Origin: Methanoculleus formosensis
GTDB lineage: Archaea; Halobacteriota; Methanomicrobia; Methanomicrobiales; Methanoculleaceae
Direction: 5' to 3'
DNA: 64,000 bases
Assembly: GCF_025384765.1 (NCBI RefSeq)
Contig: NZ_VHLL01000001.1
Coordinates: 248,001 to 312,000 of the forward strand
Shown here: positions 1-64,000 of the stretch, one piece after another
How the letters are laid out: each line of letters begins with the position of its first letter
Position numbering within the stretch: position 1 is the first letter of the stretch
Position numbers and translations under genes: made by a program
Notes under the pieces: model-generated
What the model was told of the DNA's origin: nothing
Seen by the model: the letters and a program-made list of their open reading frames with translations, nothing else
The model's database searches: none

Positions 1-1266
1 ATTCTCCGGGAGGGAGAACGCCGGGCGGACGAGATCGAGGTCTTCTACGCCCGGGGGCTGAGCGTCGGGGCCGAGATCAAGAAGGGAGTCCTCGGGAACG
101 CCGAGGAGTCGGAAGCCTGGAGCATGGCCGTCCGGACGGTCAGGGACGGGCGGATAGGGTTCTCGGCCACGAGCGATCCCGACCGCTGGCAGGAATGCCT
201 GGATGCGGCGCTTGCGAGCGGCCGGCTCGCCACCCCGCAGCAGTGGGGCGGGTTCCCGAAACCGGCCGACCTCGCGGGAACTCCTTCTGCAAACGACGAG
301 AATCTCGTCGTCGCGGTGGAGGACGCGGCAAGGATGGTCGACGATCTCCTCTCCGGTGCTGCGGAGCACCCGGTGGAGGTCGTCGGCGGGGGCGCGAATC
401 TTGCCCGGTCGTACCTCGCGGTCGCAAACTCGAACGGCGTCTTCTACGGCATGGGCCGGACAGCGGCGTCGGTCTCCCTCGAGACGATCCGGGAGCAGTC
501 CACGGGTTACGAGTTCGACGCCTCCCCGTTCCTCGCGGAGATCGATCCCCGGTCGGTCGGTGAACGGGCGGCCTGGCTTGCCGCCCGCTCCCTCGGCGGC
601 CGGGAGATCGAGACCGGCCGCTACGATGTCGTTCTCTCCCCGATAGCGGCGGCAAGCCTCATCGGGCAGGTCCTCCTCCCGGCCCTCTCCGGGCGGAACG
701 TGAAGGCCGGCCGGTCGTTCCTTGCAGACAAAGTCGGCGAGCAGGTCTTCGACGAGTGCCTCTCCGTCTACGACGACCCGTTTGCCCCCGGCCTCGGGAG
801 TGCGGCCTTCGATGCGGAAGGCGTCCCGACCCGCCGCCTGGTCTTCGTGGAGCAGGGGGTGCTCCGGGGATTCGCCTACGACCTCAAGACCGGTTACCGC
901 TATGGCGAGGGGAGCACGGGGAGTGCAGTTCGTTCAGGGGGCGAAGGGCCTGGAATCGGGTTCCACAATCTCTTCATCGACGGCCCGCGGGTGAAAGAGC
1001 CCGGCGACGAGCGGGCAATCTGGATCCACGACGTCGTCGGCGCCCATACCGCGAACCCGTTCTCCGGCGACTTCTCCGTCGAGATCTCGAACCCCTTCTG
1101 GATGGAGGGCGGGGAACCGGTCGAACCCATCCGGACAGCGATGCTCTCGGGGAACATCTTTGAGATGCTCGCGGATCTCGGGGGGCTTGGAAATGACACA
1201 AGACGCGTCGGACGGCTGACGATTCCATCAATACGGTTAAATAACCAGCAGATCATTGGTAAATAG
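1..1266 (+). CDS. TldD/PmbA-family protein, PmbA-like subunit (5' end outside window)
   Basis: The frame is open from base 1, so the start lies upstream; 421 residues are visible and probably only a few tens are missing. The C-terminal half carries the family's glycine-rich blocks (NVKAGRSFLADKVGEQVF, then GIGFHNLFIDG). In bacteria TldD and PmbA form a heteromeric metalloprotease that acts on unfolded or modified peptides. No HExxxH zinc motif is visible, which fits the PmbA (non-catalytic) partner better than TldD. The BofA-like gene begins at the very next base. The family call is firm; the substrate is unknown here. Confidence 0.85.
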   Translation: MLREGERRADEIEVFYARGLSVGAEIKKGVLGNAEESEAWSMAVRTVRDGRIGFSATSDPDRWQECLDAALASGRLATPQQWGGFPKPADLAGTPSANDENLVVAVEDAARMVDDLLSGAAEHPVEVVGGGANLARSYLAVANSNGVFYGMGRTAASVSLETIREQSTGYEFDASPFLAEIDPRSVGERAAWLAARSLGGREIETGRYDVVLSPIAAASLIGQVLLPALSGRNVKAGRSFLADKVGEQVFDECLSVYDDPFAPGLGSAAFDAEGVPTRRLVFVEQGVLRGFAYDLKTGYRYGEGSTGSAVRSGGEGPGIGFHNLFIDGPRVKEPGDERAIWIHDVVGAHTANPFSGDFSVEISNPFWMEGGEPVEPIRTAMLSGNIFEMLADLGGLGNDTRRVGRLTIPSIRLNNQQIIGK

Positions 1267-1530
1267 ATGATGGAAGAGATCCTTGCCATCCTTCTTGCCG
1301 TAGCGATAGCCGCGGCGATATACTACCTGATGAAGAAGGCGATGACGCTCGTCATCAACGCCATCGCCGGGCTCATCACGCTCTGGCTCCTGAACTATTT
1401 CAACGTCCTTGCGTGGTTCGGCGCTCCCGACATCCAGATCAACCTGGTGACGATCCTCATCTGCGCTCTTGCAGGACTCCCCGGCGCCCTGGTTCTGGTG
1501 CTGCTCCATCTGGTCGGGATCACGATCTGA
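1267..1530 (+). CDS. BofA-like small integral membrane protein
   Basis: An 87-residue protein that is almost entirely hydrophobic, with about three membrane segments (roughly residues 3-20, 28-46 and 60-85). It looks like the family named after the Bacillus pro-sigmaK processing inhibitor BofA, which is common in methanogens although they have neither sigmaK nor sporulation. The ATG follows the upstream stop codon with no gap, and a second in-frame ATG comes next, so it is probably translated together with the PmbA-like gene. Its function in archaea is not known. Confidence 0.7.
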   Translation: MMEEILAILLAVAIAAAIYYLMKKAMTLVINAIAGLITLWLLNYFNVLAWFGAPDIQINLVTILICALAGLPGALVLVLLHLVGITI

Positions 1531-1767
1531 AGAGGGGCGGGGCCGGCTCTTCTCCGATCTCACCTTCCGTGGCGATACCTCCCCGGTTCGCTGCCCGTAT
1601 GACCGGGATAAGCCAGCATCAACACTATCCCTGAATACGGTCTTTCCATCGGGCAATCGCCTGGGCACCGCCCCGACCCCGGGGAGAGAGAAGTGGGGCA
1701 TGGGTCGCCGACGAGATGTATGGGTGCCGTTCTGCTACGGGTGAGGCGAGGCCACCGGCGTATGCGT

Positions 1768-1789
1768 AAAACCCTCCCCATCGGGAGGG
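1768..1789 (-). terminator. Hairpin plus T-run terminator for the KaiC-like operon
   Basis: Just past the stop of the minus-strand gene at 1800, CCCTCCC (1772-1778) pairs with GGGAGGG (1783-1789) across a four-base loop. On the minus strand the stem is followed by TTTT (1771-1768). A perfect 14-base palindrome also lies at 1787-1800. The remaining intergenic DNA, 1531-1767, shows no other feature I can name. Confidence 0.55.
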
Positions 1790-1799
1790 CGCCGGCGCC

Positions 1800-2492
1800 C
1801 TAAAACAGGCTTGCCTCCGAGTAGACCATGATCCCATCCTCCTGGATCTCGAACGGCTTGATCTCGCGGGAATGGGGTGACCGGCGCATCTTCACGACCT
1901 CGAGGGCCAGGTGCACCTCGGTAAGCCCCGGGGAGCGGATGTAGCGCAGGAGGATCACCGTATCGGCCAGGTACTCCACAAGACCGTACTTGCTCCCATT
2001 TTGGTCTCTCACGTCGGTCTCGCTCGTCAGAACGAGCGTGCAATCCTCATCGCGCATCATCTCGATGAACCCAAACATCTCCTGCCGCTGGATGGATTCA
2101 TCCGTGAAAAGGCCCTCAAAAAGAGATATCGGGTCGATGACCACCCTTGTGGCCCCGGTGCTCCTTATCAGGGCGGGAAGCTCGCTCTTGATACTGTTGA
2201 TGGCGAGGTTGAAGTCGGTCGGATCCAGCCGGAGGAGGGAGAACCGATCGTCGAAAACCTTCGCATCCCACCCTTTCTGTGCCATTGTGGCACGGAGGAG
2301 CTCCTCTCGCTCCTCAAGGCTGATGTAGATCACCTTCTCGCCCCGGTTGAGCCCCTCATACGCGAACTGGAGGGCAAACATCGTCTTTCCGGTCCCGTAG
2401 GTGCCGACGATCGCGCATATGCTCGCGCGAAGCAATCCTCCATGGAGCATCTCATCGAGACCCACGACACCGAACTTCACCCGGCCGGCCAT
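1800..2492 (-). CDS. KaiC/RadA-like RecA-superfamily ATPase
   Basis: A 230-residue single KaiC-type domain. The intact Walker A motif GTYGTGKT is at residues 30-37, and a Walker B-like strand (TRVVIDPISLF) lies near residue 115. Such stand-alone archaeal ATPases are linked to signal transduction or to motility and secretion (FlaH is a relative), but the exact role cannot be read from sequence. The start ATG shares one base with the stop of the upstream gene (TAATG), so the pair is translationally coupled. Its partner has lost the Walker lysine, so this copy probably supplies ATP binding for the pair. Confidence 0.75.
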   Translation of the reverse strand: MAGRVKFGVVGLDEMLHGGLLRASICAIVGTYGTGKTMFALQFAYEGLNRGEKVIYISLEEREELLRATMAQKGWDAKVFDDRFSLLRLDPTDFNLAINSIKSELPALIRSTGATRVVIDPISLFEGLFTDESIQRQEMFGFIEMMRDEDCTLVLTSETDVRDQNGSKYGLVEYLADTVILLRYIRSPGLTEVHLALEVVKMRRSPHSREIKPFEIQEDGIMVYSEASLF

Positions 2493-3328
2493 TATATCAC
2501 CACCCTTATGTTGCGCACCTCAAACCCCTCTCCTGCGGATATCTTCACCGCGAACTTCACGAGATCCTTATCCTCAAGGCGGGGCATCACGCCCCGGAAC
2601 CTCTCAAAGTACATCACCCGCTGCCGACGCTGTGCACCGGTCTCCTCCCAGCGGAAGAAAAGTGTGGCGTCGATACAATCGGCGATCTCAAGTTCCTGCG
2701 ACCGGTTCAGGATACCGGAGGTGAGAGAGAGATAGATCGTTATGTTCCGGCGCTTTGCCACCTGCTGCAGGCCGCGCAGGAAGGCGATGAACGCATGCCA
2801 TCGTGGGCTCCCCGCAAGCGCCGGTGCGATCCCGGTCAGAGAGTCCATGACGATCAGGCTGTTGTCCGGGCATCCGTCGATCAACCGGGCGAGGTCCGCG
2901 AGGATATCGCTATTCTCCCGACGCTGCTTCTTCTTCAGGCGCTCGATGGTGCTCCCCTCCCCGTACCAGTTCGGAGGGACGATGGTCGCATCAAAGAAGA
3001 TCTCCGAGAGGTCGTAAAAGGCGATCTCCTCCTTGAGCCGGGTGTAGAGGTCAGGGTTGAACGAGAGGGCCATCTCCTTGAGGATATCCTCCCGCATCCG
3101 GGTGAACGTCACATACGTGATCTTCTCCGGGAGGACGAGGTGCTCGCCCACCTTCCCGCTCTGCCTCAGTATGGCAAGGTGCATGATGGAGGTCTGCACA
3201 AACTCGACGTTGCCGGCACCGTGCTCCCCAAGGAGCAATACCGCCGATCCGGGTGGGATGCCTCCATCCAGCAGAGGATCAAGCGATGTGATGCCTGTTG
3301 GCATCCGTAATCGGAGGGGGTCATGCAT
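2492..3328 (-). CDS. RAD55/KaiC-like protein with degenerate Walker A (HTR-like)
   Basis: A 278-residue RecA-fold protein. The P-loop reads GEHGAGN (residues 34-40), with Asn in place of the essential Lys, while a Walker B-like stretch (SLIVMDSLTG) remains. It resembles the archaeal HTR-like/RAD55 proteins thought to act in signalling; loss of the lysine may be normal for that group. The start at 3328 is preferred because a TATA-like GATAAATCG lies about 30 bases upstream; an ATG at 3364 would precede that promoter, and an ATG at 3304 is also possible. It is coupled to the next ATPase by a one-base overlap. Confidence 0.65.
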   Translation of the reverse strand: MHDPLRLRMPTGITSLDPLLDGGIPPGSAVLLLGEHGAGNVEFVQTSIMHLAILRQSGKVGEHLVLPEKITYVTFTRMREDILKEMALSFNPDLYTRLKEEIAFYDLSEIFFDATIVPPNWYGEGSTIERLKKKQRRENSDILADLARLIDGCPDNSLIVMDSLTGIAPALAGSPRWHAFIAFLRGLQQVAKRRNITIYLSLTSGILNRSQELEIADCIDATLFFRWEETGAQRRQRVMYFERFRGVMPRLEDKDLVKFAVKISAGEGFEVRNIRVVI

Positions 3329-3419
3329 GAATACACTCTGTATATAAGGCGAACGATTTATCAATTCTGATCCTATCCGGTATCAGGGAAAGCCGGGGTT
3401 GAGGACAACGGAAAAGCAG

Positions 3420-3428
3420 ATTTATAAG
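3420..3428 (+). promoter_or_regulatory. TATA box upstream of the secretion ATPase
   Basis: ATTTATAAG in the divergent intergenic region. It would start a transcript near 3450, leaving a leader of about 110 bases before the ATG at 3565. Confidence 0.4.
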
Positions 3429-3564
3429 GCTGCCTCTCCAGATCACCTACTACCTACACAGAACCCCCCGGGGATGGTGCCGTCCACACCTCGGGCCGGG
3501 TTGAGACAATGCGGGTCACGGGAACTACTATGCAGCAAACAACGATCTCGCCTCGTCTGAGGAG

Positions 3565-5241
3565 ATGCACGGGCGTGCTGCCGATGCGGATGCCACTATG
3601 ACACCAGGTGCCTCCCCTCCGGCGGCCGAGGGCTCCACCTCCGCCGGGAGGCTCGGCCTCTCCCGCCTCCTGGATAGAGCCTGCTTTCTCCGAAAGAACA
3701 TCGAGCCCGCTGGGGAGTACGACCCTGCGGTGCACGGCCTCCTCGTGGATGCGGTATCTCCAGCGGGCTACGAAGAGCTCGACCGCTACTGGATTGCCGA
3801 CGGACTCTCTCTTGCCGTGATCGCAAAGAACACAGAGACAAATCAGGCCGAATATCTCCTCTTTGAGCCGGTGCTCTCGGAGTTTGAGTATGAACTTCTT
3901 GAACGGCTCTTTGACGACCTTCGCGACGTTCTGATCCTCGATGACCACGAGCTCGACGCCGACCGCCGGGTGATCCTCTCCCGGAAGGCACATGACCTCC
4001 TGACAGAGTACGGCCTTACCCTTGATAGGCGATCGATCTTCAAGATCCGCTACTACCTCAGGCGCAACTTCCTTGGCTGGTCACGCATCGATGCACTGAT
4101 GAAAGACCCCCGTATCGAGGATATATCATGCGACGGCACCAGAATTCCGCTCTTTCTCTACCACCGCCAGCACCAGAACATAAAGACGAACATCCACTTT
4201 GACGAGCAGGCCTTAAACTCACTTGCGATAACCCTTGCCCAGCGTTCGGGCAAGCACGTCTCGATCGGGAGCCCGCTTGTGGATGCGACCCTCCCCGATG
4301 GCTCACGGTTACAGCTCACCTTCGGTAGCGAAGTCACCACCCGGGGCACATCGTTCACGATCCGGAAGTTCCGCGAGACACCGTTCACGCCCGTCGAACT
4401 GATGGAGACAAAGACCTTCGATGTCGATCAGCTCGTCTACTTCTGGATGGCGATCGAGAATAACAAAAGTCTGCTCTTTGTCGGCGGCACCGCGTCGGGA
4501 AAGACCACATCGCTCAACGCAGTCGCCCTCTTCATCCCGCCGCTCGCAAAGGTCGTCTCCATTGAGGATACCCGCGAGATCACGCTCTATCACGAGAACT
4601 GGGTCGCGGCTGTCACGCGCGAGAGGGTATCGGAGGGGTTCGGCGGCACCATAGGGATGTTTGACCTCCTCAAGGCCGCTATGCGGCAGCGCCCCGAGTA
4701 TATCCTGGTCGGCGAGGTCCGGGGGAGCGAGGCCCAGACACTCTTTCAGGCGATGAACACCGGGCACACGACGTTCTCTACCATGCACGCCGGGGGCGTC
4801 GACGCGGCGATCCATCGCCTGGAGAATGAACCGCTCAACGTGCCGAGGAACATGCTCCAGGCGCTCGATGTCGTTTCCGTCCAGGCGCTTACCCATCGGG
4901 GATACGACCGCGCGAGAAGATGCAGGGAGATCGTTGAGATCGTCGGGATCGATCCCGTCACCGGCAGCCTCCAGGTGAACACGGTCTACGAGTACAATCC
5001 CGTGCCCGACACATTCACCTACTCAGGCCGATCAAAGATCCTGGGTGAGATCATGGAATACCGCGGGTGGAGCCGGGCCAGGCTCGATGAGGAACTCCAG
5101 ATCAGGCGATCTATCCTCCTTGCCATGCAGAAACAGGGTATCAGGGATTACAGGGCGGTCGCCCGCATTATCCAGGCCTTTGCAATCGAGCCTGACCGGG
5201 TGCTCGCTTCCCTTGACGACCTCGGCAGGTTGATCGGTTGA
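3565..5241 (+). CDS. Type II/IV secretion system (archaeal pilus/secretion) ATPase, GspE/TadA-like
   Basis: 558 residues. An N-terminal regulatory region is followed by the hexameric ATPase core with Walker A GGTASGKTT near residue 310 and a Walker B/Asp-box region around ILVGEVRG. Family members power assembly of type IV pili or archaellum-like filaments at the cytoplasmic face. The membrane platform protein follows with a four-base overlap, as is usual for this pair. No prepilin or prepilin peptidase gene is visible nearby, so the filament it builds is unknown. The first ATG is used; the one at residue 12 is an alternative. Confidence 0.85.
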   Translation: MHGRAADADATMTPGASPPAAEGSTSAGRLGLSRLLDRACFLRKNIEPAGEYDPAVHGLLVDAVSPAGYEELDRYWIADGLSLAVIAKNTETNQAEYLLFEPVLSEFEYELLERLFDDLRDVLILDDHELDADRRVILSRKAHDLLTEYGLTLDRRSIFKIRYYLRRNFLGWSRIDALMKDPRIEDISCDGTRIPLFLYHRQHQNIKTNIHFDEQALNSLAITLAQRSGKHVSIGSPLVDATLPDGSRLQLTFGSEVTTRGTSFTIRKFRETPFTPVELMETKTFDVDQLVYFWMAIENNKSLLFVGGTASGKTTSLNAVALFIPPLAKVVSIEDTREITLYHENWVAAVTRERVSEGFGGTIGMFDLLKAAMRQRPEYILVGEVRGSEAQTLFQAMNTGHTTFSTMHAGGVDAAIHRLENEPLNVPRNMLQALDVVSVQALTHRGYDRARRCREIVEIVGIDPVTGSLQVNTVYEYNPVPDTFTYSGRSKILGEIMEYRGWSRARLDEELQIRRSILLAMQKQGIRDYRAVARIIQAFAIEPDRVLASLDDLGRLIG

Positions 5242-7178
5242 TCCTGCCGCCCTGTGCCCGGATCCAGCGCAACATCCGCTGGCTGGTGGAGCGCGACCCC
5301 ATACGCTATCGGAGCCTCCGTGAGGATATGGTTGCGGCGAACATGGGGGTCACCCTCGACCGTTACCTCCTCCGGGCGTTCATCCTCTCCGGGCTCTTCG
5401 GTGCCTTCTGGGCAATTTTGACCTTTCTCATACTGAGATTCTCGGTTATCCCGCAGGTGAGCATCGGGATATACAACGTATTTGCCATCCGGCTCCCGGC
5501 GTTCATGCTGGTGGACCCTGTGGTTGGCATCCTGCAGATCATCGCAAGCATCGTTGTATTTGCTATCGCCGCCCATGTGAGTTCTTTTCTATTCCTGCAG
5601 TATCCGTCCATCATAAAGAAGAACCGGGAGGTTCGGATCAACCTGCTGCTCCACCACGCCGTCGCCTATATGTACGCCATGCGTCAGGGCGGAGCCGAGA
5701 TGATGGGGATCTTTCGGGCGATCAGCGAGAACTCAAGCGTCTATGGCGAGGCGTCTCATGAGTTTCGGCGCGTTGTCCGCGACGCCGACTACTTCGGTTA
5801 TGATCAGATCACTGCGCTCCGACATCTGCAGGAGACGACCCCATCGGAGAAACTGCGTGAGTTCATCCAGGATCTCATATCCGTTGTCGAGAGCGGGGGA
5901 AACATGCTCGCCTTCCTCGATGCCCGGGTTCGCATATACCAGGAAGAGGCCCGCTTCGAGCAGAAAACTTTCCTCTCCACGCTCCAGCTCGTAGCCGAAG
6001 GCTACGTGACGCTCTTTGTCGCCGGCCCGCTCTTCATCATAATCGTCATGGTGGTCATGGGATTCACGGGCAGCACATCCGTTCTGCAACTCTCGATCGT
6101 CATATACCTCCTTGTCCCGGTCGGATCGCTCTTCTTCATACTCTTCCTGGATATGATATCGATCAAGACCGAGGGGATCGAGCGATATACCGATATGCGC
6201 TGGCTCAACGAGTTCGATGATGTCCGCACCGTGGAGCAGACCGGCGACGAACCACTGATCCAGCAGATGCAGTACTACGACCGTATCCGCAACATTCGCG
6301 GCTTCCTGCGCCATCCCCTCCAGGCGTTCCTGATCGAGCCGACCCGGACGTTCTACGTGACGGTGCCGATTGCACTCGTGTATGTCCTCCTCGCCTTCTT
6401 CGCGACACCCGCCTACACCGATATCGAAGTCCTGATCGACGTCCTCGACGACCACGTGATCGTTGCTCTGCTCATCATCCTCGTCCCGTTCGGCATCTTC
6501 CACTGGTTCTGGCAGAAGACGGTGCTTGGGCTTGAGGCAGCCATCCCCGATTTCCTCCACCGCCTCTCGGGCATAAATCAGGTGGGCCTGACCCTTGCGC
6601 AGGCGATCACGATCGTGGTAAAGGCAGATCTCGGTGTGCTGACTTATGAGATCAAGAAGGTCAAGCGCGACATAGAGTGGGGCGCAAGTGTCCAGGATGC
6701 GCTTGTCCGGTTCGAAGAGCGAATACGCACCCCCACCATCGCCCGGGCGGTCACCCTGATCACGACGGCGAGCCGGATGACCGGAGGCATCGTCGATGTA
6801 CTGAATATCGCTGCCCGTGATGCCGCGATGTCAGAGGCCCTCAAGCGTGAGAGACGGGCGGAGATGTTCATATACGTTGCCATCGTCTACTTAGTCTTCA
6901 TCGTCTTCATCCTCGTCGTGGCCGTCATCGATGCCCAATTCCTCTCCGTGCTCGCAGGGGTCAACGTTTCTTCTCCCGGCGGCATGCCCGGCGGATCTAC
7001 GTTCGGAACCCCCCCCATCATGACGTTTGAGCGCCTCCTCTTCCACGCATGCCTCATCCAGGCGTTCTTCTCCGGCATGATCGCCGGGGAGATGGGGGAA
7101 GGGTCGCTCCGGGCGGGGGTCAAGCACGCCGCCGTGATGATCTTCATAGCGTTTCTGATCTTCACCATATTCCTGTAG
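5238..7178 (+). CDS. Type II secretion system F / TadC-like membrane platform protein, tandem two-module form
   Basis: 646 residues starting at a TTG that overlaps the ATPase stop (TTGA). The protein has two T2SSF-like modules: one from about residue 30 to 330 and one from about 370 to the end, each with cytoplasmic helical bundles and hydrophobic segments; a last hydrophobic helix ends the protein. It would anchor the GspE-like ATPase in the membrane. Duplicated platform proteins of this size are typical of archaeal pilus systems. A Gly/Ser/Pro-rich loop near residue 580 is not conserved-looking. Confidence 0.85.
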   Translation: MILPPCARIQRNIRWLVERDPIRYRSLREDMVAANMGVTLDRYLLRAFILSGLFGAFWAILTFLILRFSVIPQVSIGIYNVFAIRLPAFMLVDPVVGILQIIASIVVFAIAAHVSSFLFLQYPSIIKKNREVRINLLLHHAVAYMYAMRQGGAEMMGIFRAISENSSVYGEASHEFRRVVRDADYFGYDQITALRHLQETTPSEKLREFIQDLISVVESGGNMLAFLDARVRIYQEEARFEQKTFLSTLQLVAEGYVTLFVAGPLFIIIVMVVMGFTGSTSVLQLSIVIYLLVPVGSLFFILFLDMISIKTEGIERYTDMRWLNEFDDVRTVEQTGDEPLIQQMQYYDRIRNIRGFLRHPLQAFLIEPTRTFYVTVPIALVYVLLAFFATPAYTDIEVLIDVLDDHVIVALLIILVPFGIFHWFWQKTVLGLEAAIPDFLHRLSGINQVGLTLAQAITIVVKADLGVLTYEIKKVKRDIEWGASVQDALVRFEERIRTPTIARAVTLITTASRMTGGIVDVLNIAARDAAMSEALKRERRAEMFIYVAIVYLVFIVFILVVAVIDAQFLSVLAGVNVSSPGGMPGGSTFGTPPIMTFERLLFHACLIQAFFSGMIAGEMGEGSLRAGVKHAAVMIFIAFLIFTIFL

Positions 7179-7249
7179 TGGACCGTGGGGGTATCGCCAC
7201 AGGGGAGCGGGGGCCTGATCCTCCGCCGCGCCGGGGATTTCACGATAGA

Positions 7250-7259
7250 ATTTTATATT
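7250..7259 (+). promoter_or_regulatory. TATA box for the zinc-ribbon gene
   Basis: ATTTTATATT lies about 35 bases upstream of the ATG at 7293, a spacing that leaves a very short leader. Confidence 0.5.
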
Positions 7260-7292
7260 CTCCGCCCCCCATCACTCACCTGGTGATAGAAT

Positions 7293-7445
7293 ATGTGTAC
7301 AGTTGGCGGACCTGTCGATATCGAGTTCAACGAACGGGTGAAGGGCAAGAGTTACCGTTGCAAAGAGTGCGGCGAGAAGTTTAAAGGCATCGGAAAGCGG
7401 CCGATGTGCCCGAGTTGCCAGTCCGAAGATGTCGAAGAAGTCTGA
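7293..7445 (+). CDS. 50-residue zinc-ribbon protein
   Basis: This short gene encodes 50 residues with two CxxC pairs (YRCKECGEKF at residues 21-30 and MCPSCQ at 38-43), the four ligands of a zinc ribbon. A consensus TATA box sits about 35 bases upstream and no Shine-Dalgarno is needed. The last 17 bases overlap the start of the next gene in another frame, which suggests co-expression. Such mini zinc ribbons are common in methanogens, usually without known function; nucleic-acid or protein binding is a guess. Confidence 0.7.
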   Translation: MCTVGGPVDIEFNERVKGKSYRCKECGEKFKGIGKRPMCPSCQSEDVEEV

Positions 7446-7965
7446 AGGCGGCGCTTTTGGGAGACTCACCCCCGGGCAGGGGGGGATGACCGTCCCCCTC
7501 GGCGGCGAGCCTCTTGTCATCCGGGGAGGGCACTCTTTTCTGCTTGTGGCGAAAGCCGGTTCACGATTTACGCTCTGCATCGAGGCCCCGGACGGCGAGT
7601 ACTGCCAGGGAGTCGACCCCGACGACCTGGTCGCGGTCTCCATGCCGGAAGGCGGCCCCATCGAGCAGGCCCGCATGATGCTCGAGCTGGTCCGGCGCTA
7701 CCACATACCGCTTGTCGTCCTCCCCAAAGATCATCCGGGTTCCAAACGGCTCTCGATGGTCGTCTCGGTCGCCCCGGCGATCCTTTTAGCCTGCGACATT
7801 CGGCGCGGAACCCATCCCGAGCAGCACTTGATCTGCTCGTCGACGGAGCTTTCCGGGCTCTCGCTTGCCGGGATTCCCGGGGGCATAACGATTGAAAACC
7901 TGCCTCCCGGGGCTGAAGTAGAGCATCTGAATGCGGAAAAAACCTCAGCGGACAAACAACAATAA
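7429..7965 (+). CDS. Unrecognised 178-residue protein
   Basis: I do not recognise this family. The protein is soluble, with a compact alpha/beta-looking middle: a segment GPIEQARMMLELVRRYHIP followed by LVVLPKDHPGSKR and a hydrophobic strand MVVSVAPAILLACDI. A hydrophilic tail ends it. The ATG lies inside the zinc-ribbon gene, 17 bases before its stop, so the two are probably made from one message. The last codon overlaps the TATA box of the ATP synthase operon, so transcription is expected to restart there. Confidence 0.55.
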   Translation: MSKKSEGGAFGRLTPGQGGMTVPLGGEPLVIRGGHSFLLVAKAGSRFTLCIEAPDGEYCQGVDPDDLVAVSMPEGGPIEQARMMLELVRRYHIPLVVLPKDHPGSKRLSMVVSVAPAILLACDIRRGTHPEQHLICSSTELSGLSLAGIPGGITIENLPPGAEVEHLNAEKTSADKQQ

Positions 7966-7971
7966 ATATAT
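7963..7971 (+). promoter_or_regulatory. TATA box of the ATP synthase operon
   Basis: TAAATATAT predicts a transcription start near 7995, about 20 bases ahead of the first ATP synthase start codon with its GGAGGG ribosome site. Confidence 0.55.
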
Positions 7972-8016
7972 GCTCATTTTCATCAAATATTGATGAGCCG
8001 TGAGAAGGAGGGTTTG

Positions 8017-8346
8017 ATGAAGACCGATGTCCTGAAAAGCATCAGGGAAACTGAAGAAGAGTATCAGACGATGATCCGTGATGCGCAGGCGGAGAGGAAG
8101 AAGAACCTCTCTGATGCCGAGCTGGAGGCTGAAAACCTGATCATCAAGGCACAGAAAAGTGCCGATGATTACAGGAATCAGCGTTTAGCGGAGGCACGGG
8201 CCCAGGCGCAGAACAGGTACGCAGAGATTGTTAAGGAGGGTGAAGCGCGCGCAGAGGCGCTGAAAGCGTCCGGGAACAAGAATCTCCCAGAAGCTGTAGA
8301 CTTGATAGTTGCACGATTTAAGGAGCAACTGCATGTTAAGGCCTGA
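8017..8346 (+). CDS. ahaH: A-type ATP synthase subunit H (AhaH)
   Basis: 109 residues, almost wholly a charged alpha-helical coiled coil (Glu/Lys/Ala rich), as expected for the H/G peripheral-stalk subunit that pairs with subunit E. The start at 8017 is chosen because GGAGGG sits five bases upstream; the longer frame from a TTG at 7990 has no ribosome site and would begin right at the expected transcription start. It is the first gene of the nine-subunit operon and overlaps subunit I by 14 bases. Confidence 0.85.
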   Translation: MKTDVLKSIRETEEEYQTMIRDAQAERKKNLSDAELEAENLIIKAQKSADDYRNQRLAEARAQAQNRYAEIVKEGEARAEALKASGNKNLPEAVDLIVARFKEQLHVKA

Positions 8347-10297
8347 ACGGATGCGCCGACTGCTCATCGCGGCCCCAAAGAGTGAGATCGACACCATCGT
8401 GAGAGAACTCTACCGGTACAACGTCTATCACATCGAGGACTTCGTCCCGGAGAGCGAGTCTCCTGAAGGGCTGTCGATCGGCCACCCTCTTTCCGGGGCG
8501 AGCGACGCGGCTTCGGCGCTCATCAAAGTCAGAGCGATCGAGAATGCGTGTGGGATAGACCCCGAGAACGTAGAGATCAAAGAGCGGCTCCCCGTATCGA
8601 AGGTCAGAGAGATGATCCGGACGGATCTTCCGGCCATCCAGAAAGAGGCCGAGGATCTCGTCGGTTCGCGCTCCCGACTGGAGACGCGGCAGAAGGAGCA
8701 CGAGCAGCGCGCAAGGGAACTTGAACCGTTCACTGCGGTTCCCCTGGACCTGGAATTCTATCGCGGGTATACGCGGTTTACTGTCTTTACCGGACACATA
8801 CCCCACGACGTCGAGATCGGCGTCCCGAACGAGAAGTACTTCTCCGACAGGGTGGCCGGGAACATGATCGTCGTCGTGGTGCAGAACGAGCACCGCGAAG
8901 AGGTCGAGCGGACTCTCCTCGATGCCGGGTTCCAGGCGATCCCCGTCCCGGAGGAGACCGGGGCGCCGGCCGACCGCTTGAAGGCCCATCTGGAAGAGGC
9001 CCAGCGGATCGAGAGCGAGATCGCTGCAATCAACGGAAAGGTTGCAGGGATCCGGGAGAAGCGCACCGACTTCCTGGTAGCATGCGATGAACTACTCACG
9101 GCTGACGTAGAGCGGGCGGAAGCCCCATTGCGGTTTGCTACCACGGAAGAGACCTTCATCACTGAAGGGTGGGTGCCTGAAGACCGGGCGGACCGGATCC
9201 GGGACACACTGGAGAAGGCGACCGGCGGCAGGATCTACATCGAGGAACTGGAGATCGACGACGATACCGCAGTCCCGGTGGAGTACGAGAACCCCGTGTT
9301 CGCCAAACCGTCACAGGTGCTGATGGACGTCTATGCACGACCCCGGTACTCGGAGATCGACCCGACGCTGCTCCTCGCGATCGTATTTCCGATCTTCTTC
9401 GGAATGATCCTCGGCGATGTAGGCTACGGCACCGTTCTGCTTCTCCTGAGTCTCGGGCTGCGGAAGTTCCTGAAGGGTGAAGGCGGGAGAATGCTTCTTA
9501 ATGTGCTCAGCATCGCAAGCATATCGAGCATCATCTTCGGGATTCTCTACAGTGAGTTCCTTGGCTTCTCGCTCCCATGGCCGGCGCTGATCTTCTCGAG
9601 GCACCTCAACATCGGAGGAGCCGCAGGCGGTCACGGCCCGCAGGTCGTCGAACTGATGATCCTTGCGATCTGGATCGGCATTCTGCACATCACGCTCGGG
9701 CGCATTCTCGGCGTACTCAACGCACGGAAACTTTACCACGGGAAACACGTGACCCAGGCGATCCTCTCCCATATCGGCTGGCTTGGGGTCATGTGGGGCA
9801 TCCTGCTCCTGATCTGGTCGTTCTTCCCCATACCGATGATGCCCGACCTGACCGGTCTGCCCGTCGTCGCCATGGGGTTCAACGTCTCGGCCGTAGCAGG
9901 TATCGTCCTTCTGGTCGCCGGCGTCATCGGGATCGCGCAGGAGAACGCACTTGAGGTCGTCGAGCTTCCGACGATCATCAGCCACGTACTCTCCTACGCT
10001 CGTCTGGTGGCAGTGGGGTTATCCTCGGTCGCGATCGCGATGGTGGTCAACTACATCTCGATCGGGATGCTGATAGAGCCTCAGCTGGCAGCGATCACTC
10101 CGGTCGGCGTGATCATCATCATCGCAGGCATTCTCGTCTTCCTCTTGGGGCACGTGCTGAACACGGCACTTGGGCTCCTCGGTGGCGGTCTGCACTCGAT
10201 TCGTCTTCATTATGTTGAGTTCTTCACCAAGTTCTACAAAGGTGGAGGCATAAAGTACAATCCATTCGGTATGAAATCCAAATTCACGGAGGAATAA
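8333..10297 (+). CDS. ahaI: A-type ATP synthase subunit I (AhaI, a-subunit)
   Basis: 654 residues. The N-terminal half (to about residue 335) is cytoplasmic with helical coiled-coil arms; the C-terminal half has about seven membrane helices. The helix VLSYARLVAVGLSSVAIA carries the conserved arginine that faces the rotor ring during ion transfer. The ATG at 8333 is chosen because AAGGAG lies seven bases upstream and an ATG at 8309 has no such site. It forms the ion half-channels with subunit K, whose gene follows four bases later. Confidence 0.93.
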   Translation: MLRPERMRRLLIAAPKSEIDTIVRELYRYNVYHIEDFVPESESPEGLSIGHPLSGASDAASALIKVRAIENACGIDPENVEIKERLPVSKVREMIRTDLPAIQKEAEDLVGSRSRLETRQKEHEQRARELEPFTAVPLDLEFYRGYTRFTVFTGHIPHDVEIGVPNEKYFSDRVAGNMIVVVVQNEHREEVERTLLDAGFQAIPVPEETGAPADRLKAHLEEAQRIESEIAAINGKVAGIREKRTDFLVACDELLTADVERAEAPLRFATTEETFITEGWVPEDRADRIRDTLEKATGGRIYIEELEIDDDTAVPVEYENPVFAKPSQVLMDVYARPRYSEIDPTLLLAIVFPIFFGMILGDVGYGTVLLLLSLGLRKFLKGEGGRMLLNVLSIASISSIIFGILYSEFLGFSLPWPALIFSRHLNIGGAAGGHGPQVVELMILAIWIGILHITLGRILGVLNARKLYHGKHVTQAILSHIGWLGVMWGILLLIWSFFPIPMMPDLTGLPVVAMGFNVSAVAGIVLLVAGVIGIAQENALEVVELPTIISHVLSYARLVAVGLSSVAIAMVVNYISIGMLIEPQLAAITPVGVIIIIAGILVFLLGHVLNTALGLLGGGLHSIRLHYVEFFTKFYKGGGIKYNPFGMKSKFTEE

Positions 10298-10301
10298 GAA
10301 A

Positions 10302-10550
10302 ATGGTAGATGTTGCTACAACTCTTGAAATCGCACAGGCATCGCAGGCAGGAATGAGCGCAGTCGGCGCAGGGCTCGCAGTGGGCCTCACCGGCGTCGGC
10401 ACCGGCATCGCAGAGATGGGCATCGGTGCGGCAGCCGTCGGTGCAACCGCAGAGAACAGGGATATGTTCGGTCTCGCACTGCTCTTCACGGTGATTCCGG
10501 AAACCATCGTTATCTTCGGTCTTGTGGTTGCACTGCTGCTTCTGTTCTGA
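10302..10550 (+). CDS. ahaK: A-type ATP synthase subunit K (proteolipid rotor ring)
   Basis: 82 residues with two membrane helices forming one hairpin, Gly/Ala rich in the first. The ion-binding glutamate is Glu67 in IPETIVIF. One hairpin per subunit is the simple form, unlike the multi-hairpin fused rotors of some other methanogens. The Thr after the Glu is compatible with either proton or sodium coupling, and sequence alone does not settle which. GGAGGAA precedes the ATG. It would assemble into the membrane rotor contacting subunit I. Confidence 0.93.
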   Translation: MVDVATTLEIAQASQAGMSAVGAGLAVGLTGVGTGIAEMGIGAAAVGATAENRDMFGLALLFTVIPETIVIFGLVVALLLLF

Positions 10551-10561
10551 TGGAGTGAACC

Positions 10562-11140
10562 ATGGGACTCGAAGCAGTAGTGAACGAGATCCGGGAGAAA
10601 GGGCGTAAGGAGGTCGAGGCGGTCCGGGCGGAGACCCGGACCGACGTCGAGGAGATCCTGAAGGACGCGCAGACTCGCGCCGCCGGGATCAAGGCGTCGG
10701 CGCAGGAGGAAGCGGACCGGGCGGCCACCCACATCACCAACCAGGAAGCCTCGGCGGCGAACCTCGTCGTCAAGCGGCAGGCCTTAAACGCCCAGAAAAC
10801 GCTCCTCGATCAGGTCTATTCGGCCTCGCTTGCCGCTGTCGGTGATCTGCCCGCCGAGTTCCAGGAGAAGGCGCTCACAGCCCTGCTGAAGAGAGCGGTA
10901 AAGGAGATCAAGAAGGGCGTCGTCCATGCAAACGAGCGGGATACCCCGGTTGTCGAAGGGATCCTCGGTCAGTTAAAGATGTTCTCGGGCTACACCGTGG
11001 GCGCCCCGCTTGATATCCCCGGCGGCATCATCGTCGAGAGCACTGACGGCGAACTGCAGATCGATTACAGTTACCGCACGTTCCTGGACGAGATCTGGGA
11101 ATCCGGCCTGAAGGATGCGTCAGATATTCTGTTTACATGA
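10562..11140 (+). CDS. ahaE: A-type ATP synthase subunit E
   Basis: 192 residues: an N-terminal helical arm of about 95 residues rich in Arg/Glu/Ala, then a globular C-terminal domain with the GGIIVES-type strand typical of the E subunit. It pairs with H as the peripheral stalk and caps the A/B head. It sits 11 bases after subunit K and 13 bases before subunit C, in the standard gene order. Confidence 0.92.
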   Translation: MGLEAVVNEIREKGRKEVEAVRAETRTDVEEILKDAQTRAAGIKASAQEEADRAATHITNQEASAANLVVKRQALNAQKTLLDQVYSASLAAVGDLPAEFQEKALTALLKRAVKEIKKGVVHANERDTPVVEGILGQLKMFSGYTVGAPLDIPGGIIVESTDGELQIDYSYRTFLDEIWESGLKDASDILFT

Positions 11141-11153
11141 GGAGGGTTCATAA

Positions 11154-12209
11154 ATGGCAGGGGTAAGTAGCGGATCGGCCCAGTACATTTACGCCTGTAC
11201 CCGCTTGCGGGTGCGTAAAGCGCAGCTGATACCGCGCGAGGATTATCTCCGCATGCTGAATATGAGCCTGCCTGAGATCACCCGGTTCATCGGCGAGACC
11301 ACTTATCGGTCGGAGATCGATGAACTCGGCACCTCCTTCTCCGGAATCAACCTCGTCGAGGTGGCCCTGAGCTGGAACCTCGCCAAGGAGTACCAGCACA
11401 TCCTGGAACTGGTTCCGGGAGACCTGAAGCACTTTACCGCCAGTTACCTGCGGCGCTGGGACATCCAGAACGTCGTCACCGTCCTGCGCGGCAAGATGCA
11501 GAAGATGTCGCCGGGTAAGATCAAGGAGGTCCTGGTCCCGGCCGGCAGACTCGATCGGGTCGCTCTCGACCGCCTCATCGCAGAAGAGTCACCGGAGCGG
11601 GTCGCCGAAGCGCTCAAGGGCGAGCGGTTCTATCCGGTCCTCGAGCGGGAACTGCCCCGCGCACTGGAGACCGGATCGTTTGCTCACCTGGAGAACGAGC
11701 TCTACAAGAGCTACTACGCACGGCTCATCGCGGACGCAAAAGAAGGCGTCAAAGGCGGCGATATCTTCCTCAAGTATATCCAGCTTGAGATAGATATCAG
11801 GAACATCCAGAACCTCTTCCGTCTGCGGGCCGGAGATGTCCACGAGGATGTCAGGGAACTGCTGATTCCCGGCGGTTCGTTCACGGTGGACGAGTTGCAG
11901 CGGCTCGCGGGACTCGAGAACCAGGACGAGTTCATCGACGCCTTGAAACGTCAGGTGAAGATGACCCCGCTCCTGAATGCGCTCGAGGAGATCCGCGGCA
12001 AGACCGCACTCCACGGGATCGAGGTTGCGCTGACCCGGGTCCAGCTGGACCAGATGGAGCGGATGTCGAAACGATACGCGTTCTCGATCCTTCCGGTCCT
12101 CGTCTACCTGGAGAAGAAGAAGTACGAGGTCGCGAACCTTCGCGCCCTTGCCCGGGGCAAGGAAACCGGCCTCCCCGGTGAGCGGTTACAGGGTTACCTG
12201 GTGATGTAA
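11154..12209 (+). CDS. ahaC: A-type ATP synthase subunit C
   Basis: 351 residues, mostly helical, with the vATP-synt_AC39 pattern; it is the funnel-shaped socket joining the central stalk (D/F) to the K ring. GGAGGG lies seven bases before the ATG. The stop codon is followed at once by the start of subunit F. Its length matches the family. Confidence 0.92.
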   Translation: MAGVSSGSAQYIYACTRLRVRKAQLIPREDYLRMLNMSLPEITRFIGETTYRSEIDELGTSFSGINLVEVALSWNLAKEYQHILELVPGDLKHFTASYLRRWDIQNVVTVLRGKMQKMSPGKIKEVLVPAGRLDRVALDRLIAEESPERVAEALKGERFYPVLERELPRALETGSFAHLENELYKSYYARLIADAKEGVKGGDIFLKYIQLEIDIRNIQNLFRLRAGDVHEDVRELLIPGGSFTVDELQRLAGLENQDEFIDALKRQVKMTPLLNALEEIRGKTALHGIEVALTRVQLDQMERMSKRYAFSILPVLVYLEKKKYEVANLRALARGKETGLPGERLQGYLVM

Positions 12210-12512
12210 ATGGAGATCGCAGTTGTCGGTACCGGTGAATTCATCCTTGGTTTCAGGCTCGCGGGTGTCAAAAAGACCTACGCGGCCGAGACCGACGAAC
12301 GGCTGGTCGAGCACATCAACCAGGTGCTGGGTGACAAGGACATCGGCATCCTCGTGCTGAAGGGCAGCGATATGGAGCGGGTTCCCCTGCGTCTTCGCAC
12401 CACCCTCGAGAACTCCGTCAAGCCGACGGTGATCGCGATCGGCGGAGAAGAGGGCGGCCTGTCGATGAGAGAGAGAATCAAGAGATCGGTGGGTGTTGAT
12501 CTGTGGAAGTAA
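12210..12512 (+). CDS. ahaF: A-type ATP synthase subunit F
   Basis: 100 residues with the Rossmann-like fold of subunit F: an opening strand [19 protein letters not shown] and a later [10 protein letters not shown] segment. F binds subunit D in the rotating central stalk. The gene begins at the base after the subunit C stop, and its last ten bases overlap the proposed GTG start of subunit A. Confidence 0.93.
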
Positions 12513-14266
12513 TGGAAAAATCAAACGAAAAAAGGGCTCAGGGAGCCCTAAAACGTATTTCAGGGCCGGTTGTCACTGCTGTCGGTCTCGACGCACACAT
12601 GTACGACGTGGTGAGGGTCGGCAATGAAGAACTGATGGGGGAGGTCATCAAGATCCAGGGTGAGAACGTCATCATCCAGGTCTACGAAGATACCGCCGGC
12701 ATCAGACCCGGGGAGCCGGTCAGCAACACCGGTCTCTCGCTCGCTGTTGAACTCGGGCCCGGGCTGCTGACCAGTATCTACGACGGGATCCAGCGGCCGC
12801 TCGAGGTGCTCGTGGACAAGATGGGCAACTTCATCGAGCGCGGCGTCTCGGCACCCGGCCTCTCCCACGAGAAGAAGTGGGGGTTCGTGCCCACGGTGAA
12901 GGCGGGCGACGAGGTCAAAGCCGGGGATGTCCTCGGCACGGTCCAGGAGACGAACATCGTCCATAAGGTCATGGTCCCGCCCCGCTCGAAGGGCGGCAAG
13001 GTCAAGAAGATCGCGGCCGGCGGTTTCACGGTCGACGAGACCGTCTGCACCCTCGAGGACGGCACCGAGATCGCCATGCTCCAGCGCTGGCCGGTCCGTG
13101 TGCCCCGTCCCGTGAAGGAGAAGCTGAATCCCGACGTCCCGCTGATCACCGGTCAGCGGATCCTGGACGGTCTCTTCCCCATCGCGAAGGGCGGAACGGC
13201 AGCCATCCCCGGCCCGTTCGGGAGCGGCAAGACGGTCACCCAGCAGCAGCTGGCGAAGTGGTCGGACGCCGAGATCGTCGTCTACATCGGTTGCGGCGAA
13301 CGCGGCAACGAGATGACCGAGGTTCTGACGGAGTTCCCGGCGCTCGAGGATCCGCAGACCGGCAAACCGCTGATGGAGCGGACGGTGCTGATCGCGAACA
13401 CCTCGAACATGCCGGTCGCGGCCCGTGAAGCGTCCGTGTATACAGGGATCACGATCGCCGAGTACTTCAGAGACATGGGCTACGACGTCTCGCTGATGGC
13501 CGACTCCACCTCCCGGTGGGCAGAGGCGATGCGTGAGATCTCGAGCCGTCTTGAGGAGATGCCCGGTGAGGAAGGGTATCCCGCGTACCTTGCGGCGCGC
13601 CTCTCGGAGTTCTACGAGCGTGCGGGCCGTGTCGTCTCCCTGAACGGAGAGGGCGGTTCCGTCTCCGTCATCGGTGCGGTCTCGCCGCCGGGCGGTGACT
13701 TCTCCGAGCCGGTCACGCAGAACACCCTGCGTATCGTCAAGGTCTTCTGGGCACTGGACGCGAAGCTCTCGCAGCGCCGGCACTTCCCGGCGATCAACTG
13801 GCTGAACTCCTACTCGCTCTACCTTGATTCGCTCAGCGAATGGTACGACAAGGAAGTCTCGCCCGAGTGGAACCCGCTCCGGGCGTGGGCGATGGGTGTT
13901 CTCCAGAAGGAGGCCGAACTCCAGGAGATCGTCCAGCTGGTCGGTTCCGACGCCCTGCCCGACGAGGAGCAGGTCACCATCGAGGTTGCGAGGATGATCC
14001 GTGAGATCTTCCTGCAGCAGAACGCCTACGATGCAGTGGATACGTTCTGCCCGATGTCCAAGCAGTATGCCATGATGAATGCGATCAAGCACTACGCCGA
14101 CCTCGCACGTACCGCCCAGGCGGGTGGCGCAACCCCGCAGCAGGTCATCGGCGTCAGGAGCAAGAACGAGCTCCCCCAGATCAAGTTCATCAAGGACTAC
14201 GAGCCCGAGCTCGAGAAGATCATGAAGCAGATGGAATCTGAATTTGACGCGATGAGGACGGTGTGA
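12503..14266 (+). CDS. atpA: A-type ATP synthase catalytic subunit A
   Basis: 587 residues: an N-terminal beta barrel, the A-type bulge domain (residues about 115-190), the nucleotide-binding domain with P-loop [11 protein letters not shown] near residue 235, and a helical C-terminal domain. This is the ATP-making subunit, three per enzyme alternating with B. The GTG at 12503 has GGTGGG about eight bases upstream; an ATG at 12512, three codons later, is the alternative. No intein interrupts the P-loop, a known intein site in some archaea and yeast homologues. Confidence 0.95.
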
Positions 14267-14268
14267 CC

Positions 14269-15654
14269 ATGAAGGAATACAGAACGGTTGCACAGATTGC
14301 AGGGCCGCTGGTATTCGTCGAGAAGACCGAACCGGTCGGCTACAGCGAACTCGTCAACATCGTGACCGCCGACGGCACGGTCAAGCGCGGCCAGGTGCTG
14401 GATACGAGCGACGATGTCGTGGTCGTCCAGGTCTTCGAGACCACCGCCGGCATCGGCCGTGACTCGGGCATCCGGTTCACCGGCGAGACGATCAAGATGC
14501 CGGTCGGAAAGGACATGCTCGGCCGTATCCTCTCCGGCGGCGGCAAGCCGATCGACGGCGGCCCGGAGATCGTGCCCGAGAAGAGGCTCGAGATCACCGG
14601 TGCGGCCATCAACCCCTATGCCCGTTCCTCGCCTGAGGATTTCATCCAGACGGGTATCTCGACGATCGACGGGACGAACACCCTCGTCCGCGGTCAGAAA
14701 CTCCCGATCTTCTCGGCATCGGGTCTGCCCCACAACGATGTGGCGCTCCAGATCGCGCGGCAGGCAAAGGTGCCCGGCTCGACCGAAGAGTTCGCCGTGG
14801 TCTTTGCGGCGATGGGCATCACGCGTGAAGAGGCCAACTACTTCATGGCCGACTTCGAGAAGACCGGCGCTCTCGAGCGCTCGGTCGTCTTCTTGAACCT
14901 CGCGGACGACCCGGCCGTCGAGCGGACGATCACGCCGCGTCTCGCGCTGACCACAGCCGAGTACCTGGCGTTCGAGCTTGGCTACCACGTGCTGGTCATC
15001 CTGACGGATATGACCAACTACTGCGAGGCGCTCCGTCAGATCGGCGCGGCCCGTGAAGAGGTGCCCGGCCGGCGTGGCTATCCGGGTTACATGTACACGG
15101 ACCTTGCGGGAATCTACGAGCGTGCCGGTATCATCAAGGGCGTCAAGGGCTCGGTGACCCAGATCCCGATCCTGACGATGCCCGGTGACGATATCACCCA
15201 CCCGATCCCGGACCTGACCGGCTACATCACCGAAGGCCAGATCGTGGTCAACCGTGACCTGCACCGGAAGGGTATCTACCCGCCGATCAACGTGCTGCCG
15301 TCGCTCTCCCGTCTGATGAACCTCGGTATCGGGAAGGGGCATACCCGCGAAGACCACAAGAAGGTCTCCGATCAGCTCTACGCGGCATACGCGGAGGGTA
15401 ACGATCTCCGGGGCCTGGTCGCCATCGTCGGGAAAGACGCGCTTTCGGAGCGCGACCGGATGTTCCTCGAGTTCGCCGACCTCTTCGAGGACCGGTTCGT
15501 GAGGCAGGGCCTCTACGAAGACCGGTCGATCGAGGAGACGCTCGACCTCAGCTGGGAACTCCTTGCGACGCTGCCCGAAGAGCAGCTCGTCCGTATCGAC
15601 CGCGAACTGATCCAGAAGTACCACCCGAAGTACCGCAAGAAGGCACAGGGGTAA
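14269..15654 (+). CDS. atpB: A-type ATP synthase subunit B (regulatory)
   Basis: 461 residues, homologous to subunit A but lacking its P-loop lysine region ([15 protein letters not shown] replaces the Walker motif), as normal for the non-catalytic B subunit. A MKEYRTV opening matches family members, so the ATG at 14269 is chosen over a GTG at 14263 that overlaps the subunit A stop. It packs with A in the A3B3 head. Subunit D follows six bases later. Confidence 0.94.
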
Positions 15655-15660
15655 GCATCC

Positions 15661-16287
15661 ATGGCGCTGCGAGATATCAAGCCGACCCGATCGGAGCTGA
15701 TCAACGTCAAGCGACGGATCAAACTCTCGGAGCGCGGCTATAACATCCTCAAGATGAAGCGCGATGGGCTGATCCTGGAGTTCTTCAAGGTGCTGCAACA
15801 GGCAAAAGACAGCCGCGGTGCAATGCTGGAGCGCTACGAGCATGCCATGGAGATGATCGCTCTCGCGGAGACCGTCGAGGGTGCGATCGGGGTGAAGGCC
15901 GCCGCCTTCTCGGCGGCGGAAAGCCCCGCAATCTCCCTTAAAAGCAAGAACATCATGGGCGTTGTCGTTCCGGAGATCCAGGCGTCGTCCGTTCGGAAGG
16001 GCGTGCTCGACCGCGGTTACGGGATGCTCGGCACCTCTGCCGTCATCGACGAGACCGCGGATGCGTTCGAGGACCTGCTCGAGGCGATCATCGAGGCCGC
16101 CGAGATCGAGACGACGATGAAGCGTCTGCTCGACGAGATCGAGAGCACCAAGCGACGCGTGAATGCGCTCGAGTTCAAGGTGATCCCGGAACTCTCCGAG
16201 GCCCGGGACTTCATCAAGATGCGGCTCGATGAGATGGAGCGCGAGGAACTCTTCCGCCTGAAAAAGATTAAGGCACGGAGCGCCTGA
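15661..16287 (+). CDS. atpD: A-type ATP synthase subunit D (central rotor shaft)
   Basis: 208 residues with long N- and C-terminal helices and the opening pattern KPTRSELINVKRRIKL typical of the D subunit, which forms the coiled shaft inside the A3B3 head and binds F. It completes the nine-subunit set H-I-K-E-C-F-A-B-D. The phosphoglycerate kinase gene starts only 22 bases downstream, so the transcript very probably continues. Confidence 0.93.
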   Translation: MALRDIKPTRSELINVKRRIKLSERGYNILKMKRDGLILEFFKVLQQAKDSRGAMLERYEHAMEMIALAETVEGAIGVKAAAFSAAESPAISLKSKNIMGVVVPEIQASSVRKGVLDRGYGMLGTSAVIDETADAFEDLLEAIIEAAEIETTMKRLLDEIESTKRRVNALEFKVIPELSEARDFIKMRLDEMEREELFRLKKIKARSA

Positions 16288-16309
16288 AGGGGGAGACTGG
16301 TGATACCCG

Positions 16310-17524
16310 GTGGAGATCGGTACCCTCGCAGATACTGGAAGATTGACGGGAACGGTGATGTTGCGGGTTGACTTCAACTCGCCCATCGACCCTTCCTCAA
16401 ACCAGATCCTGGACGACAAACGGTTCCGGGAACACCTGCCGACGGTGCAGGCGCTCGAGGACGCGCGGCTTGTCGTCCTCACGCACCAGAGCAGGCCCGG
16501 CAAGAAGGATTTCACGACACTTGAGGCGCATGCGGCGAAACTGGAGCGACTGCTCGGTCGCCCGGTGACGTATGTGGAGGACATCTTCGGGCGGTGCGCC
16601 AGGGATGCAATCCGGAGCGCAAAGCGCGGGGATGTCCTGATGCTCGAGAACCTCCGGTTTGCCGCCGAGGAGAACCTGACCCTGAAACCCGAGGAGGCGA
16701 AGAAGACCCTCCTCGTCAGGAAGCTCGCCGCGATGGCCGACGTGTACGTCAACGATGCGTTCGGCACGGCGCACCGGTCGCAGCCATCGATCGTGGGGCT
16801 GCCGCAGGTGCTCCCGTCGGTGGCCGGCCTCCTGATGGAGAAGGAGGTCGCGAACCTCTCCCGGGTATTCTCCGGCGCTCCGCGCCCCGTCACCTTCGTC
16901 CTCGGTGGAACGAAGGTTGACGACTCCATCGCGGTCGCACAGAACGTCCTCGAGCGGGGAACGGCCGATAAGGTGATCGTCGTCGGCGTGGTGGGAAACG
17001 TCTTCCTGCTTGCGGCGGGCCACGAGATCGGGCGGCCGTCGACCCGGCTGATTGACGATCTGGGCTACCACGACGAGATCGATAAGGCGAAGTCTCTCCT
17101 TGAGTCCTACCGCGACCGGCTCGCTCTGCCGCACTCGGTCGCCGTCCGTGAAGACGGCGAGCGGGTCGAGTACCTCCTGAACGCTGTCCCCGAGGACGCC
17201 CAGGTGCTCGATATCGGGAGCGATTCGATCAGGAGCCTCACCCGGACGATCACCGACTCGGGAACGGTCGTGGTGAACGGACCGGCGGGGCTCTTCGAGG
17301 AGGAGCAGTTCGCCGTCGGCACCTTCGAACTCCTGAGGGCGGCGTCGACCGTGGAGTTCTCGGTGGTGGGCGGCGGACACTCCGGCGCGGCCATCGAGCG
17401 GCTCGGTCTCGAGAGCGAGTTTACGCATATCTCCACCGGTGGTGGGGCGGCGATCGAGTTCCTGACCGGGAAGAAGATGCCTGCCATCGAGGCACTGGAG
17501 ACCTCCCGGAAGATCTTCGGTTAG
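16310..17524 (+). CDS. pgk: Phosphoglycerate kinase
   Basis: 404 residues with both PGK domains: the N-terminal substrate site (MLRVDFNSPI near residue 18; THQSRPGK; MLENLRF), then the nucleotide-binding half (VLGGTKVDDSI and a C-terminal GGGHSGAAIERLG). It interconverts 1,3-bisphosphoglycerate and 3-phosphoglycerate with ADP/ATP; in a methanogen it serves mainly gluconeogenesis. The GTG start follows GGGGGAGA by about 13 bases. Its position 22 bases behind the ATP synthase D gene suggests co-transcription. Confidence 0.95.
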   Translation: MEIGTLADTGRLTGTVMLRVDFNSPIDPSSNQILDDKRFREHLPTVQALEDARLVVLTHQSRPGKKDFTTLEAHAAKLERLLGRPVTYVEDIFGRCARDAIRSAKRGDVLMLENLRFAAEENLTLKPEEAKKTLLVRKLAAMADVYVNDAFGTAHRSQPSIVGLPQVLPSVAGLLMEKEVANLSRVFSGAPRPVTFVLGGTKVDDSIAVAQNVLERGTADKVIVVGVVGNVFLLAAGHEIGRPSTRLIDDLGYHDEIDKAKSLLESYRDRLALPHSVAVREDGERVEYLLNAVPEDAQVLDIGSDSIRSLTRTITDSGTVVVNGPAGLFEEEQFAVGTFELLRAASTVEFSVVGGGHSGAAIERLGLESEFTHISTGGGAAIEFLTGKKMPAIEALETSRKIFG

Positions 17525-18053
17525 GGGCACGGCCCCCCCGTTTCCCCGACTTTCTCTTCTTGCAGCCGGGTTCGTGCGTTGAAACAGACACCTTCAGGTC
17601 CCGGCGAGGAGTTCGAGCACCTGATGGGAGAAGTGAGGGGTTTTGTCGCAGGAAATGAGGTGGGGGGGCCACACCCGAACGTTTTGTAGCCCGGTGGAAT
17701 CTTGTGGTCGCTGAGCGCTGGTTCAGGAGCGCCCGTGCCCCTGAACCGAACCCTTGCATCACTGGTTCTGTAACTGGTTGTATTGCTTGTTGTGGTGATT
17801 GCTGATGGAATTGGTTGACTGGTGAATGCTGGGTGTGGTAGTTCCCCATTCCAGTATCTATCCTGTCGGGCATATATTATTTTCTGATAATTATTAAATC
17901 GGAAATATGGCTCAAAATATTAAATAGGGTTTTTATATATCTCCGTCACCCAAAAAAGTCAGCAACATCCGGGGGATTTTTTGCAGAATGTTTATATGTC
18001 TCTGTCTCCGCGCCAGCGTTCTCTCCCGGGGAAGATCCGGCACCCGCGCCGGA
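17525..18053 (+). other. Non-coding region with AT-rich core and orphan TATA-like boxes
   Basis: Directly after the pgk stop a weak hairpin (GGGGC/GCCCC, 17524-17536) followed by pyrimidine-rich DNA may end the ATP synthase/pgk transcript. Bases 17870-17945 are very AT-rich. Two plus-strand TATA-like boxes, TTTTATATAT (17931-17940) and TTTATATG (17991-17998), point toward the 3' end of a minus-strand gene and have no evident plus-strand gene behind them. An A6 run at 17952-17957 would read as a T-run terminator for the minus-strand DUF89 gene. A minus-strand frame with a Gln-rich start (ATG at 17873) exists but is not convincing. Confidence 0.5.
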
Positions 18054-18920
18054 TCACTCTCGCAGAACGGCGACCCGGGAACCGACCGGGATCCCGATCT
18101 CCGCACTGATAGGGCCACATTTCACCGACATCAGGTAGGCGACGGGGGGAAGGTCGCGGTCGTCCGAGAGCGATTCGTAGTTGGCCATGCCCTTTGCGAT
18201 GACGAGCGTCGCGCTATCGAGAGCATCGGCGAGCGCCGGCACCGCGAGGTCGCGGTTGAGCCCGAGTTCGGCGATGCCGTCCGTGTTGGGGGTGAGCAGG
18301 TCGACCCGGCGGTCGAGCCCGAGCGCCACGGCATCCTCCATCGTCGCATCGTTCAGGATAGGGGCCCCCCGGACGACGAACGTGACGTTTGAGCCATTCT
18401 TCTTGAGATACTCGGCGAAAAGGGCATCAAAGACGATCTCGCCGCAGTTGTCGGCGAGATAGACCACCCGGGAGGTGAGCGGCTCCATCGCGGCGGTGTC
18501 GTCGACGGTCAATCCCGCCGCAAACTCGCGGCGGAAGAACTCAACGAAGTTATCCGTGACGGTATGCGCCTGTGAACCGTAATCCAGCGTGTTGCCGATG
18601 ACCGATGCAAGCGCAAGGTCGTGAAACGTTGCAAGATCCCCGCGCACCGCCCGGCAGACGGCTGCCGCGTCAGCGTTGTTGCCCTTCTTCAACGACCGGT
18701 AGGGATCGGGATCGCCGATCATCCGGTAGGCGAGCCGGTGCACCCGGCTCGCGATGACGGGTGCGGGCACCGGGTCGGCAGAGATGCGCTCAAGAAGGTT
18801 CCGGCACGCATCGACGATCTCGGAGACGCGCAGGGGATCGTCGATGCAGAGCCGGCTCTCGTGCTCGACCCGGCTAATCAGGCAATCCGTGCAGTCTGCA
18901 GCCAACTTCATGCTGCGCAT
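18054..18920 (-). CDS. DUF89 / ARMT1-like damage-control phosphatase family protein
   Basis: About 288 residues. The N-terminus carries a Cys pair (ADCTDCLISR), as in archaeal DUF89 members, and the core contains the metal-site segments VIGNTLDYGS, LADNCGEIVFD and the Asn/Asp-rich loop of this fold. Family members are metal-dependent phosphatases that remove damaged phosphometabolites. The frame runs upstream into the tRNA-Pro gene, so the start must be the ATG at 18920 or the one at 18911; neither has a ribosome site. Confidence 0.75.
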   Translation of the reverse strand: MRSMKLAADCTDCLISRVEHESRLCIDDPLRVSEIVDACRNLLERISADPVPAPVIASRVHRLAYRMIGDPDPYRSLKKGNNADAAAVCRAVRGDLATFHDLALASVIGNTLDYGSQAHTVTDNFVEFFRREFAAGLTVDDTAAMEPLTSRVVYLADNCGEIVFDALFAEYLKKNGSNVTFVVRGAPILNDATMEDAVALGLDRRVDLLTPNTDGIAELGLNRDLAVPALADALDSATLVIAKGMANYESLSDDRDLPPVAYLMSVKCGPISAEIGIPVGSRVAVLRE

Positions 18921-18953
18921 GACTCTGTCGGGAAGAGTGAAAAAATGGTCTGA

Positions 18954-19027
18954 TGGGGCCACTGCGATTTGAACGCAGGTCAGAAGACCCCCAGTCTCCT
19001 AGGATGGCCAGGCTACCCTATGGCCCC
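18954..19027 (-). tRNA. tRNA-Pro (GGG)
   Basis: A full cloverleaf can be drawn on the minus strand: acceptor GGGGCCA with TGGCCCC, anticodon stem GGAGA/TCTTC around loop CTGGGGG (anticodon GGG), T-arm CTGCG-TTCAAAT-CGCAG, discriminator A. No CCA is encoded. The plus-strand bases read tgg then ggcca at its 3' side. Confidence 0.9.
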
Positions 19028-19054
19028 TTCCTTACTACGTGTGCTCGAATTACA

Positions 19055-19062
19055 GATATATC
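19055..19062 (-). promoter_or_regulatory. TATA box for tRNA-Pro
   Basis: GATATATC, self-complementary, lies about 30 bases upstream of the tRNA-Pro 5' end on the minus strand. Confidence 0.5.
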
Positions 19063-19092
19063 TTCGCTTTGCGAGGGGAGGAAGGTCTTCCT

Positions 19093-19299
19093 CTATCCAC
19101 GCACTCTCTTGTACTCCTCGACGCTTTTTGTCAGTTGTTCCAGTTCGCTGCCGGTGATCTCCATCCTGCCGCTTAACGCTTCGACCTCTTTGAGAAGTTG
19201 CTGGATGCGCACGTACATCACGTACATAATAAACAGCAGACAGACGATGGTCACCGAGAGCAGGACTATCATGACTGCATTCATATCCATAGGTATCAT
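19093..19299 (-). CDS. Small membrane protein with cytoplasmic coiled coil, coupled to MinD-like ATPase
   Basis: 68 residues: one membrane helix (about residues 8-30) followed by a heptad-like helix (QQLLKEVEALSGRMEI and on to the end). I do not recognise a named family. Its ATG overlaps the stop of the MinD-like gene (ATGA), so it depends on that gene's translation. A membrane-anchored coiled coil is a plausible membrane tether or activator for the ATPase, by analogy with MinD partners, but that is inference. A GAGGAA/TTCCTC hairpin (19078-19093) begins at its stop codon. Confidence 0.6.
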   Translation of the reverse strand: MIPMDMNAVMIVLLSVTIVCLLFIMYVMYVRIQQLLKEVEALSGRMEITGSELEQLTKSVEEYKRVRG

Positions 19300-20081
19300 G
19301 GTTCCCTCCTGAATAGTGCGCGGGCGAGCCGCTCGACAAATCCTTCCTGCACTTTGTGCGGCTCCTCCAGAACGGGGATGCCCGCCAATGTGGCTGCAAT
19401 TCTTCTGAACGCTTTCGACGATTCGGAGCCTGGTGATCTGACGACGACCGGCGTCTTTGCCGCGGCTGCCCTCCGGACGTTTGCATCTTCGGGCACCGTG
19501 TCGATGATCGATATGCCGAGAGTCTTCTCGATCTTCCTCCGGCTCATCTCGGTCTCTTCCAGTGTCGCCCGGTTGAGGATAGCCCCTCCCATGGTGCCGC
19601 CGACCGTCTCCGTCAGGATCTTGATCTTCAGAGCATCCACGATCGATGAGATCTCGGGATTCACGACCAGCAGGACCTCGTCCGCCACGGTGAGCGGTAT
19701 GACGCCATCCGTGCCGATACCGGCGGGTGCATCGAGGAACAGGAACTCACAGCGATCGGTGAGATCGCAGATCACGTCCCTGAGTCGTTCCGGGTTCGCG
19801 TCCTGAAATCCCTGAAGCGAGAGGCCGCTGGGTACTACCTTGAGGCCGTACGGCCCCTCATACATTGCATCCTGGATGGACGCTTCCCCTGCCAGAACCT
19901 CGTGGAGCGTGATTGGGGTCTTGCCGAGCCCCAGTACCAGCCCGAGGTTGGCCATCCCGAGATCCGTATCGACGATGCATGTCTCCCTGCCGTGCTGTGC
20001 CAGTGCTGTCCCCAGGTTTGCGGTGATGGTCGTCTTTCCTGTTCCGCCTTTTCCGGAGGCGATAGCGTAGGCCCTGATCAT
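19296..20081 (-). CDS. MinD/ParA-family P-loop ATPase
   Basis: 261 residues with the deviant Walker A GKGGTGKTT at residues 10-18, the switch I/II region (DTDLGMANLGLVLG; LDAPAGIGTDG) and the MinD-type C-terminal half. Family members position cell-division, chemotaxis or replicon machinery by cycling on and off membranes. The start MIRAYAIASGK is chosen because the P-loop strand normally begins the protein; the upstream 25 codons look like translated promoter DNA (AT-rich, TATA-like AAATAAATAAG near 20130). It is coupled to the small membrane protein downstream. Confidence 0.82.
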   Translation of the reverse strand: MIRAYAIASGKGGTGKTTITANLGTALAQHGRETCIVDTDLGMANLGLVLGLGKTPITLHEVLAGEASIQDAMYEGPYGLKVVPSGLSLQGFQDANPERLRDVICDLTDRCEFLFLDAPAGIGTDGVIPLTVADEVLLVVNPEISSIVDALKIKILTETVGGTMGGAILNRATLEETEMSRRKIEKTLGISIIDTVPEDANVRRAAAAKTPVVVRSPGSESSKAFRRIAATLAGIPVLEEPHKVQEGFVERLARALFRREP

Positions 20082-20415
20082 CCAAAACCGTCTCAAGGAT
20101 AGATCGTAGTTCCAAAACATAAACTTATTTATTTGCCTCTTGAGGTTGGAGAGCACAAATGCCGTTTTGCAAGGCGAGGAAACATTCTACGACGTAACTC
20201 TGGCTGGAAGCGGTCTGAAACACTCCGTGCCCCGACCACGCGGCCATCCTGCGGGACCGGCCGTCTCCCCGGCAACAGAATTTTTCCTCATCGAAGGACG
20301 GCGATCCTGTTCTATGGGTGGCAAAAGCGAGTAGCGAGGCGATTTGATGCAATGCAGATTCGATATTCATATATGATGCGAAGAAGATATCGTTCTAAGA
20401 TATCTTGGGGTTGGT
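20082..20415 (+). other. Divergent intergenic region
   Basis: Between the MinD-like gene (leftward) and the roadblock gene (rightward). It holds a leftward TATA-like AAATAAATAAG near 20130 and a rightward TTCATATAT at 20366-20374, about 45 bases before the roadblock ATG. The middle (20150-20340) shows no convincing gene on either strand; frames of 64-81 codons there lack ribosome sites and recognisable protein. Confidence 0.5.
20366..20374 (+). promoter_or_regulatory. TATA box for the roadblock/response-regulator pair
   Basis: TTCATATAT, about 45 bases upstream of the ATG at 20416; predicted transcription start near 20395. Confidence 0.4.
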
Positions 20416-20796
20416 ATGATGAGCCGTCATCCCTTTATGGAAGAGAGTGCCCGAAGGTACATCGGCGAGATCAAGTCGGTCGCCGGTGTTACCGCGTGCG
20501 CTCTCGTATCCAGTGAGGGCAGAATCCTGGGTAAACACTTCCCGGAAGGCGACTTTACGTCGTCGCTTTTCGCGGCAATGTGTGCAACGGTCCTCGCATC
20601 GGCGGAGGCGGCATGCGGCAGCGTTGGCATAGATCGGCCGTGTCTGGTCGCCGTCACCTCAACCGACGCTGCGGTCCTCGTCGTGAGTGTCGGGGAGGCC
20701 ACCCTGATCACGGCGGTAATTGATAAGTCAGCAGATCTTCCAGCTGTACAGAGACAGTTATTGGATATAGCAGTCAGGATCGGAGAGGAGGCATAA
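20416..20796 (+). CDS. Roadblock/LC7-domain protein
   Basis: 126 residues forming one roadblock/LC7 domain: an amphipathic first helix, the strand VAGVTACALVSSEGRILGKHF, a central helix and the VLVVSVGEATLITAVID strand pair. These dimeric domains regulate small GTPases or act as adaptors. The stop shares one base with the start of the response regulator (TAATG), which suggests the two proteins work together. No small GTPase gene of the MglA type lies next to it. Confidence 0.75.
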   Translation: MMSRHPFMEESARRYIGEIKSVAGVTACALVSSEGRILGKHFPEGDFTSSLFAAMCATVLASAEAACGSVGIDRPCLVAVTSTDAAVLVVSVGEATLITAVIDKSADLPAVQRQLLDIAVRIGEEA

Positions 20797-21431
20797 TGTA
20801 TACGATATTGGTTGTCGACGATAGCCCCATGATCGTCGACGTTTTTGTTACCATGCTGGAGCGTGGTGGCTATCGACCGATCACCGCTTTCAGTGGCGAG
20901 GAGTGTCTTGAGGTCCTGAATACAACCCCTCCCGACCTGGTCCTTCTGGACATCATGATGGAGCCGATGGACGGCTGGGAGACGCTCGAGCGGATCAAGA
21001 CCAGCCCTACGCTACGGAGTATCCCCGTCCTCATGCTGACCGCAAAACCCCTCACGCCCGAGGAGGCGAACGAATACGGCCCCTACCTCGAGGACTACAT
21101 CCTCAAACCCACCACCCATCACCAGCTTTATGAGGCCATCGAGCATGTGCTGGCACGCCGGCACTCCATCGCCACCAACATCGAGCGGGCGCGCGAAGCC
21201 GGCGTGGACCAGAAACTCGTCGACGAGTACGAACGTCTCGCGAAGAGCGTCGATATCAATCGCCGTCTCTTAAAGATCCTGGAGACCACCTACAGCATCA
21301 AGGATGCCCGGGCGGGAATGCGGGAGGACATCACCAGGGCGATCAAGAGTATGGCGACGAGCGTCAAGATCCAGGAAGAGCGGTTGAGCCAGGTCCGCGC
21401 CCAGTTCGAAGAACTCTTCGAGGCTCATTGA
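20796..21431 (+). CDS. Response regulator with helical C-terminal domain
   Basis: 211 residues. A CheY-like receiver occupies residues 1-125, with the acidic pair Asp8/Asp9, phospho-acceptor Asp52 (LVLLDIMMEP), the Thr of LMLTAKP and the late Lys of YILKP. The rest is a charged helical region (about 130-211) without a DNA-binding motif. It is not an obvious transcription factor; output probably runs through protein contacts, perhaps with the coupled roadblock protein. No kinase gene is adjacent. Confidence 0.82.
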   Translation: MYTILVVDDSPMIVDVFVTMLERGGYRPITAFSGEECLEVLNTTPPDLVLLDIMMEPMDGWETLERIKTSPTLRSIPVLMLTAKPLTPEEANEYGPYLEDYILKPTTHHQLYEAIEHVLARRHSIATNIERAREAGVDQKLVDEYERLAKSVDINRRLLKILETTYSIKDARAGMREDITRAIKSMATSVKIQEERLSQVRAQFEELFEAH

Positions 21432-21510
21432 TCGCCCCCACGCTTCGGTTTACGGTTCTGTTCGGAAAGAAGCGGTTTGAATCCGGGTAGGGCCGTCCCT
21501 GCCCCTGTTC

Positions 21511-21942
21511 TTAGTAACTCTCCGCGCGCTCCTGCTTCCCGATGTAGACGACCGCGATCGTCAGCACAAGGATCGCCGCGAGCGTCATCCCGATATCGAT
21601 GGGTTCGAGGTGTTCGACCCCGAAGGTCAGCACCCGCCGCACCATTGCGGTGATGCCTGCAATCAGGATCGGCGTCACGAGCACCCTGCTGGTCCTGAAA
21701 TACGCCATCACCGTCTCCAGGATCTCTACGATGATGAGGGTCAGAAGGAGCGCGTGCAGGACCTCGAGTATGCCCTGGGTTATATTGTCGGCGTGGATGA
21801 GCGCCGCTATCTGGATGATGACGTCGTAGAACGAGAATATCGCGAGCAGGGAGAGTGAGACGGCGATGAGCAGGTATATGCTCAACGTCACCCATGATAT
21901 GGCGTTTATGGCTTTATCGGGGCGGTCTTTAGTGGGAATCAT
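21511..21942 (-). CDS. PsiE-family (phosphate-starvation-inducible E-like) membrane protein
   Basis: 143 residues with four hydrophobic segments (about 18-40, 57-78, 88-104 and 114-133) and the family's central ILEVLHALLLTLIIVEILE helix and a following RVLVTPILIAGI. PsiE-like proteins are widespread inner-membrane proteins of unknown biochemical role. The gene stands alone; its upstream DNA is AT-rich and also bears the rightward tRNA/RNA polymerase promoters. Confidence 0.78.
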   Translation of the reverse strand: MIPTKDRPDKAINAISWVTLSIYLLIAVSLSLLAIFSFYDVIIQIAALIHADNITQGILEVLHALLLTLIIVEILETVMAYFRTSRVLVTPILIAGITAMVRRVLTFGVEHLEPIDIGMTLAAILVLTIAVVYIGKQERAESY

Positions 21943-22082
21943 GGGGCACCCTGCTCCGCGGGAATACGTATATGAAATGAACGTCCGGAGAGCATTAAAT
22001 ATTCCGGTAAGTCTGGAACGGATTGATAATTGAAAGGTTTATATTGTTAGACTGCGAATGATATGATACGTCCGCAAGTAAG

Positions 22083-22091
22083 TTATTTATA
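22083..22091 (+). promoter_or_regulatory. TATA box for tRNA-Lys / RNA polymerase operon
   Basis: TTATTTATA about 45 bases before the tRNA. A second candidate, GTTTATATT, lies at 22037-22045. Either could drive the tRNA and, by read-through, the RNA polymerase genes. Confidence 0.45.
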
Positions 22092-22132
22092 CTATTCTCG
22101 CATTGTAATAATGCTGAATGGCAGTACGCGCG

Positions 22133-22206
22133 GGGCCTATAGCTCAGTTAGGTAGAGCGCCTGGCTTTTAACCAGGTGGTCGGGGGTTCAAATCCCCTTG
22201 GGCCCG
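22133..22206 (+). tRNA. tRNA-Lys (TTT)
   Basis: Cloverleaf: acceptor GGGCCTA with TGGGCCC, D-arm GCTC...GAGC, anticodon stem CCTGG/CCAGG around CTTTTAA (anticodon TTT), T-arm GGGGG-TTCAAAT-CCCCT, discriminator G. CCA is not encoded. It lies 79 bases upstream of rpoH in the same direction, and I see no terminator between them. Confidence 0.95.
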
Positions 22207-22285
22207 TTTGCCATGGGCGATGTCTATGGATTTTAACAAGGTGATGTATCTGATACGCAACTTTTTCGTCGGTGAGGTGTAGGTG

Positions 22286-22537
22286 ATGGGCACTTCGCTT
22301 GACGTACTCAAACACGAGATGGTTCCGGACCATCAGATCATGGACGAGGAAGAGGTCGCCGAACTTCTTGCGACGTACCATATCTCTCTTGAACAATTGC
22401 CGAAAATCTACCACGACGATCCTGCGGTGAAAGCTATCGGAAGCGAGCTCGGGGACGTCATCCGGATCGTTCGCGAAAGCCGCACTGCAGGCAGGGCCGA
22501 AGCCTACAGGCTCGTCGTGAAGAGACCGAAGAAATAA
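22286..22537 (+). CDS. rpoH: RNA polymerase subunit H (Rpo5)
   Basis: 83 residues with the compact Rpb5 C-terminal-like fold found in archaea: [13 protein letters not shown] at the start, the helix [11 protein letters not shown] and a basic tail ([10 protein letters not shown]). It contacts the downstream DNA duplex in the polymerase jaw. The ATG is preceded by GGTGAGGTG; a GTG one codon earlier is an alternative. First protein gene of the operon, 43 bases ahead of rpoB''. Confidence 0.9.
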
Positions 22538-22580
22538 ACTCAAAGGCCGGGAGCTGATACATCTGATAGATAGAAGTGTT

Positions 22581-24122
22581 TTGTCGAGAGCATATTTTGC
22601 GCGGGAGCACGTAGCGCGCCACCAGTTGGACTCTTATAACAATTTCCTCCTGCACAACCTTCAGAAGGTCGTCGATGAGCAGCGCGTCATCGAGACCGAC
22701 ATCGAGACCCGCGGGAAGGGGAAGGAAGCCGTGTGGGTTGAACTGGGCAAGATCGAAGTGAAAAAACCTCTTGTCCGTGAGGCGGACGGGTCGCAGTCCG
22801 AGCTCTTCCCGAGCGAGGCGCGTCTGCGGAACCTCACCTATGCAGCACCCATTCAACTCGAGATGACGCTTGTCCAGGGTGAAGAAGCGCAGGACCCGAT
22901 CGTCACCACCATCGGGCAGTTGCCGGTGATGGTGAGTTCGGCCGCCTGCAACCTCTTCAACATGAGCGACCCCGAGCGGGTCGAGCACGGTGAAGACCCC
23001 CTTGATCCCGGCGGCTACTTCATCGTCAACGGCACGGAGCGGGTGCTGATGACGCTCGAGGATCTCGCCTCGAACAAGATCATGACCGAGTTCACCGAGC
23101 GCTACAACGAGCGGATCTACGTGGCGAAGGTCTTCTCGCAGTACCGGGGCTACCGCGCGCTCGTGATCGCCGAGCGGAACAGAAAGAACCTCCTTGAGGT
23201 CTCGTTCCCCTCGGTCGCCGGGCACCTCCGGTTCATCGACCTGATGCGGGCGCTGGGGCTGCAGGGCGACCACGACATCGTGGAGGCGGTCTCGACCGAC
23301 GAGGAGATCCTCACCTTCATGATGCAGAACCTGGAGGAGAGCGAGTGCGACTCCGTCGACGAGGGCGTCATGTACGTCGGCAAGAAACTCGCCCCGAACC
23401 AGACCCGTGACTACCAGCGGAAGCGTGCGGAGTTCGTCCTTGATAACTACCTCCTCCCGCACCTGAACTACCTTATGCCGGTGGGCCTGAAGGAGGAAGA
23501 TCCCGGCTACCGGGCGGCGGTCGAGGGTGTCCGCCTTGCAAAGGCGCACTTCCTCGGCCGCATGGCCGAGGCCTGTTTCGACCTGGTGCTTGACCGGCGC
23601 CGGATCGACGACAAGGACCATTACTCGAACAAGCGCCTGAAACTCGCCGGCGACCTGATGGAAGACCTCTTCCGGATCTCGCTCAACCGCCTGACGCGCG
23701 ACGTGAAGTACCAGCTCGAGCGGGCGAGCATGCGCCACCGTGACCTCTCGATCGGGACCGCCGTGCGCGCGGACGTCCTGACCGAGCGGCTGCTCCACCC
23801 GCTCGCCACCGGCAACTGGGTGGGCGGGCGCACCGGCGTCTCGCAGCTCCTCGACCGGGTGGATCACATGGCGGTGCTCTCGCATCTCCGGCGCGTGATC
23901 TCCCCGCTCTCCCGCTCGCAGCCTCACTTCGAGGCCCGTGACCTGCACCCCACTCAGTGGGGGCGGATCTGCCCGAGCGAGACGCCTGAGGGTCCGAACT
24001 GTGGACTGGTGAAGAACTTCGCCCAGATGGTCGAGATCAGCAAGGGCGTAATCAACGAAGAGGAAGTGAAGAACATTCTGTACGATATGGGCGTCATCGC
24101 CCTCCGGAGAGAGACGGCATGA
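22581..24122 (+). CDS. rpoB2: RNA polymerase subunit B'' (Rpo2 N-terminal half)
   Basis: 513 residues covering the N-terminal lobe and protrusion domains of the beta-like subunit, ending with [22 protein letters not shown]-type sequence (here [16 protein letters not shown]). The beta subunit is split into B'' and B', as in methanogens. The TTG start is the best option in this frame, but it lacks a clear ribosome site; family members usually have a few more residues, which are readable upstream (D-R-S-V-L), so the start is uncertain. The stop overlaps the rpoB' start (ATGA). Confidence 0.94.
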
Positions 24123-25933
24123 GACAGTCACGTGTCTTCGTTGACGGGGCCCTTATCGGGCTTGTGGACGACCCGCGGGAACTGGTCGGGCGGATGCGCG
24201 AGATGCGTCGGCACGGCGAGATCTCCTCCGAGGTCAACGTATCCTACAAGGAATTCAACAACGACGTCATCATCCATACCGATCGCGGCAGGGCACGCCG
24301 CCCGCTGATCGTGGTCAAAGGCGGTATTCCGCAGGTGGACGACGACGACATCGAGCGTCTCCGAAACGGCGAGATGGTCTTTGAGGATGTGGTGCGGAAG
24401 GGCGCGATCGAGTTCGTCGACGCCGAAGAGGAGGAAGATCTCTTCATCGCCATCAACGAGGCGGACCTCACTTCCGAACACACGCACCTCGAGATCGACC
24501 CCTCGCTCATCCTCGGGATCGGCGCGGCGCACGTCCCGTTCCCCGAGCACAACGCGAGTCCCCGTGTCACCATGGGCGCCGGGATGGTCAAGCAGGCGCT
24601 CGGGTTCGGGACGGCCAACATGAAACTCCGGCCCGATACCCGTGGACACATGCTCCACTACGGCCAGAAACCGCTCACCTTCACCCAGACCTCGGACGTG
24701 ATCGGCTCCGACGATCGACCCGCAGGCCAGAACTTCGTCGTCGCGATCATCTCGTATGAAGGGTTCAACATTGAAGACGCGCTGATCATCAACAAGGCCT
24801 CGATCGACCGGGGCCTCGGGCGGTCACACTTCTTCCGGACTTACGACGGCGAAGAGCGGCGCTACCCCGGCGGCCAGGTCGACAAGATTCAGATCCCGGA
24901 CGAAGAGGTTTCCGGTGCGCACGGTGCGGAGTACTATGCGAACCTCGATATCGACGGCGTCATCAACCCCGAGACGGTCGTCCGCGAGAAGGACGTGCTG
25001 ATCGGGAAGACCTCCCCGCCGAGGTTCCTCGAAGAGCCGACGAGCGAGCTGATCGCCGTCGAGAAGAGACGCGACACCTCGGTCACGATGCGGAGCAACG
25101 AGCACGGTATCGTGGATACCGTCATTATCACCGAGGGCGAGAACTCTTCGCGCCTGGTGAAGGTCCGAACCCGCGACCTCAGGGTGCCGGAGATCGGCGA
25201 CAAGTTCGCGTCCCGGCACGGGCAGAAGGGTGTTATCGGGCTGATCCAGCCATCGGCGGATATGCCGTTCACCGAGTCGGGTATGACCCCCGACCTGATC
25301 ATCAATCCTCACGCCGTCCCGAGCCGTATGACTATCGGACATATGCTCGAAATGCTGGGCGGCAAGGTCGGATCGCTTGAGGGGCATCGGATCGACGCTA
25401 CCGCGTTCCGCGGCGAACGCGAGACGGCTCTGCGGCATTCGCTCAAGGAACTCGGGTTTGCGCACAACGGCCGCGAGGTCATGTATGACGGCATCACCGG
25501 CCGGCAGTTTGCGGCCGACATCTACATCGGCGTCATCTACTACCAGAAACTCTACCACATGGTATCGAGCAAGATGCACGCACGGTCGCGCGGCCCCGTG
25601 CAGGTGCTCACCCGCCAGCCGACCGAAGGACGTGCCCGCGAGGGTGGTCTCCGGTTCGGTGAGATGGAGCGGGACGTGATGATCGGCCACGGTGCGGCCA
25701 TGGCCTTGAAAGAGCGTCTCCTCGACGAGTCGGACAAAGTGACCCAGTGGGTCTGCGCGAAGTGCGGCATGGTCGCGATGGTCGATCGGAAGCGGAAGGT
25801 GACGCGGTGCCTTGCCTGCGGCAGCGAGACGGATATCTATCCGGTCGAGATGAGTTACGCCTTCAAACTCCTCCTCGATGAGATGAAGAGCATGGGCATT
25901 GCTCCCCGCCTGAGACTCGACGATATGGTGTAA
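24119..25933 (+). CDS. rpoB1: RNA polymerase subunit B' (Rpo2 C-terminal half)
   Basis: 604 residues bearing the hybrid-binding domain and wall: GYNIEDA-like [19 protein letters not shown], the catalytic-face lysine-rich RDTSVTMR region, [13 protein letters not shown], and the [15 protein letters not shown]-type motif. A C-terminal zinc ribbon ([19 protein letters not shown], then LACG) precedes the end. Coupled to rpoB'' by a four-base overlap and 21 bases upstream of rpoA'. Confidence 0.96.
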
Positions 25934-25954
25934 GAGAGGGGGCACAATCAAACT

Positions 25955-29783
<3,829 letters not shown>

Positions 29784-29784
<1 letters not shown>

Positions 29785-30071
29785 TGGACTTTAATGCTTC
29801 ACTACGCAAAGCCGTGAAGACTGGTACCGTGCTCCTGGGTCAGAATAAGACCCAGGAATCCATCGAAGAAGGCAAGGCCAAACTGATTGTGGTGGCCAGG
29901 AACAGCCCGGAATCCGTTAAAAATCTGGTGAATGAGATCGATATCCCCGTCTACGTCTACGAAGGCTCGAGCGTTCAGCTCGGGAAGGCCTGCGGAAGAC
30001 CGTACGTCGTCAGTGCGCTCGCCGTGGTCGAGCCGGGCGAATCCGATATCTTGAATGCTGCGAGAGTGTAG
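29784..30071 (+). CDS. rpl30e: Ribosomal protein L30e
   Basis: 95 residues of the L7Ae/L30e fold with ETIEEGKAKLIVVA-like (here SIEEGKAKLIVVARN) and the C-terminal LGKACGRPYVVSALAV motif. The protein binds kink-turn RNA in the large ribosomal subunit. The start is the ATG overlapping the rpoA'' stop by one base; a longer frame upstream is a shadow of rpoA''. Its place between rpoA'' and nusA is the classical archaeal order. Confidence 0.93.
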
Positions 30072-30073
30072 AC

Positions 30074-30523
30074 ATGCCACAGGTCACGCTGACTGAGGAG
30101 TGCATGCGCCTCATCTCCCAGTTCGAGAGTCTTACCGGCGCAGGCAGCCGCGATTGCATCGTCGATAACCGCAACGAGCGGATCATCTTCGTGATCAATC
30201 CTGGCGATATGGGGCTCGCTATCGGAAAGAGCGGGTCGAGCATCAAGAAGGCATCCGACGTGATGGGGAAGCGCATCGAGGTCGTGGAATACTCCGCCGA
30301 CCCCGGCCAGTTCCTCCGGAACTGCTTCCTGCCCGCTCAGGTCACCGATATCGACTTCGATACGGACGAGGAGGACCAGCAGGTCGCCCTCATCGAGGTC
30401 CGGGACGAGGACCGGGGCCTTGCCATCGGCAAAGCGGGGAAGAATATCTTCAAGGCGAAAGTTCTCGCACAGCGGCAGCACGACATCGCCGATGTCCAGC
30501 TGATGCAGAACGATTCTGCCTGA
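30074..30523 (+). CDS. nusA: Archaeal NusA (KH-domain transcription factor)
   Basis: 149 residues with two KH domains (GDMGLAIGKSGSSIKKA and DRGLAIGKAGKNIFKAK). The S1 domain and acidic tails of bacterial NusA are absent, as in all archaea. It is an RNA-binding elongation/termination factor. It starts two bases after L30e and is the last gene of the operon, followed by a T-run. Confidence 0.93.
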   Translation: MPQVTLTEECMRLISQFESLTGAGSRDCIVDNRNERIIFVINPGDMGLAIGKSGSSIKKASDVMGKRIEVVEYSADPGQFLRNCFLPAQVTDIDFDTDEEDQQVALIEVRDEDRGLAIGKAGKNIFKAKVLAQRQHDIADVQLMQNDSA

Positions 30524-30534
30524 AAACTTTTTTT
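30524..30534 (+). terminator. T-run terminator of the RNA polymerase operon
   Basis: AAAAC followed by seven T (30528-30534) directly after the nusA stop, with no strong stem: the usual archaeal intrinsic terminator. Confidence 0.6.
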
Positions 30535-30624
30535 ACCGTCGTCCGGCAATATCCCGGCCGGCAGGTAGGCAGTTTCCCTCCAGGCGATTTGCAGGGGGGT
30601 TTCGAGCGCGCTCCCGCCAGTAAA

Positions 30625-30633
30625 TTATTTATA
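30625..30633 (+). promoter_or_regulatory. TATA box for the acidic surface protein
   Basis: TTATTTATA in the 215-base gap after nusA; predicted transcript start near 30655, giving a leader of roughly 80 bases. Confidence 0.5.
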
Positions 30634-30738
30634 TCGGCGTGTGCTCCATGAGACTCCCATGAACGGAGTTCCCGGCCGGGTAGTGAGCCCCGTGCCGCCT
30701 GCGGCAGAACCGGTGATCGGGGTGCGTGGGGTTCCCGT

Positions 30739-32247
30739 ATGCCCGGGGTGGTATCGTTGAGAGGATACCTTCTCATCGTCGGGGCCCTGGTGCTCTGTAT
30801 TCTCATGACCGCCCTTCTCACAGTTGCTCTCGCCGGGTCCGACGAGAACGGCACCGTCGATCTACCGGGTGAGAAGCCCGTTGACAATAAGGTGCCGGTC
30901 ACGCCTGCGGTGAGTCCGGGGCAGGGAGAGACGGAGGAGAAAACCGCCGAGGAGCGGGAGCCCGATTCCCTTGCTGCCGGGGATGCCACGCCGCCGCCTG
31001 AAGAGATAGCGGATCCGGCGGAGACAGTTCCGGCAACCTCCACATCTTCCCCGGAGATACCGACCCTGTCGGATTTTACCGGGGAAACGGTTGATACCGC
31101 CGATGCGGAGACCGAGGAGCCGTCCCTGAATGCAACAGAGATTTCTGAATCCACAGATACGGAGACCGACGCCGCCTTCGACGACCCGGATGACGAGATC
31201 GATGATGATCTCGCCGCCGACGATGAAGATGCGGAGGAGGAGACGAACCCGGAACCGACCCTTGAACGGTATGCCCCGCCGCGGCCGGGCGCGACGATGG
31301 CGAAGGCGCACTACTCCCACGATCGTCCGCTTGTCCAGAGCGGCCATAACCTCGTCAACCCCTCCTCGTCGTATACCCCCACCGGGGAGAACGAGACCGG
31401 GATAGCGCCCGTGGCCGCTGTGCCGAGCGACGGCCTCTTTGTCCGGGGTATCGGGGTGATCCTCGACCGGACCCCTGAAGACGTCGCTCTCACCCGGAGC
31501 GGGGTGGAGATAGCGAACCTCGACTGGCTCCTCGATTCGGCGATGCGTCTCGGCGGGCGACACCCACGCGCGGTCTTTGAGGGGGAGACGTTCACCGTCA
31601 CCGTGACGGTGGAGGCAAGGAACGTGACGATCACGGAGGATGACCCGGCCTACGTCGTCCTGGTGCCGCCGCCGGACGAGACCGGGGTCTACGAGATCAC
31701 CCGGACCCGTGAGGTCCGATCCCTCGGGGACGGGGAACGCGGTGTCTGGGAGTTCTCGGTCGCTACCCGCACCGGGAGACTGACGCTTGAAAACCTCACC
31801 CTTGCCGAGGAGCGGCTGGTCACCAACCTGACGTCGAACCCGGACCTCTTCGCCTTCCACGCCTACGCGCTTGCCGGCGGCCAGGAGGTGCCTTCGGCGG
31901 GCGTCTCCGACCCGGTGATCGCCATCCGGCCCGATGCGGATGCGGAGACGGCGGAAGCGTCGTCGCTTCCCGGCCTCTACGCAGTTCTGGGCGTCGAGAA
32001 CTCAACGCTCCGCCCGTCGGAGACGATGATGGGAGCGTGGGCGCGGGGCGTCGATCACGAGACGATCGCCGCCGCGGCGGTCGGGCATCTCGAGGCCCTG
32101 CGCGGTCTCGGGAAAGAAGATGTGGCGGCTTTCTATGCCGCGGAAGGGGGCGCCGGGGCGGATGAGCGGTCTGCGTCCTCGCCGTCGATACTCGACCTGA
32201 TCGTGGGATTCTTCCAGGGGCTGCTGGGCGGGGCGCCTTCCTCGTAG
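30739..32247 (+). CDS. Membrane-anchored extracellular protein with acidic low-complexity linker
   Basis: 502 residues. One hydrophobic segment (about 10-32) follows a short basic start, consistent with an uncleaved anchor or signal peptide. Residues 35-180 are low complexity, rich in Glu, Asp, Thr and Pro. From about 230 to 400 a folded region with beta-rich sequence (ETFTVTVTVEARNVTI; GVWEFSVATRTGRLTLENLTL) looks like an extracellular beta domain used by methanogen surface proteins, with several N-x-T/S sequons. A hydrophobic stretch ends the protein. No family recognised; a cell-surface role is inferred. Confidence 0.6.
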   Translation: MPGVVSLRGYLLIVGALVLCILMTALLTVALAGSDENGTVDLPGEKPVDNKVPVTPAVSPGQGETEEKTAEEREPDSLAAGDATPPPEEIADPAETVPATSTSSPEIPTLSDFTGETVDTADAETEEPSLNATEISESTDTETDAAFDDPDDEIDDDLAADDEDAEEETNPEPTLERYAPPRPGATMAKAHYSHDRPLVQSGHNLVNPSSSYTPTGENETGIAPVAAVPSDGLFVRGIGVILDRTPEDVALTRSGVEIANLDWLLDSAMRLGGRHPRAVFEGETFTVTVTVEARNVTITEDDPAYVVLVPPPDETGVYEITRTREVRSLGDGERGVWEFSVATRTGRLTLENLTLAEERLVTNLTSNPDLFAFHAYALAGGQEVPSAGVSDPVIAIRPDADAETAEASSLPGLYAVLGVENSTLRPSETMMGAWARGVDHETIAAAAVGHLEALRGLGKEDVAAFYAAEGGAGADERSASSPSILDLIVGFFQGLLGGAPSS

Positions 32248-32348
32248 GGTGCGAGATGTGCTCTTGTGGCCGGGGTGGTGGCAAAAGAACTGGTCCCCGG
32301 TGCCCTCGCGGGCGTCCGGGGGAGAATAGATATCGTTTGATGGGGGGT

Positions 32349-33380
32349 TCACCCCTCCCGGAACGCCTTCCAGAGATACGCGAGCCCGAAGCATCCCGAG
32401 AGCATCATGTCCCCGAAGGGCGCCGCCTGGTAGGCTTCCGGGAGCAGCCGGAGCCGGTTCGGGCCGGTGACGACGACGGCACCGGTCTTGAGTGGTCTTC
32501 GGATCGCCGCCCCGTGGCCGTTGTCGTCGAAGACCTCCTCTGAGGTCAGGGTGCCGTCGGCGAGCCGCCGGATGTAGTCGTGCAGTTTCGCGGGGTCGAG
32601 CGCGCCGGTGTGGTGCTCGAAGAGGCCGTGGATCTCCCGCCCTTTCAGGGTGAAGCAGAGGGTGTGTCCGTTTCCGGCGTTGACGAGGGTCACCCCGTCC
32701 TTTGCCATCTGCCGCACCCGCGGGTCACAGAGCGTCCCGATGAGGGCGACGGGGCCGGTGTCGGTGACGAGCGCGTCCGGTGCCTGGCTCCGGACGGCCT
32801 GCATCCGGGTCATGTCGGCGAGCGGCGGGTCGGTAACAAGCGAGAGGAGGTCCCAGTCCCCGGCGTCCAGCCGCTCCCGCATCAGTTCGAACCGGTGGAT
32901 GCGGTTGCTCCGGTGCGGCGAGTAGCCGTGATCCTGGACTGCGACCGCGACGTTCCCGGGGTAGTCCACCCCGAAGAGGGAGAGAGCCTGCCTGAGTTCC
33001 TGCTCCATGTAGTCGGTGGTGCGGACCCTCACCGCGTCCCCCGGAGGGTCGGCGCGGATCTCGACGCCAAGCGCCCGCACCCGTTCCGGGTCGTCGTGGA
33101 GGGTGAGAGCGGCCTCCTCTGTGGCGTAGACGGGAAGGCCTGCTGCCAGATGTTCGCGTATTGCGCCGGTGTTCGCGCCGCCGCCCATCAGGTGCCCGTC
33201 CAGGAAGACCGGGAGCCCGGCGCGGGTGGCCTGCCGGATCTTCTCCGCCGTCACCACGGTCGGGGAGGGGAGGACCAGTTTGATGCTGTTCTCGATCGAT
33301 TGGCCGGGCTCGTAGACCAGGATGTCCTGGGTGCCCCGGCCGACATCGATGGCGAGGAGTGATGTTTTCAGGTCGATCAT
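32349..33380 (-). CDS. DUF1786-family protein (actin-like ATPase fold suspected)
   Basis: 343 residues. The opening LLAIDVGRGTQDILVYE resembles the phosphate-1 loop of the ASKHA (actin/Hsp70/sugar kinase) fold, and a later ALIGTLCDPR / LVNAGNGHTLCF pair could be further nucleotide contacts. The Pfam domain has carried the label putative pyruvate formate-lyase activating enzyme, but no CxxxCxxC radical SAM motif is present, so that label is not supported. It lies downstream of nrdD in the same direction, separated by a T-run. Confidence 0.7.
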   Translation of the reverse strand: MIDLKTSLLAIDVGRGTQDILVYEPGQSIENSIKLVLPSPTVVTAEKIRQATRAGLPVFLDGHLMGGGANTGAIREHLAAGLPVYATEEAALTLHDDPERVRALGVEIRADPPGDAVRVRTTDYMEQELRQALSLFGVDYPGNVAVAVQDHGYSPHRSNRIHRFELMRERLDAGDWDLLSLVTDPPLADMTRMQAVRSQAPDALVTDTGPVALIGTLCDPRVRQMAKDGVTLVNAGNGHTLCFTLKGREIHGLFEHHTGALDPAKLHDYIRRLADGTLTSEEVFDDNGHGAAIRRPLKTGAVVVTGPNRLRLLPEAYQAAPFGDMMLSGCFGLAYLWKAFREG

Positions 33381-33449
33381 GGGTATGCCTCTCGCATAGC
33401 GCCGCGGTCTTCTGCCGGGCAGTTCCTAACTGAGTCTTCCCGGCAAACC

Positions 33450-33455
33450 AAAAAA
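33450..33455 (-). terminator. T-run after nrdD
   Basis: An A6 run on the plus strand reads as six T on the minus strand, 13 bases past the nrdD stop. It would separate nrdD from the DUF1786 gene. Confidence 0.4.
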
Positions 33456-33468
33456 GGTATGATCCCGG

Positions 33469-36400
33469 TCAGGCATCCGCCCGGTCCGCCGCCGGGGAGG
33501 TGCCGGCACCGGTTGCCCGGTCCTGGCGCGCCGGTTTCAGTTCCCGGTACTCCTTGAGAGAGACCGTCAGGTCGCGGGTGAAGGCGAAGTAGCCGATCTG
33601 GGTCGTCCGGCAGAGGTTCATCGCCATTTCCATCAGCCCCCGGGGGTCGGGGCGCGCCTCCCCGAGCCAGATGTGGAAGATGTTGCCGCCGTCCACGACC
33701 GGGAAGAAGACGTGCTCGATCTCGATCCTCTTTGTGAGCGGGACGGGGGCCGCCGGGGTGACGTGGGTGCCGTTCGTGTAGTAGATGGGGAGGTCGAGCG
33801 TCGTGCCGAGCATATCGAGCCCCTTATCAGCGTCGCCCTTGATGACCTTGATCGCGTGGTCGCGGAACCGCTCGTCGAGGAGGTCGGCGACCGCGAAGCG
33901 CTGACCGGTCGTCTCCGCCGGGGTGCGGGCGAGAGCGATCGTCATGTTGTGCTTCTTCGAGAGTTCGCGCGCATACATCTCGAGCTCAGTCATCGCCCGG
34001 ACGGCGAGACGGAACGCCTCCTTCGACTCGTGGAGCTGGTGGCCGGTGAAGTGCTGCACCATCTCATTGACCCCGACGACGCCGATGGTGTAGACGAGCC
34101 CTTCGAGGTCCACGGCAACCGCGCCGCGTTCGCCGGTGTTCGGGTCCTTCGGGCGCTGCATCGCAAACGGCATCCTCCCGTTCGTCCGGATGAGGGACAT
34201 CCAGCGGCGCTTGATACGGTAGAGGTCGACGGCGATGTCCATGAGCGATTTCAGTTCGGAAAAGAGCCGTTCCTGGTCGCCCTCCGCCTTGTACGCCGCC
34301 CGCGGGCAGTTGATCGACATCACCTGCCAGGATCCCATCGAGAAGTGCTTCCCCTCGCGGAAGTAGAGCTTGTCCTCGAACTCGTCGTCCTCGTCGGCGA
34401 GGGAGGAAAATTGGTACGCGCAACATTGATAGCAGGAGATTCCTTCTCCGGCCCCGCGGTAGGCGGGGATCTGGTTGTCATAGTAGGGGCTGCCGTACTT
34501 GGACGCGAGCTCGAACGTCATCAGGTAGAGGTCCTGGTAGGTGGGGAGATCGGGGTGAGCGCGGTTGAACTCTTCGTCCTCGGTGAGGAAGTCGGGCTCG
34601 ATGCTGATCTCGGGTTTCGGGAAGGAGAAGGGTTTGCCCCAGTAGTCGCCCTCGAGCATCACCTCCATCAGCGCCTTGAAGAGGAGCCGGACCTCGCGCT
34701 CGAACTCGCCGTAAGTCCGGAGCGGCGCCTGCTCCCCGTTCCAGACCTTCCCGCGGTAGACGCAGGGCTTGTCCTTCCAGAGGGTCGGAACGCCCGGGGA
34801 GAGCTGGACCGACGAGAAGACCACCTGGCCGCCCCGGGCGACCATCATCTGGGTCATCTCGTAGACGAACATCTGCATCAGCTGCCGGATCTCCTCGTAG
34901 TCCATCCCCTCGAAGAAGGGCGCCATGAACGTCAGGAAGTTGTAGTAGCCCTGGCCGCCGGCGAAGTTCGTCTGGGCGGAGCCGAGCGCCTTGACCGCGT
35001 GGAGGACCGCCACCTCTGCCCGCTTTGCGGGGCCGGCGACCGAGGCCTTCGTCCCGTTCCCATCAGGCATCAGGCCGTAGTAGAAGAAGTATCGGAGGTC
35101 CCAATCCTGGCAGTTGTGGATGAGAAGGCCGTCGGAGGCGTAGAACGTGTGGCTCTCCTCGCTTCCGTCGCCGTCGAGGAAGAGGTCGTAGACGTACTCG
35201 CCGGTGGGCTCCGCGGGCCCGTTATCGACGACGGTCTCTTCCCGTTCGGCGGTCCGTGTTCCCTTCACCGCGGAGAGGAACCCGTCAATGTGGCCCTGCC
35301 GCGAATCAAGGAACGTGGCGTACCGGGCGAACGTCTCGATGTTCTTCCTGCCGTTGAGCTGGAGCCGGTAGAGCGTCCGCCGCTCCTCCTCGCCGTAGAG
35401 TTCGACGATATGCGGCGACATCCCGAGTGAGGTAAGCAGGAGCGAGAGCTCCTGCCGGAGCGCCGGTGATGCGGTGGTGTAGTTGACGATGCAGTCCGAT
35501 TTCTCCGGGCGGTAGTATGCCGAACCGTCCCCGGTGAAGAGGGCGGAGAGGAACTCGTGGAGGAGCACGTCGTCCAGGTGGTAGACGATCCAGGGGAGGC
35601 GTTTCCCTGCTGCGCCCTCGGGGATGGCAAAGACGTAGCGGAAGAGCAGATAGGCTGCCTTGCCGCCGAAGTAGACCTGCAGCGCCCGGTTTCGCTCCAC
35701 CTCAACCCCATAGATGGTCGTGGTATCGGGAGCGCCGCCGGCGATCGTTGCAAAGGTGTTCAGGCAAGCACGCGCCGAGGCCGCGATCGCGGGCGCCTGG
35801 TGGTTCTCGGTTATCGCGAGGTTGTACTGTCCGACCGCCGGTGCGGCGTTATAGTTCCCCTCCGAAACGAAGAATCCAAGGAGCCGGACGAGTTCCGGCG
35901 TAAGGGTGAGAAGGGCTGGCAGTTCGTGTTCGCTCCCCGTGACCCCGATGGTGACCCCGGCATAGTCCTCGATGCCGTAGCGGCGAGAGAGGGCCGCAAA
36001 GAGTGCGACCGGCATGATCCCGCGCATATACCACTGTTTCTGGTGTTCGACGCCGAGTTCCCGCGAGATCTCGGCGTAGGATGCGGCCCGCCCGCTCTGC
36101 ACCACATGGCTAAAGATCCCTTCGGCACCGCGGACGTAGACGTTATCGAGGAACTCGGCCGGAACCGATGCAGATAGTTCCCGGACGAGATCGATCGATC
36201 CGATCGTCTCCCCGCGGAGACCGTCGGTCCCGGATATCCGGTAGAGGGCGTCCCCGGGCCTGACCTCGTCGGCACGACGGACGGCCATCCCTTCATCGGT
36301 CCGCACCGGGATCCGGTGCTCGCCGGTGACCAGGAGCGATCCCCCATCCGATGTCCGGATCCGGCGCATCTCGCCCGGGTTCACCTTCCGGCGGGTCACC

Positions 36401-37092
36401 TTGGCGACGCGCCTCCAGCCTCCCGGGGTGAGTGCAGAGAGATCCTCCGGGAGCCACGCATCGCCGTTAATTGGGAGTTCGTCAAGGCGAAGGCTCTGGA
36501 TCCGGTTCTCCATCCGCAGGGGCACAACCGTGCTCCCGTCGATACAGAACGGACGGGTCCCGAAGTATTCCAGGTCGTGAATATGGAGATCACCGCGGAG
36601 GTGATGGTCGGCAAGTTCCGGGGGGAGTTGCAGGAGGTACTGCTCCTTGCTGATCTTGTCCGCCTTCTTCTTGTGCGAAGTCTCGGCGTTCTCCTGGAGG
36701 TTCGCGTTGTCGTGCGCCTCGAACCCACGCCCCACATCGATGAGGTGCGCGTCAAAGACCGGGGTTCCCACCCGGGTGGAGACGTTGCGGTAGGGGATGA
36801 GGCCGCGCTCGAGGAGCGTCGTGTTGACGATCTCGCGGATCAGGGGGCCGGAGAGCGACTGAAGGCCCAGCATCTGGATCTTCTTCTCGACCCGCCGGGC
36901 GATATCCTGCGCCGTCTCTTCGTCGGCTCCCTCGTAGCCGTAGAAGGTCTCCACGAGCCGGGTCTCCTCCAGGATCTGCTTGACGATCCGGTTCCGGTCC
37001 CAGTCAAGGAGGAAGCCGCGGGAGGTTCTGACCTTCGGGAACGTCGGAACGAACTCCCCGAATAGAGTCGCCTGTGTCGACTTGCGGGTCAA
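33469..37092 (-). CDS. nrdD: Anaerobic (class III) ribonucleoside-triphosphate reductase, intein-containing precursor
   Basis: A 1207-residue precursor; removing the intein (residues 183-660) leaves 729 residues, a normal NrdD length. An ATP-cone regulatory domain (about 15-100) precedes the catalytic barrel. The enzyme makes dNTPs using a glycyl radical. The start is a TTG with GGAGG seven bases upstream, only two bases after the nrdH stop; the longer frame upstream is a shadow of nrdH. The C-terminus is odd: it ends with TQIGYFAFTRDLTVS and a polar tail, with no CxxC pairs and no RVxGY loop. No NrdG activase gene is in the window. Confidence 0.9.
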   Translation of the reverse strand: MTRKSTQATLFGEFVPTFPKVRTSRGFLLDWDRNRIVKQILEETRLVETFYGYEGADEETAQDIARRVEKKIQMLGLQSLSGPLIREIVNTTLLERGLIPYRNVSTRVGTPVFDAHLIDVGRGFEAHDNANLQENAETSHKKKADKISKEQYLLQLPPELADHHLRGDLHIHDLEYFGTRPFCIDGSTVVPLRMENRIQSLRLDELPINGDAWLPEDLSALTPGGWRRVAKVTRRKVNPGEMRRIRTSDGGSLLVTGEHRIPVRTDEGMAVRRADEVRPGDALYRISGTDGLRGETIGSIDLVRELSASVPAEFLDNVYVRGAEGIFSHVVQSGRAASYAEISRELGVEHQKQWYMRGIMPVALFAALSRRYGIEDYAGVTIGVTGSEHELPALLTLTPELVRLLGFFVSEGNYNAAPAVGQYNLAITENHQAPAIAASARACLNTFATIAGGAPDTTTIYGVEVERNRALQVYFGGKAAYLLFRYVFAIPEGAAGKRLPWIVYHLDDVLLHEFLSALFTGDGSAYYRPEKSDCIVNYTTASPALRQELSLLLTSLGMSPHIVELYGEEERRTLYRLQLNGRKNIETFARYATFLDSRQGHIDGFLSAVKGTRTAEREETVVDNGPAEPTGEYVYDLFLDGDGSEESHTFYASDGLLIHNCQDWDLRYFFYYGLMPDGNGTKASVAGPAKRAEVAVLHAVKALGSAQTNFAGGQGYYNFLTFMAPFFEGMDYEEIRQLMQMFVYEMTQMMVARGGQVVFSSVQLSPGVPTLWKDKPCVYRGKVWNGEQAPLRTYGEFEREVRLLFKALMEVMLEGDYWGKPFSFPKPEISIEPDFLTEDEEFNRAHPDLPTYQDLYLMTFELASKYGSPYYDNQIPAYRGAGEGISCYQCCAYQFSSLADEDDEFEDKLYFREGKHFSMGSWQVMSINCPRAAYKAEGDQERLFSELKSLMDIAVDLYRIKRRWMSLIRTNGRMPFAMQRPKDPNTGERGAVAVDLEGLVYTIGVVGVNEMVQHFTGHQLHESKEAFRLAVRAMTELEMYARELSKKHNMTIALARTPAETTGQRFAVADLLDERFRDHAIKVIKGDADKGLDMLGTTLDLPIYYTNGTHVTPAAPVPLTKRIEIEHVFFPVVDGGNIFHIWLGEARPDPRGLMEMAMNLCRTTQIGYFAFTRDLTVSLKEYRELKPARQDRATGAGTSPAADRADA
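35113..36546 (-). other. Intein in NrdD (478 residues, LAGLIDADG endonuclease)
   Basis: The splice borders are clear: the N-terminal Cys1 (CIDGSTVVPL) follows TRPF, and the C-terminal IHN precedes Cys+1 of the host (CQDWDLRY), so exteins rejoin as TRPF-CQDWD. Block B is VTGEHRIPV (TxxH). Two LAGLIDADG helices are present, LLGFFVSEGNY and FLSALFTGDGSAYY, with an acidic residue in each (Glu, Asp), so the homing endonuclease may still be active. Block F/G is VYDLFLDGDG...SHTFYASDGLLIHN. All splicing residues needed are present. Confidence 0.95.
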
Positions 37093-37094
37093 CC

Positions 37095-37427
37095 TTATGC
37101 CTCCGCGATCAGATCGGCGACGAGGTGTTCCTGGAACTCGCCGCCGCTGAAGAGATCGGCAGACGTATAGAATTCGTCGCCTTTTTGCAGAACCGGCGCT
37201 TCCTGGGCAAATACACCGTTTATGCGGAGTTCGGTCAGCGCCTCGGCGGACGCCATGTCGCATTCGGTGAAGGGGACACCCCTTGAGGCCAGGAATTCTT
37301 TGAGTATCTCGCAATTCGGGCAGAATTCCAGTGTGTATATGGTGAATTGCGTTGTATCGGAAATGCTAAAACCCCCAGATTTTTCGGTCACTATGTTTTC
37401 GTTTTGCACGGTTATAACAGATCTCAT
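37095..37427 (-). CDS. nrdH: NrdH/glutaredoxin-like protein
   Basis: 110 residues of thioredoxin fold: strand FTIYTLEFCPNCEILKEFL with the redox pair Cys36-Pro-Asn-Cys39, and a cis-Pro loop EAPVLQKGDEFY. In methanogens an NrdH-type glutaredoxin next to nrdD is the reductant of the class III reductase. The stop lies two bases before the nrdD TTG. The first 25 residues precede the fold and may be overcalled, but no better start with a ribosome site is obvious. Confidence 0.82.
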   Translation of the reverse strand: MRSVITVQNENIVTEKSGGFSISDTTQFTIYTLEFCPNCEILKEFLASRGVPFTECDMASAEALTELRINGVFAQEAPVLQKGDEFYTSADLFSGGEFQEHLVADLIAEA

Positions 37428-37598
37428 TCTGTGTGGGACGCTGCTTCTCGTCCGGAAGCATATCCCTGCACCAGCGGTGCGGGTGCCCGGAAACCTCCTG
37501 CCCGCCAGACTTCCCGGCCGCCCTGCGCTCTGTTCCGGTGCTCAAACCTCCGCCGGACAATCACCATTTTCTAGGGTGAAGCACGATAGTACCGTAGT

Positions 37599-38138
37599 AT
37601 GGTCAGGACGTTCGTTGCAATCGATCTGCCGGAGGATATCCGGGAGCGCGCCCGTGAGTCCCAGGAGGTCTTGAGGCGGTCGTCCGGACGACTCGCCCTC
37701 GTCGACCCTGCAAACCTCCATCTCACGGTGAAGTTCCTCGGGGAGATCGATCCGGTGCGGGTCGATCCGGTCGTCGAGGCACTCCGGGCCGTCAGGGCCG
37801 ACCCTTTCAGCCTGACGGTCGGGCACGCGGTCTGCAACCCGCCGCGCAGACCGCGGGTGATCTGGTGCGACGTCGCGGACGGCGGGGAGAGCGCCGCGCT
37901 TGCCCGGCAGGTGGACGACCTCCTCGCGCCGCTCGGGTTTTCCCGGGAGACGCGTCCTTTCCGCCCCCACGTGACCCTTGCCCGGGTGAAAGAGTTCCAC
38001 CCCTCGCAGTGCCGGGAGGCGGAGCGCATGCCCCGCGAACCGCTCGGAACCTGCCGGGTGGCAAGCATCAAACTCAAGAAGAGCACGCTCACGCCCCGCG
38101 GACCGATCTACGATGACCTTGCGGAGGTCGCGCTTTGA
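37599..38138 (+). CDS. thpR: RNA 2',3'-cyclic phosphodiesterase (2'-5' RNA ligase family)
   Basis: 179 residues of the 2H phosphoesterase fold, with the two catalytic HxTx motifs His41-Leu-Thr43 (HLTVKFLGE) and His124-Val-Thr126 (HVTLARVK). It opens 2',3'-cyclic phosphates on RNA ends, and family members can join tRNA halves with 2'-5' bonds in vitro. The stop overlaps the TTG start of cca by four bases, so both act in one operon on RNA ends. Confidence 0.92.
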   Translation: MVRTFVAIDLPEDIRERARESQEVLRRSSGRLALVDPANLHLTVKFLGEIDPVRVDPVVEALRAVRADPFSLTVGHAVCNPPRRPRVIWCDVADGGESAALARQVDDLLAPLGFSRETRPFRPHVTLARVKEFHPSQCREAERMPREPLGTCRVASIKLKKSTLTPRGPIYDDLAEVAL

Positions 38139-39508
38139 CCCGGTGCCCCTGCGAGGAGGAGGTGCTTGAGCGGGTCCGGCCCACGCCCGAAGAGCGGACT
38201 TACATCCGTGCGATGGGAGAGCGGTTGATTGAGGCGGTGGAGCGGTCGGGGATGGCGAAGGCGATGATGGTGGGCTCCGTTGCCCGCGATACCTTCGTCC
38301 GGGGCGACCGGGATCTCGATATATTCATGCTCTTCGACCCCGCTCTCTCCCGGGAGGAGCTTCAGGTGCAGGGGCTCGCCCTTGCGCACCGGATCGCGGA
38401 GGAGTTCGGCGCGACCTGGCGGGAGAAGTACGCGGAGCACCCCTACGTCAACGCGACGATCGACTCGCTCGATATCGATCTCGTCCCCTGCTACGCCGTC
38501 GCGAGCGCCACCGAGATCAAGAGCGCCGTGGACCGGACACCGTTTCACACCCGCTACATCCTCGCGCACATCGATGACTACGCCGACGACGTCCTCCTCG
38601 CGAAGCAGTTCGCGAAGGCGGGCGGGGTCTACGGCTCGGACCACATGACCGAGGGGTTCTCCGGCTACCTCTGCGAGATCCTGACGATCTACTACGGTGG
38701 GTTCCACCCGCTCCTTCGCGCCGCCGCCTGCTGGAGGGCCGGGGAGGTGATCGATATCGAGGGGCACGCCGCGAAAGAGTTCGAGGACCCGCTCGTCGTC
38801 ATCGACCCTGTCGACCCGGAGAGGAACGTGGCGGCGGCGCTCTCGCTCTCGCGGATGTTCGAGTTCGCGGAACTCGCCCGCGGCTACCTTGCGGAGCCGT
38901 CGGCGGCGTTCTTCTGCAGGTCGCCGCCGCCGCCGCTCACCGGCGAGGTCTTTTCCCGACTGCTTGCGGCACGGGGGACGCACCTCTTCTCCATCACGTT
39001 TGCGACGCCTGACTACACCCCCGACACGGTGGTGCCTCAGCTCCGCAAGTCAGCCGAATCGATCCGGGAACTCCTGGAGCGGAGCGGGTTTCCGGCAAGC
39101 CGCATCGACGTCTGTATGGGGGCGGAGCGGTGCATCCTCCTCTTCGAGCTGATGGCCGGGACGGTTCCGTTGATGCGCCGGCATATCGGCCCGCCGCTCT
39201 CGGCGCGGGAGAACGCGGAGAAGTTCCTCGCGAAGTACGTCTCGGCGGAGGTCTTCGCCGGCCCCTACGTGGAGGACGGCCGCTATGTGGTGGAGGTCCC
39301 CCGCCCGTTCACCCGGGCCGTCGACCTCCTGCGGTCGAAGACGCTCTTCGAGGTCGCGCTCGGCAAGCACGTCTACCGTTCGATGAAGCAGGGCTGGACG
39401 GTGAAGGTCGGTGCGGAGTGCTGGGACGAGGAGTTCGCCTCCTTCCTCTCGTTTTTCATCGAGCGGTCGTCGCCGCTCGCGCGGATCAAGAGGACGACGG
39501 GGGGGTAA
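38135..39508 (+). CDS. cca: Archaeal class I CCA-adding tRNA nucleotidyltransferase
   Basis: 457 residues. The nucleotidyltransferase signature is Gly47-Ser48 (MMVGSVARDT) with the metal-binding Asp60 and Asp62 (GDRDLDIFML); a third acidic residue follows in SLDIDLVP. It adds CCA to tRNA 3' ends, needed here because neither tRNA gene in the window encodes it. The TTG start overlaps the thpR stop, and this frame has no upstream alternative. Confidence 0.93.
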   Translation: MTRCPCEEEVLERVRPTPEERTYIRAMGERLIEAVERSGMAKAMMVGSVARDTFVRGDRDLDIFMLFDPALSREELQVQGLALAHRIAEEFGATWREKYAEHPYVNATIDSLDIDLVPCYAVASATEIKSAVDRTPFHTRYILAHIDDYADDVLLAKQFAKAGGVYGSDHMTEGFSGYLCEILTIYYGGFHPLLRAAACWRAGEVIDIEGHAAKEFEDPLVVIDPVDPERNVAAALSLSRMFEFAELARGYLAEPSAAFFCRSPPPPLTGEVFSRLLAARGTHLFSITFATPDYTPDTVVPQLRKSAESIRELLERSGFPASRIDVCMGAERCILLFELMAGTVPLMRRHIGPPLSARENAEKFLAKYVSAEVFAGPYVEDGRYVVEVPRPFTRAVDLLRSKTLFEVALGKHVYRSMKQGWTVKVGAECWDEEFASFLSFFIERSSPLARIKRTTGG

Positions 39509-39530
39509 GGGGCGGGGCCGCACGGGGGGC

Positions 39531-40919
39531 TCAATCCGATCCAACCTCGCACCCCGCCCCGGTCTCGTCGACCCGGACAGCGGGGTTGTCATCCCCGGCC
39601 TTTGGGAGCGTGAACCGGAACGCCGCCCCTTCCTCCGTACGGCCCGGTATGCGGTCCTCCACCCAGATCCTGCCGCCGTAGCGCTCGATGAGCACCTGCA
39701 CGAGATACAGGCCGAGCCCCTCACCGACGCCTCTTCTCCTCTTCTGGTAGCGGTGGAAGATCTCCTCTTTCTGGTCGTCCGGAACCCCTGGCCCGGTATC
39801 CTCGACCGAGACCCGGAGGAACTCGTCTTCGGCGTCCACCCGGATGGTTATCTCGACGTCGGGGCCGCCGAACTTGACGGCGTTCCCGATGAGGTTTGAA
39901 AAGACCTCCGGGAGGAGGTCGTCGGCGAGGACAGTGTGACGGGTTGCTTCGTAACGGATGATTTCCTCTGGGAACTGCGCGATCTCATCGCGGATCACGG
40001 TATCGAGGTCCACGCACCTGTGCCCGTCAGACGGCTGGTGGATCCGCCGGATCGTGGAGACGTTCCCCAGGATCTCGATGCTCTTTCTGATACTCCGCTG
40101 AAGTCTCTCCGCGTACGTCCGTGCATCCCCATCAAGCGTCTCGATGAGCAGGTCGGCATAGAGATTTGAGACGTTCTCGGTGTTCTTGATGTCGTGGGTG
40201 AGGATGTCCAGGTAGAGGTTCGCCTCCCGGTTCGCCGAGGCGAGCTGCTGGTGGAGCCGGGTAAGGTCTTCAGTGTGGCGCTGGAGCACCCCCTCGGCCT
40301 GCTTCCTCCCGGTGATATCGGTATACATGGCAAACGACCCGGCAGACCTGCCGCCATCAGTCCGGGCGGTGGCGGAGACGAGGGCCCATCGGACGCTCCC
40401 GTCTCTGTGCCTGAGCCGGCACTCGTATCTGCCGTCAAGGCCCCGGGCTCTCTCCGCCATACGGTTGTTATGCAGATCAATTTCCTCTGGAAGGAGATAG
40501 TCAGCCAGCGGTCGGCCGAGCATCTCCTCGACCGGGTAGCCGAGCATGCCGGTCATCGTGTGGTTCGCGTAGGTGATCACGGAGCAGCTGTCCACCTGCA
40601 GGATCCCCTCGTTCGCACTCTCCACGATAGAGCGGAACTTCTCTTCGCTCTTTCGCAGGGCTTCCTCCGTCCCCCTCCGCTCGTTCGCTTCGGCGCCCAG
40701 CATCGAGAGGAGGGATTGCTGTTTACGGAGGACGAAGAAGGCAGCGGTTGTGGCGAGCAGGGTGGTGAAGATGACGGTATGCAGGTGTGAGTCCGCAAGC
40801 GAGATCTCGGGGTAGAAGTGATCCTTGAGATACTGGTATGCGCTCATCAGAACGAATGCGAATACGCCTACCTTTGCGAGCGTGAGATAAAGGTTAGTCG
40901 GTGGGATATCGTCGTTCAT
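39531..40919 (-). CDS. PAS-domain sensor histidine kinase with two membrane helices
   Basis: 462 residues: two membrane segments (about 11-29 and 46-65) around a short outside loop, a linker helix, one PAS domain (about 92-210), an H-box with phospho-acceptor His242 (ILTHDIKNTENV), and the HATPase domain with N-box NLIGNAVKFGG, DTGPGVP and GEGLGLYLV. The short loop is unlikely to bind a large ligand, so sensing is probably through PAS or the membrane. No response regulator lies alongside. The start at 40919 or 40925 is preferred over 40970. Confidence 0.85.
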   Translation of the reverse strand: MNDDIPPTNLYLTLAKVGVFAFVLMSAYQYLKDHFYPEISLADSHLHTVIFTTLLATTAAFFVLRKQQSLLSMLGAEANERRGTEEALRKSEEKFRSIVESANEGILQVDSCSVITYANHTMTGMLGYPVEEMLGRPLADYLLPEEIDLHNNRMAERARGLDGRYECRLRHRDGSVRWALVSATARTDGGRSAGSFAMYTDITGRKQAEGVLQRHTEDLTRLHQQLASANREANLYLDILTHDIKNTENVSNLYADLLIETLDGDARTYAERLQRSIRKSIEILGNVSTIRRIHQPSDGHRCVDLDTVIRDEIAQFPEEIIRYEATRHTVLADDLLPEVFSNLIGNAVKFGGPDVEITIRVDAEDEFLRVSVEDTGPGVPDDQKEEIFHRYQKRRRGVGEGLGLYLVQVLIERYGGRIWVEDRIPGRTEEGAAFRFTLPKAGDDNPAVRVDETGAGCEVGSD

Positions 40920-40970
40920 ACGCATCTTACAAGGAAGAGGGACGGGTTCTTCTCTGTGTCCGGGTGCCAT

Positions 40971-41289
40971 CGGATGATGAAGTCGTTCTGCAACGGCGCA
41001 CCTGGTGGGTTTGCCGGGCTGATACTATCTCGTATCGGCATTCCGCATACCTGGATTGAAATGGGGATGGCCCTGGCGACCCGGTACTTGCTTGCATTTT
41101 TCTCCAGAATATGATAAACTTTCCCCGCAAGCGCAGGCGTTTATGCCTCCGACTCAGGGTGAACGATGCCGGTACCGCCACCGTCTCCCGGCCGGGGCCG
41201 CCCGTGCCGCGCCGTGAGCATGACGTTGCAATCCTCGCTCCTCTCGCACATCCGATTTCTATATCCCTCTGGAATACGACCCTCCAGGT
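40971..41289 (+). other. Intergenic region, 319 bases
   Basis: Between the kinase gene and the small membrane protein. The last 35 bases carry the promoter of the downstream gene. An AT-rich spot with ATATGATAAA near 41110 is a second possible TATA box. Frames of 60-98 codons here have no recognisable protein. Confidence 0.4.
41256..41264 (+). promoter_or_regulatory. TATA box for the four-helix membrane protein
   Basis: TTTCTATAT about 28-30 bases upstream of the ATG at 41290, so the message is probably leaderless or nearly so. Confidence 0.45.
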
Positions 41290-41688
41290 ATGAGCACAGC
41301 GAAATACGTGAGGCTCATCGGGTTCGGCCTCCTCACCTGGCTCCTCCCCTTCCTCATCTCAATCCCCCTCTACTCCCCGGAGGGCGAGCCGCTCTACGAC
41401 ATCTTCCTGATCAAGACCGTTCTGCTCGTCTTCTCTACCGCGCTTGGCACCCTCCTCATCCTGATCTATTTCAGGGGCATCCGCGATGGTTTCGTCCGGG
41501 AAGGCGCGCTGCTCGGCGGCCTGTGGCTCCTGATCAACTGGGCGCTCGACGCCGTCGTCCTCCTGCCCCTCTCGGGGATGGCTGCCAGCCCCTACATGGG
41601 CCAGATCGGGTTGCGCTACCTGAACATTCTGATCATCGCGATCGGGATCGGGTATGCGGCGGAACATGCCGTGCGGGGAAAGGGATGA
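41290..41688 (+). CDS. Four-helix membrane protein, unknown function
   Basis: 132 residues with four hydrophobic helices (about 8-26, 40-62, 74-94 and 107-125) and short loops; the loop after helix 1 has SPEGEPLYD. I do not recognise a named family. It stands alone between convergent and divergent neighbours with its own promoter. The A-run beyond its stop belongs to the opposite-strand terminator. Confidence 0.6.
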   Translation: MSTAKYVRLIGFGLLTWLLPFLISIPLYSPEGEPLYDIFLIKTVLLVFSTALGTLLILIYFRGIRDGFVREGALLGGLWLLINWALDAVVLLPLSGMAASPYMGQIGLRYLNILIIAIGIGYAAEHAVRGKG

Positions 41689-41709
41689 CTCCCTACTATC
41701 CGGCGGCGT

Positions 41710-41716
41710 AAAAAAA
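41710..41716 (-). terminator. T-run terminator of the glutamate synthase operon
   Basis: Seven A on the plus strand read as seven T on the minus strand, directly after the FrhB-family gene stop at 41719. Confidence 0.5.
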
Positions 41717-41718
41717 GT

Positions 41719-42738
41719 TTATTCCTGTCGGCGCTCTGCCTTCTTCGCCGCCAGGCGCTCGACGAGGGCGAGATCGACGGCGCCGCCGGTCGAGAGTTTC
41801 CCCTGCCAGACCGCCCGGTCGACGAACCCCTTGCCGATGTCGTTGCGGATAACGATGGTCGTGTAGCCCTCCGGCGACCCGACGGCCCCGGCCGAGATGT
41901 CCGCGTCCACTGCCGTAAAGTCGGTGCAGACGTGGCATCCGGGCCGGACGGCCTCCTCCAGTTCCGCGAGCGGGATGGAGATCTGCCGCTCGTCCTGGAG
42001 GTAGACGTCCATCTTGCCCTTGATGTCCAGGCGGCGGATCTCCCAGGGCTCGATATTGCGCTCGGACTGCAGTTTCTCCTCGACCAGTTTCGCGTAGTCG
42101 AAGGTCTCCGTGCAGAAGAGGCCGATCACGAGCCGGATCGCCTTCCCGTAGGGCCGGAGGAGGTCATGGTCGCTCGCCCGGATCACCTGCGCCGCCCGTG
42201 CCGCACAGGGCACGCCCACGACGGCTATCCGCCGGTACTTCCGGGTGACTACCGCCTCTTTCAAGGACGCAAGGAGCGGCACCCACCAGGAGTAGCGGCT
42301 CCCGGCGTGCTGGATGAGTACATCCGAGGCGGTGATCACCGCTGAGGACGGTTTCATCGTCCAGGGGTCTCTCGTCACGGTGACGACCGCGTCGATCAGC
42401 CCCTCGTCGAGGGCGTTGACCAGGATCGCCGTCACCGCGCCGCCGCTCTGCTTGCGCTCGACCGGAAATACCGACCGGGCCGCAACGATCTCCTGGTAAG
42501 ACCCGAGCATCTTCCCCTGCTCCGCGAGGTTGACCCGCGGGCAGGCCGCGTAGCATGCCCCGCAGGGCACGCTGTCGTTCTCGGCTTTGCAGTAGCAGTT
42601 GTTCACCGGCGCATCGGTGTTCCCCGATACAAACCGGAGAGCGTCCGCCGGGCAGACCGCCACGCAGGCCCCGCACCCGGAGCAGAGGCCCGTAGCCCAG
42701 ACCTCGGACTCCAGGTCCTTGTAAGTCTTCATCTCCAT
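41719..42738 (-). CDS. FrhB-family protein (F420H2-oxidising type) with two ferredoxin sites, glutamate synthase operon
   Basis: 339 residues. The N-terminus has two 4Fe-4S clusters (CSGCGACVAVCP; CGACYAACP), followed by the FrhB/FdhB N- and C-domains (GGAVTAILVNALDEG; VGVPCAARAAQV) that bind FAD and coenzyme F420. It would pass electrons from F420H2 through its clusters to a partner. The partner is probably the glutamate synthase whose three genes lie just upstream with overlapping or near-overlapping ends. The ATG at 42738 has GGGAG eight bases upstream; a GTG at 42747 overlaps the previous stop. Confidence 0.85.
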   Translation of the reverse strand: MEMKTYKDLESEVWATGLCSGCGACVAVCPADALRFVSGNTDAPVNNCYCKAENDSVPCGACYAACPRVNLAEQGKMLGSYQEIVAARSVFPVERKQSGGAVTAILVNALDEGLIDAVVTVTRDPWTMKPSSAVITASDVLIQHAGSRYSWWVPLLASLKEAVVTRKYRRIAVVGVPCAARAAQVIRASDHDLLRPYGKAIRLVIGLFCTETFDYAKLVEEKLQSERNIEPWEIRRLDIKGKMDVYLQDERQISIPLAELEEAVRPGCHVCTDFTAVDADISAGAVGSPEGYTTIVIRNDIGKGFVDRAVWQGKLSTGGAVDLALVERLAAKKAERRQE

Positions 42739-42743
42739 GCCTA

Positions 42744-43481
42744 TCACTCCCAGGTATACTTCCCGGCAAAGGGCCGTGCGCTCGCAGGAACGATCCGGGT
42801 GTAGTTCGCGTTCACGATGGGTTCAGGATCGAGCCCGAAGTCGTCCGCGAACTCCCGGAGCACCGGGGCGATCCGTGTGCGGTCCTCATCGGTGAGCGGT
42901 ACCTTCTTTGCTCCCGCGGCGAGGCAGGCGTCGTCCACGTCCCCGCGGATGACGATCTCGCCGCCGTGGATCCCGCTCCCGATCTCGCGGGCTTTCATGA
43001 CTCCGTCGAGGCCGAGGACGACGAGAAGGCCGCCCGCCATGTACTCGCCAAGGAACGTCTGTGCCGACCCTCCCACGACCAGTATGGGGCGCTGCGTCTC
43101 GTACTGCTTCATGTGAATCCCGCCCCGGTAGCCGATATCTCCGCGGACGAAGACCTTGCCACCCCGCATGCTGTGCGCCACCGCGTCACCGGCGCTCCCG
43201 TGGATCACCACTTTTCCGGAGTCCATCGTGTTGCCGGGCGCGTGCTCCGCGTTGCCGTGGACGATGATCGTCGGCCCGCTCATGAACATGGCGAGGTCGC
43301 CGCCCGCGACACCGTTGACCCGGATCGTGGCGTCTCCGTGAAGACCGTCGCCGATGAACCGCTGTCCGAGGACGTTGTTGACGACGACCTCGTCGGCGCC
43401 GTCCTCCAGGGCCTTCCTTATCTGCTGGTTCAAGGGGGTGTAGTGGACCCCCTTCGCATCGATCGTGACCTGTTTTGTCAT
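42744..43481 (-). CDS. Glutamate synthase GXGXG (C-terminal) domain subunit
   Basis: 245 residues consisting of the GltB C-terminal right-handed beta-helix, with repeated GD/GG turns (GDGLHGDATIRVNGVAGGD; GDIGYRGGIHMKQY; GGEIVIRGDVDDA). In bacteria it is fused to the rest of GltB; here it is a separate polypeptide. It supports the ammonia tunnel between glutaminase and synthase sites. The ATG at 43481 (AGGAG upstream) is preferred to the GTG at 43490 whose ribosome site would be too close. Confidence 0.9.
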   Translation of the reverse strand: MTKQVTIDAKGVHYTPLNQQIRKALEDGADEVVVNNVLGQRFIGDGLHGDATIRVNGVAGGDLAMFMSGPTIIVHGNAEHAPGNTMDSGKVVIHGSAGDAVAHSMRGGKVFVRGDIGYRGGIHMKQYETQRPILVVGGSAQTFLGEYMAGGLLVVLGLDGVMKAREIGSGIHGGEIVIRGDVDDACLAAGAKKVPLTDEDRTRIAPVLREFADDFGLDPEPIVNANYTRIVPASARPFAGKYTWE

Positions 43482-43486
43482 GCTGT

Positions 43487-45007
43487 TCACGCTCCTATCG
43501 GCTTGACGTCGAGGACCTCAAGAAGGCCCTCGTCCAGCATATAGCCCCGGAGCCGGTCGCGGTTGCCCCGCAGGCTCTCGATGCTGGTGATCCCGGCCGC
43601 ACCCATCAGCTCGGTGATCTCGAGCGTCCAGGCGTGGAGCAGGTTCGCGACCTGCTTCGATGCCACGTCGGGGTTCAGGCGGTCGACGAGGTCCTGGCGC
43701 TGGGTTGCGATCCCCCAGGGGCAGAGACCCTGGTAGCAGTTCCCGCAGACACGGCAGCCCATCGCCGCGAGCACCGCAGTCCCGAGGTAGACCGCGTCTG
43801 CCCCGAGGGCGATCGCCTTCACGATGTCCGGGCTCTCCCGGATGCTGCCGCAGGCGATGAGGGAAACCTCGTTTCGGAGCCCTTGCTTGCGGAGTTCCTT
43901 ATCCGCGCTCGCGATGGCGACCTCGATCGGGATGCCGACGTGGTCGCGGAAGACCCGCGGCGCGGCACCCGTGCCGCCCCGGAACCCATCGATCGCGATG
44001 GCGTCCACACCAGAACGGGCAACGGCCGCCACGTTCTCGGCGTTGTTGTTGACGGCCGCGATCTTCGCGAAGACCGGTTTCTTCCACTCCGTCGCTTCCT
44101 TCACGGCGTGGACGAGCTGGGGGAGGTCCTCGATGCCGTAGATGTCGTGGTGCGGCGCAGGGCTGATGGCGTCGCTCCCCTGCGGGATCATCCGTGTTTT
44201 GGAGACATCCTTGCTGACCTTCTCGCCCGTGAGGTGACCGCCGATGCCCGGCTTTGCACCCTGGCCGAGTTTGAGCTCGATCGCGGCGCCGCGGTTCAGG
44301 TAATCGACGTTCACACCGAACCGCCCGGAGGCGACCTGGACGATCATCCGGTCCTCGTAGGGGTAGAGGTTCGGGTGCAGTCCGCCTTCCCCGGTGCCCA
44401 TGTAAGTCCCTATCTCCCGTGCCGCCCGGGCCATCGCGATGTGGGCGTTGAGGCTGATCGCACCGTAGCTCATGTGGCCGAGCAGGATCGGCGTCTCGAT
44501 CATGAGGTTCGGGGTGAGTTCCGTGGTGAGCTCGACATCGGCGTTCTCCTTTCGCCGGAAGTCCAGTTTTCCCGGTTTCTTCCCGAGGTAGGTCCGGAGT
44601 TCGACGGGCTCGCGGAGCGGGTCGGTAGGGGGCGTGGTGACCTGAGAGGCGTCAAGCATCAGGCGGTCGAAGATGACCGGGAGATCCGCGACGCTGCCCA
44701 TCCCGGCGAGGATGATCTTCCCCGTCCGGGCCTGGTTGTAGATCGCTTCCCTGACCTGCCGGCTCCATACCGGGTGGCTCCGGTAGTCGCAGGGCTGCTC
44801 CGTGAGCATGATGGCGTCACGGGGGCAGTAGGTGAGACACCGGTGGCAGGCGGTGCACTTCCGGGAGTTGATCAGGATCTTATCCCCCTCCTGCCGGAAG
44901 ACGCCGTAGGAGCAGTTCTCGACGCAGCGTCCGCATTCCATGCACTGGTCGCGGTCGATCGTGACCCGGTAGCGCAGCGGCATGCTCCCGAGGTTGCAGG
45001 CGTTCAT
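43487..45007 (-). CDS. gltB: Glutamate synthase FMN-binding (synthase) subunit with ferredoxin domain
   Basis: 506 residues. Two 4Fe-4S motifs (CMECGRCVENC; CTACHRCLTYC) at about residues 22-65 precede the FMN barrel (GHMSYGAISLNAH; GEGGLHP; LKLGQGAKPGIGGHL; DGFRGGTGAAP). A cysteine cluster CRVCGNCYQGLCPWG near residue 415 suits the Fe-S site. It reduces 2-iminoglutarate made from 2-oxoglutarate and ammonia. GGAGG lies eight bases before the ATG; the start overlaps the amidotransferase stop (ATGA). This is the archaeal free-standing form. Confidence 0.94.
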   Translation of the reverse strand: MNACNLGSMPLRYRVTIDRDQCMECGRCVENCSYGVFRQEGDKILINSRKCTACHRCLTYCPRDAIMLTEQPCDYRSHPVWSRQVREAIYNQARTGKIILAGMGSVADLPVIFDRLMLDASQVTTPPTDPLREPVELRTYLGKKPGKLDFRRKENADVELTTELTPNLMIETPILLGHMSYGAISLNAHIAMARAAREIGTYMGTGEGGLHPNLYPYEDRMIVQVASGRFGVNVDYLNRGAAIELKLGQGAKPGIGGHLTGEKVSKDVSKTRMIPQGSDAISPAPHHDIYGIEDLPQLVHAVKEATEWKKPVFAKIAAVNNNAENVAAVARSGVDAIAIDGFRGGTGAAPRVFRDHVGIPIEVAIASADKELRKQGLRNEVSLIACGSIRESPDIVKAIALGADAVYLGTAVLAAMGCRVCGNCYQGLCPWGIATQRQDLVDRLNPDVASKQVANLLHAWTLEITELMGAAGITSIESLRGNRDRLRGYMLDEGLLEVLDVKPIGA

Positions 45008-46065
45008 GGGGCAACCCTCCCGATGACCGGCTCACCGGCGGCCGGCCGCGTGATCGACTCAACGTCGGGCTCCATCGCCCGGATCGCCGACTCTTCGCTT
45101 GCTATGTAGAGGCGGTCCGCGCACTCGCCGACGACCATCGGCCGGAGTTTGCCCCGGTCGGTGAACCCGACCATCATGTCGGGGTTCGCGGCCACGACGG
45201 TGAACGGACCGTTCATCGCCGCAGAGCCGTAGGCGAACCGGAGGGCGCGGTTCAACTTCTGCTCGGCCTCAGGCATCTGGTCGATCTCCTCCCAGTAGGG
45301 TGGAGCGAGCGCCCGGACGGCGAGGTCGATATCGAGGCCGTGCCGCCGCACCATGAGGTCGATTGCGTAGGCGATGACCTCGCTGTCGGTGGATGTCGTG
45401 CAGTTGTAGCCGAAACTCTCGATGTAGCGCCGGTTGGTCCCGTAGGTGGTGGTCTTGCCGTTCTCGACGACGCTCCAGTCGTGCAGGTTGAACGGGTCGG
45501 GCCGCTCCCACAACTCAGGGGAACTCGTCGCGTAACGGTTGTGCGCGAGCCAGAGGTAGCCCTCGTAGTCTTGAATCCGGTAGTAGTCCGCCACCGCTTC
45601 CGGCCAGCTGCCGGCTCCTCCGGACTTGAAGACGCCGACGTTCTTCCCCGAAGAGACGACCTCGGCGCCGTTCGCGCCCGCGTTGATCTGCATCACAAGA
45701 TTCGTGACGACGTCCTTCTCGGGCGTTGCACTTCCCGGAGCAAGAGAGGCGTCGGGCTTGAAAAAGTAACGCCAGGGGGTGCAGTTTGCCCGGAGGCCGG
45801 GCTGGTCGCATGTCGGGATCGCCTCGTCGTGCTCGATCGTCCCCCACTGCTCCAGCGTTGCGTCGACGATCCCTTTGCTCTCGCAAGGGTTGTCGAGGAA
45901 GACGTGGAGCGCGTAGCAGTCCCGGTAGTCGGGGTAGATGCCGTAAGCGACATACCCCGCCCCCTCGCCGCTGCCGCGCTCGTTCATCGTGGAGAGGGCC
46001 TCCCGGATGCCGGATCCGTCCATCATCTGGCGCCTCTTATCCATTACACCAAAAATGCCGCACAT
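45004..46065 (-). CDS. Glutamate synthase glutaminase (class II amidotransferase) subunit
   Basis: 353 residues opening MCGIFGVMDK: Cys2, exposed after Met removal, is the N-terminal nucleophile that hydrolyses glutamine. Later family landmarks include LAHNRYATSS and the NGPFTVVAANPD segment. It passes ammonia to the FMN subunit. It is the first gene of the leftward operon glutaminase, FMN subunit, GXGXG subunit, FrhB protein, and lies divergent to glnA with 99 bases between start codons. Confidence 0.92.
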   Translation of the reverse strand: MCGIFGVMDKRRQMMDGSGIREALSTMNERGSGEGAGYVAYGIYPDYRDCYALHVFLDNPCESKGIVDATLEQWGTIEHDEAIPTCDQPGLRANCTPWRYFFKPDASLAPGSATPEKDVVTNLVMQINAGANGAEVVSSGKNVGVFKSGGAGSWPEAVADYYRIQDYEGYLWLAHNRYATSSPELWERPDPFNLHDWSVVENGKTTTYGTNRRYIESFGYNCTTSTDSEVIAYAIDLMVRRHGLDIDLAVRALAPPYWEEIDQMPEAEQKLNRALRFAYGSAAMNGPFTVVAANPDMMVGFTDRGKLRPMVVGECADRLYIASEESAIRAMEPDVESITRPAAGEPVIGRVAP

Positions 46066-46130
46066 TGTAACCTCGGTGAGTAGCTTCAGTTGCCGTTTCT
46101 GGAACTCTGTCGGAATATTTGTGTCAATAG

Positions 46131-46139
46131 GTATTTATT
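46131..46139 (+). promoter_or_regulatory. TATA box of glnA
   Basis: GTATTTATT, about 28 bases before the ATG at 46165; within the shared glnA/glutamate synthase control region (46066-46164), the natural place for a nitrogen regulator such as NrpR. I do not see an unambiguous operator palindrome. Confidence 0.5.
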
Positions 46140-46164
46140 TCATCGGATAGAAGGTGACTTCCAC

Positions 46165-47493
46165 ATGTCCCGCGACGCCACTTCTGTGATGCTCGATCTC
46201 ATCGAACAGGATAATGTCCGATTCCTTCGCCTTCAATTTACCGACCTCCTTGGTATGCCCAAGAACGTCGCGGTCCCGGTGAAGCAGGCAGAGAAGGCCC
46301 TGACCAGCGGCATCGGGTTCGACGGGTCGTCGATCGAGGGGTTCGTCCGTATCGAGGAGTCCGATATGGTGCTCAAGCCGGACCTCTCGACCTACAGCCT
46401 CCTGCCCTGGCGGTCGGGTGAGTATGCGGAGGCGCGTTTCGTCTGCGATGTCTGCATGGCGAACGGCAGACCGTTCGAGGGCGACCCGCGCTACGTCCTC
46501 CGGCGGGCGATGGAGGATGCAGCGCGGGACGGCTATGTCTTCAATACCGGGCCGGAACTGGAGTTCTTCCTCTTCAAGATGCTCGACGGCAAACCGACCA
46601 CGCAGTTCCAGGACGTCGGCGGCTACTTCGACCTCGCGCCGACCGATCTTGCAGAAGACGTCCGGCGCGAGATCATCCTCGCGCTCACCGATATGGGGTT
46701 CGAGATCGAGGCCTCCCACCACGAGGTTGCCGAGAGCCAGCACGAGATCGACTTCAAGTACAGCGACGCGCTCCACACGGCCGACAACGTCATCACGTTC
46801 AAGTTCGCCGCGAAGACGATCGCGCTGATGCGCGGCCTGCACGCGTCGTTCATGGCGAAACCGATCTACGGCATCTGCGGGAGCGGGATGCACGTCAACT
46901 GTTCGCTGGCGAAGGACGGGGAGAACGCCTTCTTCGACCCGGATGCCCCGCGGCAGCTCTCGGAGACCTGCATGCACTTCATCGGCGGACTGCTCAGACA
47001 CGCAAAGGCCATCACCCGGGTCGCGAACCCGACGATCAACTCCTATAAACGGCTCGTCCCGGGCTATGAGGCGCCCTGTTACGTCAGCTGGAGCGCCGGG
47101 AACCGTTCGGCCCTGGTGCGGGTTCCGTCGCCCCGCGGCAACAGCACCCGGGTCGAGTTCCGCAGCCCTGATCCCACCTGCAACCCCTACCTCGCCTTCG
47201 CCGCGATGCTCACCGCCGGGATGGAGGGCGTCCGGGAGGAGATCGAGCCGCCGTCCGGTGTCAGCAACAACATCTACCATATGACGGTCGCCGAGCGGGA
47301 GTGCGCCGGGATCGAGACGCTGCCGGGGGATCTCTACGCCGCTCACCAGTCCCTGCTCGCCGACGACCTCATCTGCAGGGCGCTCGGCCCCCATGTCGTC
47401 GAGGCGCTCACGAGCGTCGCCGAGGCCGAGTGGGAGTCGTTCCGGACGGCGGTTCACCCCTGGGAACTTGAGCGGTATCTGGCGACGTATTGA
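46165..47493 (+). CDS. glnA: Glutamine synthetase, type I
   Basis: 442 residues. N-terminal beta-grasp (VRFLRLQFTDLLGMPKN; GFDGSSIEGF), catalytic domain with NTGPELEFFLF, GSGMHVNCSL (substrate site), NPTINSYKRLVPGYEAP and the NRSALVRVP/RVEFRSPDPTCNPYLAFAAM end. It joins glutamate, ammonia and ATP to glutamine, supplying the glutaminase across the divergent promoter. The ATG has AAGGTGA seven bases upstream; the 25 codons before it are promoter DNA. No intein or adenylylation signature of note. Confidence 0.96.
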   Translation: MSRDATSVMLDLIEQDNVRFLRLQFTDLLGMPKNVAVPVKQAEKALTSGIGFDGSSIEGFVRIEESDMVLKPDLSTYSLLPWRSGEYAEARFVCDVCMANGRPFEGDPRYVLRRAMEDAARDGYVFNTGPELEFFLFKMLDGKPTTQFQDVGGYFDLAPTDLAEDVRREIILALTDMGFEIEASHHEVAESQHEIDFKYSDALHTADNVITFKFAAKTIALMRGLHASFMAKPIYGICGSGMHVNCSLAKDGENAFFDPDAPRQLSETCMHFIGGLLRHAKAITRVANPTINSYKRLVPGYEAPCYVSWSAGNRSALVRVPSPRGNSTRVEFRSPDPTCNPYLAFAAMLTAGMEGVREEIEPPSGVSNNIYHMTVAERECAGIETLPGDLYAAHQSLLADDLICRALGPHVVEALTSVAEAEWESFRTAVHPWELERYLATY

Positions 47494-47503
47494 ATCTTTT
47501 TTT
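47494..47503 (+). terminator. T-run terminator of glnA
   Basis: AATC then seven T (47497-47503) immediately after the glnA stop codon. Confidence 0.6.
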
Positions 47504-47535
47504 AGGGTCGTTGGGACGGTGGGTTGTGATTTTTA

Positions 47536-48072
47536 TCACGCCGTGGAGATCGTGCAATGGTACGTTGCACAAACCCTCGGATGAGCCCGGCCAGTTTCTC
47601 GCACATGTTGTGCGAGTCTTTCAGAACCAAGTACTTCGCTGATTTTGGCCGCCCGGCAACGATGTGCTCGTGCGACTCTGCAACGAGGAGTTGGGGCAGC
47701 ACCTGGACACCGGACTTTGCGTGAATGAATGAATGCTGGTGTCGACAGCGTCTCTCGCGCGAAGAGCGCGAGGCCGCGAAATGAAGTCAGTGGTTTGCCC
47801 TCTTGATGGTTCCTCAGAATTTTTAGCGACGTACTGACCCTCAACATCCAGCCGAGCATACAGGTCATGCGGAAGCAGAATTCGCGTTCCAGCAGTTCCT
47901 CGCACCGTAACATGATGACGGGGTTGTGGCTCCATCTGATTTCTCCAACCTGTGGTTGGAGTTTTTTGCTGTCGTGGTATTCCCGGTAAATCTGCCACCT
48001 ATACCGGAGATTCTGGACCGAAAAACCCTTTGATACCCAGTATTTCGCTAAAATGGCTGAGGTAGTTTTCAA
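47536..48072 (-). pseudogene. Remnant of a DUF1016 (YhcG-like PDDEXK nuclease) gene
   Basis: Only the first 78 or so residues look like protein: GFSVQNLRYRWQIYREYH and VGEIRWSHNPVIMLRCEELL, then LEREFCFRMTCMLGW, match the DUF1016 N-terminal domain pattern. After about 47838 similarity ends and the frame runs into a GCG-rich repeat, so the PDDEXK nuclease half is gone. DUF1016 proteins are found in prophages and restriction or toxin-like loci; this one is broken. The first 55 bases of the unit (48090-48036) recur at 54919-54973. Confidence 0.7.
47716..47785 (+). repeat. GCG-rich repeat, degenerate copy A
   Basis: Shares with copy B at 48094-48175 the string gcgtgaatgaat, then tggtgtcgacag, and the arm cgcgaag..cgcga.gccgcgaa. 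Its left arm is truncated to ctttgcgtga. It flanks the DUF1016 remnant on the glnA side. Confidence 0.7.
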
Positions 48073-48093
48073 GAGGTCAGCCCATCGACTTCC

Positions 48094-48175
48094 CTTCGCG
48101 TTCTGCGCGCCTTCGCGTGAATGAATTAGTGTTGGTGTCGACAGAGCCTCACGCGAAGATCGCGAAGCCGCGAAG
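48094..48175 (+). repeat. GCG-rich imperfect inverted repeat, copy B
   Basis: A 27-base left arm (48094-48120) and a 27-base right arm (48149-48175) pair imperfectly around a 28-base loop containing GTCGAC. Both arms are built from cttcgcg units. The element lies at the start-codon side of the DUF1016 remnant, in the same orientation as copy A. Confidence 0.75.
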
Positions 48176-48513
48176 TCCGGTCTCCGAGTGCTGCCAACTT
48201 CTCGTTACCGATTGTACGAGGCCGCATTGCTCAGTGTCGGGTGCCGAAATTAGTGAATTACTGATGCCGGAAAACTCCTGCTGATGGGCATCTGGCAACC
48301 GCTTGACTGTCGACCTGCCCCACCCTTCATTCTCCTGTCTCTGGGCAATCATCCGGCTGATATCCCGGTAGCCGATCGAACCGATACCACACCTGGAACA
48401 GCGTGGCATGTGCCTGGAAAACGACGCAATTGGTGAACGCGTTCAGAATAAATGGGTTTAATGGAAATGATGCGTTACTTCGAGGGCTATTCGGAGTTCC
48501 GAACCGTCCCGCC
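48176..48513 (+). other. Non-coding stretch between repeat copy B and the Mrp-associated gene
   Basis: 338 bases without a convincing gene. A minus-strand frame of 86 codons (48149-48409) begins with a Cys pair (MPRCSRCGIGS), but its tail is translated repeat, and it lacks a ribosome site. Base composition is lower in GC than the neighbours, as in the rest of 47494-48513. Confidence 0.4.
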
Positions 48514-48831
48514 CTAGCAACACTGCTTGCCGCCGGCCTCTTCACCCTCGAGGAGGAGCCTCCCGAAGAGCACCCGCTCGATCGTCGCGGCCACGTACTT
48601 CATCCGCTGGGCTGCCTCCATATCCTCGTAGCGGTGGATGTCGGCGTAGACCTGCAGGCGGACGAGGCCGAACCGCAGGCGGTCGAGATCGTCGTCCCCG
48701 AGCTCCGAGGCCTCGCGGTAGATGGGCTCGAGCAGGAAGGGGAACTCCTCAAAGTTATCGAGTGCTTCGAGGACCCTTGAAAATACCGGGAGGGGTTCCT
48801 CCCGGCCTGCAAGAATCTTCGAGTAATCCAT
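48514..48831 (-). CDS. Small soluble protein coupled to Mrp/NBP35, ending in Cys-Cys
   Basis: 105 residues, mostly helical and acidic (VLEALDNFEEFPFLLEPIYR; DDDLDRLRFGLVRLQVYADIHR) with a hydrophilic tail ending K-Q-C-C. I do not recognise the family. GGAG, inside the end of the Mrp gene, lies six bases before the ATG, and the two genes are three bases apart, so they are translated together. A terminal cysteine pair beside an Fe-S carrier could bind metal or a cluster; that is speculation. Confidence 0.65.
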   Translation of the reverse strand: MDYSKILAGREEPLPVFSRVLEALDNFEEFPFLLEPIYREASELGDDDLDRLRFGLVRLQVYADIHRYEDMEAAQRMKYVAATIERVLFGRLLLEGEEAGGKQCC

Positions 48832-48834
48832 TCT

Positions 48835-49737
48835 TTACTCCTCGATCTGGTCCACCATAGCCTGCATAATGGCGTCGAAACTCTTCCAGGTCGGGTTCTC
48901 CTCGGCCCCGGCACGGCGGATGATGAACGGCCTTCCTTCGTCGGCAGCTTTGCGCATCTCCGGGTCGAGCGGGATGGCCCCGAGGAAAGGCACTCCAATC
49001 TTCTCCGCCTCTTTCTTGCCGCCGCCCTTGCCGAAGATATCGACCTCCTCCTTGCAGTGGGGGCAGACAAAGCCGCTCATGTTCTCCACAATACCGAGCA
49101 CCCGGAGATCGAGTTTCTTGATGAACTCGGCTGCCTTGCTCGAGTCGAGGACCGCAACGTCCTGTGGTGTGGTGACGATGATCGCGCCGGCGATGTTCGG
49201 GGCAAGCTGGGCGACGGTGAGTGCTTCGTCGCCGGTGCCGGGCGGGAGGTCGACGATCATGTAGTCGAGGTCCCCCCAGCTGACGTCCTCGAGGAACTGC
49301 CGGATGACCGTCATCTTCATCGGGCCGCGCCAGATCACGGGGGTGTTGCGTTCCGGGAGGAGGAATGCCATCGATATGACCGCGAGGTTTCCGGTGACCC
49401 TGACCGGCTCGATGATCTTCCCGTCGTAGGACTGGAGCCGGGCATCCTCGATCCCGAGCATCTTCGGGATGTCCGGGCCGTGGATATCGAGGTCGATGAG
49501 AGCCGTCTTATAGCCGCGGTTGGCAAGGGCATAGGCGAGGTTTGCCGAAACCGTGCTCTTCCCGACGCCGCCCTTCCCGGAGAGGACGAGGACGACGTGC
49601 TTGACGTTGACGTCGGCCTTCGGCGGGAGGCCCTTCGGGGCGTCCGCGTTTCTTGGATCGCTGCATCCGGTCGCGGACGGACAGCTGGAGCAGTTCCCGG
49701 CACAGGTTTCCTGATTGGGTTCGTTTGTCTGAGTCAT
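48835..49737 (-). CDS. mrp: Mrp/NBP35-family P-loop ATPase (Fe-S cluster carrier)
   Basis: 300 residues. An N-terminal Cys cluster (CAGNCSSCPSATGC, residues about 12-25) of NBP35 type precedes the deviant Walker A GKGGVGKST, the switch LDIHGPDIPKMLG and the VDLPPGTGDEALT motif. A further cysteine pair, CPHC near residue 222, is where the bridging cluster between monomers sits. It assembles and transfers 4Fe-4S clusters, important in a methanogen rich in such enzymes. Confidence 0.92.
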   Translation of the reverse strand: MTQTNEPNQETCAGNCSSCPSATGCSDPRNADAPKGLPPKADVNVKHVVLVLSGKGGVGKSTVSANLAYALANRGYKTALIDLDIHGPDIPKMLGIEDARLQSYDGKIIEPVRVTGNLAVISMAFLLPERNTPVIWRGPMKMTVIRQFLEDVSWGDLDYMIVDLPPGTGDEALTVAQLAPNIAGAIIVTTPQDVAVLDSSKAAEFIKKLDLRVLGIVENMSGFVCPHCKEEVDIFGKGGGKKEAEKIGVPFLGAIPLDPEMRKAADEGRPFIIRRAGAEENPTWKSFDAIMQAMVDQIEE

Positions 49738-49784
49738 AGGGAGTATCCTCTGCGATATAGTATCCTTCCAAGGATCTAGAACTA

Positions 49785-49793
49785 CTATATACT
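49785..49793 (-). promoter_or_regulatory. TATA box for the Mrp gene
   Basis: AGTATATAG on the minus strand, about 50 bases upstream of the ATG at 49737; predicted transcript start near 49763. Confidence 0.45.
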
Positions 49794-49884
49794 AACGGTA
49801 AAAAGCCACAAAAAGGTATAGGTGGTGACAAATAATTCGGTTCCGCCCCCGGTCACCGTTTTTGGCACGGCGCTTCGTGTCCGC

Positions 49885-50322
49885 CTACCTCTTGATGTGC
49901 CACCCGCCCGTCGCCTCAGGGATGCAGTCGATCTCCGGGGAGTACGGCTTGATGTCCAGCACCGGCGTCCCGTCCAGAGCGTCAAGCCCTCTGACTATCA
50001 GGACGTTCTCCTCCCGGCGGACGAGGTCGACGATCCCGAAACCGATCGGGTTCGGGCGGGCGGGCGAGCGGGTGGAAAAGACTCCCCTCTCCCGGGTCTC
50101 ACCCGGTGGTTTCGCGAAGAGCAGTCCGCGCTCCGCCCGGTCGAGCCAGTAGAGAACGATGAGGTGGCTGCTCCGCTCCGTGCCCTCGAGCCCCGGGACG
50201 TAGGCGTCGAGGACGTGGATCTCCGCGACGGTATCCGCGAGACGGCCCTGCCGGGGAGCGTCGCCGCGCATCCGGTAGGGCGACCGGACGACGCCGATGG
50301 GAATGCACTCGATCGCAGCCAT
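49885..50322 (-). CDS. trmO: TrmO-like tRNA methyltransferase (YaeB/AF0241 family)
   Basis: 145 residues. The opening CIPIGVVRSPYRMRGDAPRQG and the stretch GVFSTRSPARPNPIGFGIVDLV are the family hallmarks; DIKPYSPEID is near the end. Bacterial TrmO N6-methylates the t6A base at position 37 of some tRNAs with SAM; archaeal members are inferred to do the same. The ATG lies one base after the RNase HI stop; the longer frame upstream only shadows that gene. Confidence 0.85.
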   Translation of the reverse strand: MAAIECIPIGVVRSPYRMRGDAPRQGRLADTVAEIHVLDAYVPGLEGTERSSHLIVLYWLDRAERGLLFAKPPGETRERGVFSTRSPARPNPIGFGIVDLVRREENVLIVRGLDALDGTPVLDIKPYSPEIDCIPEATGGWHIKR

Positions 50323-50323
50323 G

Positions 50324-50734
50324 CTATCGCTTCCTCGCATCGAGCGTCTCGTTGCAGAGACAGTCCGCGACCTGGATGCAGGGGTGCTCCCGCGGGACGC
50401 TCTCGAACCTGACTTCATCGAAATGGCGCATCCGCCCCCGCACCTCCTCAGCGAGGTCTGCAAGGTGTTCTTTCGTGATGCGGTACCGGCCGGTGAGCTG
50501 GCGCACGACCAGTTCCGAGTCCGAACGAACCTCCAATCTCCCGCTGGTGAACTCCCGTGCGCCCTCAAGAGCATTGATGACGGCGTGGTACTCGGCCACG
50601 TTGTTGGTCGCGGTTCCGATGTAGCCGGAACGGCCGGCCACGACGGCGCCGTCCCGCACGATCACGTACGCCCAGGCGGCGTCTCCGGGATTGCCCCGTG
50701 AAGCGCCGTCGGTATACAGGGTCACCGCATCCAC
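50324..50734 (-). CDS. rnhA: Ribonuclease HI
   Basis: 136 residues with the RNase H core: YTDGASRGNPGDAAWAYVI (first catalytic Asp), NNVAEYHAVINAL (Glu), VRSDSELVVRQL (Asp) and a last Asp in CIQVADCLC. It cleaves the RNA strand of RNA/DNA hybrids. Archaea usually rely on type 2 RNase H, so a type 1 enzyme is an additional copy, as in several archaea with this short form. The C-terminus abuts TrmO. Confidence 0.88.
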   Translation of the reverse strand: MDAVTLYTDGASRGNPGDAAWAYVIVRDGAVVAGRSGYIGTATNNVAEYHAVINALEGAREFTSGRLEVRSDSELVVRQLTGRYRITKEHLADLAEEVRGRMRHFDEVRFESVPREHPCIQVADCLCNETLDARKR

Positions 50735-50884
50735 TCCCGTCAGCGGTCTTCCCTCCGGTCAGTCTCTCTCCCGATCATCTCTGGGTTGATCATCGATCTT
50801 TTGGGAGTTATTGGTATCGCTCCCCGGAGCAGGCGGCCCGCCCACCACAACATGTTAATATCCCGGCACGATAAGGGCGGGCAC

Positions 50885-51589
50885 ATGCTGGATGCGGGCC
50901 GGATCATTGAGGAGAGATCGATGCGGGACAGGCTGAGCGTTTTTGAGGACCGAACCGACGGCGGGCGACACCTCGCGGCGACCCTCTCGGCGCTGGAGCT
51001 GGCCGCCGAACCGGTGATATGCGCAATCCCCGCCGGGGGGATCCCTCCGGGGCTTGAGGTGGCGCGGGCGCTCGCGGCCCCGCTCCGGATGGCGGTGGTG
51101 CGAAAGGTGCAGGTTCCCTGGAACCCGGAGGCCGGGTTCGGTGCCGTGACCTGGGACGGGCAGGTCTTCCTGAACCACCCTCTCGTGAATGCTCTCGCCC
51201 TCTCGGAGGCCGAAGTCAACGCCGCCATAAATAAGGCCCGAAAGAACGTGGAAGAGCGGATAGCAAAGTTCGCCGGCGGCCGGGAGGATCCGGGGATCGA
51301 GGGCCGGACGGCGATCCTGATCGACGACGGCCTCGCAACCGGGTATACGATGCTCGCCGCGGTCGAGGCTGCCCGGGCCGAGTCGCCCCGCCAGATTGTC
51401 GTGGCGGCTCCCACTGGTTCGCTTCAGGCCGTCAACTTCATAGCCCGGAAGGCGGATCTCGTCGTCTGCCTGAATATCCGGACCAGCCCCACCTATGCGG
51501 TGGCGGAGGCCTACGGGCGGTGGCACGACCTCACCGACAGCGAGGTGCAGGAACTGTTGGTCCAGGCCCGGGACATGGGGCTCTTCTGA
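50885..51589 (+). CDS. Phosphoribosyltransferase-domain protein
   Basis: 234 residues with a type I PRTase fold. The PRPP loop is AILIDDGLATGYTM (about residue 140), and the flexible lid lies in VRKVQVPWNPEAGFGAV. The substrate base cannot be read; short members of this group are often annotated as generic PRTases. The ATG at 50885 opens MLDAGRIIEERS and is favoured; a TATA-like TTAATATCC sits about 28 bases upstream. The 33 codons before it are not conserved-looking. Confidence 0.75.
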   Translation: MLDAGRIIEERSMRDRLSVFEDRTDGGRHLAATLSALELAAEPVICAIPAGGIPPGLEVARALAAPLRMAVVRKVQVPWNPEAGFGAVTWDGQVFLNHPLVNALALSEAEVNAAINKARKNVEERIAKFAGGREDPGIEGRTAILIDDGLATGYTMLAAVEAARAESPRQIVVAAPTGSLQAVNFIARKADLVVCLNIRTSPTYAVAEAYGRWHDLTDSEVQELLVQARDMGLF

Positions 51590-51628
51590 TGCTGCGACCA
51601 CCTCCACGAGGTGCGGAAGGTGATGAGT

Positions 51629-52111
51629 ATGCAGAACCTGACGATAAGAATCGATTTCGACCGGTTCCCCCGGGAGCACACCTGCGACGGGGAGGATCTC
51701 TCTCCATGGATAGAGATCATCGGATCGGACGCGCCCTACCTTGCGGTCATCATGGATGACCCCGACGCTCCGCGGGGCACGTTCACCCACTGGTTTGCCT
51801 GGAATATACCGTCGACCGGCGAGATTTCGCGGGGCATCCCCCCGGAACCCCGGACCTCGCACCCAATCCCTGCCGTCCAGGGGATGAACGACTTCCGGCG
51901 GATCGGCTACAGCGGCCCCTGTCCCCCGGAGGGGACAGTCCACCGGTTCTTCATCCGGGTCTGGGACGTGGGGCGGAAACTCGACCTTCCGCCGGGTGCG
52001 GCCCGGCGCGAACTCGAGGAGGCGCTCTCTTCTGCTGCAACCGGCTACGGCGAGACGACGGCGGTCTACGGCCGCGAGGCGGTTCTCAAAGCCCCGCCGG
52101 GTTCCCGGTAA
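51629..52111 (+). CDS. PEBP (YbhB/YbcL, Raf kinase inhibitor-like) protein A
   Basis: 160 residues with the PEBP signature: YTCDGEDLSP-type ligand loop (HTCDGEDLSPW), the DPDAPRGTFTHWFAWNIP strand and GYSGPCPPEGTVHRF. PEBP proteins bind anionic ligands; the prokaryotic role is unclear. GGAAGG lies eight bases before the ATG. Unlike copies B and C this copy keeps the full DPDAP element, so it is probably the ancestral-type member. First of five PEBP units in a row. Confidence 0.88.
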   Translation: MQNLTIRIDFDRFPREHTCDGEDLSPWIEIIGSDAPYLAVIMDDPDAPRGTFTHWFAWNIPSTGEISRGIPPEPRTSHPIPAVQGMNDFRRIGYSGPCPPEGTVHRFFIRVWDVGRKLDLPPGAARRELEEALSSAATGYGETTAVYGREAVLKAPPGSR

Positions 52112-52135
52112 CGGATCAGGGTGCTTCTCCCGCAA

Positions 52136-52145
52136 CCTATTTATC
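52136..52145 (+). promoter_or_regulatory. TATA box for PEBP gene B
   Basis: CCTATTTATC, about 28 bases before the ATG at 52169; leaderless transcript likely. Confidence 0.5.
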
Positions 52146-52168
52146 GGCCTCGCGATGAGAACTCCTGT

Positions 52169-52636
52169 ATGGGCTCCGAAGTTGCTAAGTTGATCGTCTC
52201 GCTCCGTTCGGCGGACCTCCCTATCTGGAATACCTGCGACGGCGCCGACCTCTCTCCTGAGTTGAGGGTCCAGGGGTATACCCGGGAGACGCGATCGCTG
52301 GCGGTCTTTGCACTGAACCCCTTTGAACCCGGATGTTCCTTCACCACCTGGCTCCTCTGGAACCTCCCGCCGACATCCGTGATCCCGGGAGGTATCCCGC
52401 CGGAGGGCGTCGTGACGGCCCCGGTGCCGGCTGTCCAGGGGACGAACGACTACGGGACCCTCGGCTGGCGCGGCCCCTGTCCGCCCGCGGGAGAGACACA
52501 CCAGTGCCTCTTCAAGGTCTATGGGCTCGACACCATGCTCGATCTCCCGGCCGGCGCGGGCAAGCACGCCCTCATCGAGGCTATGCGGGGCCACGTTCTC
52601 CAGTTCGGCGATACCGTCGCCATGTACTCCCGGTGA
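52169..52636 (+). CDS. PEBP protein B
   Basis: 155 residues. The ligand loop is WNTCDGADLSPEL; the DPDAP element is replaced by NPFEPGCSFTTWLLWNLP, and GWRGPCPPAGETHQCLFKVYGLD follows. The ATG (MGSEVAKL) is chosen by its TATA spacing; sixteen upstream codons are promoter DNA. A truncated copy with a nearly identical C-terminal half lies at 53418-53663. Confidence 0.85.
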   Translation: MGSEVAKLIVSLRSADLPIWNTCDGADLSPELRVQGYTRETRSLAVFALNPFEPGCSFTTWLLWNLPPTSVIPGGIPPEGVVTAPVPAVQGTNDYGTLGWRGPCPPAGETHQCLFKVYGLDTMLDLPAGAGKHALIEAMRGHVLQFGDTVAMYSR

Positions 52637-52680
52637 CGGCCATCGGGGTTTGAAGGGTGTAAACACCTGGTTCAGGCAGA

Positions 52681-52710
52681 TCTCACGCGAAAGACGCGAA
52701 GAACGCGAGG
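52681..52710 (+). repeat. GCG-rich repeat, single arm (copy C)
   Basis: tctcacgcgaaagacgcgaa then gaacgcgagg resembles the right arm of copy B at 48149-48175. No partner arm is apparent. It lies between PEBP genes B and C; the rest of the 206-base gap holds the TATA box of gene C. Confidence 0.55.
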
Positions 52711-52824
52711 TCTGCCACGAACGTTGTCCGGATCATCACGTCTTCACACGCGGACGATATAGGCAGTGACAGACCCGGTCGACAAACAGGGAATCCGTAG
52801 CCGTCACAGTCTCCACGCACATAC

Positions 52825-52833
52825 CTATTTATA
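52825..52833 (+). promoter_or_regulatory. TATA box for PEBP gene C
   Basis: CTATTTATA, about 40 bases upstream of the ATG at 52873. Confidence 0.45.
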
Positions 52834-52872
52834 TCTTGGTCCTTGAAGGAAGGTATCGAGAGAGTCTGCCGT

Positions 52873-53331
52873 ATGATGCCAAAACTGGCTGTTAAACTTG
52901 ATTTTGACGAGTTCCCGCCGGAGTACACCTGCCGGGGAGCGAACCGGTCGCCCCCGATCCGGGTCGAGGGGATCCTCTCGAACATCGAGTCGCTCGCGAT
53001 CCTTGCAACGACGAGCCCCGAGGGCGGAGAGTCGAAGGTGGCGTGGGTTCTCTGGAACCTCCCTGCCGTCGAGCAGATCCCTGCGGGGTTCCCGGAAGGA
53101 GGGGTGGTGGAGTCGCCCCTTTATGCCCGGCAGGGCAGAAATGATTTTGGTACCCTTGGTTACCGGGGACCCTGCCCGGAGGCCGGAACGACTGAAACGT
53201 ACCTTTTCCGGGTCTATGCGCTTGATCTCGATCTCCCGCTTGCGTCCGGCGCGACCTGGGAAGATATGGTCCGGAAGATGGAAGGATCGATGAACCAGGT
53301 CGGGGAAGTCGTTGTCTTCGCCACCGGATAA
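52873..53331 (+). CDS. PEBP protein C
   Basis: 152 residues: ligand loop EYTCRGANRSPPIR, core strand KVAWVLWNLPAVEQIP, and LGYRGPCPEAGTTETYLFRVYALDL. It has the same length as copy C' at 53720 and most residues in common, so the two are recent duplicates. In both, the usual DPDAP aspartates are replaced by a TTSPEGGES-type stretch, so ligand binding probably differs from protein A. The start is set by equal length with C'. Confidence 0.85.
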   Translation: MMPKLAVKLDFDEFPPEYTCRGANRSPPIRVEGILSNIESLAILATTSPEGGESKVAWVLWNLPAVEQIPAGFPEGGVVESPLYARQGRNDFGTLGYRGPCPEAGTTETYLFRVYALDLDLPLASGATWEDMVRKMEGSMNQVGEVVVFATG

Positions 53332-53417
53332 AGGGCGGCCGGTGCGGGGTGAGAGAGCCCCCTGCCGGAGAAGAAAAGATACCGGAGCCCTCCCCTCCCT
53401 GGGATAGGTATCGGTGT

Positions 53418-53663
53418 GCATCCCGCCGCAAGGGCGTCGTCACGGCCCCGGTGCGTGCCGTCCAGGGGACGAACGACTACGGGAGCATCGGGTGGCGCGG
53501 TCCCTGTCCTCCCCCGGGCGAGATGCATCGCTGCCTCTTCAAGGTCTACGGGCTCGATGCTATGCTCGATCTCGCGCCCGGCGCGGGCAAGCACGACCTC
53601 ATCGATGCTATGCGGGGCCACGTCCTCGGGTTCGGCGAGACAGCCGCCATGTACTCCCGGTGA
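53418..53663 (+). pseudogene. Truncated PEBP copy (deltaB')
   Basis: About 80 codons equal to the C-terminal half of protein B (VVTAPVRAVQGTNDYGSIGW and on through FKVYGLDAMLDL to the same MYSR end). Similarity begins abruptly near catcccgccg at 53418; the N-terminal half with the ligand loop is missing. A frame from an ATG at 53349 could still be translated (104 residues) but its first 24 or so residues are unrelated. Best seen as a deletion product. Confidence 0.8.
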
Positions 53664-53719
53664 CTGAACGCACCATTTAATACCATGGTCCTGGAAAATG
53701 AGTGTCATAGGAGTTTGAT

Positions 53720-54178
53720 ATGGCACAAAAACTGGTAGTGAGTCTGGACTTTGAAGAGTTCCCGCCGGAGTACACCTGCCGGGGAGCGAACCGGTCGCCC
53801 GCAATCCGGGTCGAAGGGCTCCTCCCGAACATCAAGTCGCTCGCGATCCTTGCGACGACGAGCCCCGAGGAAGGGCCGTCAAAGGTGGCGTGGCTCCTCT
53901 GGAACCTCCCCGCGGTCTCGCTGATCCCCGAAGGGTTCCCGGAGGGAGAGACGGTGGAGTCGCCGCTCCATGCCGTGCAGGGCACAAACGATTTCGATAC
54001 CCTCGGTTACCGCGGGCCCTGCCCGGAGGCCGGGGCGGGCGAGGCCTACCTCTTCCGTGTCTATGCACTCGATCTCGATCTTGCACTCGCGCCCGGGGCG
54101 ACCTGGGAGGAGATGGTCCGGGCGATGAACGGGAGGATAAACCAGACCGGGGAGGTTGTGGTCTTCGCTATGGAGTAG
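53720..54178 (+). CDS. PEBP protein C'
   Basis: 152 residues, near-duplicate of protein C: EYTCRGANRSPAIR, KVAWLLWNLPAVSLIP, LGYRGPCPEAGAGEAYLFRV. AGGAG lies before the ATG, and ATTTAATACC near 53677 may be its promoter. Last member of the PEBP array. The conserved reading frame in both C copies suggests that each is functional. Confidence 0.86.
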   Translation: MAQKLVVSLDFEEFPPEYTCRGANRSPAIRVEGLLPNIKSLAILATTSPEEGPSKVAWLLWNLPAVSLIPEGFPEGETVESPLHAVQGTNDFDTLGYRGPCPEAGAGEAYLFRVYALDLDLALAPGATWEEMVRAMNGRINQTGEVVVFAME

Positions 54179-54194
54179 GGGCCTGACCTGTGGC

Positions 54195-54200
54195 AAAAAA
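54195..54200 (-). terminator. T-run terminator of the CBS gene
   Basis: Six A on the plus strand, read as T6 on the minus strand, 17 bases past the CBS gene stop. Confidence 0.4.
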
Positions 54201-54216
54201 GAGGGTGCCGGTCCCC

Positions 54217-54702
54217 CTACATGGGCGGGGGAGCGGCTGCTTTCTGCATTGGGGGGCTCTGCTTCTCGATGTTCTTTGCGATGGCGGCCATCTCTTCGCC
54301 CAGCATCCGAATGATATCGTCCATCGTGACGATCCCGATCAGTCTCCCGCCGTCGTCGACGATCGGCATCCGCCTGATGCCTTCCGCGGTCATCTTCTGG
54401 ATGGCCTCGTAGACCCCCATGCTGTCCTGGAACGTGACGACATCCCGGGTCAGGATATCCCCGGCCCGGACCTCGCCCGGGTTCTTCTCCTGAGCCATGA
54501 CCCTGACCGCGAGGTCGCGGTCGGTGATTATGCCGGCAGGCCGGTTCTCTCCCGTGACGACGACGACGCTCCCGACGTTCTTCTCTCCCATGACCTTTGC
54601 CACATCCAGCGCCGGCGTGTCCGGCGAGACAGCGACGACCTGCTCACGGCAGCACTTCACAATACCCATATCCATTTCCTCCGTTGACGGCGACTGACTC
54701 AT
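54217..54702 (-). CDS. CBS-domain pair protein
   Basis: 161 residues with two CBS motifs: one from about 18 to 75 (ALDVAKVMGEKNVGSVVVV; PAGIITDRDLAVRVM) and one from 83 to 137 (GVYEAIQKMTAEGIRRMPIVDD; LIGIVTMDDIIRML). A Cys pair (KCC) near residue 18 precedes them, and a Met/Pro/Ala-rich tail follows. CBS pairs bind adenosyl ligands such as AMP or SAM and act as energy or metabolite sensors; no fused effector is present, so it probably works on a partner protein. Confidence 0.88.
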   Translation of the reverse strand: MSQSPSTEEMDMGIVKCCREQVVAVSPDTPALDVAKVMGEKNVGSVVVVTGENRPAGIITDRDLAVRVMAQEKNPGEVRAGDILTRDVVTFQDSMGVYEAIQKMTAEGIRRMPIVDDGGRLIGIVTMDDIIRMLGEEMAAIAKNIEKQSPPMQKAAAPPPM

Positions 54703-54918
54703 GCGGGTATCCTATATGAACGTACCGCCCACCCTTCTCCATATAACGTTCAGCGGCAGGTCCCGGCACCGTAAATAACGGACTTGCTGCCGGTTACTCT
54801 GACTGTAGCGTCCGTCGCGTGAGCGTTCGGCCACAGTACTCCGCGAATTTCAGCCTCTGCGATCGACCCATGCAGCCTCGCATAGCGACCTACACCGGGA
54901 TCGGCAGCCCCCGGACGA

Positions 54919-54973
54919 GGTCGATGGGTTGACCTCGTGAAGGTTACCTCACCCGTTTTAGCGAAGTACTGGG
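54919..54973 (+). repeat. 55-base copy of the start of the DUF1016 remnant locus
   Basis: Aligned by eye without gaps to 48090-48036 (minus strand), 46 of 55 bases agree, including tgacctc, tacctca and ttttagcgaa then tactggg. Similarity covers the start codon and ten codons (K-x-T-S-x-x-L-A-K-Y-W) plus upstream DNA. Confidence 0.7.
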
Positions 54974-55003
54974 CCACTTCCCCTGCCCGCCCCCGGGCTC
55001 GAA

Positions 55004-55013
55004 AAAGTTTATC
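55004..55013 (+). promoter_or_regulatory. TATA box for the flavin reductase gene
   Basis: AAAGTTTATC, about 30 bases upstream of the ATG at 55040. Confidence 0.5.
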
Positions 55014-55039
55014 CCGGCCCGGGGACGAACCATATCCCC

Positions 55040-55615
55040 ATGGCAAAGCAATCAGTCGGTCCACGGACTCTTCTCTATCCCCATCCCGTCCTGATCGTCG
55101 GAACCTACGGCACCGACGGCCGGCCGGATGCGATGGTCGCCGCATGGGGCGGGATCTGCTCGTCCCGTCCGCCGTCAGTGGCGGTTTCGGTGCAGAAGGT
55201 CCGGCAGACCTACGCAAACCTGGTCGAGCAGCGCGAGTTCACGATCAGCATACCCTCGACGGACTACGTAAAGGAAGCGGATTACTTCGGGATCGCCTCC
55301 GGGCGGGATACGGACAAGTTCGCCGCGGCGGGGCTTACGCCGGTGAAGAGCGACCTGGTGAACGCCCCCTACGTCGGTGAATTCCCGGTCGTCCTTGAGT
55401 GCAGGCTCCTCCAGACGGTCGAGATCGGCATGCACACCCAGTTCATCGGGGAGATCCTGGACGTGAAGGTGGACGAGAGCGCCCTCGGGGCGGACGGCAA
55501 ACCCGATATCGAGAAGATCCGGCCGTTCGCCTACGACTCGATGCGGCAGGAGTACTATGGGTTCGGGAAGGTGCTCGCGAAGGCCTTCTCGGCAGGGAAG
55601 GAACTCAAGAAATAA
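55040..55615 (+). CDS. Flavin reductase-like (flavoredoxin-type) FMN-binding protein
   Basis: 191 residues of the split-barrel flavin reductase fold: PHPVLIVGTYGTDGRPDAMVAAWGGICSSRPPSVAVSV carries the FMN-binding strand pair (cited in part: GTYGTDGRPDAM), followed by FTISIPSTDYV and KEADYFGIASGRDTDKFAAAG. Such proteins transfer electrons via FMN in anaerobes. The C-terminal YYGFGKVLAKAF matches the archaeal group. Own promoter; not in an operon with its neighbours. Physiological partner unknown. Confidence 0.87.
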   Translation: MAKQSVGPRTLLYPHPVLIVGTYGTDGRPDAMVAAWGGICSSRPPSVAVSVQKVRQTYANLVEQREFTISIPSTDYVKEADYFGIASGRDTDKFAAAGLTPVKSDLVNAPYVGEFPVVLECRLLQTVEIGMHTQFIGEILDVKVDESALGADGKPDIEKIRPFAYDSMRQEYYGFGKVLAKAFSAGKELKK

Positions 55616-55914
55616 CTCCTTTTTTGCCTCAAGCGATATCTCCGGCTCATCCGGATGCTACAGGGAGCAGCCGTTCTTTTCCGGGCTTCCCGGGAGCAGG
55701 CTGGAACGGCAGCGACACCGGAGCGGCTGCCGCCTGCGCAGGGAATGGCTTCGTATAATGCAGGGTGTGCAGATAGATTCCTAAAGCATCGTTTATCGGC
55801 AAAAATGCAATATTCGCATCTAACTTCTGAAAAATGCATTTTAACGCCGTTGTGTTATTCCGATAAGTTATTATGTAGTCGCTCGGGTATTATTGGGAAC
55901 TGGAAGCCTTGCAG
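55616..55914 (+). other. AT-rich intergenic region before the hybrid kinase
   Basis: 299 bases. A TATA-like GTTATTATG at 55867-55875 lies about 45 bases before the kinase ATG; a GATAAGTTA immediately precedes it. No gene seen. Confidence 0.4.
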
Positions 55915-57351
55915 ATGGTTCGGTATTCCGTACTCTACGTCGATGATGAACCAGCCCTTCTCGAAATCGGTAAGTTATTTCTCGAGCGCTCGGGTGCCCT
56001 CGCCATAGAGACTGTCTCCTCCGCCCGGGAAGCCCTGAACCTGCTCGGAGAACAGCGCTGCGATGCCGTCGTCGCCGACTACCAGATGCCGGAGATGGAC
56101 GGCATTGAACTCCTGAAGGAGGTGCGGCAGCACTTCGAGAATATCCCGTTCATCCTCTTCACCGGGCGCGGCCGTGAGGAGGTCGTCGTGGAGGCGCTCA
56201 ATTGCGGTGCGGACGGCTATATCCAGAAAGGAGGCGACCCCCACTCGCAGTTTGCCGAGCTTGAGCACCGGGTCGTGCGGGCGGTTGAGCGCCGGCGCGC
56301 CATTCTGGCGCTGCGTGACTCCGAAAAGCGCTACCGCGCTCTCTTCGAGGGGGCGAACGATCCCATATTCATCTTCGAGGAGGATCGGTTCGTTGACTGC
56401 AACGAAAAGGCCCTCGAAACCTTTCGGTGCACCCGGGAGTTTCTCATCAGGAAGACCCCCTGGGATCTCTCAAGCCCCGTTCAGCCGGACGGTGTTCCGG
56501 CGCTTGCGAGCGCTGTCGAGAAGATGCAGGCGGCGTATTCCGGGCAGCCGCAGTTCTTCGAGTGGCGGATCACCGCACCGAGCGGGAAGCGTTACGATAC
56601 GGAGATGAGTGTGAGCCGGCTGGACGTGAAAGGCCCGCGCCAGCTTCAGGCCATCGTCCGGGACGTCACCGCGCGAAAGCAGACGGAAGCCGCGTTGATA
56701 GCCGCGAACCGGAAGATGCACCTGCTCTCCGGCATCACCCGGCACGACATCCTCAACCAGCTGACCGTCCTTCAGGGCAACCTGGAGTTCATGAGAGAGC
56801 GGATAACCGATCCGGTTCTCCTTGGTTACATGGACAGGCAGCAGCAGGCCCTTGGATTCATCAGCCGCCAGATTGCGTTCACCCAGGACTACCAGGACCT
56901 CGGGGTTCGGGCCCCGGATTACCGGGGACTTCGGGAATGCGTGGCGCATGCGGCGGCGGACCTCGACGCCCGGGATCTCACGCTCGTGAGCGAAGCCGGA
57001 GAATTTGAGATTTACGCCGACCCGATGCTGGAGAAGGTATTCTATAATCTCTTCGAGAATTCGGTCAGGTATGCCGGGCCGGCTCCGGAGGTCAGGGTCG
57101 GGTGCCGACGCCGGGGGGAGAGCCTTCTCATCGTCGTCGAGGACAACGGTCCCGGGATACCGGCGCACGAGAAAGAGAGGATATTCATACGTGGTTTCGG
57201 CAGGAACACCGGCCTCGGCCTATTCCTGGTGCGGGAAATCCTCTTGACCACCGGGATCGGCATTCGGGAGACCGGAGACCCCGGACGGGGTGCGCGGTTC
57301 GAGATACTGGTCCCGCAAGGCGGCTGGCGGGTCCGGGATGCCGGCGCCTGA
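55915..57351 (+). CDS. Hybrid response regulator / PAS / histidine kinase
   Basis: 478 residues. A receiver (about 1-120) has Asp10/Asp11, phospho-acceptor Asp55 (AVVADYQMPEMDG), Thr84 in LFTGRG and Lys105 in YIQKGG. A PAS domain spans about 135-260. The kinase H-box His277 is in GITRHDILNQL, and the HATPase has N-box LFENSVRYAG, DNGPGIP and GLGLFLV. This receiver-first order is common in methanogens, where the kinase is cytoplasmic. GGAAG precedes the ATG; a TTG at 55909 is the alternative. Confidence 0.88.
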   Translation: MVRYSVLYVDDEPALLEIGKLFLERSGALAIETVSSAREALNLLGEQRCDAVVADYQMPEMDGIELLKEVRQHFENIPFILFTGRGREEVVVEALNCGADGYIQKGGDPHSQFAELEHRVVRAVERRRAILALRDSEKRYRALFEGANDPIFIFEEDRFVDCNEKALETFRCTREFLIRKTPWDLSSPVQPDGVPALASAVEKMQAAYSGQPQFFEWRITAPSGKRYDTEMSVSRLDVKGPRQLQAIVRDVTARKQTEAALIAANRKMHLLSGITRHDILNQLTVLQGNLEFMRERITDPVLLGYMDRQQQALGFISRQIAFTQDYQDLGVRAPDYRGLRECVAHAAADLDARDLTLVSEAGEFEIYADPMLEKVFYNLFENSVRYAGPAPEVRVGCRRRGESLLIVVEDNGPGIPAHEKERIFIRGFGRNTGLGLFLVREILLTTGIGIRETGDPGRGARFEILVPQGGWRVRDAGA

Positions 57352-57355
57352 ACCG

Positions 57356-57520
57356 TCACCGCCGCCGGTCCCGCTTCGCCTCGACCCACCGCTTTCTCTT
57401 CCCGCATCGCTCGCACCGCTGCTCCCACTCGATGACGTTCGAGGAGTACTGGTCGTATCCCCGCTTCCTGCCCCAGCGGTGGAGCCCGATTCTGCAGAGT
57501 ATCTCTCCGATGGCCGTCAT
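57356..57520 (-). CDS. 54-residue Cys/His protein (possible zinc finger)
   Basis: Sequence shows MTAIGEILCRIGLHRWGRKR at the start and RCERCGKRKRWVEAKRDRRR at the end. A Cys, a His and a CxxC pair spaced as C-x4-H ... C-x2-C could bind zinc, and both ends are strongly basic, suggesting a nucleic acid contact. It resembles short phage-type CxxC proteins, but I cannot name the family. AGGGA lies four bases before the ATG. Convergent with the hybrid kinase, six bases past its stop. Confidence 0.5.
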   Translation of the reverse strand: MTAIGEILCRIGLHRWGRKRGYDQYSSNVIEWEQRCERCGKRKRWVEAKRDRRR

Positions 57521-57677
57521 GGGTCCCTGCAAATAATCTTCCTCCGGACGGATGAATGTTGGCTTTTTCCTGCGGGGAATCGCGCCAATGCCCTGTTTCC
57601 TCTCGGGCCGCCCGGGAAAGGCTTTTTATCGGATACTGGTGTATCTTCTACCATCGAGAACCGTAACGGATGATCCT

Positions 57678-58475
57678 ATGGCGTTTATTTATTATGGGCA
57701 GGGAGTTTCGTCTCTTTACCGCGATTTCGTGGAACGGCTGATGTCGCAGCTCGCGCTCAGGGGCACGGAGATCACGCACCAGAACATCGGGGATGCATCT
57801 TCAAGGATGGATGTTCGGCATACCGGCGAAGAGGGGAGCATGGAGATCACGGTCGACCGCGAGAACGTCCGGGTGAGTTACACCGTCAACCGGGAGCGAA
57901 AAGAGGTCCGGAAGGGGATAGCGGGAGCCATCACCGGGGCAGGCATCGGGGGTCTCCTCGGCGGCATACTCCGGGGCGACCGGGACGTAGGCGACGTCGT
58001 CGGCGGAGCTATCGGGGGCGCGGCGGCCGGCGGGGCCTACGGGGCCTATGACGGCTACGAGTCCTCCCGCGAGGACAGGACGGCGTTTGCGGAAGTGCTC
58101 GCGGAGGCGGTCAGGGATGTCGAGGACGAACTTCAGTCGATCATCGAGGGGCAGGAAGAGGCACGCGAAGCTCTCCGCGAGCGTGGCCGGCAGAAGCGGG
58201 AGGAGGATCTCGCCCGGACGGAGGAACTCCGCGAGCTCCTGGAGGAACTCTACGGCGATCTCCTCGCCGTCCAGGAAGAGGTCGAGCTCGCGGCCGTCGA
58301 AGGGCAGGACGTCAAAAAACCCCGGACGCGGACCGACCGGGCCGAGGTCCTCTACGGGGAGGCGGAAGCGGCACTCGAAGAGGGCAACCACGTTGTCGTG
58401 AAGGCGAAGGTGAAAGCCGCCCGCGCCATGGTAGAGGGAGCGCAGGAACTCCTCGCGAGCCTCGGGGACGATTGA
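57678..58475 (+). CDS. Glycine-zipper plus coiled-coil protein, unknown function
   Basis: 265 residues. Residues 1-75 form an alpha/beta start (MAFIYYGQGVSSLYRDFVER). A glycine-zipper region follows (about 76-115: GAITGAGIGGLLGGILRGD then VVGGAIGGAAAGGAYGAY), which can insert in or bind membranes. The rest is a long charged helix (Glu/Arg rich, about 120-255), predicted coiled coil. A TATA-like TTTTTATC at 57623-57630 lies about 50 bases upstream. An earlier ATG at 57552 precedes the promoter and is rejected. Confidence 0.65.
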   Translation: MAFIYYGQGVSSLYRDFVERLMSQLALRGTEITHQNIGDASSRMDVRHTGEEGSMEITVDRENVRVSYTVNRERKEVRKGIAGAITGAGIGGLLGGILRGDRDVGDVVGGAIGGAAAGGAYGAYDGYESSREDRTAFAEVLAEAVRDVEDELQSIIEGQEEAREALRERGRQKREEDLARTEELRELLEELYGDLLAVQEEVELAAVEGQDVKKPRTRTDRAEVLYGEAEAALEEGNHVVVKAKVKAARAMVEGAQELLASLGDD

Positions 58476-58494
58476 ACCTCCCCGTCCCCCTTGC

Positions 58495-59613
58495 TCACGG
58501 TATGATCTCGCAGCTGTTGTACTTCCGGTGGGCAAAGTCCTCCATCTGTATCCCCCCCGCCTCGATGAGGCGGCGGATCTCCGGGAGCGCCGCGGAGAGC
58601 GCCGAATGGAGGTTCTCTACCGTCCCGCAGACGACCCGCCGCCCTTCCTCGGGCCAGGGGCGGGTGATGTTCGAGTAGAGGCACCGCCCGCCGCAGAAGT
58701 CGCGAATACCACACGCCGTGCAGGGGGCCCCGACGGCCGTCACCGGGAGGTGGAGGGGGTCGGCGGTCGTGATATGCCCGGCGTAGTAGTCTTTCATCCC
58801 GACCATGATCGGGCAGGGGGCGATATGCCCGTCGGTCATGATGCTGTAGTTCGCGTGGCCGCACCCGCACCGGAGCATGCTCGGCCGGGAGAGCAGCATA
58901 TCCTCTACCGGGTCGATGAAGGGGTACCACCGGAGCACCCGGCCTTCCTCGCGCATCGTCTCGACCCAGAACGCGACGAGCGACCGGATACCGGGGTTGT
59001 AACTCTCCTTCACCCACGCGGCGTAGTCGCGCAAGGAGTAGTCGTTCCAGAAGTTCGCGTCCATCTGCCAGTGGATGGCCGGGAATGAGAACCGGTCGTT
59101 CTTGGTGAGATATCGGACGGCCTCTACGATATCGGTATCCTCCGTCACGGTCATCCGGGCGATCACCTCGCCGGAGAACCCGCCTGCCACGAGGCCTCGC
59201 AGGTTCCCGGTGATCCGGCCAAACGTCCCCTCCCCGCGGTGAGCGTCGGTGAGCTCCTCGGGCCCATCGATCGAGACCAGGATCGTGTCAAACCGGTTCG
59301 CTGTTCCGGGTTCGAGGCGGTCGAGGAGGGTGCCGTTCGTGTGGAGGATCAGCGCCGAGACCGGGGCGTCGCGGGCGATCTCGCGGACGCGGTCGACGGC
59401 GAGGAGAGGTTCTCCCCCGTAGAAGGTCAGCACGGCGTCGGGATCCTTTGCGAGGAACCGGTAGAGGTCGGCGAGATCGATATCGAGGTCGACCGCGAGG
59501 TCTTCGTCGATGACGATATCGGGCTGTTCCGGCGGTTCCACGGTGAACGCCTTCCCCCGGCAGTAGGTGCAGCAGAGGTTGCAGTTATCGGTCAGGATGA
59601 GATGGTAGTACAC
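58495..59613 (-). CDS. Radical SAM / SPASM-domain enzyme, putative peptide-modifying type
   Basis: 372 residues from a GTG start (GTG-Tyr-Tyr-His). The radical SAM motif is Cys11-x3-Cys15-x2-Cys18 (CNLCCTYC), followed by TFYGGEPLLAVD and VSIDGPEELTDAHRG. A SPASM-type C-terminus carries auxiliary-cluster cysteines: CGCGHANYSIMTDGHIAPCP and CTACGIRDFCGGRC. It looks like the archaeal radical SAM groups that are annotated as putative peptide-modifying enzymes; I recall such groups in Methanomicrobiales but cannot verify the subfamily. No precursor peptide is visible beside it. The cupin gene is divergent, 102 bases away. Confidence 0.85.
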   Translation of the reverse strand: MYYHLILTDNCNLCCTYCRGKAFTVEPPEQPDIVIDEDLAVDLDIDLADLYRFLAKDPDAVLTFYGGEPLLAVDRVREIARDAPVSALILHTNGTLLDRLEPGTANRFDTILVSIDGPEELTDAHRGEGTFGRITGNLRGLVAGGFSGEVIARMTVTEDTDIVEAVRYLTKNDRFSFPAIHWQMDANFWNDYSLRDYAAWVKESYNPGIRSLVAFWVETMREEGRVLRWYPFIDPVEDMLLSRPSMLRCGCGHANYSIMTDGHIAPCPIMVGMKDYYAGHITTADPLHLPVTAVGAPCTACGIRDFCGGRCLYSNITRPWPEEGRRVVCGTVENLHSALSAALPEIRRLIEAGGIQMEDFAHRKYNSCEIIP

Positions 59614-59715
59614 GGAAGGTCTTGTAATATTTGGGCCGTCGGGCGAAAAAAATGTGGGGATGTGGGGCCTCCCCGGGCCGCAAAACAGAATACCCTCCAG
59701 GGGGAACAGACCTCT

Positions 59716-60048
59716 ATGCCTGAAGCAAAGGAGAACCTCGCTGAACAGGTCATCGATCCCCGCGACCTTGTCGCCTACCAGGCAGGCTCGATCGTCAGCC
59801 GGATGCTCGTCTACACGAAGGCCGGGACCATCACGGTCTTCGCCTTCGACGAGAACGAAGGCCTCTCGGAGCACACCGCGCCCTACGACGCCGTCCTCCA
59901 GGTCCTCGACGGGGAGGCTCTCATCACCATCGCGGACAGGGAGTATCCGATGAAGACGGGCGACCTGATCATCATGCCGGCGAAGATCCCCCACGCCGTC
60001 CACGCCGTCACGCGGTTCAAGATGATGCTGACGATGATCCACGCCTGA
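59716..60048 (+). CDS. Single-domain cupin protein
   Basis: 110 residues. The cupin core is SEHTAPYDAVLQVLDGEALITIAD (first motif, with His and Glu/Asp positions) and IIMPAKIPHAVHAV (second motif with His), a small beta-barrel that binds a metal or small ligand. It is divergent from the radical SAM gene and probably shares its control region. The frame extends far upstream, but only as a shadow; MPEAKENLAEQ is the natural start. Substrate unknown. Confidence 0.85.
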   Translation: MPEAKENLAEQVIDPRDLVAYQAGSIVSRMLVYTKAGTITVFAFDENEGLSEHTAPYDAVLQVLDGEALITIADREYPMKTGDLIIMPAKIPHAVHAVTRFKMMLTMIHA

Positions 60049-60076
60049 TCGTGCTGCCGCAGGCCGCCACCTGCAG

Positions 60077-60086
60077 ATTTTTATAG
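60077..60086 (+). promoter_or_regulatory. TATA box for the GH15 gene
   Basis: ATTTTTATAG about 27 bases before the ATG at 60108: classic leaderless spacing. Confidence 0.55.
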
Positions 60087-60107
60087 ATTGGCGTCCGGTC
60101 TCCCCCC

Positions 60108-62033
60108 ATGCGCACTCCAGACGACCCTCGCCCGCCAGGAGATCCGGCCCCTGCCGGCTACCTGCCTATCTCGGGCTACGGGTTCATCGGCAACCTCCGG
60201 ACGGCGGCGCTCGTCGGTCGGAACGGCTCGATCGACTGGTGCTGCTTCCCGTATCTTGACAGCCCGAGCGTCTTTGCCGCTATCCTCGATGCCGGGCAGG
60301 GCGGGCGCTTCTCGGTCTCGGTCGCGGACGGCGGGTCCGGCGACCAGGACTACATCGAGGATACGAACGTCCTCGTCACCCGGTTCGCAACAGACTCGGG
60401 GAGGCTTGCGGTGACCGACCTGATGCCCCTCTCCGGGGAGATCGCCGGTCGCGGGGGGTCGCATGCGCCGCCGGTGATCGTCCGTATGCTCGACTGCGAG
60501 GAGGGTACCGTAGAGGTGGCGGTCGAGTGGTCGCCGCGGTTCGACTACGCCCGGACCCGAACGCAGATAGAAGAGGTTCCGGGCGGGTGGCTTGCCACCG
60601 GCGGCGGTGAGGCTCTCTTTCTCTGCGGTCCTGAGAGCGCCGCGATCGACGAAGCCGGACGGGATGCCGTTCTTCGCGCCCGGTTTACGATGCGGGAGGG
60701 CGAGCGGAGAGTTCTTCAGACCCACTGGGGTATCGAGGACATGACCTGCGACCCCGCCCGCGCCGAGGCGGCGTTCGACGAGACGATCCGGGTCTGGCGG
60801 ACATGGGCGCACTACGAGGACCTGGCGCAGACACCACGGTGGGCCGGTGAGTGGCTCCCTTACGTCACCCGGGCCGAGCTGACCCTGAAACTCCTGACCA
60901 TGGCCGATTCGGGGGCGATCGCCGCTGCTCCCACAACGTCTCTCCCCGAAGAGATCGGCGGGGTCCGGAACTGGGACTACCGCTACGCATGGGTCCGCGA
61001 CGCCTCGATGACGGCCCAGGCCCTGGTCTCCCTCGGCCATCCCAGGGAAGCGATCGAGTTCCTTCAGTGGATGGAGCGGACGGCCGAGGCGCACTCGGGA
61101 GCACGTCAGCCGCAGGTGCTCTTCGGGCTGCACGATCCAACTGCCGATCCCGAAGAGATTGAACTCGAACACCTGGAGGGCTACCGGGGCTCACGCCCGG
61201 TCAGGATAGGAAACGCCGCCGCCCGCCAGTTACAGCTCGAGACCTTCGGGGAACTTGTCTCGACCGGCTACGAGCTCGCCCGCCGGGGCGTGAACCTGGG
61301 TCCCGAGGCCCTCCGGTTCCTCTCCGCCGTCGCCGATTACGCCTGCAGGAGGTGGAAGGAGCCCGACCAGGGGATCTGGGAGATCCGGGGCCCACCGCAG
61401 CACTTCGTCTACTCGAAGGTGATGGTCTGGGTCGCTCTCGACCGGGCGATCTACCTCGCGGAGCACCACGGCCTCGCGGGAGGCGTCGACTGGTGGAAGA
61501 GGACCCGGGCGACCATCCGGGAACGGGTGCTCGCCGAGGGGTATGACGAGGAAGTGGGCTCGTTCGTCCAGGCGTTCGGGTCGAAGGCGCTTGATGCGTC
61601 CAATCTCCGCATCCCGCTCGTTGAGTTTCTCCCCTTCGACGACGAGCGCGTGCAGGGGACGATCGATGCGACGATCGAGCACCTGACGAAGAACGGGCTC
61701 GTCTATCGTTACCTCACCGACGACGGCCTCCCCGGTGGGGAGGGAGCCTTCGGCCTCTGCACCTTCTGGCTGGTGGACGTGCTGGCCCTCTCGGGGAGGG
61801 TGGAGGAGGCGAAGGAGATCTTTACCGGGATTGTCGCCCGGATGAACAGCGTGGGTCTCCTGCCGGAAGAGTTCGATCCCGGGACCGGCGAGTACCTCGG
61901 CAACTTCCCCCAGGCCTACACCCATATCGGCCTCGTCAACAGTGCCCTGTACCTCGCGCACGCGGAAGGGCGGTGGGTCCCGGAGCACGCGCCGGCAGGC
62001 ATCCCCCGGGAAGGACTGCGGCGACGCGGGTAG
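60108..62033 (+). CDS. Glycoside hydrolase family 15 protein (glucoamylase/trehalase-like)
   Basis: 641 residues. The N-terminal beta domain (YLPISGYGFIGNLRTAALVG; GSIDWCCFPYLDSPSVFAAILD) is typical of the cytoplasmic archaeal GH15 group. The (alpha/alpha)6 barrel follows from about residue 250, with NWDYRYAWVRDASMT near 285 and DQGIWEIRGPPQHFVYSKVM near 425, which carries a probable catalytic Glu. It cleaves alpha-glucosidic bonds of maltodextrins or trehalose; no signal peptide, so it acts inside the cell, probably on storage glycogen. Confidence 0.9.
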   Translation: MRTPDDPRPPGDPAPAGYLPISGYGFIGNLRTAALVGRNGSIDWCCFPYLDSPSVFAAILDAGQGGRFSVSVADGGSGDQDYIEDTNVLVTRFATDSGRLAVTDLMPLSGEIAGRGGSHAPPVIVRMLDCEEGTVEVAVEWSPRFDYARTRTQIEEVPGGWLATGGGEALFLCGPESAAIDEAGRDAVLRARFTMREGERRVLQTHWGIEDMTCDPARAEAAFDETIRVWRTWAHYEDLAQTPRWAGEWLPYVTRAELTLKLLTMADSGAIAAAPTTSLPEEIGGVRNWDYRYAWVRDASMTAQALVSLGHPREAIEFLQWMERTAEAHSGARQPQVLFGLHDPTADPEEIELEHLEGYRGSRPVRIGNAAARQLQLETFGELVSTGYELARRGVNLGPEALRFLSAVADYACRRWKEPDQGIWEIRGPPQHFVYSKVMVWVALDRAIYLAEHHGLAGGVDWWKRTRATIRERVLAEGYDEEVGSFVQAFGSKALDASNLRIPLVEFLPFDDERVQGTIDATIEHLTKNGLVYRYLTDDGLPGGEGAFGLCTFWLVDVLALSGRVEEAKEIFTGIVARMNSVGLLPEEFDPGTGEYLGNFPQAYTHIGLVNSALYLAHAEGRWVPEHAPAGIPREGLRRRG

Positions 62034-62059
62034 CGATCACTGAAGGCACCGGATGAGCG

Positions 62060-64000
62060 ATGACGGATCTCTCCCTCACCCCCGACAGGTCGCGGACGAC
62101 GCCATGGCACGCCATCCCGGCGGACGACGTAGCCGGGCAGCTCGGCTCGCCGGAGGAAGGGCTCTCCGATGCCGAGGTCGCCCGTCGCCGGGAGATCTTC
62201 GGGGAGAACGCCCTCCCGGAGAAGCGTCCTCCAACGGTGATTGAAGTCTTCCTCCGGCAGTTCATGAGCCCGCTCATCTACGTCCTCCTTGCAGCCGGGA
62301 TCATCTCGCTCCTCTTCGCCGACTTCACCGACGCCGCCTTCATCTTCGTGGTCATCCTGATCAACGCCGTCATCGGGACGTTCCAGGAGGTGAAGGCGGA
62401 GAGGAGCGCGACGGCCCTGCAGCAGATGCTCAAGATCTACGCACGGGTGATACGGGGAGGCCGCGAGGCGACCATCCCGGCGGAAGACCTGGTCCCCGGA
62501 GACCGTGTCGCCCTGGAGTCGGGCGACCGGGTCCCCGCCGACATCCGCATCCTCACGACACGGTCCCTCGCCGTCGACGAATCGCTCCTGACCGGCGAGT
62601 CCCACGCGGTCAGGAAGGACCCCGAGCCCGTGGATGCAAACCTCCCCCCCAGCGACCGCCTGGGTATGCTCTATGCCGGCAGCACCGTCATGACCGGCCG
62701 CGGCACCGGGATCGTGGTCGCGACGGGCCAGCATACCGAGATCGGGCAGATCGCCGAGACGGTCACGACGTCTGAGACGGGCAAACCCCCGCTCGTCCTC
62801 CGCATGGAGGATTTCTCCCGGAAGATCAGCATCGCCGTCCTTGCCGCCACAGGACTGCTTGCTATCATCGTCCTCGGCCAGGGGGTCCCTCCCCTTGAGG
62901 TCTTCTTCCTCGCCGTCGCCCTTGCCGTCTCGGCGATCCCCGAGGGCCTGCCGGTCGCCCTGACCGTCGCGCTCTCGATCGCGACCTCGCGGATGGCGGG
63001 GCGCAACGTCATCGTCCGGTTCCTCGCCGCCGTGGAGAGTCTCGGGAGCTGCACGCTGATCGCGAGCGACAAGACCGGCACCCTCACCGTGAACCAGCAG
63101 ACCGCCCGGGTGGTTCTTCTGCCCACGGGGGAGGAGATCTCCGTCACGGGTGCCGGGTATGCGGGCGAGGGGGAGATCCTCGACGGGGCGGGTGACCCGG
63201 TGGCCGGCTCCGTCCGTGACCGGGTAGAGAGCCTGGCCCGGGCTGCCACGATCAGCAACGAGGCCGGCCTGGAACGGACCGATGCAGGGGACTGGACACA
63301 CCGGGGCGACGCGATCGACGTGGCGTTCCTCGCGCTCACCTACAAGATGGGGCTTGACCCCGCCGGCATCCGCCAGAGCATGCCTTCTGTTGCCGAGATC
63401 CCCTTCGAGTCCGAGCGCCGGTATGCCGCCGTCTGGTACCGGGACGGCGAGGAGGTGCGGGTGGCGGTCAAGGGCGCCGTCGAGACGGTCCTCCCGTTCT
63501 GCCTGACCATGACCGCGGGAGACGGGAGGGGGGAGCCCCTCGACCCGGACCGGGTGCAGGAGGAGCACGATACCCTCACCTCCCGGGGCTATCGGGTGCT
63601 TGCCGTGGCCGGCGGTCGTGCGGAAGGGCCGGTCTCCGTGGATAATCCGGAGATGCCGCCCCTCGAACTCCTCGGCCTGGTCGGGTTCATGGACCCGATC
63701 CGGCCCGACGTGCCCGATGCCGTGCGGCGGTGCCGCCGTGCCGGGGTCGACGTGGTGATGGTGACCGGAGATCACCCCGCAACGGCCCTTGCCATCGCCC
63801 GGGAGCTTGAGATCACGGACTCCCCCGACCGGGTCGTCACCGGCGCGGAACTGGGGGACCCGGAGGTCTCGACCTACTCCGAGTTCGTCAGCCGTGTGCA
63901 AGGCACCCGGGTCTTTGCCCGGGTGACGCCGTTGCAGAAACTCCGGATCGTCGAGGCGTACCGGGAGAGCGGGGCCTTCGTTGCGGTCACCGGGGACGGG
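62060..64000 (+). CDS. P-type cation-transporting ATPase, type II (3' end outside window)
   Basis: 647 codons visible and open to the window end. An N-terminal cation-ATPase domain (LSDAEVARRREIFGENALP) precedes membrane helices 1-2, the actuator TGES (DESLLTGES), helices 3-4 with AIPEGLP (the type II ion-site motif of the SERCA/PMR1/Na-K group), the phosphorylation loop SDKTGTLT, the nucleotide-binding KGAVE, and MVTGDHPATA. The last four helices and TGDGxND are mostly cut off; TGDG is the last residues seen. Ion (Ca, Na or H) cannot be decided. It starts 26 bases after the GH15 stop. Confidence 0.92.
   Translation, partial: MTDLSLTPDRSRTTPWHAIPADDVAGQLGSPEEGLSDAEVARRREIFGENALPEKRPPTVIEVFLRQFMSPLIYVLLAAGIISLLFADFTDAAFIFVVILINAVIGTFQEVKAERSATALQQMLKIYARVIRGGREATIPAEDLVPGDRVALESGDRVPADIRILTTRSLAVDESLLTGESHAVRKDPEPVDANLPPSDRLGMLYAGSTVMTGRGTGIVVATGQHTEIGQIAETVTTSETGKPPLVLRMEDFSRKISIAVLAATGLLAIIVLGQGVPPLEVFFLAVALAVSAIPEGLPVALTVALSIATSRMAGRNVIVRFLAAVESLGSCTLIASDKTGTLTVNQQTARVVLLPTGEEISVTGAGYAGEGEILDGAGDPVAGSVRDRVESLARAATISNEAGLERTDAGDWTHRGDAIDVAFLALTYKMGLDPAGIRQSMPSVAEIPFESERRYAAVWYRDGEEVRVAVKGAVETVLPFCLTMTAGDGRGEPLDPDRVQEEHDTLTSRGYRVLAVAGGRAEGPVSVDNPEMPPLELLGLVGFMDPIRPDVPDAVRRCRRAGVDVVMVTGDHPATALAIARELEITDSPDRVVTGAELGDPEVSTYSEFVSRVQGTRVFARVTPLQKLRIVEAYRESGAFVAVTGDG

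Follow-up and report, generated by a model that had tools for sequence, protein, structure and literature searches.

An intein at a catalytic cysteine of the class III ribonucleotide reductase NrdD of Methanoculleus formosensis

We have analysed a stretch of 64,000 nucleotides from Methanoculleus formosensis (in the following, the window), and we confirm that the insert in its nrdD gene is real and is a complete class 1 LAGLIDADG intein. The original prediction, which had placed such an intein at the catalytic site of a normal reductase, is partly supported: the intein and its position at the catalytic site stand, but a complete normal NrdD after splicing does not. We are nearly certain that the insert is bifunctional, that is, that the precursor splices itself and that the intein (here called nrdD-a) homes into intein-free nrdD genes; in this, we infer the splicing chemistry, the cleavage of DNA and the present activity of the copy in the window.

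The nrdD precursor and its intein

On the minus strand of the window, a frame of 1207 amino acids is open from a TTG at 37092 to the stop at 33469. The following features were assigned (positions in the window):

33469..37092, minus strand: nrdD precursor with in-frame intein, TTG start, 1207 aa (ORF; TIGR02487, E = 4e-138)
36547..37092, minus strand: N-extein, residues 1-182, with the C-terminal end ...HIHDLEYFGTRPF (ORF, comparison with relatives)
35113..36546, minus strand: nrdD-a intein, 478 aa (splice motifs, Pfam/NCBIfam, model, relatives)
36544..36546, minus strand: Cys1, block A nucleophile (invariant in an alignment of 29 homologues; at least 95% conserved in 53)
36316..36327, minus strand: block B TxxH, here TGEH, intein residues 74-77 (T and H in 53 of 53 full-length homologues)
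35242..36237, minus strand: endonuclease and DNA-recognition region, approximately residues 104-435 (absent from the 154-aa mini-intein of G131; model)
35857..35871, minus strand: first LAGLIDADG motif FVSEG (226-230), catalytic acid E229 (acid in 50 of 53 full-length homologues)
35524..35538, minus strand: second LAGLIDADG motif FTGDG (337-341), catalytic acid D340 (acid in 50 of 53 full-length homologues)
35113..35118, minus strand: block G, His477-Asn478 (HN in 53 of 53 full-length homologues)
35110..35112, minus strand: +1 Cys (Cys183 of the extein), corresponding to T4 Cys79 and to Cys125 of T. maritima (alignments)
33469..35112, minus strand: C-extein, 547 aa and stop, without a glycyl-radical motif at its end
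34423..34425, minus strand: extein Cys412, empty in the window; +1 residue of a second (site b) intein in many relatives
37095..37427, minus strand: nrdH, glutaredoxin-like, upstream neighbour of nrdD (PF00462, E = 2.7e-5; position)

Residues 183-660 of the precursor form an insert of 478 amino acids (1434 bases, 36546..35113), and the coordinates predicted for this in-frame insert, 35113-36546, were exact. When the insert is taken out, 729 amino acids remain, with the junction ...HIHDLEYFGTRPF/CQDWDLRY... (GTRPF/CQDWDLRY; here and below, a slash marks the insertion point). The nrdH gene ends 2 bases ahead of the start codon of nrdD, an arrangement that one would expect of class III enzymes which depend on a redoxin, and the two genes probably belong to the same operon. 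The next gene downstream, in the same orientation as nrdD, is a DUF1786 gene (32349..33380, minus strand); Pfam describes DUF1786 as a putative pyruvate formate-lyase activating enzyme.

We see the sequence and fold properties of a class 1 intein, namely Cys1, TxxH, HN/C, a predicted HINT fold and exteins that are contiguous in intein-free homologues. Furthermore, there are two LAGLIDADG helices, each of which ends in a catalytic acid; both acidic residues that had been pointed out earlier (in FVSEG and FTGDG) are intact, as E229 and D340. A chance resemblance is excluded because Pfam LAGLIDADG_3 matches intein residues 331-408 with E = 2.6e-13, because the NCBIfam profile of the C-terminal intein region (TIGR01443) is matched above its cut-off, and because there are 28 homologous intein loci in named genomes and occurrences in 50 of the 232 genomes of the order (Methanomicrobiales). 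The profile of the N-terminal splicing region (TIGR01445) scores under its cut-off, which counts against an intein.

The AlphaFold model of the intein (mean pLDDT 87.6, pTM 0.89) contains the HINT fold, for which Foldseek finds matches to whole inteins and mini-inteins, and its helices 217-229 and 326-340 end at E229 and D340. The best fold matches in the PDB are intein endonucleases, that is, PI-PkoII (2cw7, E = 4e-24), TliVMA (7qss/7qsu) and PI-PfuI (1dq3); a sequence search of the PDB likewise ranks 2cw7 first (E = 0.0012). Like the nrdD-a intein, PI-PkoII and PI-PfuI combine a HINT splicing domain with an embedded two-motif LAGLIDADG endonuclease, but they occupy other hosts and sites and are only 12-16% identical to it. 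The host of PI-PfuI is presumably a ribonucleotide reductase of another class, and we take RNR-1 and RNR-2 of Methanocaldococcus jannaschii (InBase) to be inteins of an archaeal anaerobic ribonucleotide reductase. Among the NCBIfam profiles, the best match is the intein of the tetraether lipid synthase Tes (NF045703, residues 43-478, E = 3e-31), which differs in its host protein.

Splicing would start with an N-S acyl shift performed by Cys1, after which the thioester would be handed to the +1 Cys and Asn478 would cyclise, with His477 assisting. The exteins would be ligated as ...TRPF-CQDWD..., and the +1 nucleophile would become the catalytic Cys183 of NrdD. The two-motif LAGLIDADG endonuclease, for its part, would cleave intein-free nrdD at the conserved codons of the active site, and the repair of the cut allele would copy the intein in (homing).

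Distribution, homing and decay of the endonuclease

The presence of the nrdD-a intein in the order is patchy, and on the tree of the exteins (69 sampled rows) it amounts to 17 changes. Methanothrix also has an nrdD-a intein, with 54-57% identity. The identities of inteins and exteins are correlated (r = 0.86) and the intein clades mostly track the host families; therefore, most of the spread is old or has taken place within families, rather than by recent long-range transfer. A recent transfer between orders was considered and rejected, since the Methanothrix inteins form a clade of their own and intein identity tracks extein identity.

Two genomes of the same genus as the window, G071 and G055, have intein-a DNA that is 98.3% identical (dS 0.031), as against 87.9% for the exteins (dS 0.527) and 57% for the inteins at the second site. 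In 90-bp windows that flank the intein the identity is 83-94%, without a comparable rise. This signature indicates recent homing with little co-conversion. Mobility, as expected of a homing endonuclease, is thus seen indirectly, in relatives, from the transfer between G071 and G055 and from the patchy presence; nothing shows a recent movement of the copy in the window. Scanning viral contigs with the archaeal or the phage intein gave no relative and a search of plasmids gave none, and in the phage records we found nothing beyond two distant NrdD inteins (in an Aeromonas and a Fusobacterium phage).

We compared the intein of the window with those of eight Methanoculleus relatives and obtained dN/dS values of 0.13-0.22 for the endonuclease part and of 0.16-0.29 for the splicing part; for the extein, the same eight comparisons give 0.04-0.08. 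The endonuclease part is under purifying selection, with a constraint no weaker than that on the splicing part, and the endonuclease is probably functional. Among the relatives, a loss of the catalytic acids or of the entire domain recurs (G055, G067, G090, G091 and G131). For example, G055 reads FTAGG, with one acid gone, where G071 retains FTGDG; in the 449-aa inteins of G090 and G091 both acids are missing; and G131 (L136) contains a mini-intein of 154 aa at site a, from which the endonuclease is deleted. These decayed and mini forms complete a homing cycle.

Such losses, together with a spread that mostly tracks host families, could also mean that the intein of the window still splices while its endonuclease is already inactive and is kept solely by inheritance. 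We regard this as possible but rather doubtful, given that both acids are intact, that dN/dS in the endonuclease part is low as stated above, and that a recent transfer is seen in the same genus. We prefer the bifunctional intein, with splicing and homing.

The insertion site at an active-site cysteine

The cysteine conserved for the reductive half-reaction is Cys79 in T4, Cys175 in E. coli and Cys125 in T. maritima (PMC4493059). With phmmer, the residue after F182 pairs with T. maritima Cys125, and in the extein profile alignment Cys183 pairs with T4 Cys79; the score in that stretch is weak in both cases, but the two alignments support one another, and the conserved HxHD motif that precedes this stretch fits both. 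The +1 Cys therefore aligns with the catalytic position, as had been claimed. It had also been placed 13 residues after HIHDLEYF, which is right if one counts from the first H, whereas from the end of the motif the distance is only 6. A four-sequence alignment with phage NrdD displaces the phage site-a Cys by a few columns (a gap), so that we base the assignment of site a on the phmmer and profile alignments and on the numbering of PMC4493059.

The two phage inteins occupy this very point. In the NrdD of Aeromonas phage vB_AceP_PAc, an intein of 457 aa lies in LTN/CSLVN (L168 3001-4371), which is the N78-C79 position of T4, and the NrdD of Fusobacterium phage phiKSUM has an intein at PQPN/CLLAD, the same insertion point (L239 2501-3892). 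The Aeromonas phage intein spans the entire archaeal intein profile (E = 1.4e-30) at about 22% identity. Both phage inteins are diverged and, unlike the nrdD-a intein, have bacterial viruses as hosts. The NrdD of the Fusobacterium phage is annotated as several separate ORFs.

Many relatives carry an intein at a second site (site b, 423-476 aa) between SCYQ and CCAYQF, at loci L127, L129, L138-L155, L161, L162 and L167. It is only distantly similar to the nrdD-a intein and ends in VTGN or LTGN, that is, Gly replaces the penultimate His. In G052, G079 and G094, site b is occupied and site a is not. Cys412 lies in the finger-loop region, where the candidates for the thiyl-radical Cys are residues 409, 412 and 413; the PDB profile alignments end before the finger-loop Cys, and the four-sequence alignment with phage NrdD is ambiguous for Cys409/412/413.

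Conditional splicing is known in other inteins, and one could ask whether the nrdD-a intein is a redox- or condition-dependent switch, with splicing delayed and the active-site Cys freed only in anaerobic, reduced cells. Indeed, the enzyme is sensitive to oxygen and its catalytic Cys serves as the +1 nucleophile, and the second intein at Cys412 in many relatives points in the same direction. However, most alleles in the order are empty, we saw no conserved regulatory feature, and the requirement of homing for a conserved target fully accounts for the placement in the active site. The genome also encodes a class II ribonucleotide reductase (G000:C2:327748-329124), so NrdD is maybe not its sole source of dNTPs. 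A switch is thus very improbable in our view.

The search for intein-less alleles in close relatives, which the original prediction had proposed, was successful. In G056, G070 and G051 (same genus, protein 94-95% identical), and also in G081 and others, TRPF and CQDWD are adjacent, as the original prediction demanded, and there is no insert; for two of these same-genus empty alleles the DNA identity is 90-92%. In a second genus, the extein DNA of the occupied G095 and the empty G088 is 96.2% identical. G051 (L137) also contains an exact duplication of 2967 bp, with a second nrdD copy about 15.7 kb off that is intein-free and N-terminally truncated. The notion that the insert is a lineage-specific domain of NrdD and not an intein has its in-frame position in its favour and nothing further, and it is refuted by the empty alleles, in which 94-95% identical relatives lack the insert exactly at the junction, as well as contradicted by the intein signatures and the fold, so that we give it practically no chance.

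The host enzyme and its glycyl-radical domain

The host of the intein has the NRDD barrel core and the Cys of the reductive half-reaction, as judged from Pfam/NCBIfam profiles and from alignments (numbering as in PMC4493059). The expectation of a normal 729-residue reductase was not borne out, since the chain stops short of the zinc/glycyl-radical domain of NrdD: after splicing it ends behind GYFAFTRDLTV, without the glycyl-radical motif. The motif is missing in all Methanomicrobiales NrdD frames that we inspected. The NrdD of Methanothrix runs on into the zinc site and ISRITGYLQAVSGWN.

We used the Methanothrix enzyme as a query against 394 genomes of the phylum. Among the full-length matches listed, those from outside the order extend to residue 758-762 (of 762); inside the order the matches stop at about 707-708, and a few go on to 729-732. 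A separate ORF of about 120 aa (G000:C8:56913-57272; L169; L002) contains zinc-ribbon cysteines and ISRVTGYLQDVAGWN, and it aligns only with positions 503-562 of Pfam NRDD. Within the order, 201 of 232 genomes have such an ORF (including some weak matches in one genus) and 199 have the truncated nrdD. In the genome of the window the two genes lie on different contigs; in G048, G051 and G055, whose genomes consist of one contig each, a long distance separates nrdD from the small ORF.

Judging from the sequences, the glycyl-radical domain appears to be a separate, unlinked gene across the Methanomicrobiales, and to be fused in the other orders sampled. We consider it fairly likely that the class III ribonucleotide reductase which hosts the intein is split, so that the radical domain is provided in trans by the unlinked zinc-ribbon protein of about 120 aa and the catalytic chain is often interrupted by one or two inteins (+1 Cys183 and Cys412). 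A radical-SAM activase, as expected of a class III reductase, is present in the genome as NrdG2 (TIGR02495 above its cut-off, G000:C3:116791-117318). In the papers that we consulted, which did not include the central study of the M. barkeri enzyme, we found no description of the split.

With its placement in the active site, the insertion site that it has in common with phage NrdD and its homing footprint, the intein is a fine illustration of its kind and hardly unexpected; more unusual is the split glycyl-radical domain. Archaeal and bacteriophage NrdD have both been invaded at the same catalytic cysteine. Furthermore, one catalytic codon offers a natural series of empty, occupied, recently transferred, endonuclease-dead and mini alleles, which suits tests of the homing cycle in methanogens. 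Should the split be confirmed, it would give the enzyme a form with two chains, whereas PMC4390871 describes the storage radical as a glycine of the catalytic enzyme. With the storage radical on its own chain, the assembly of the subunits and the transfer of the radical could each be tested separately.
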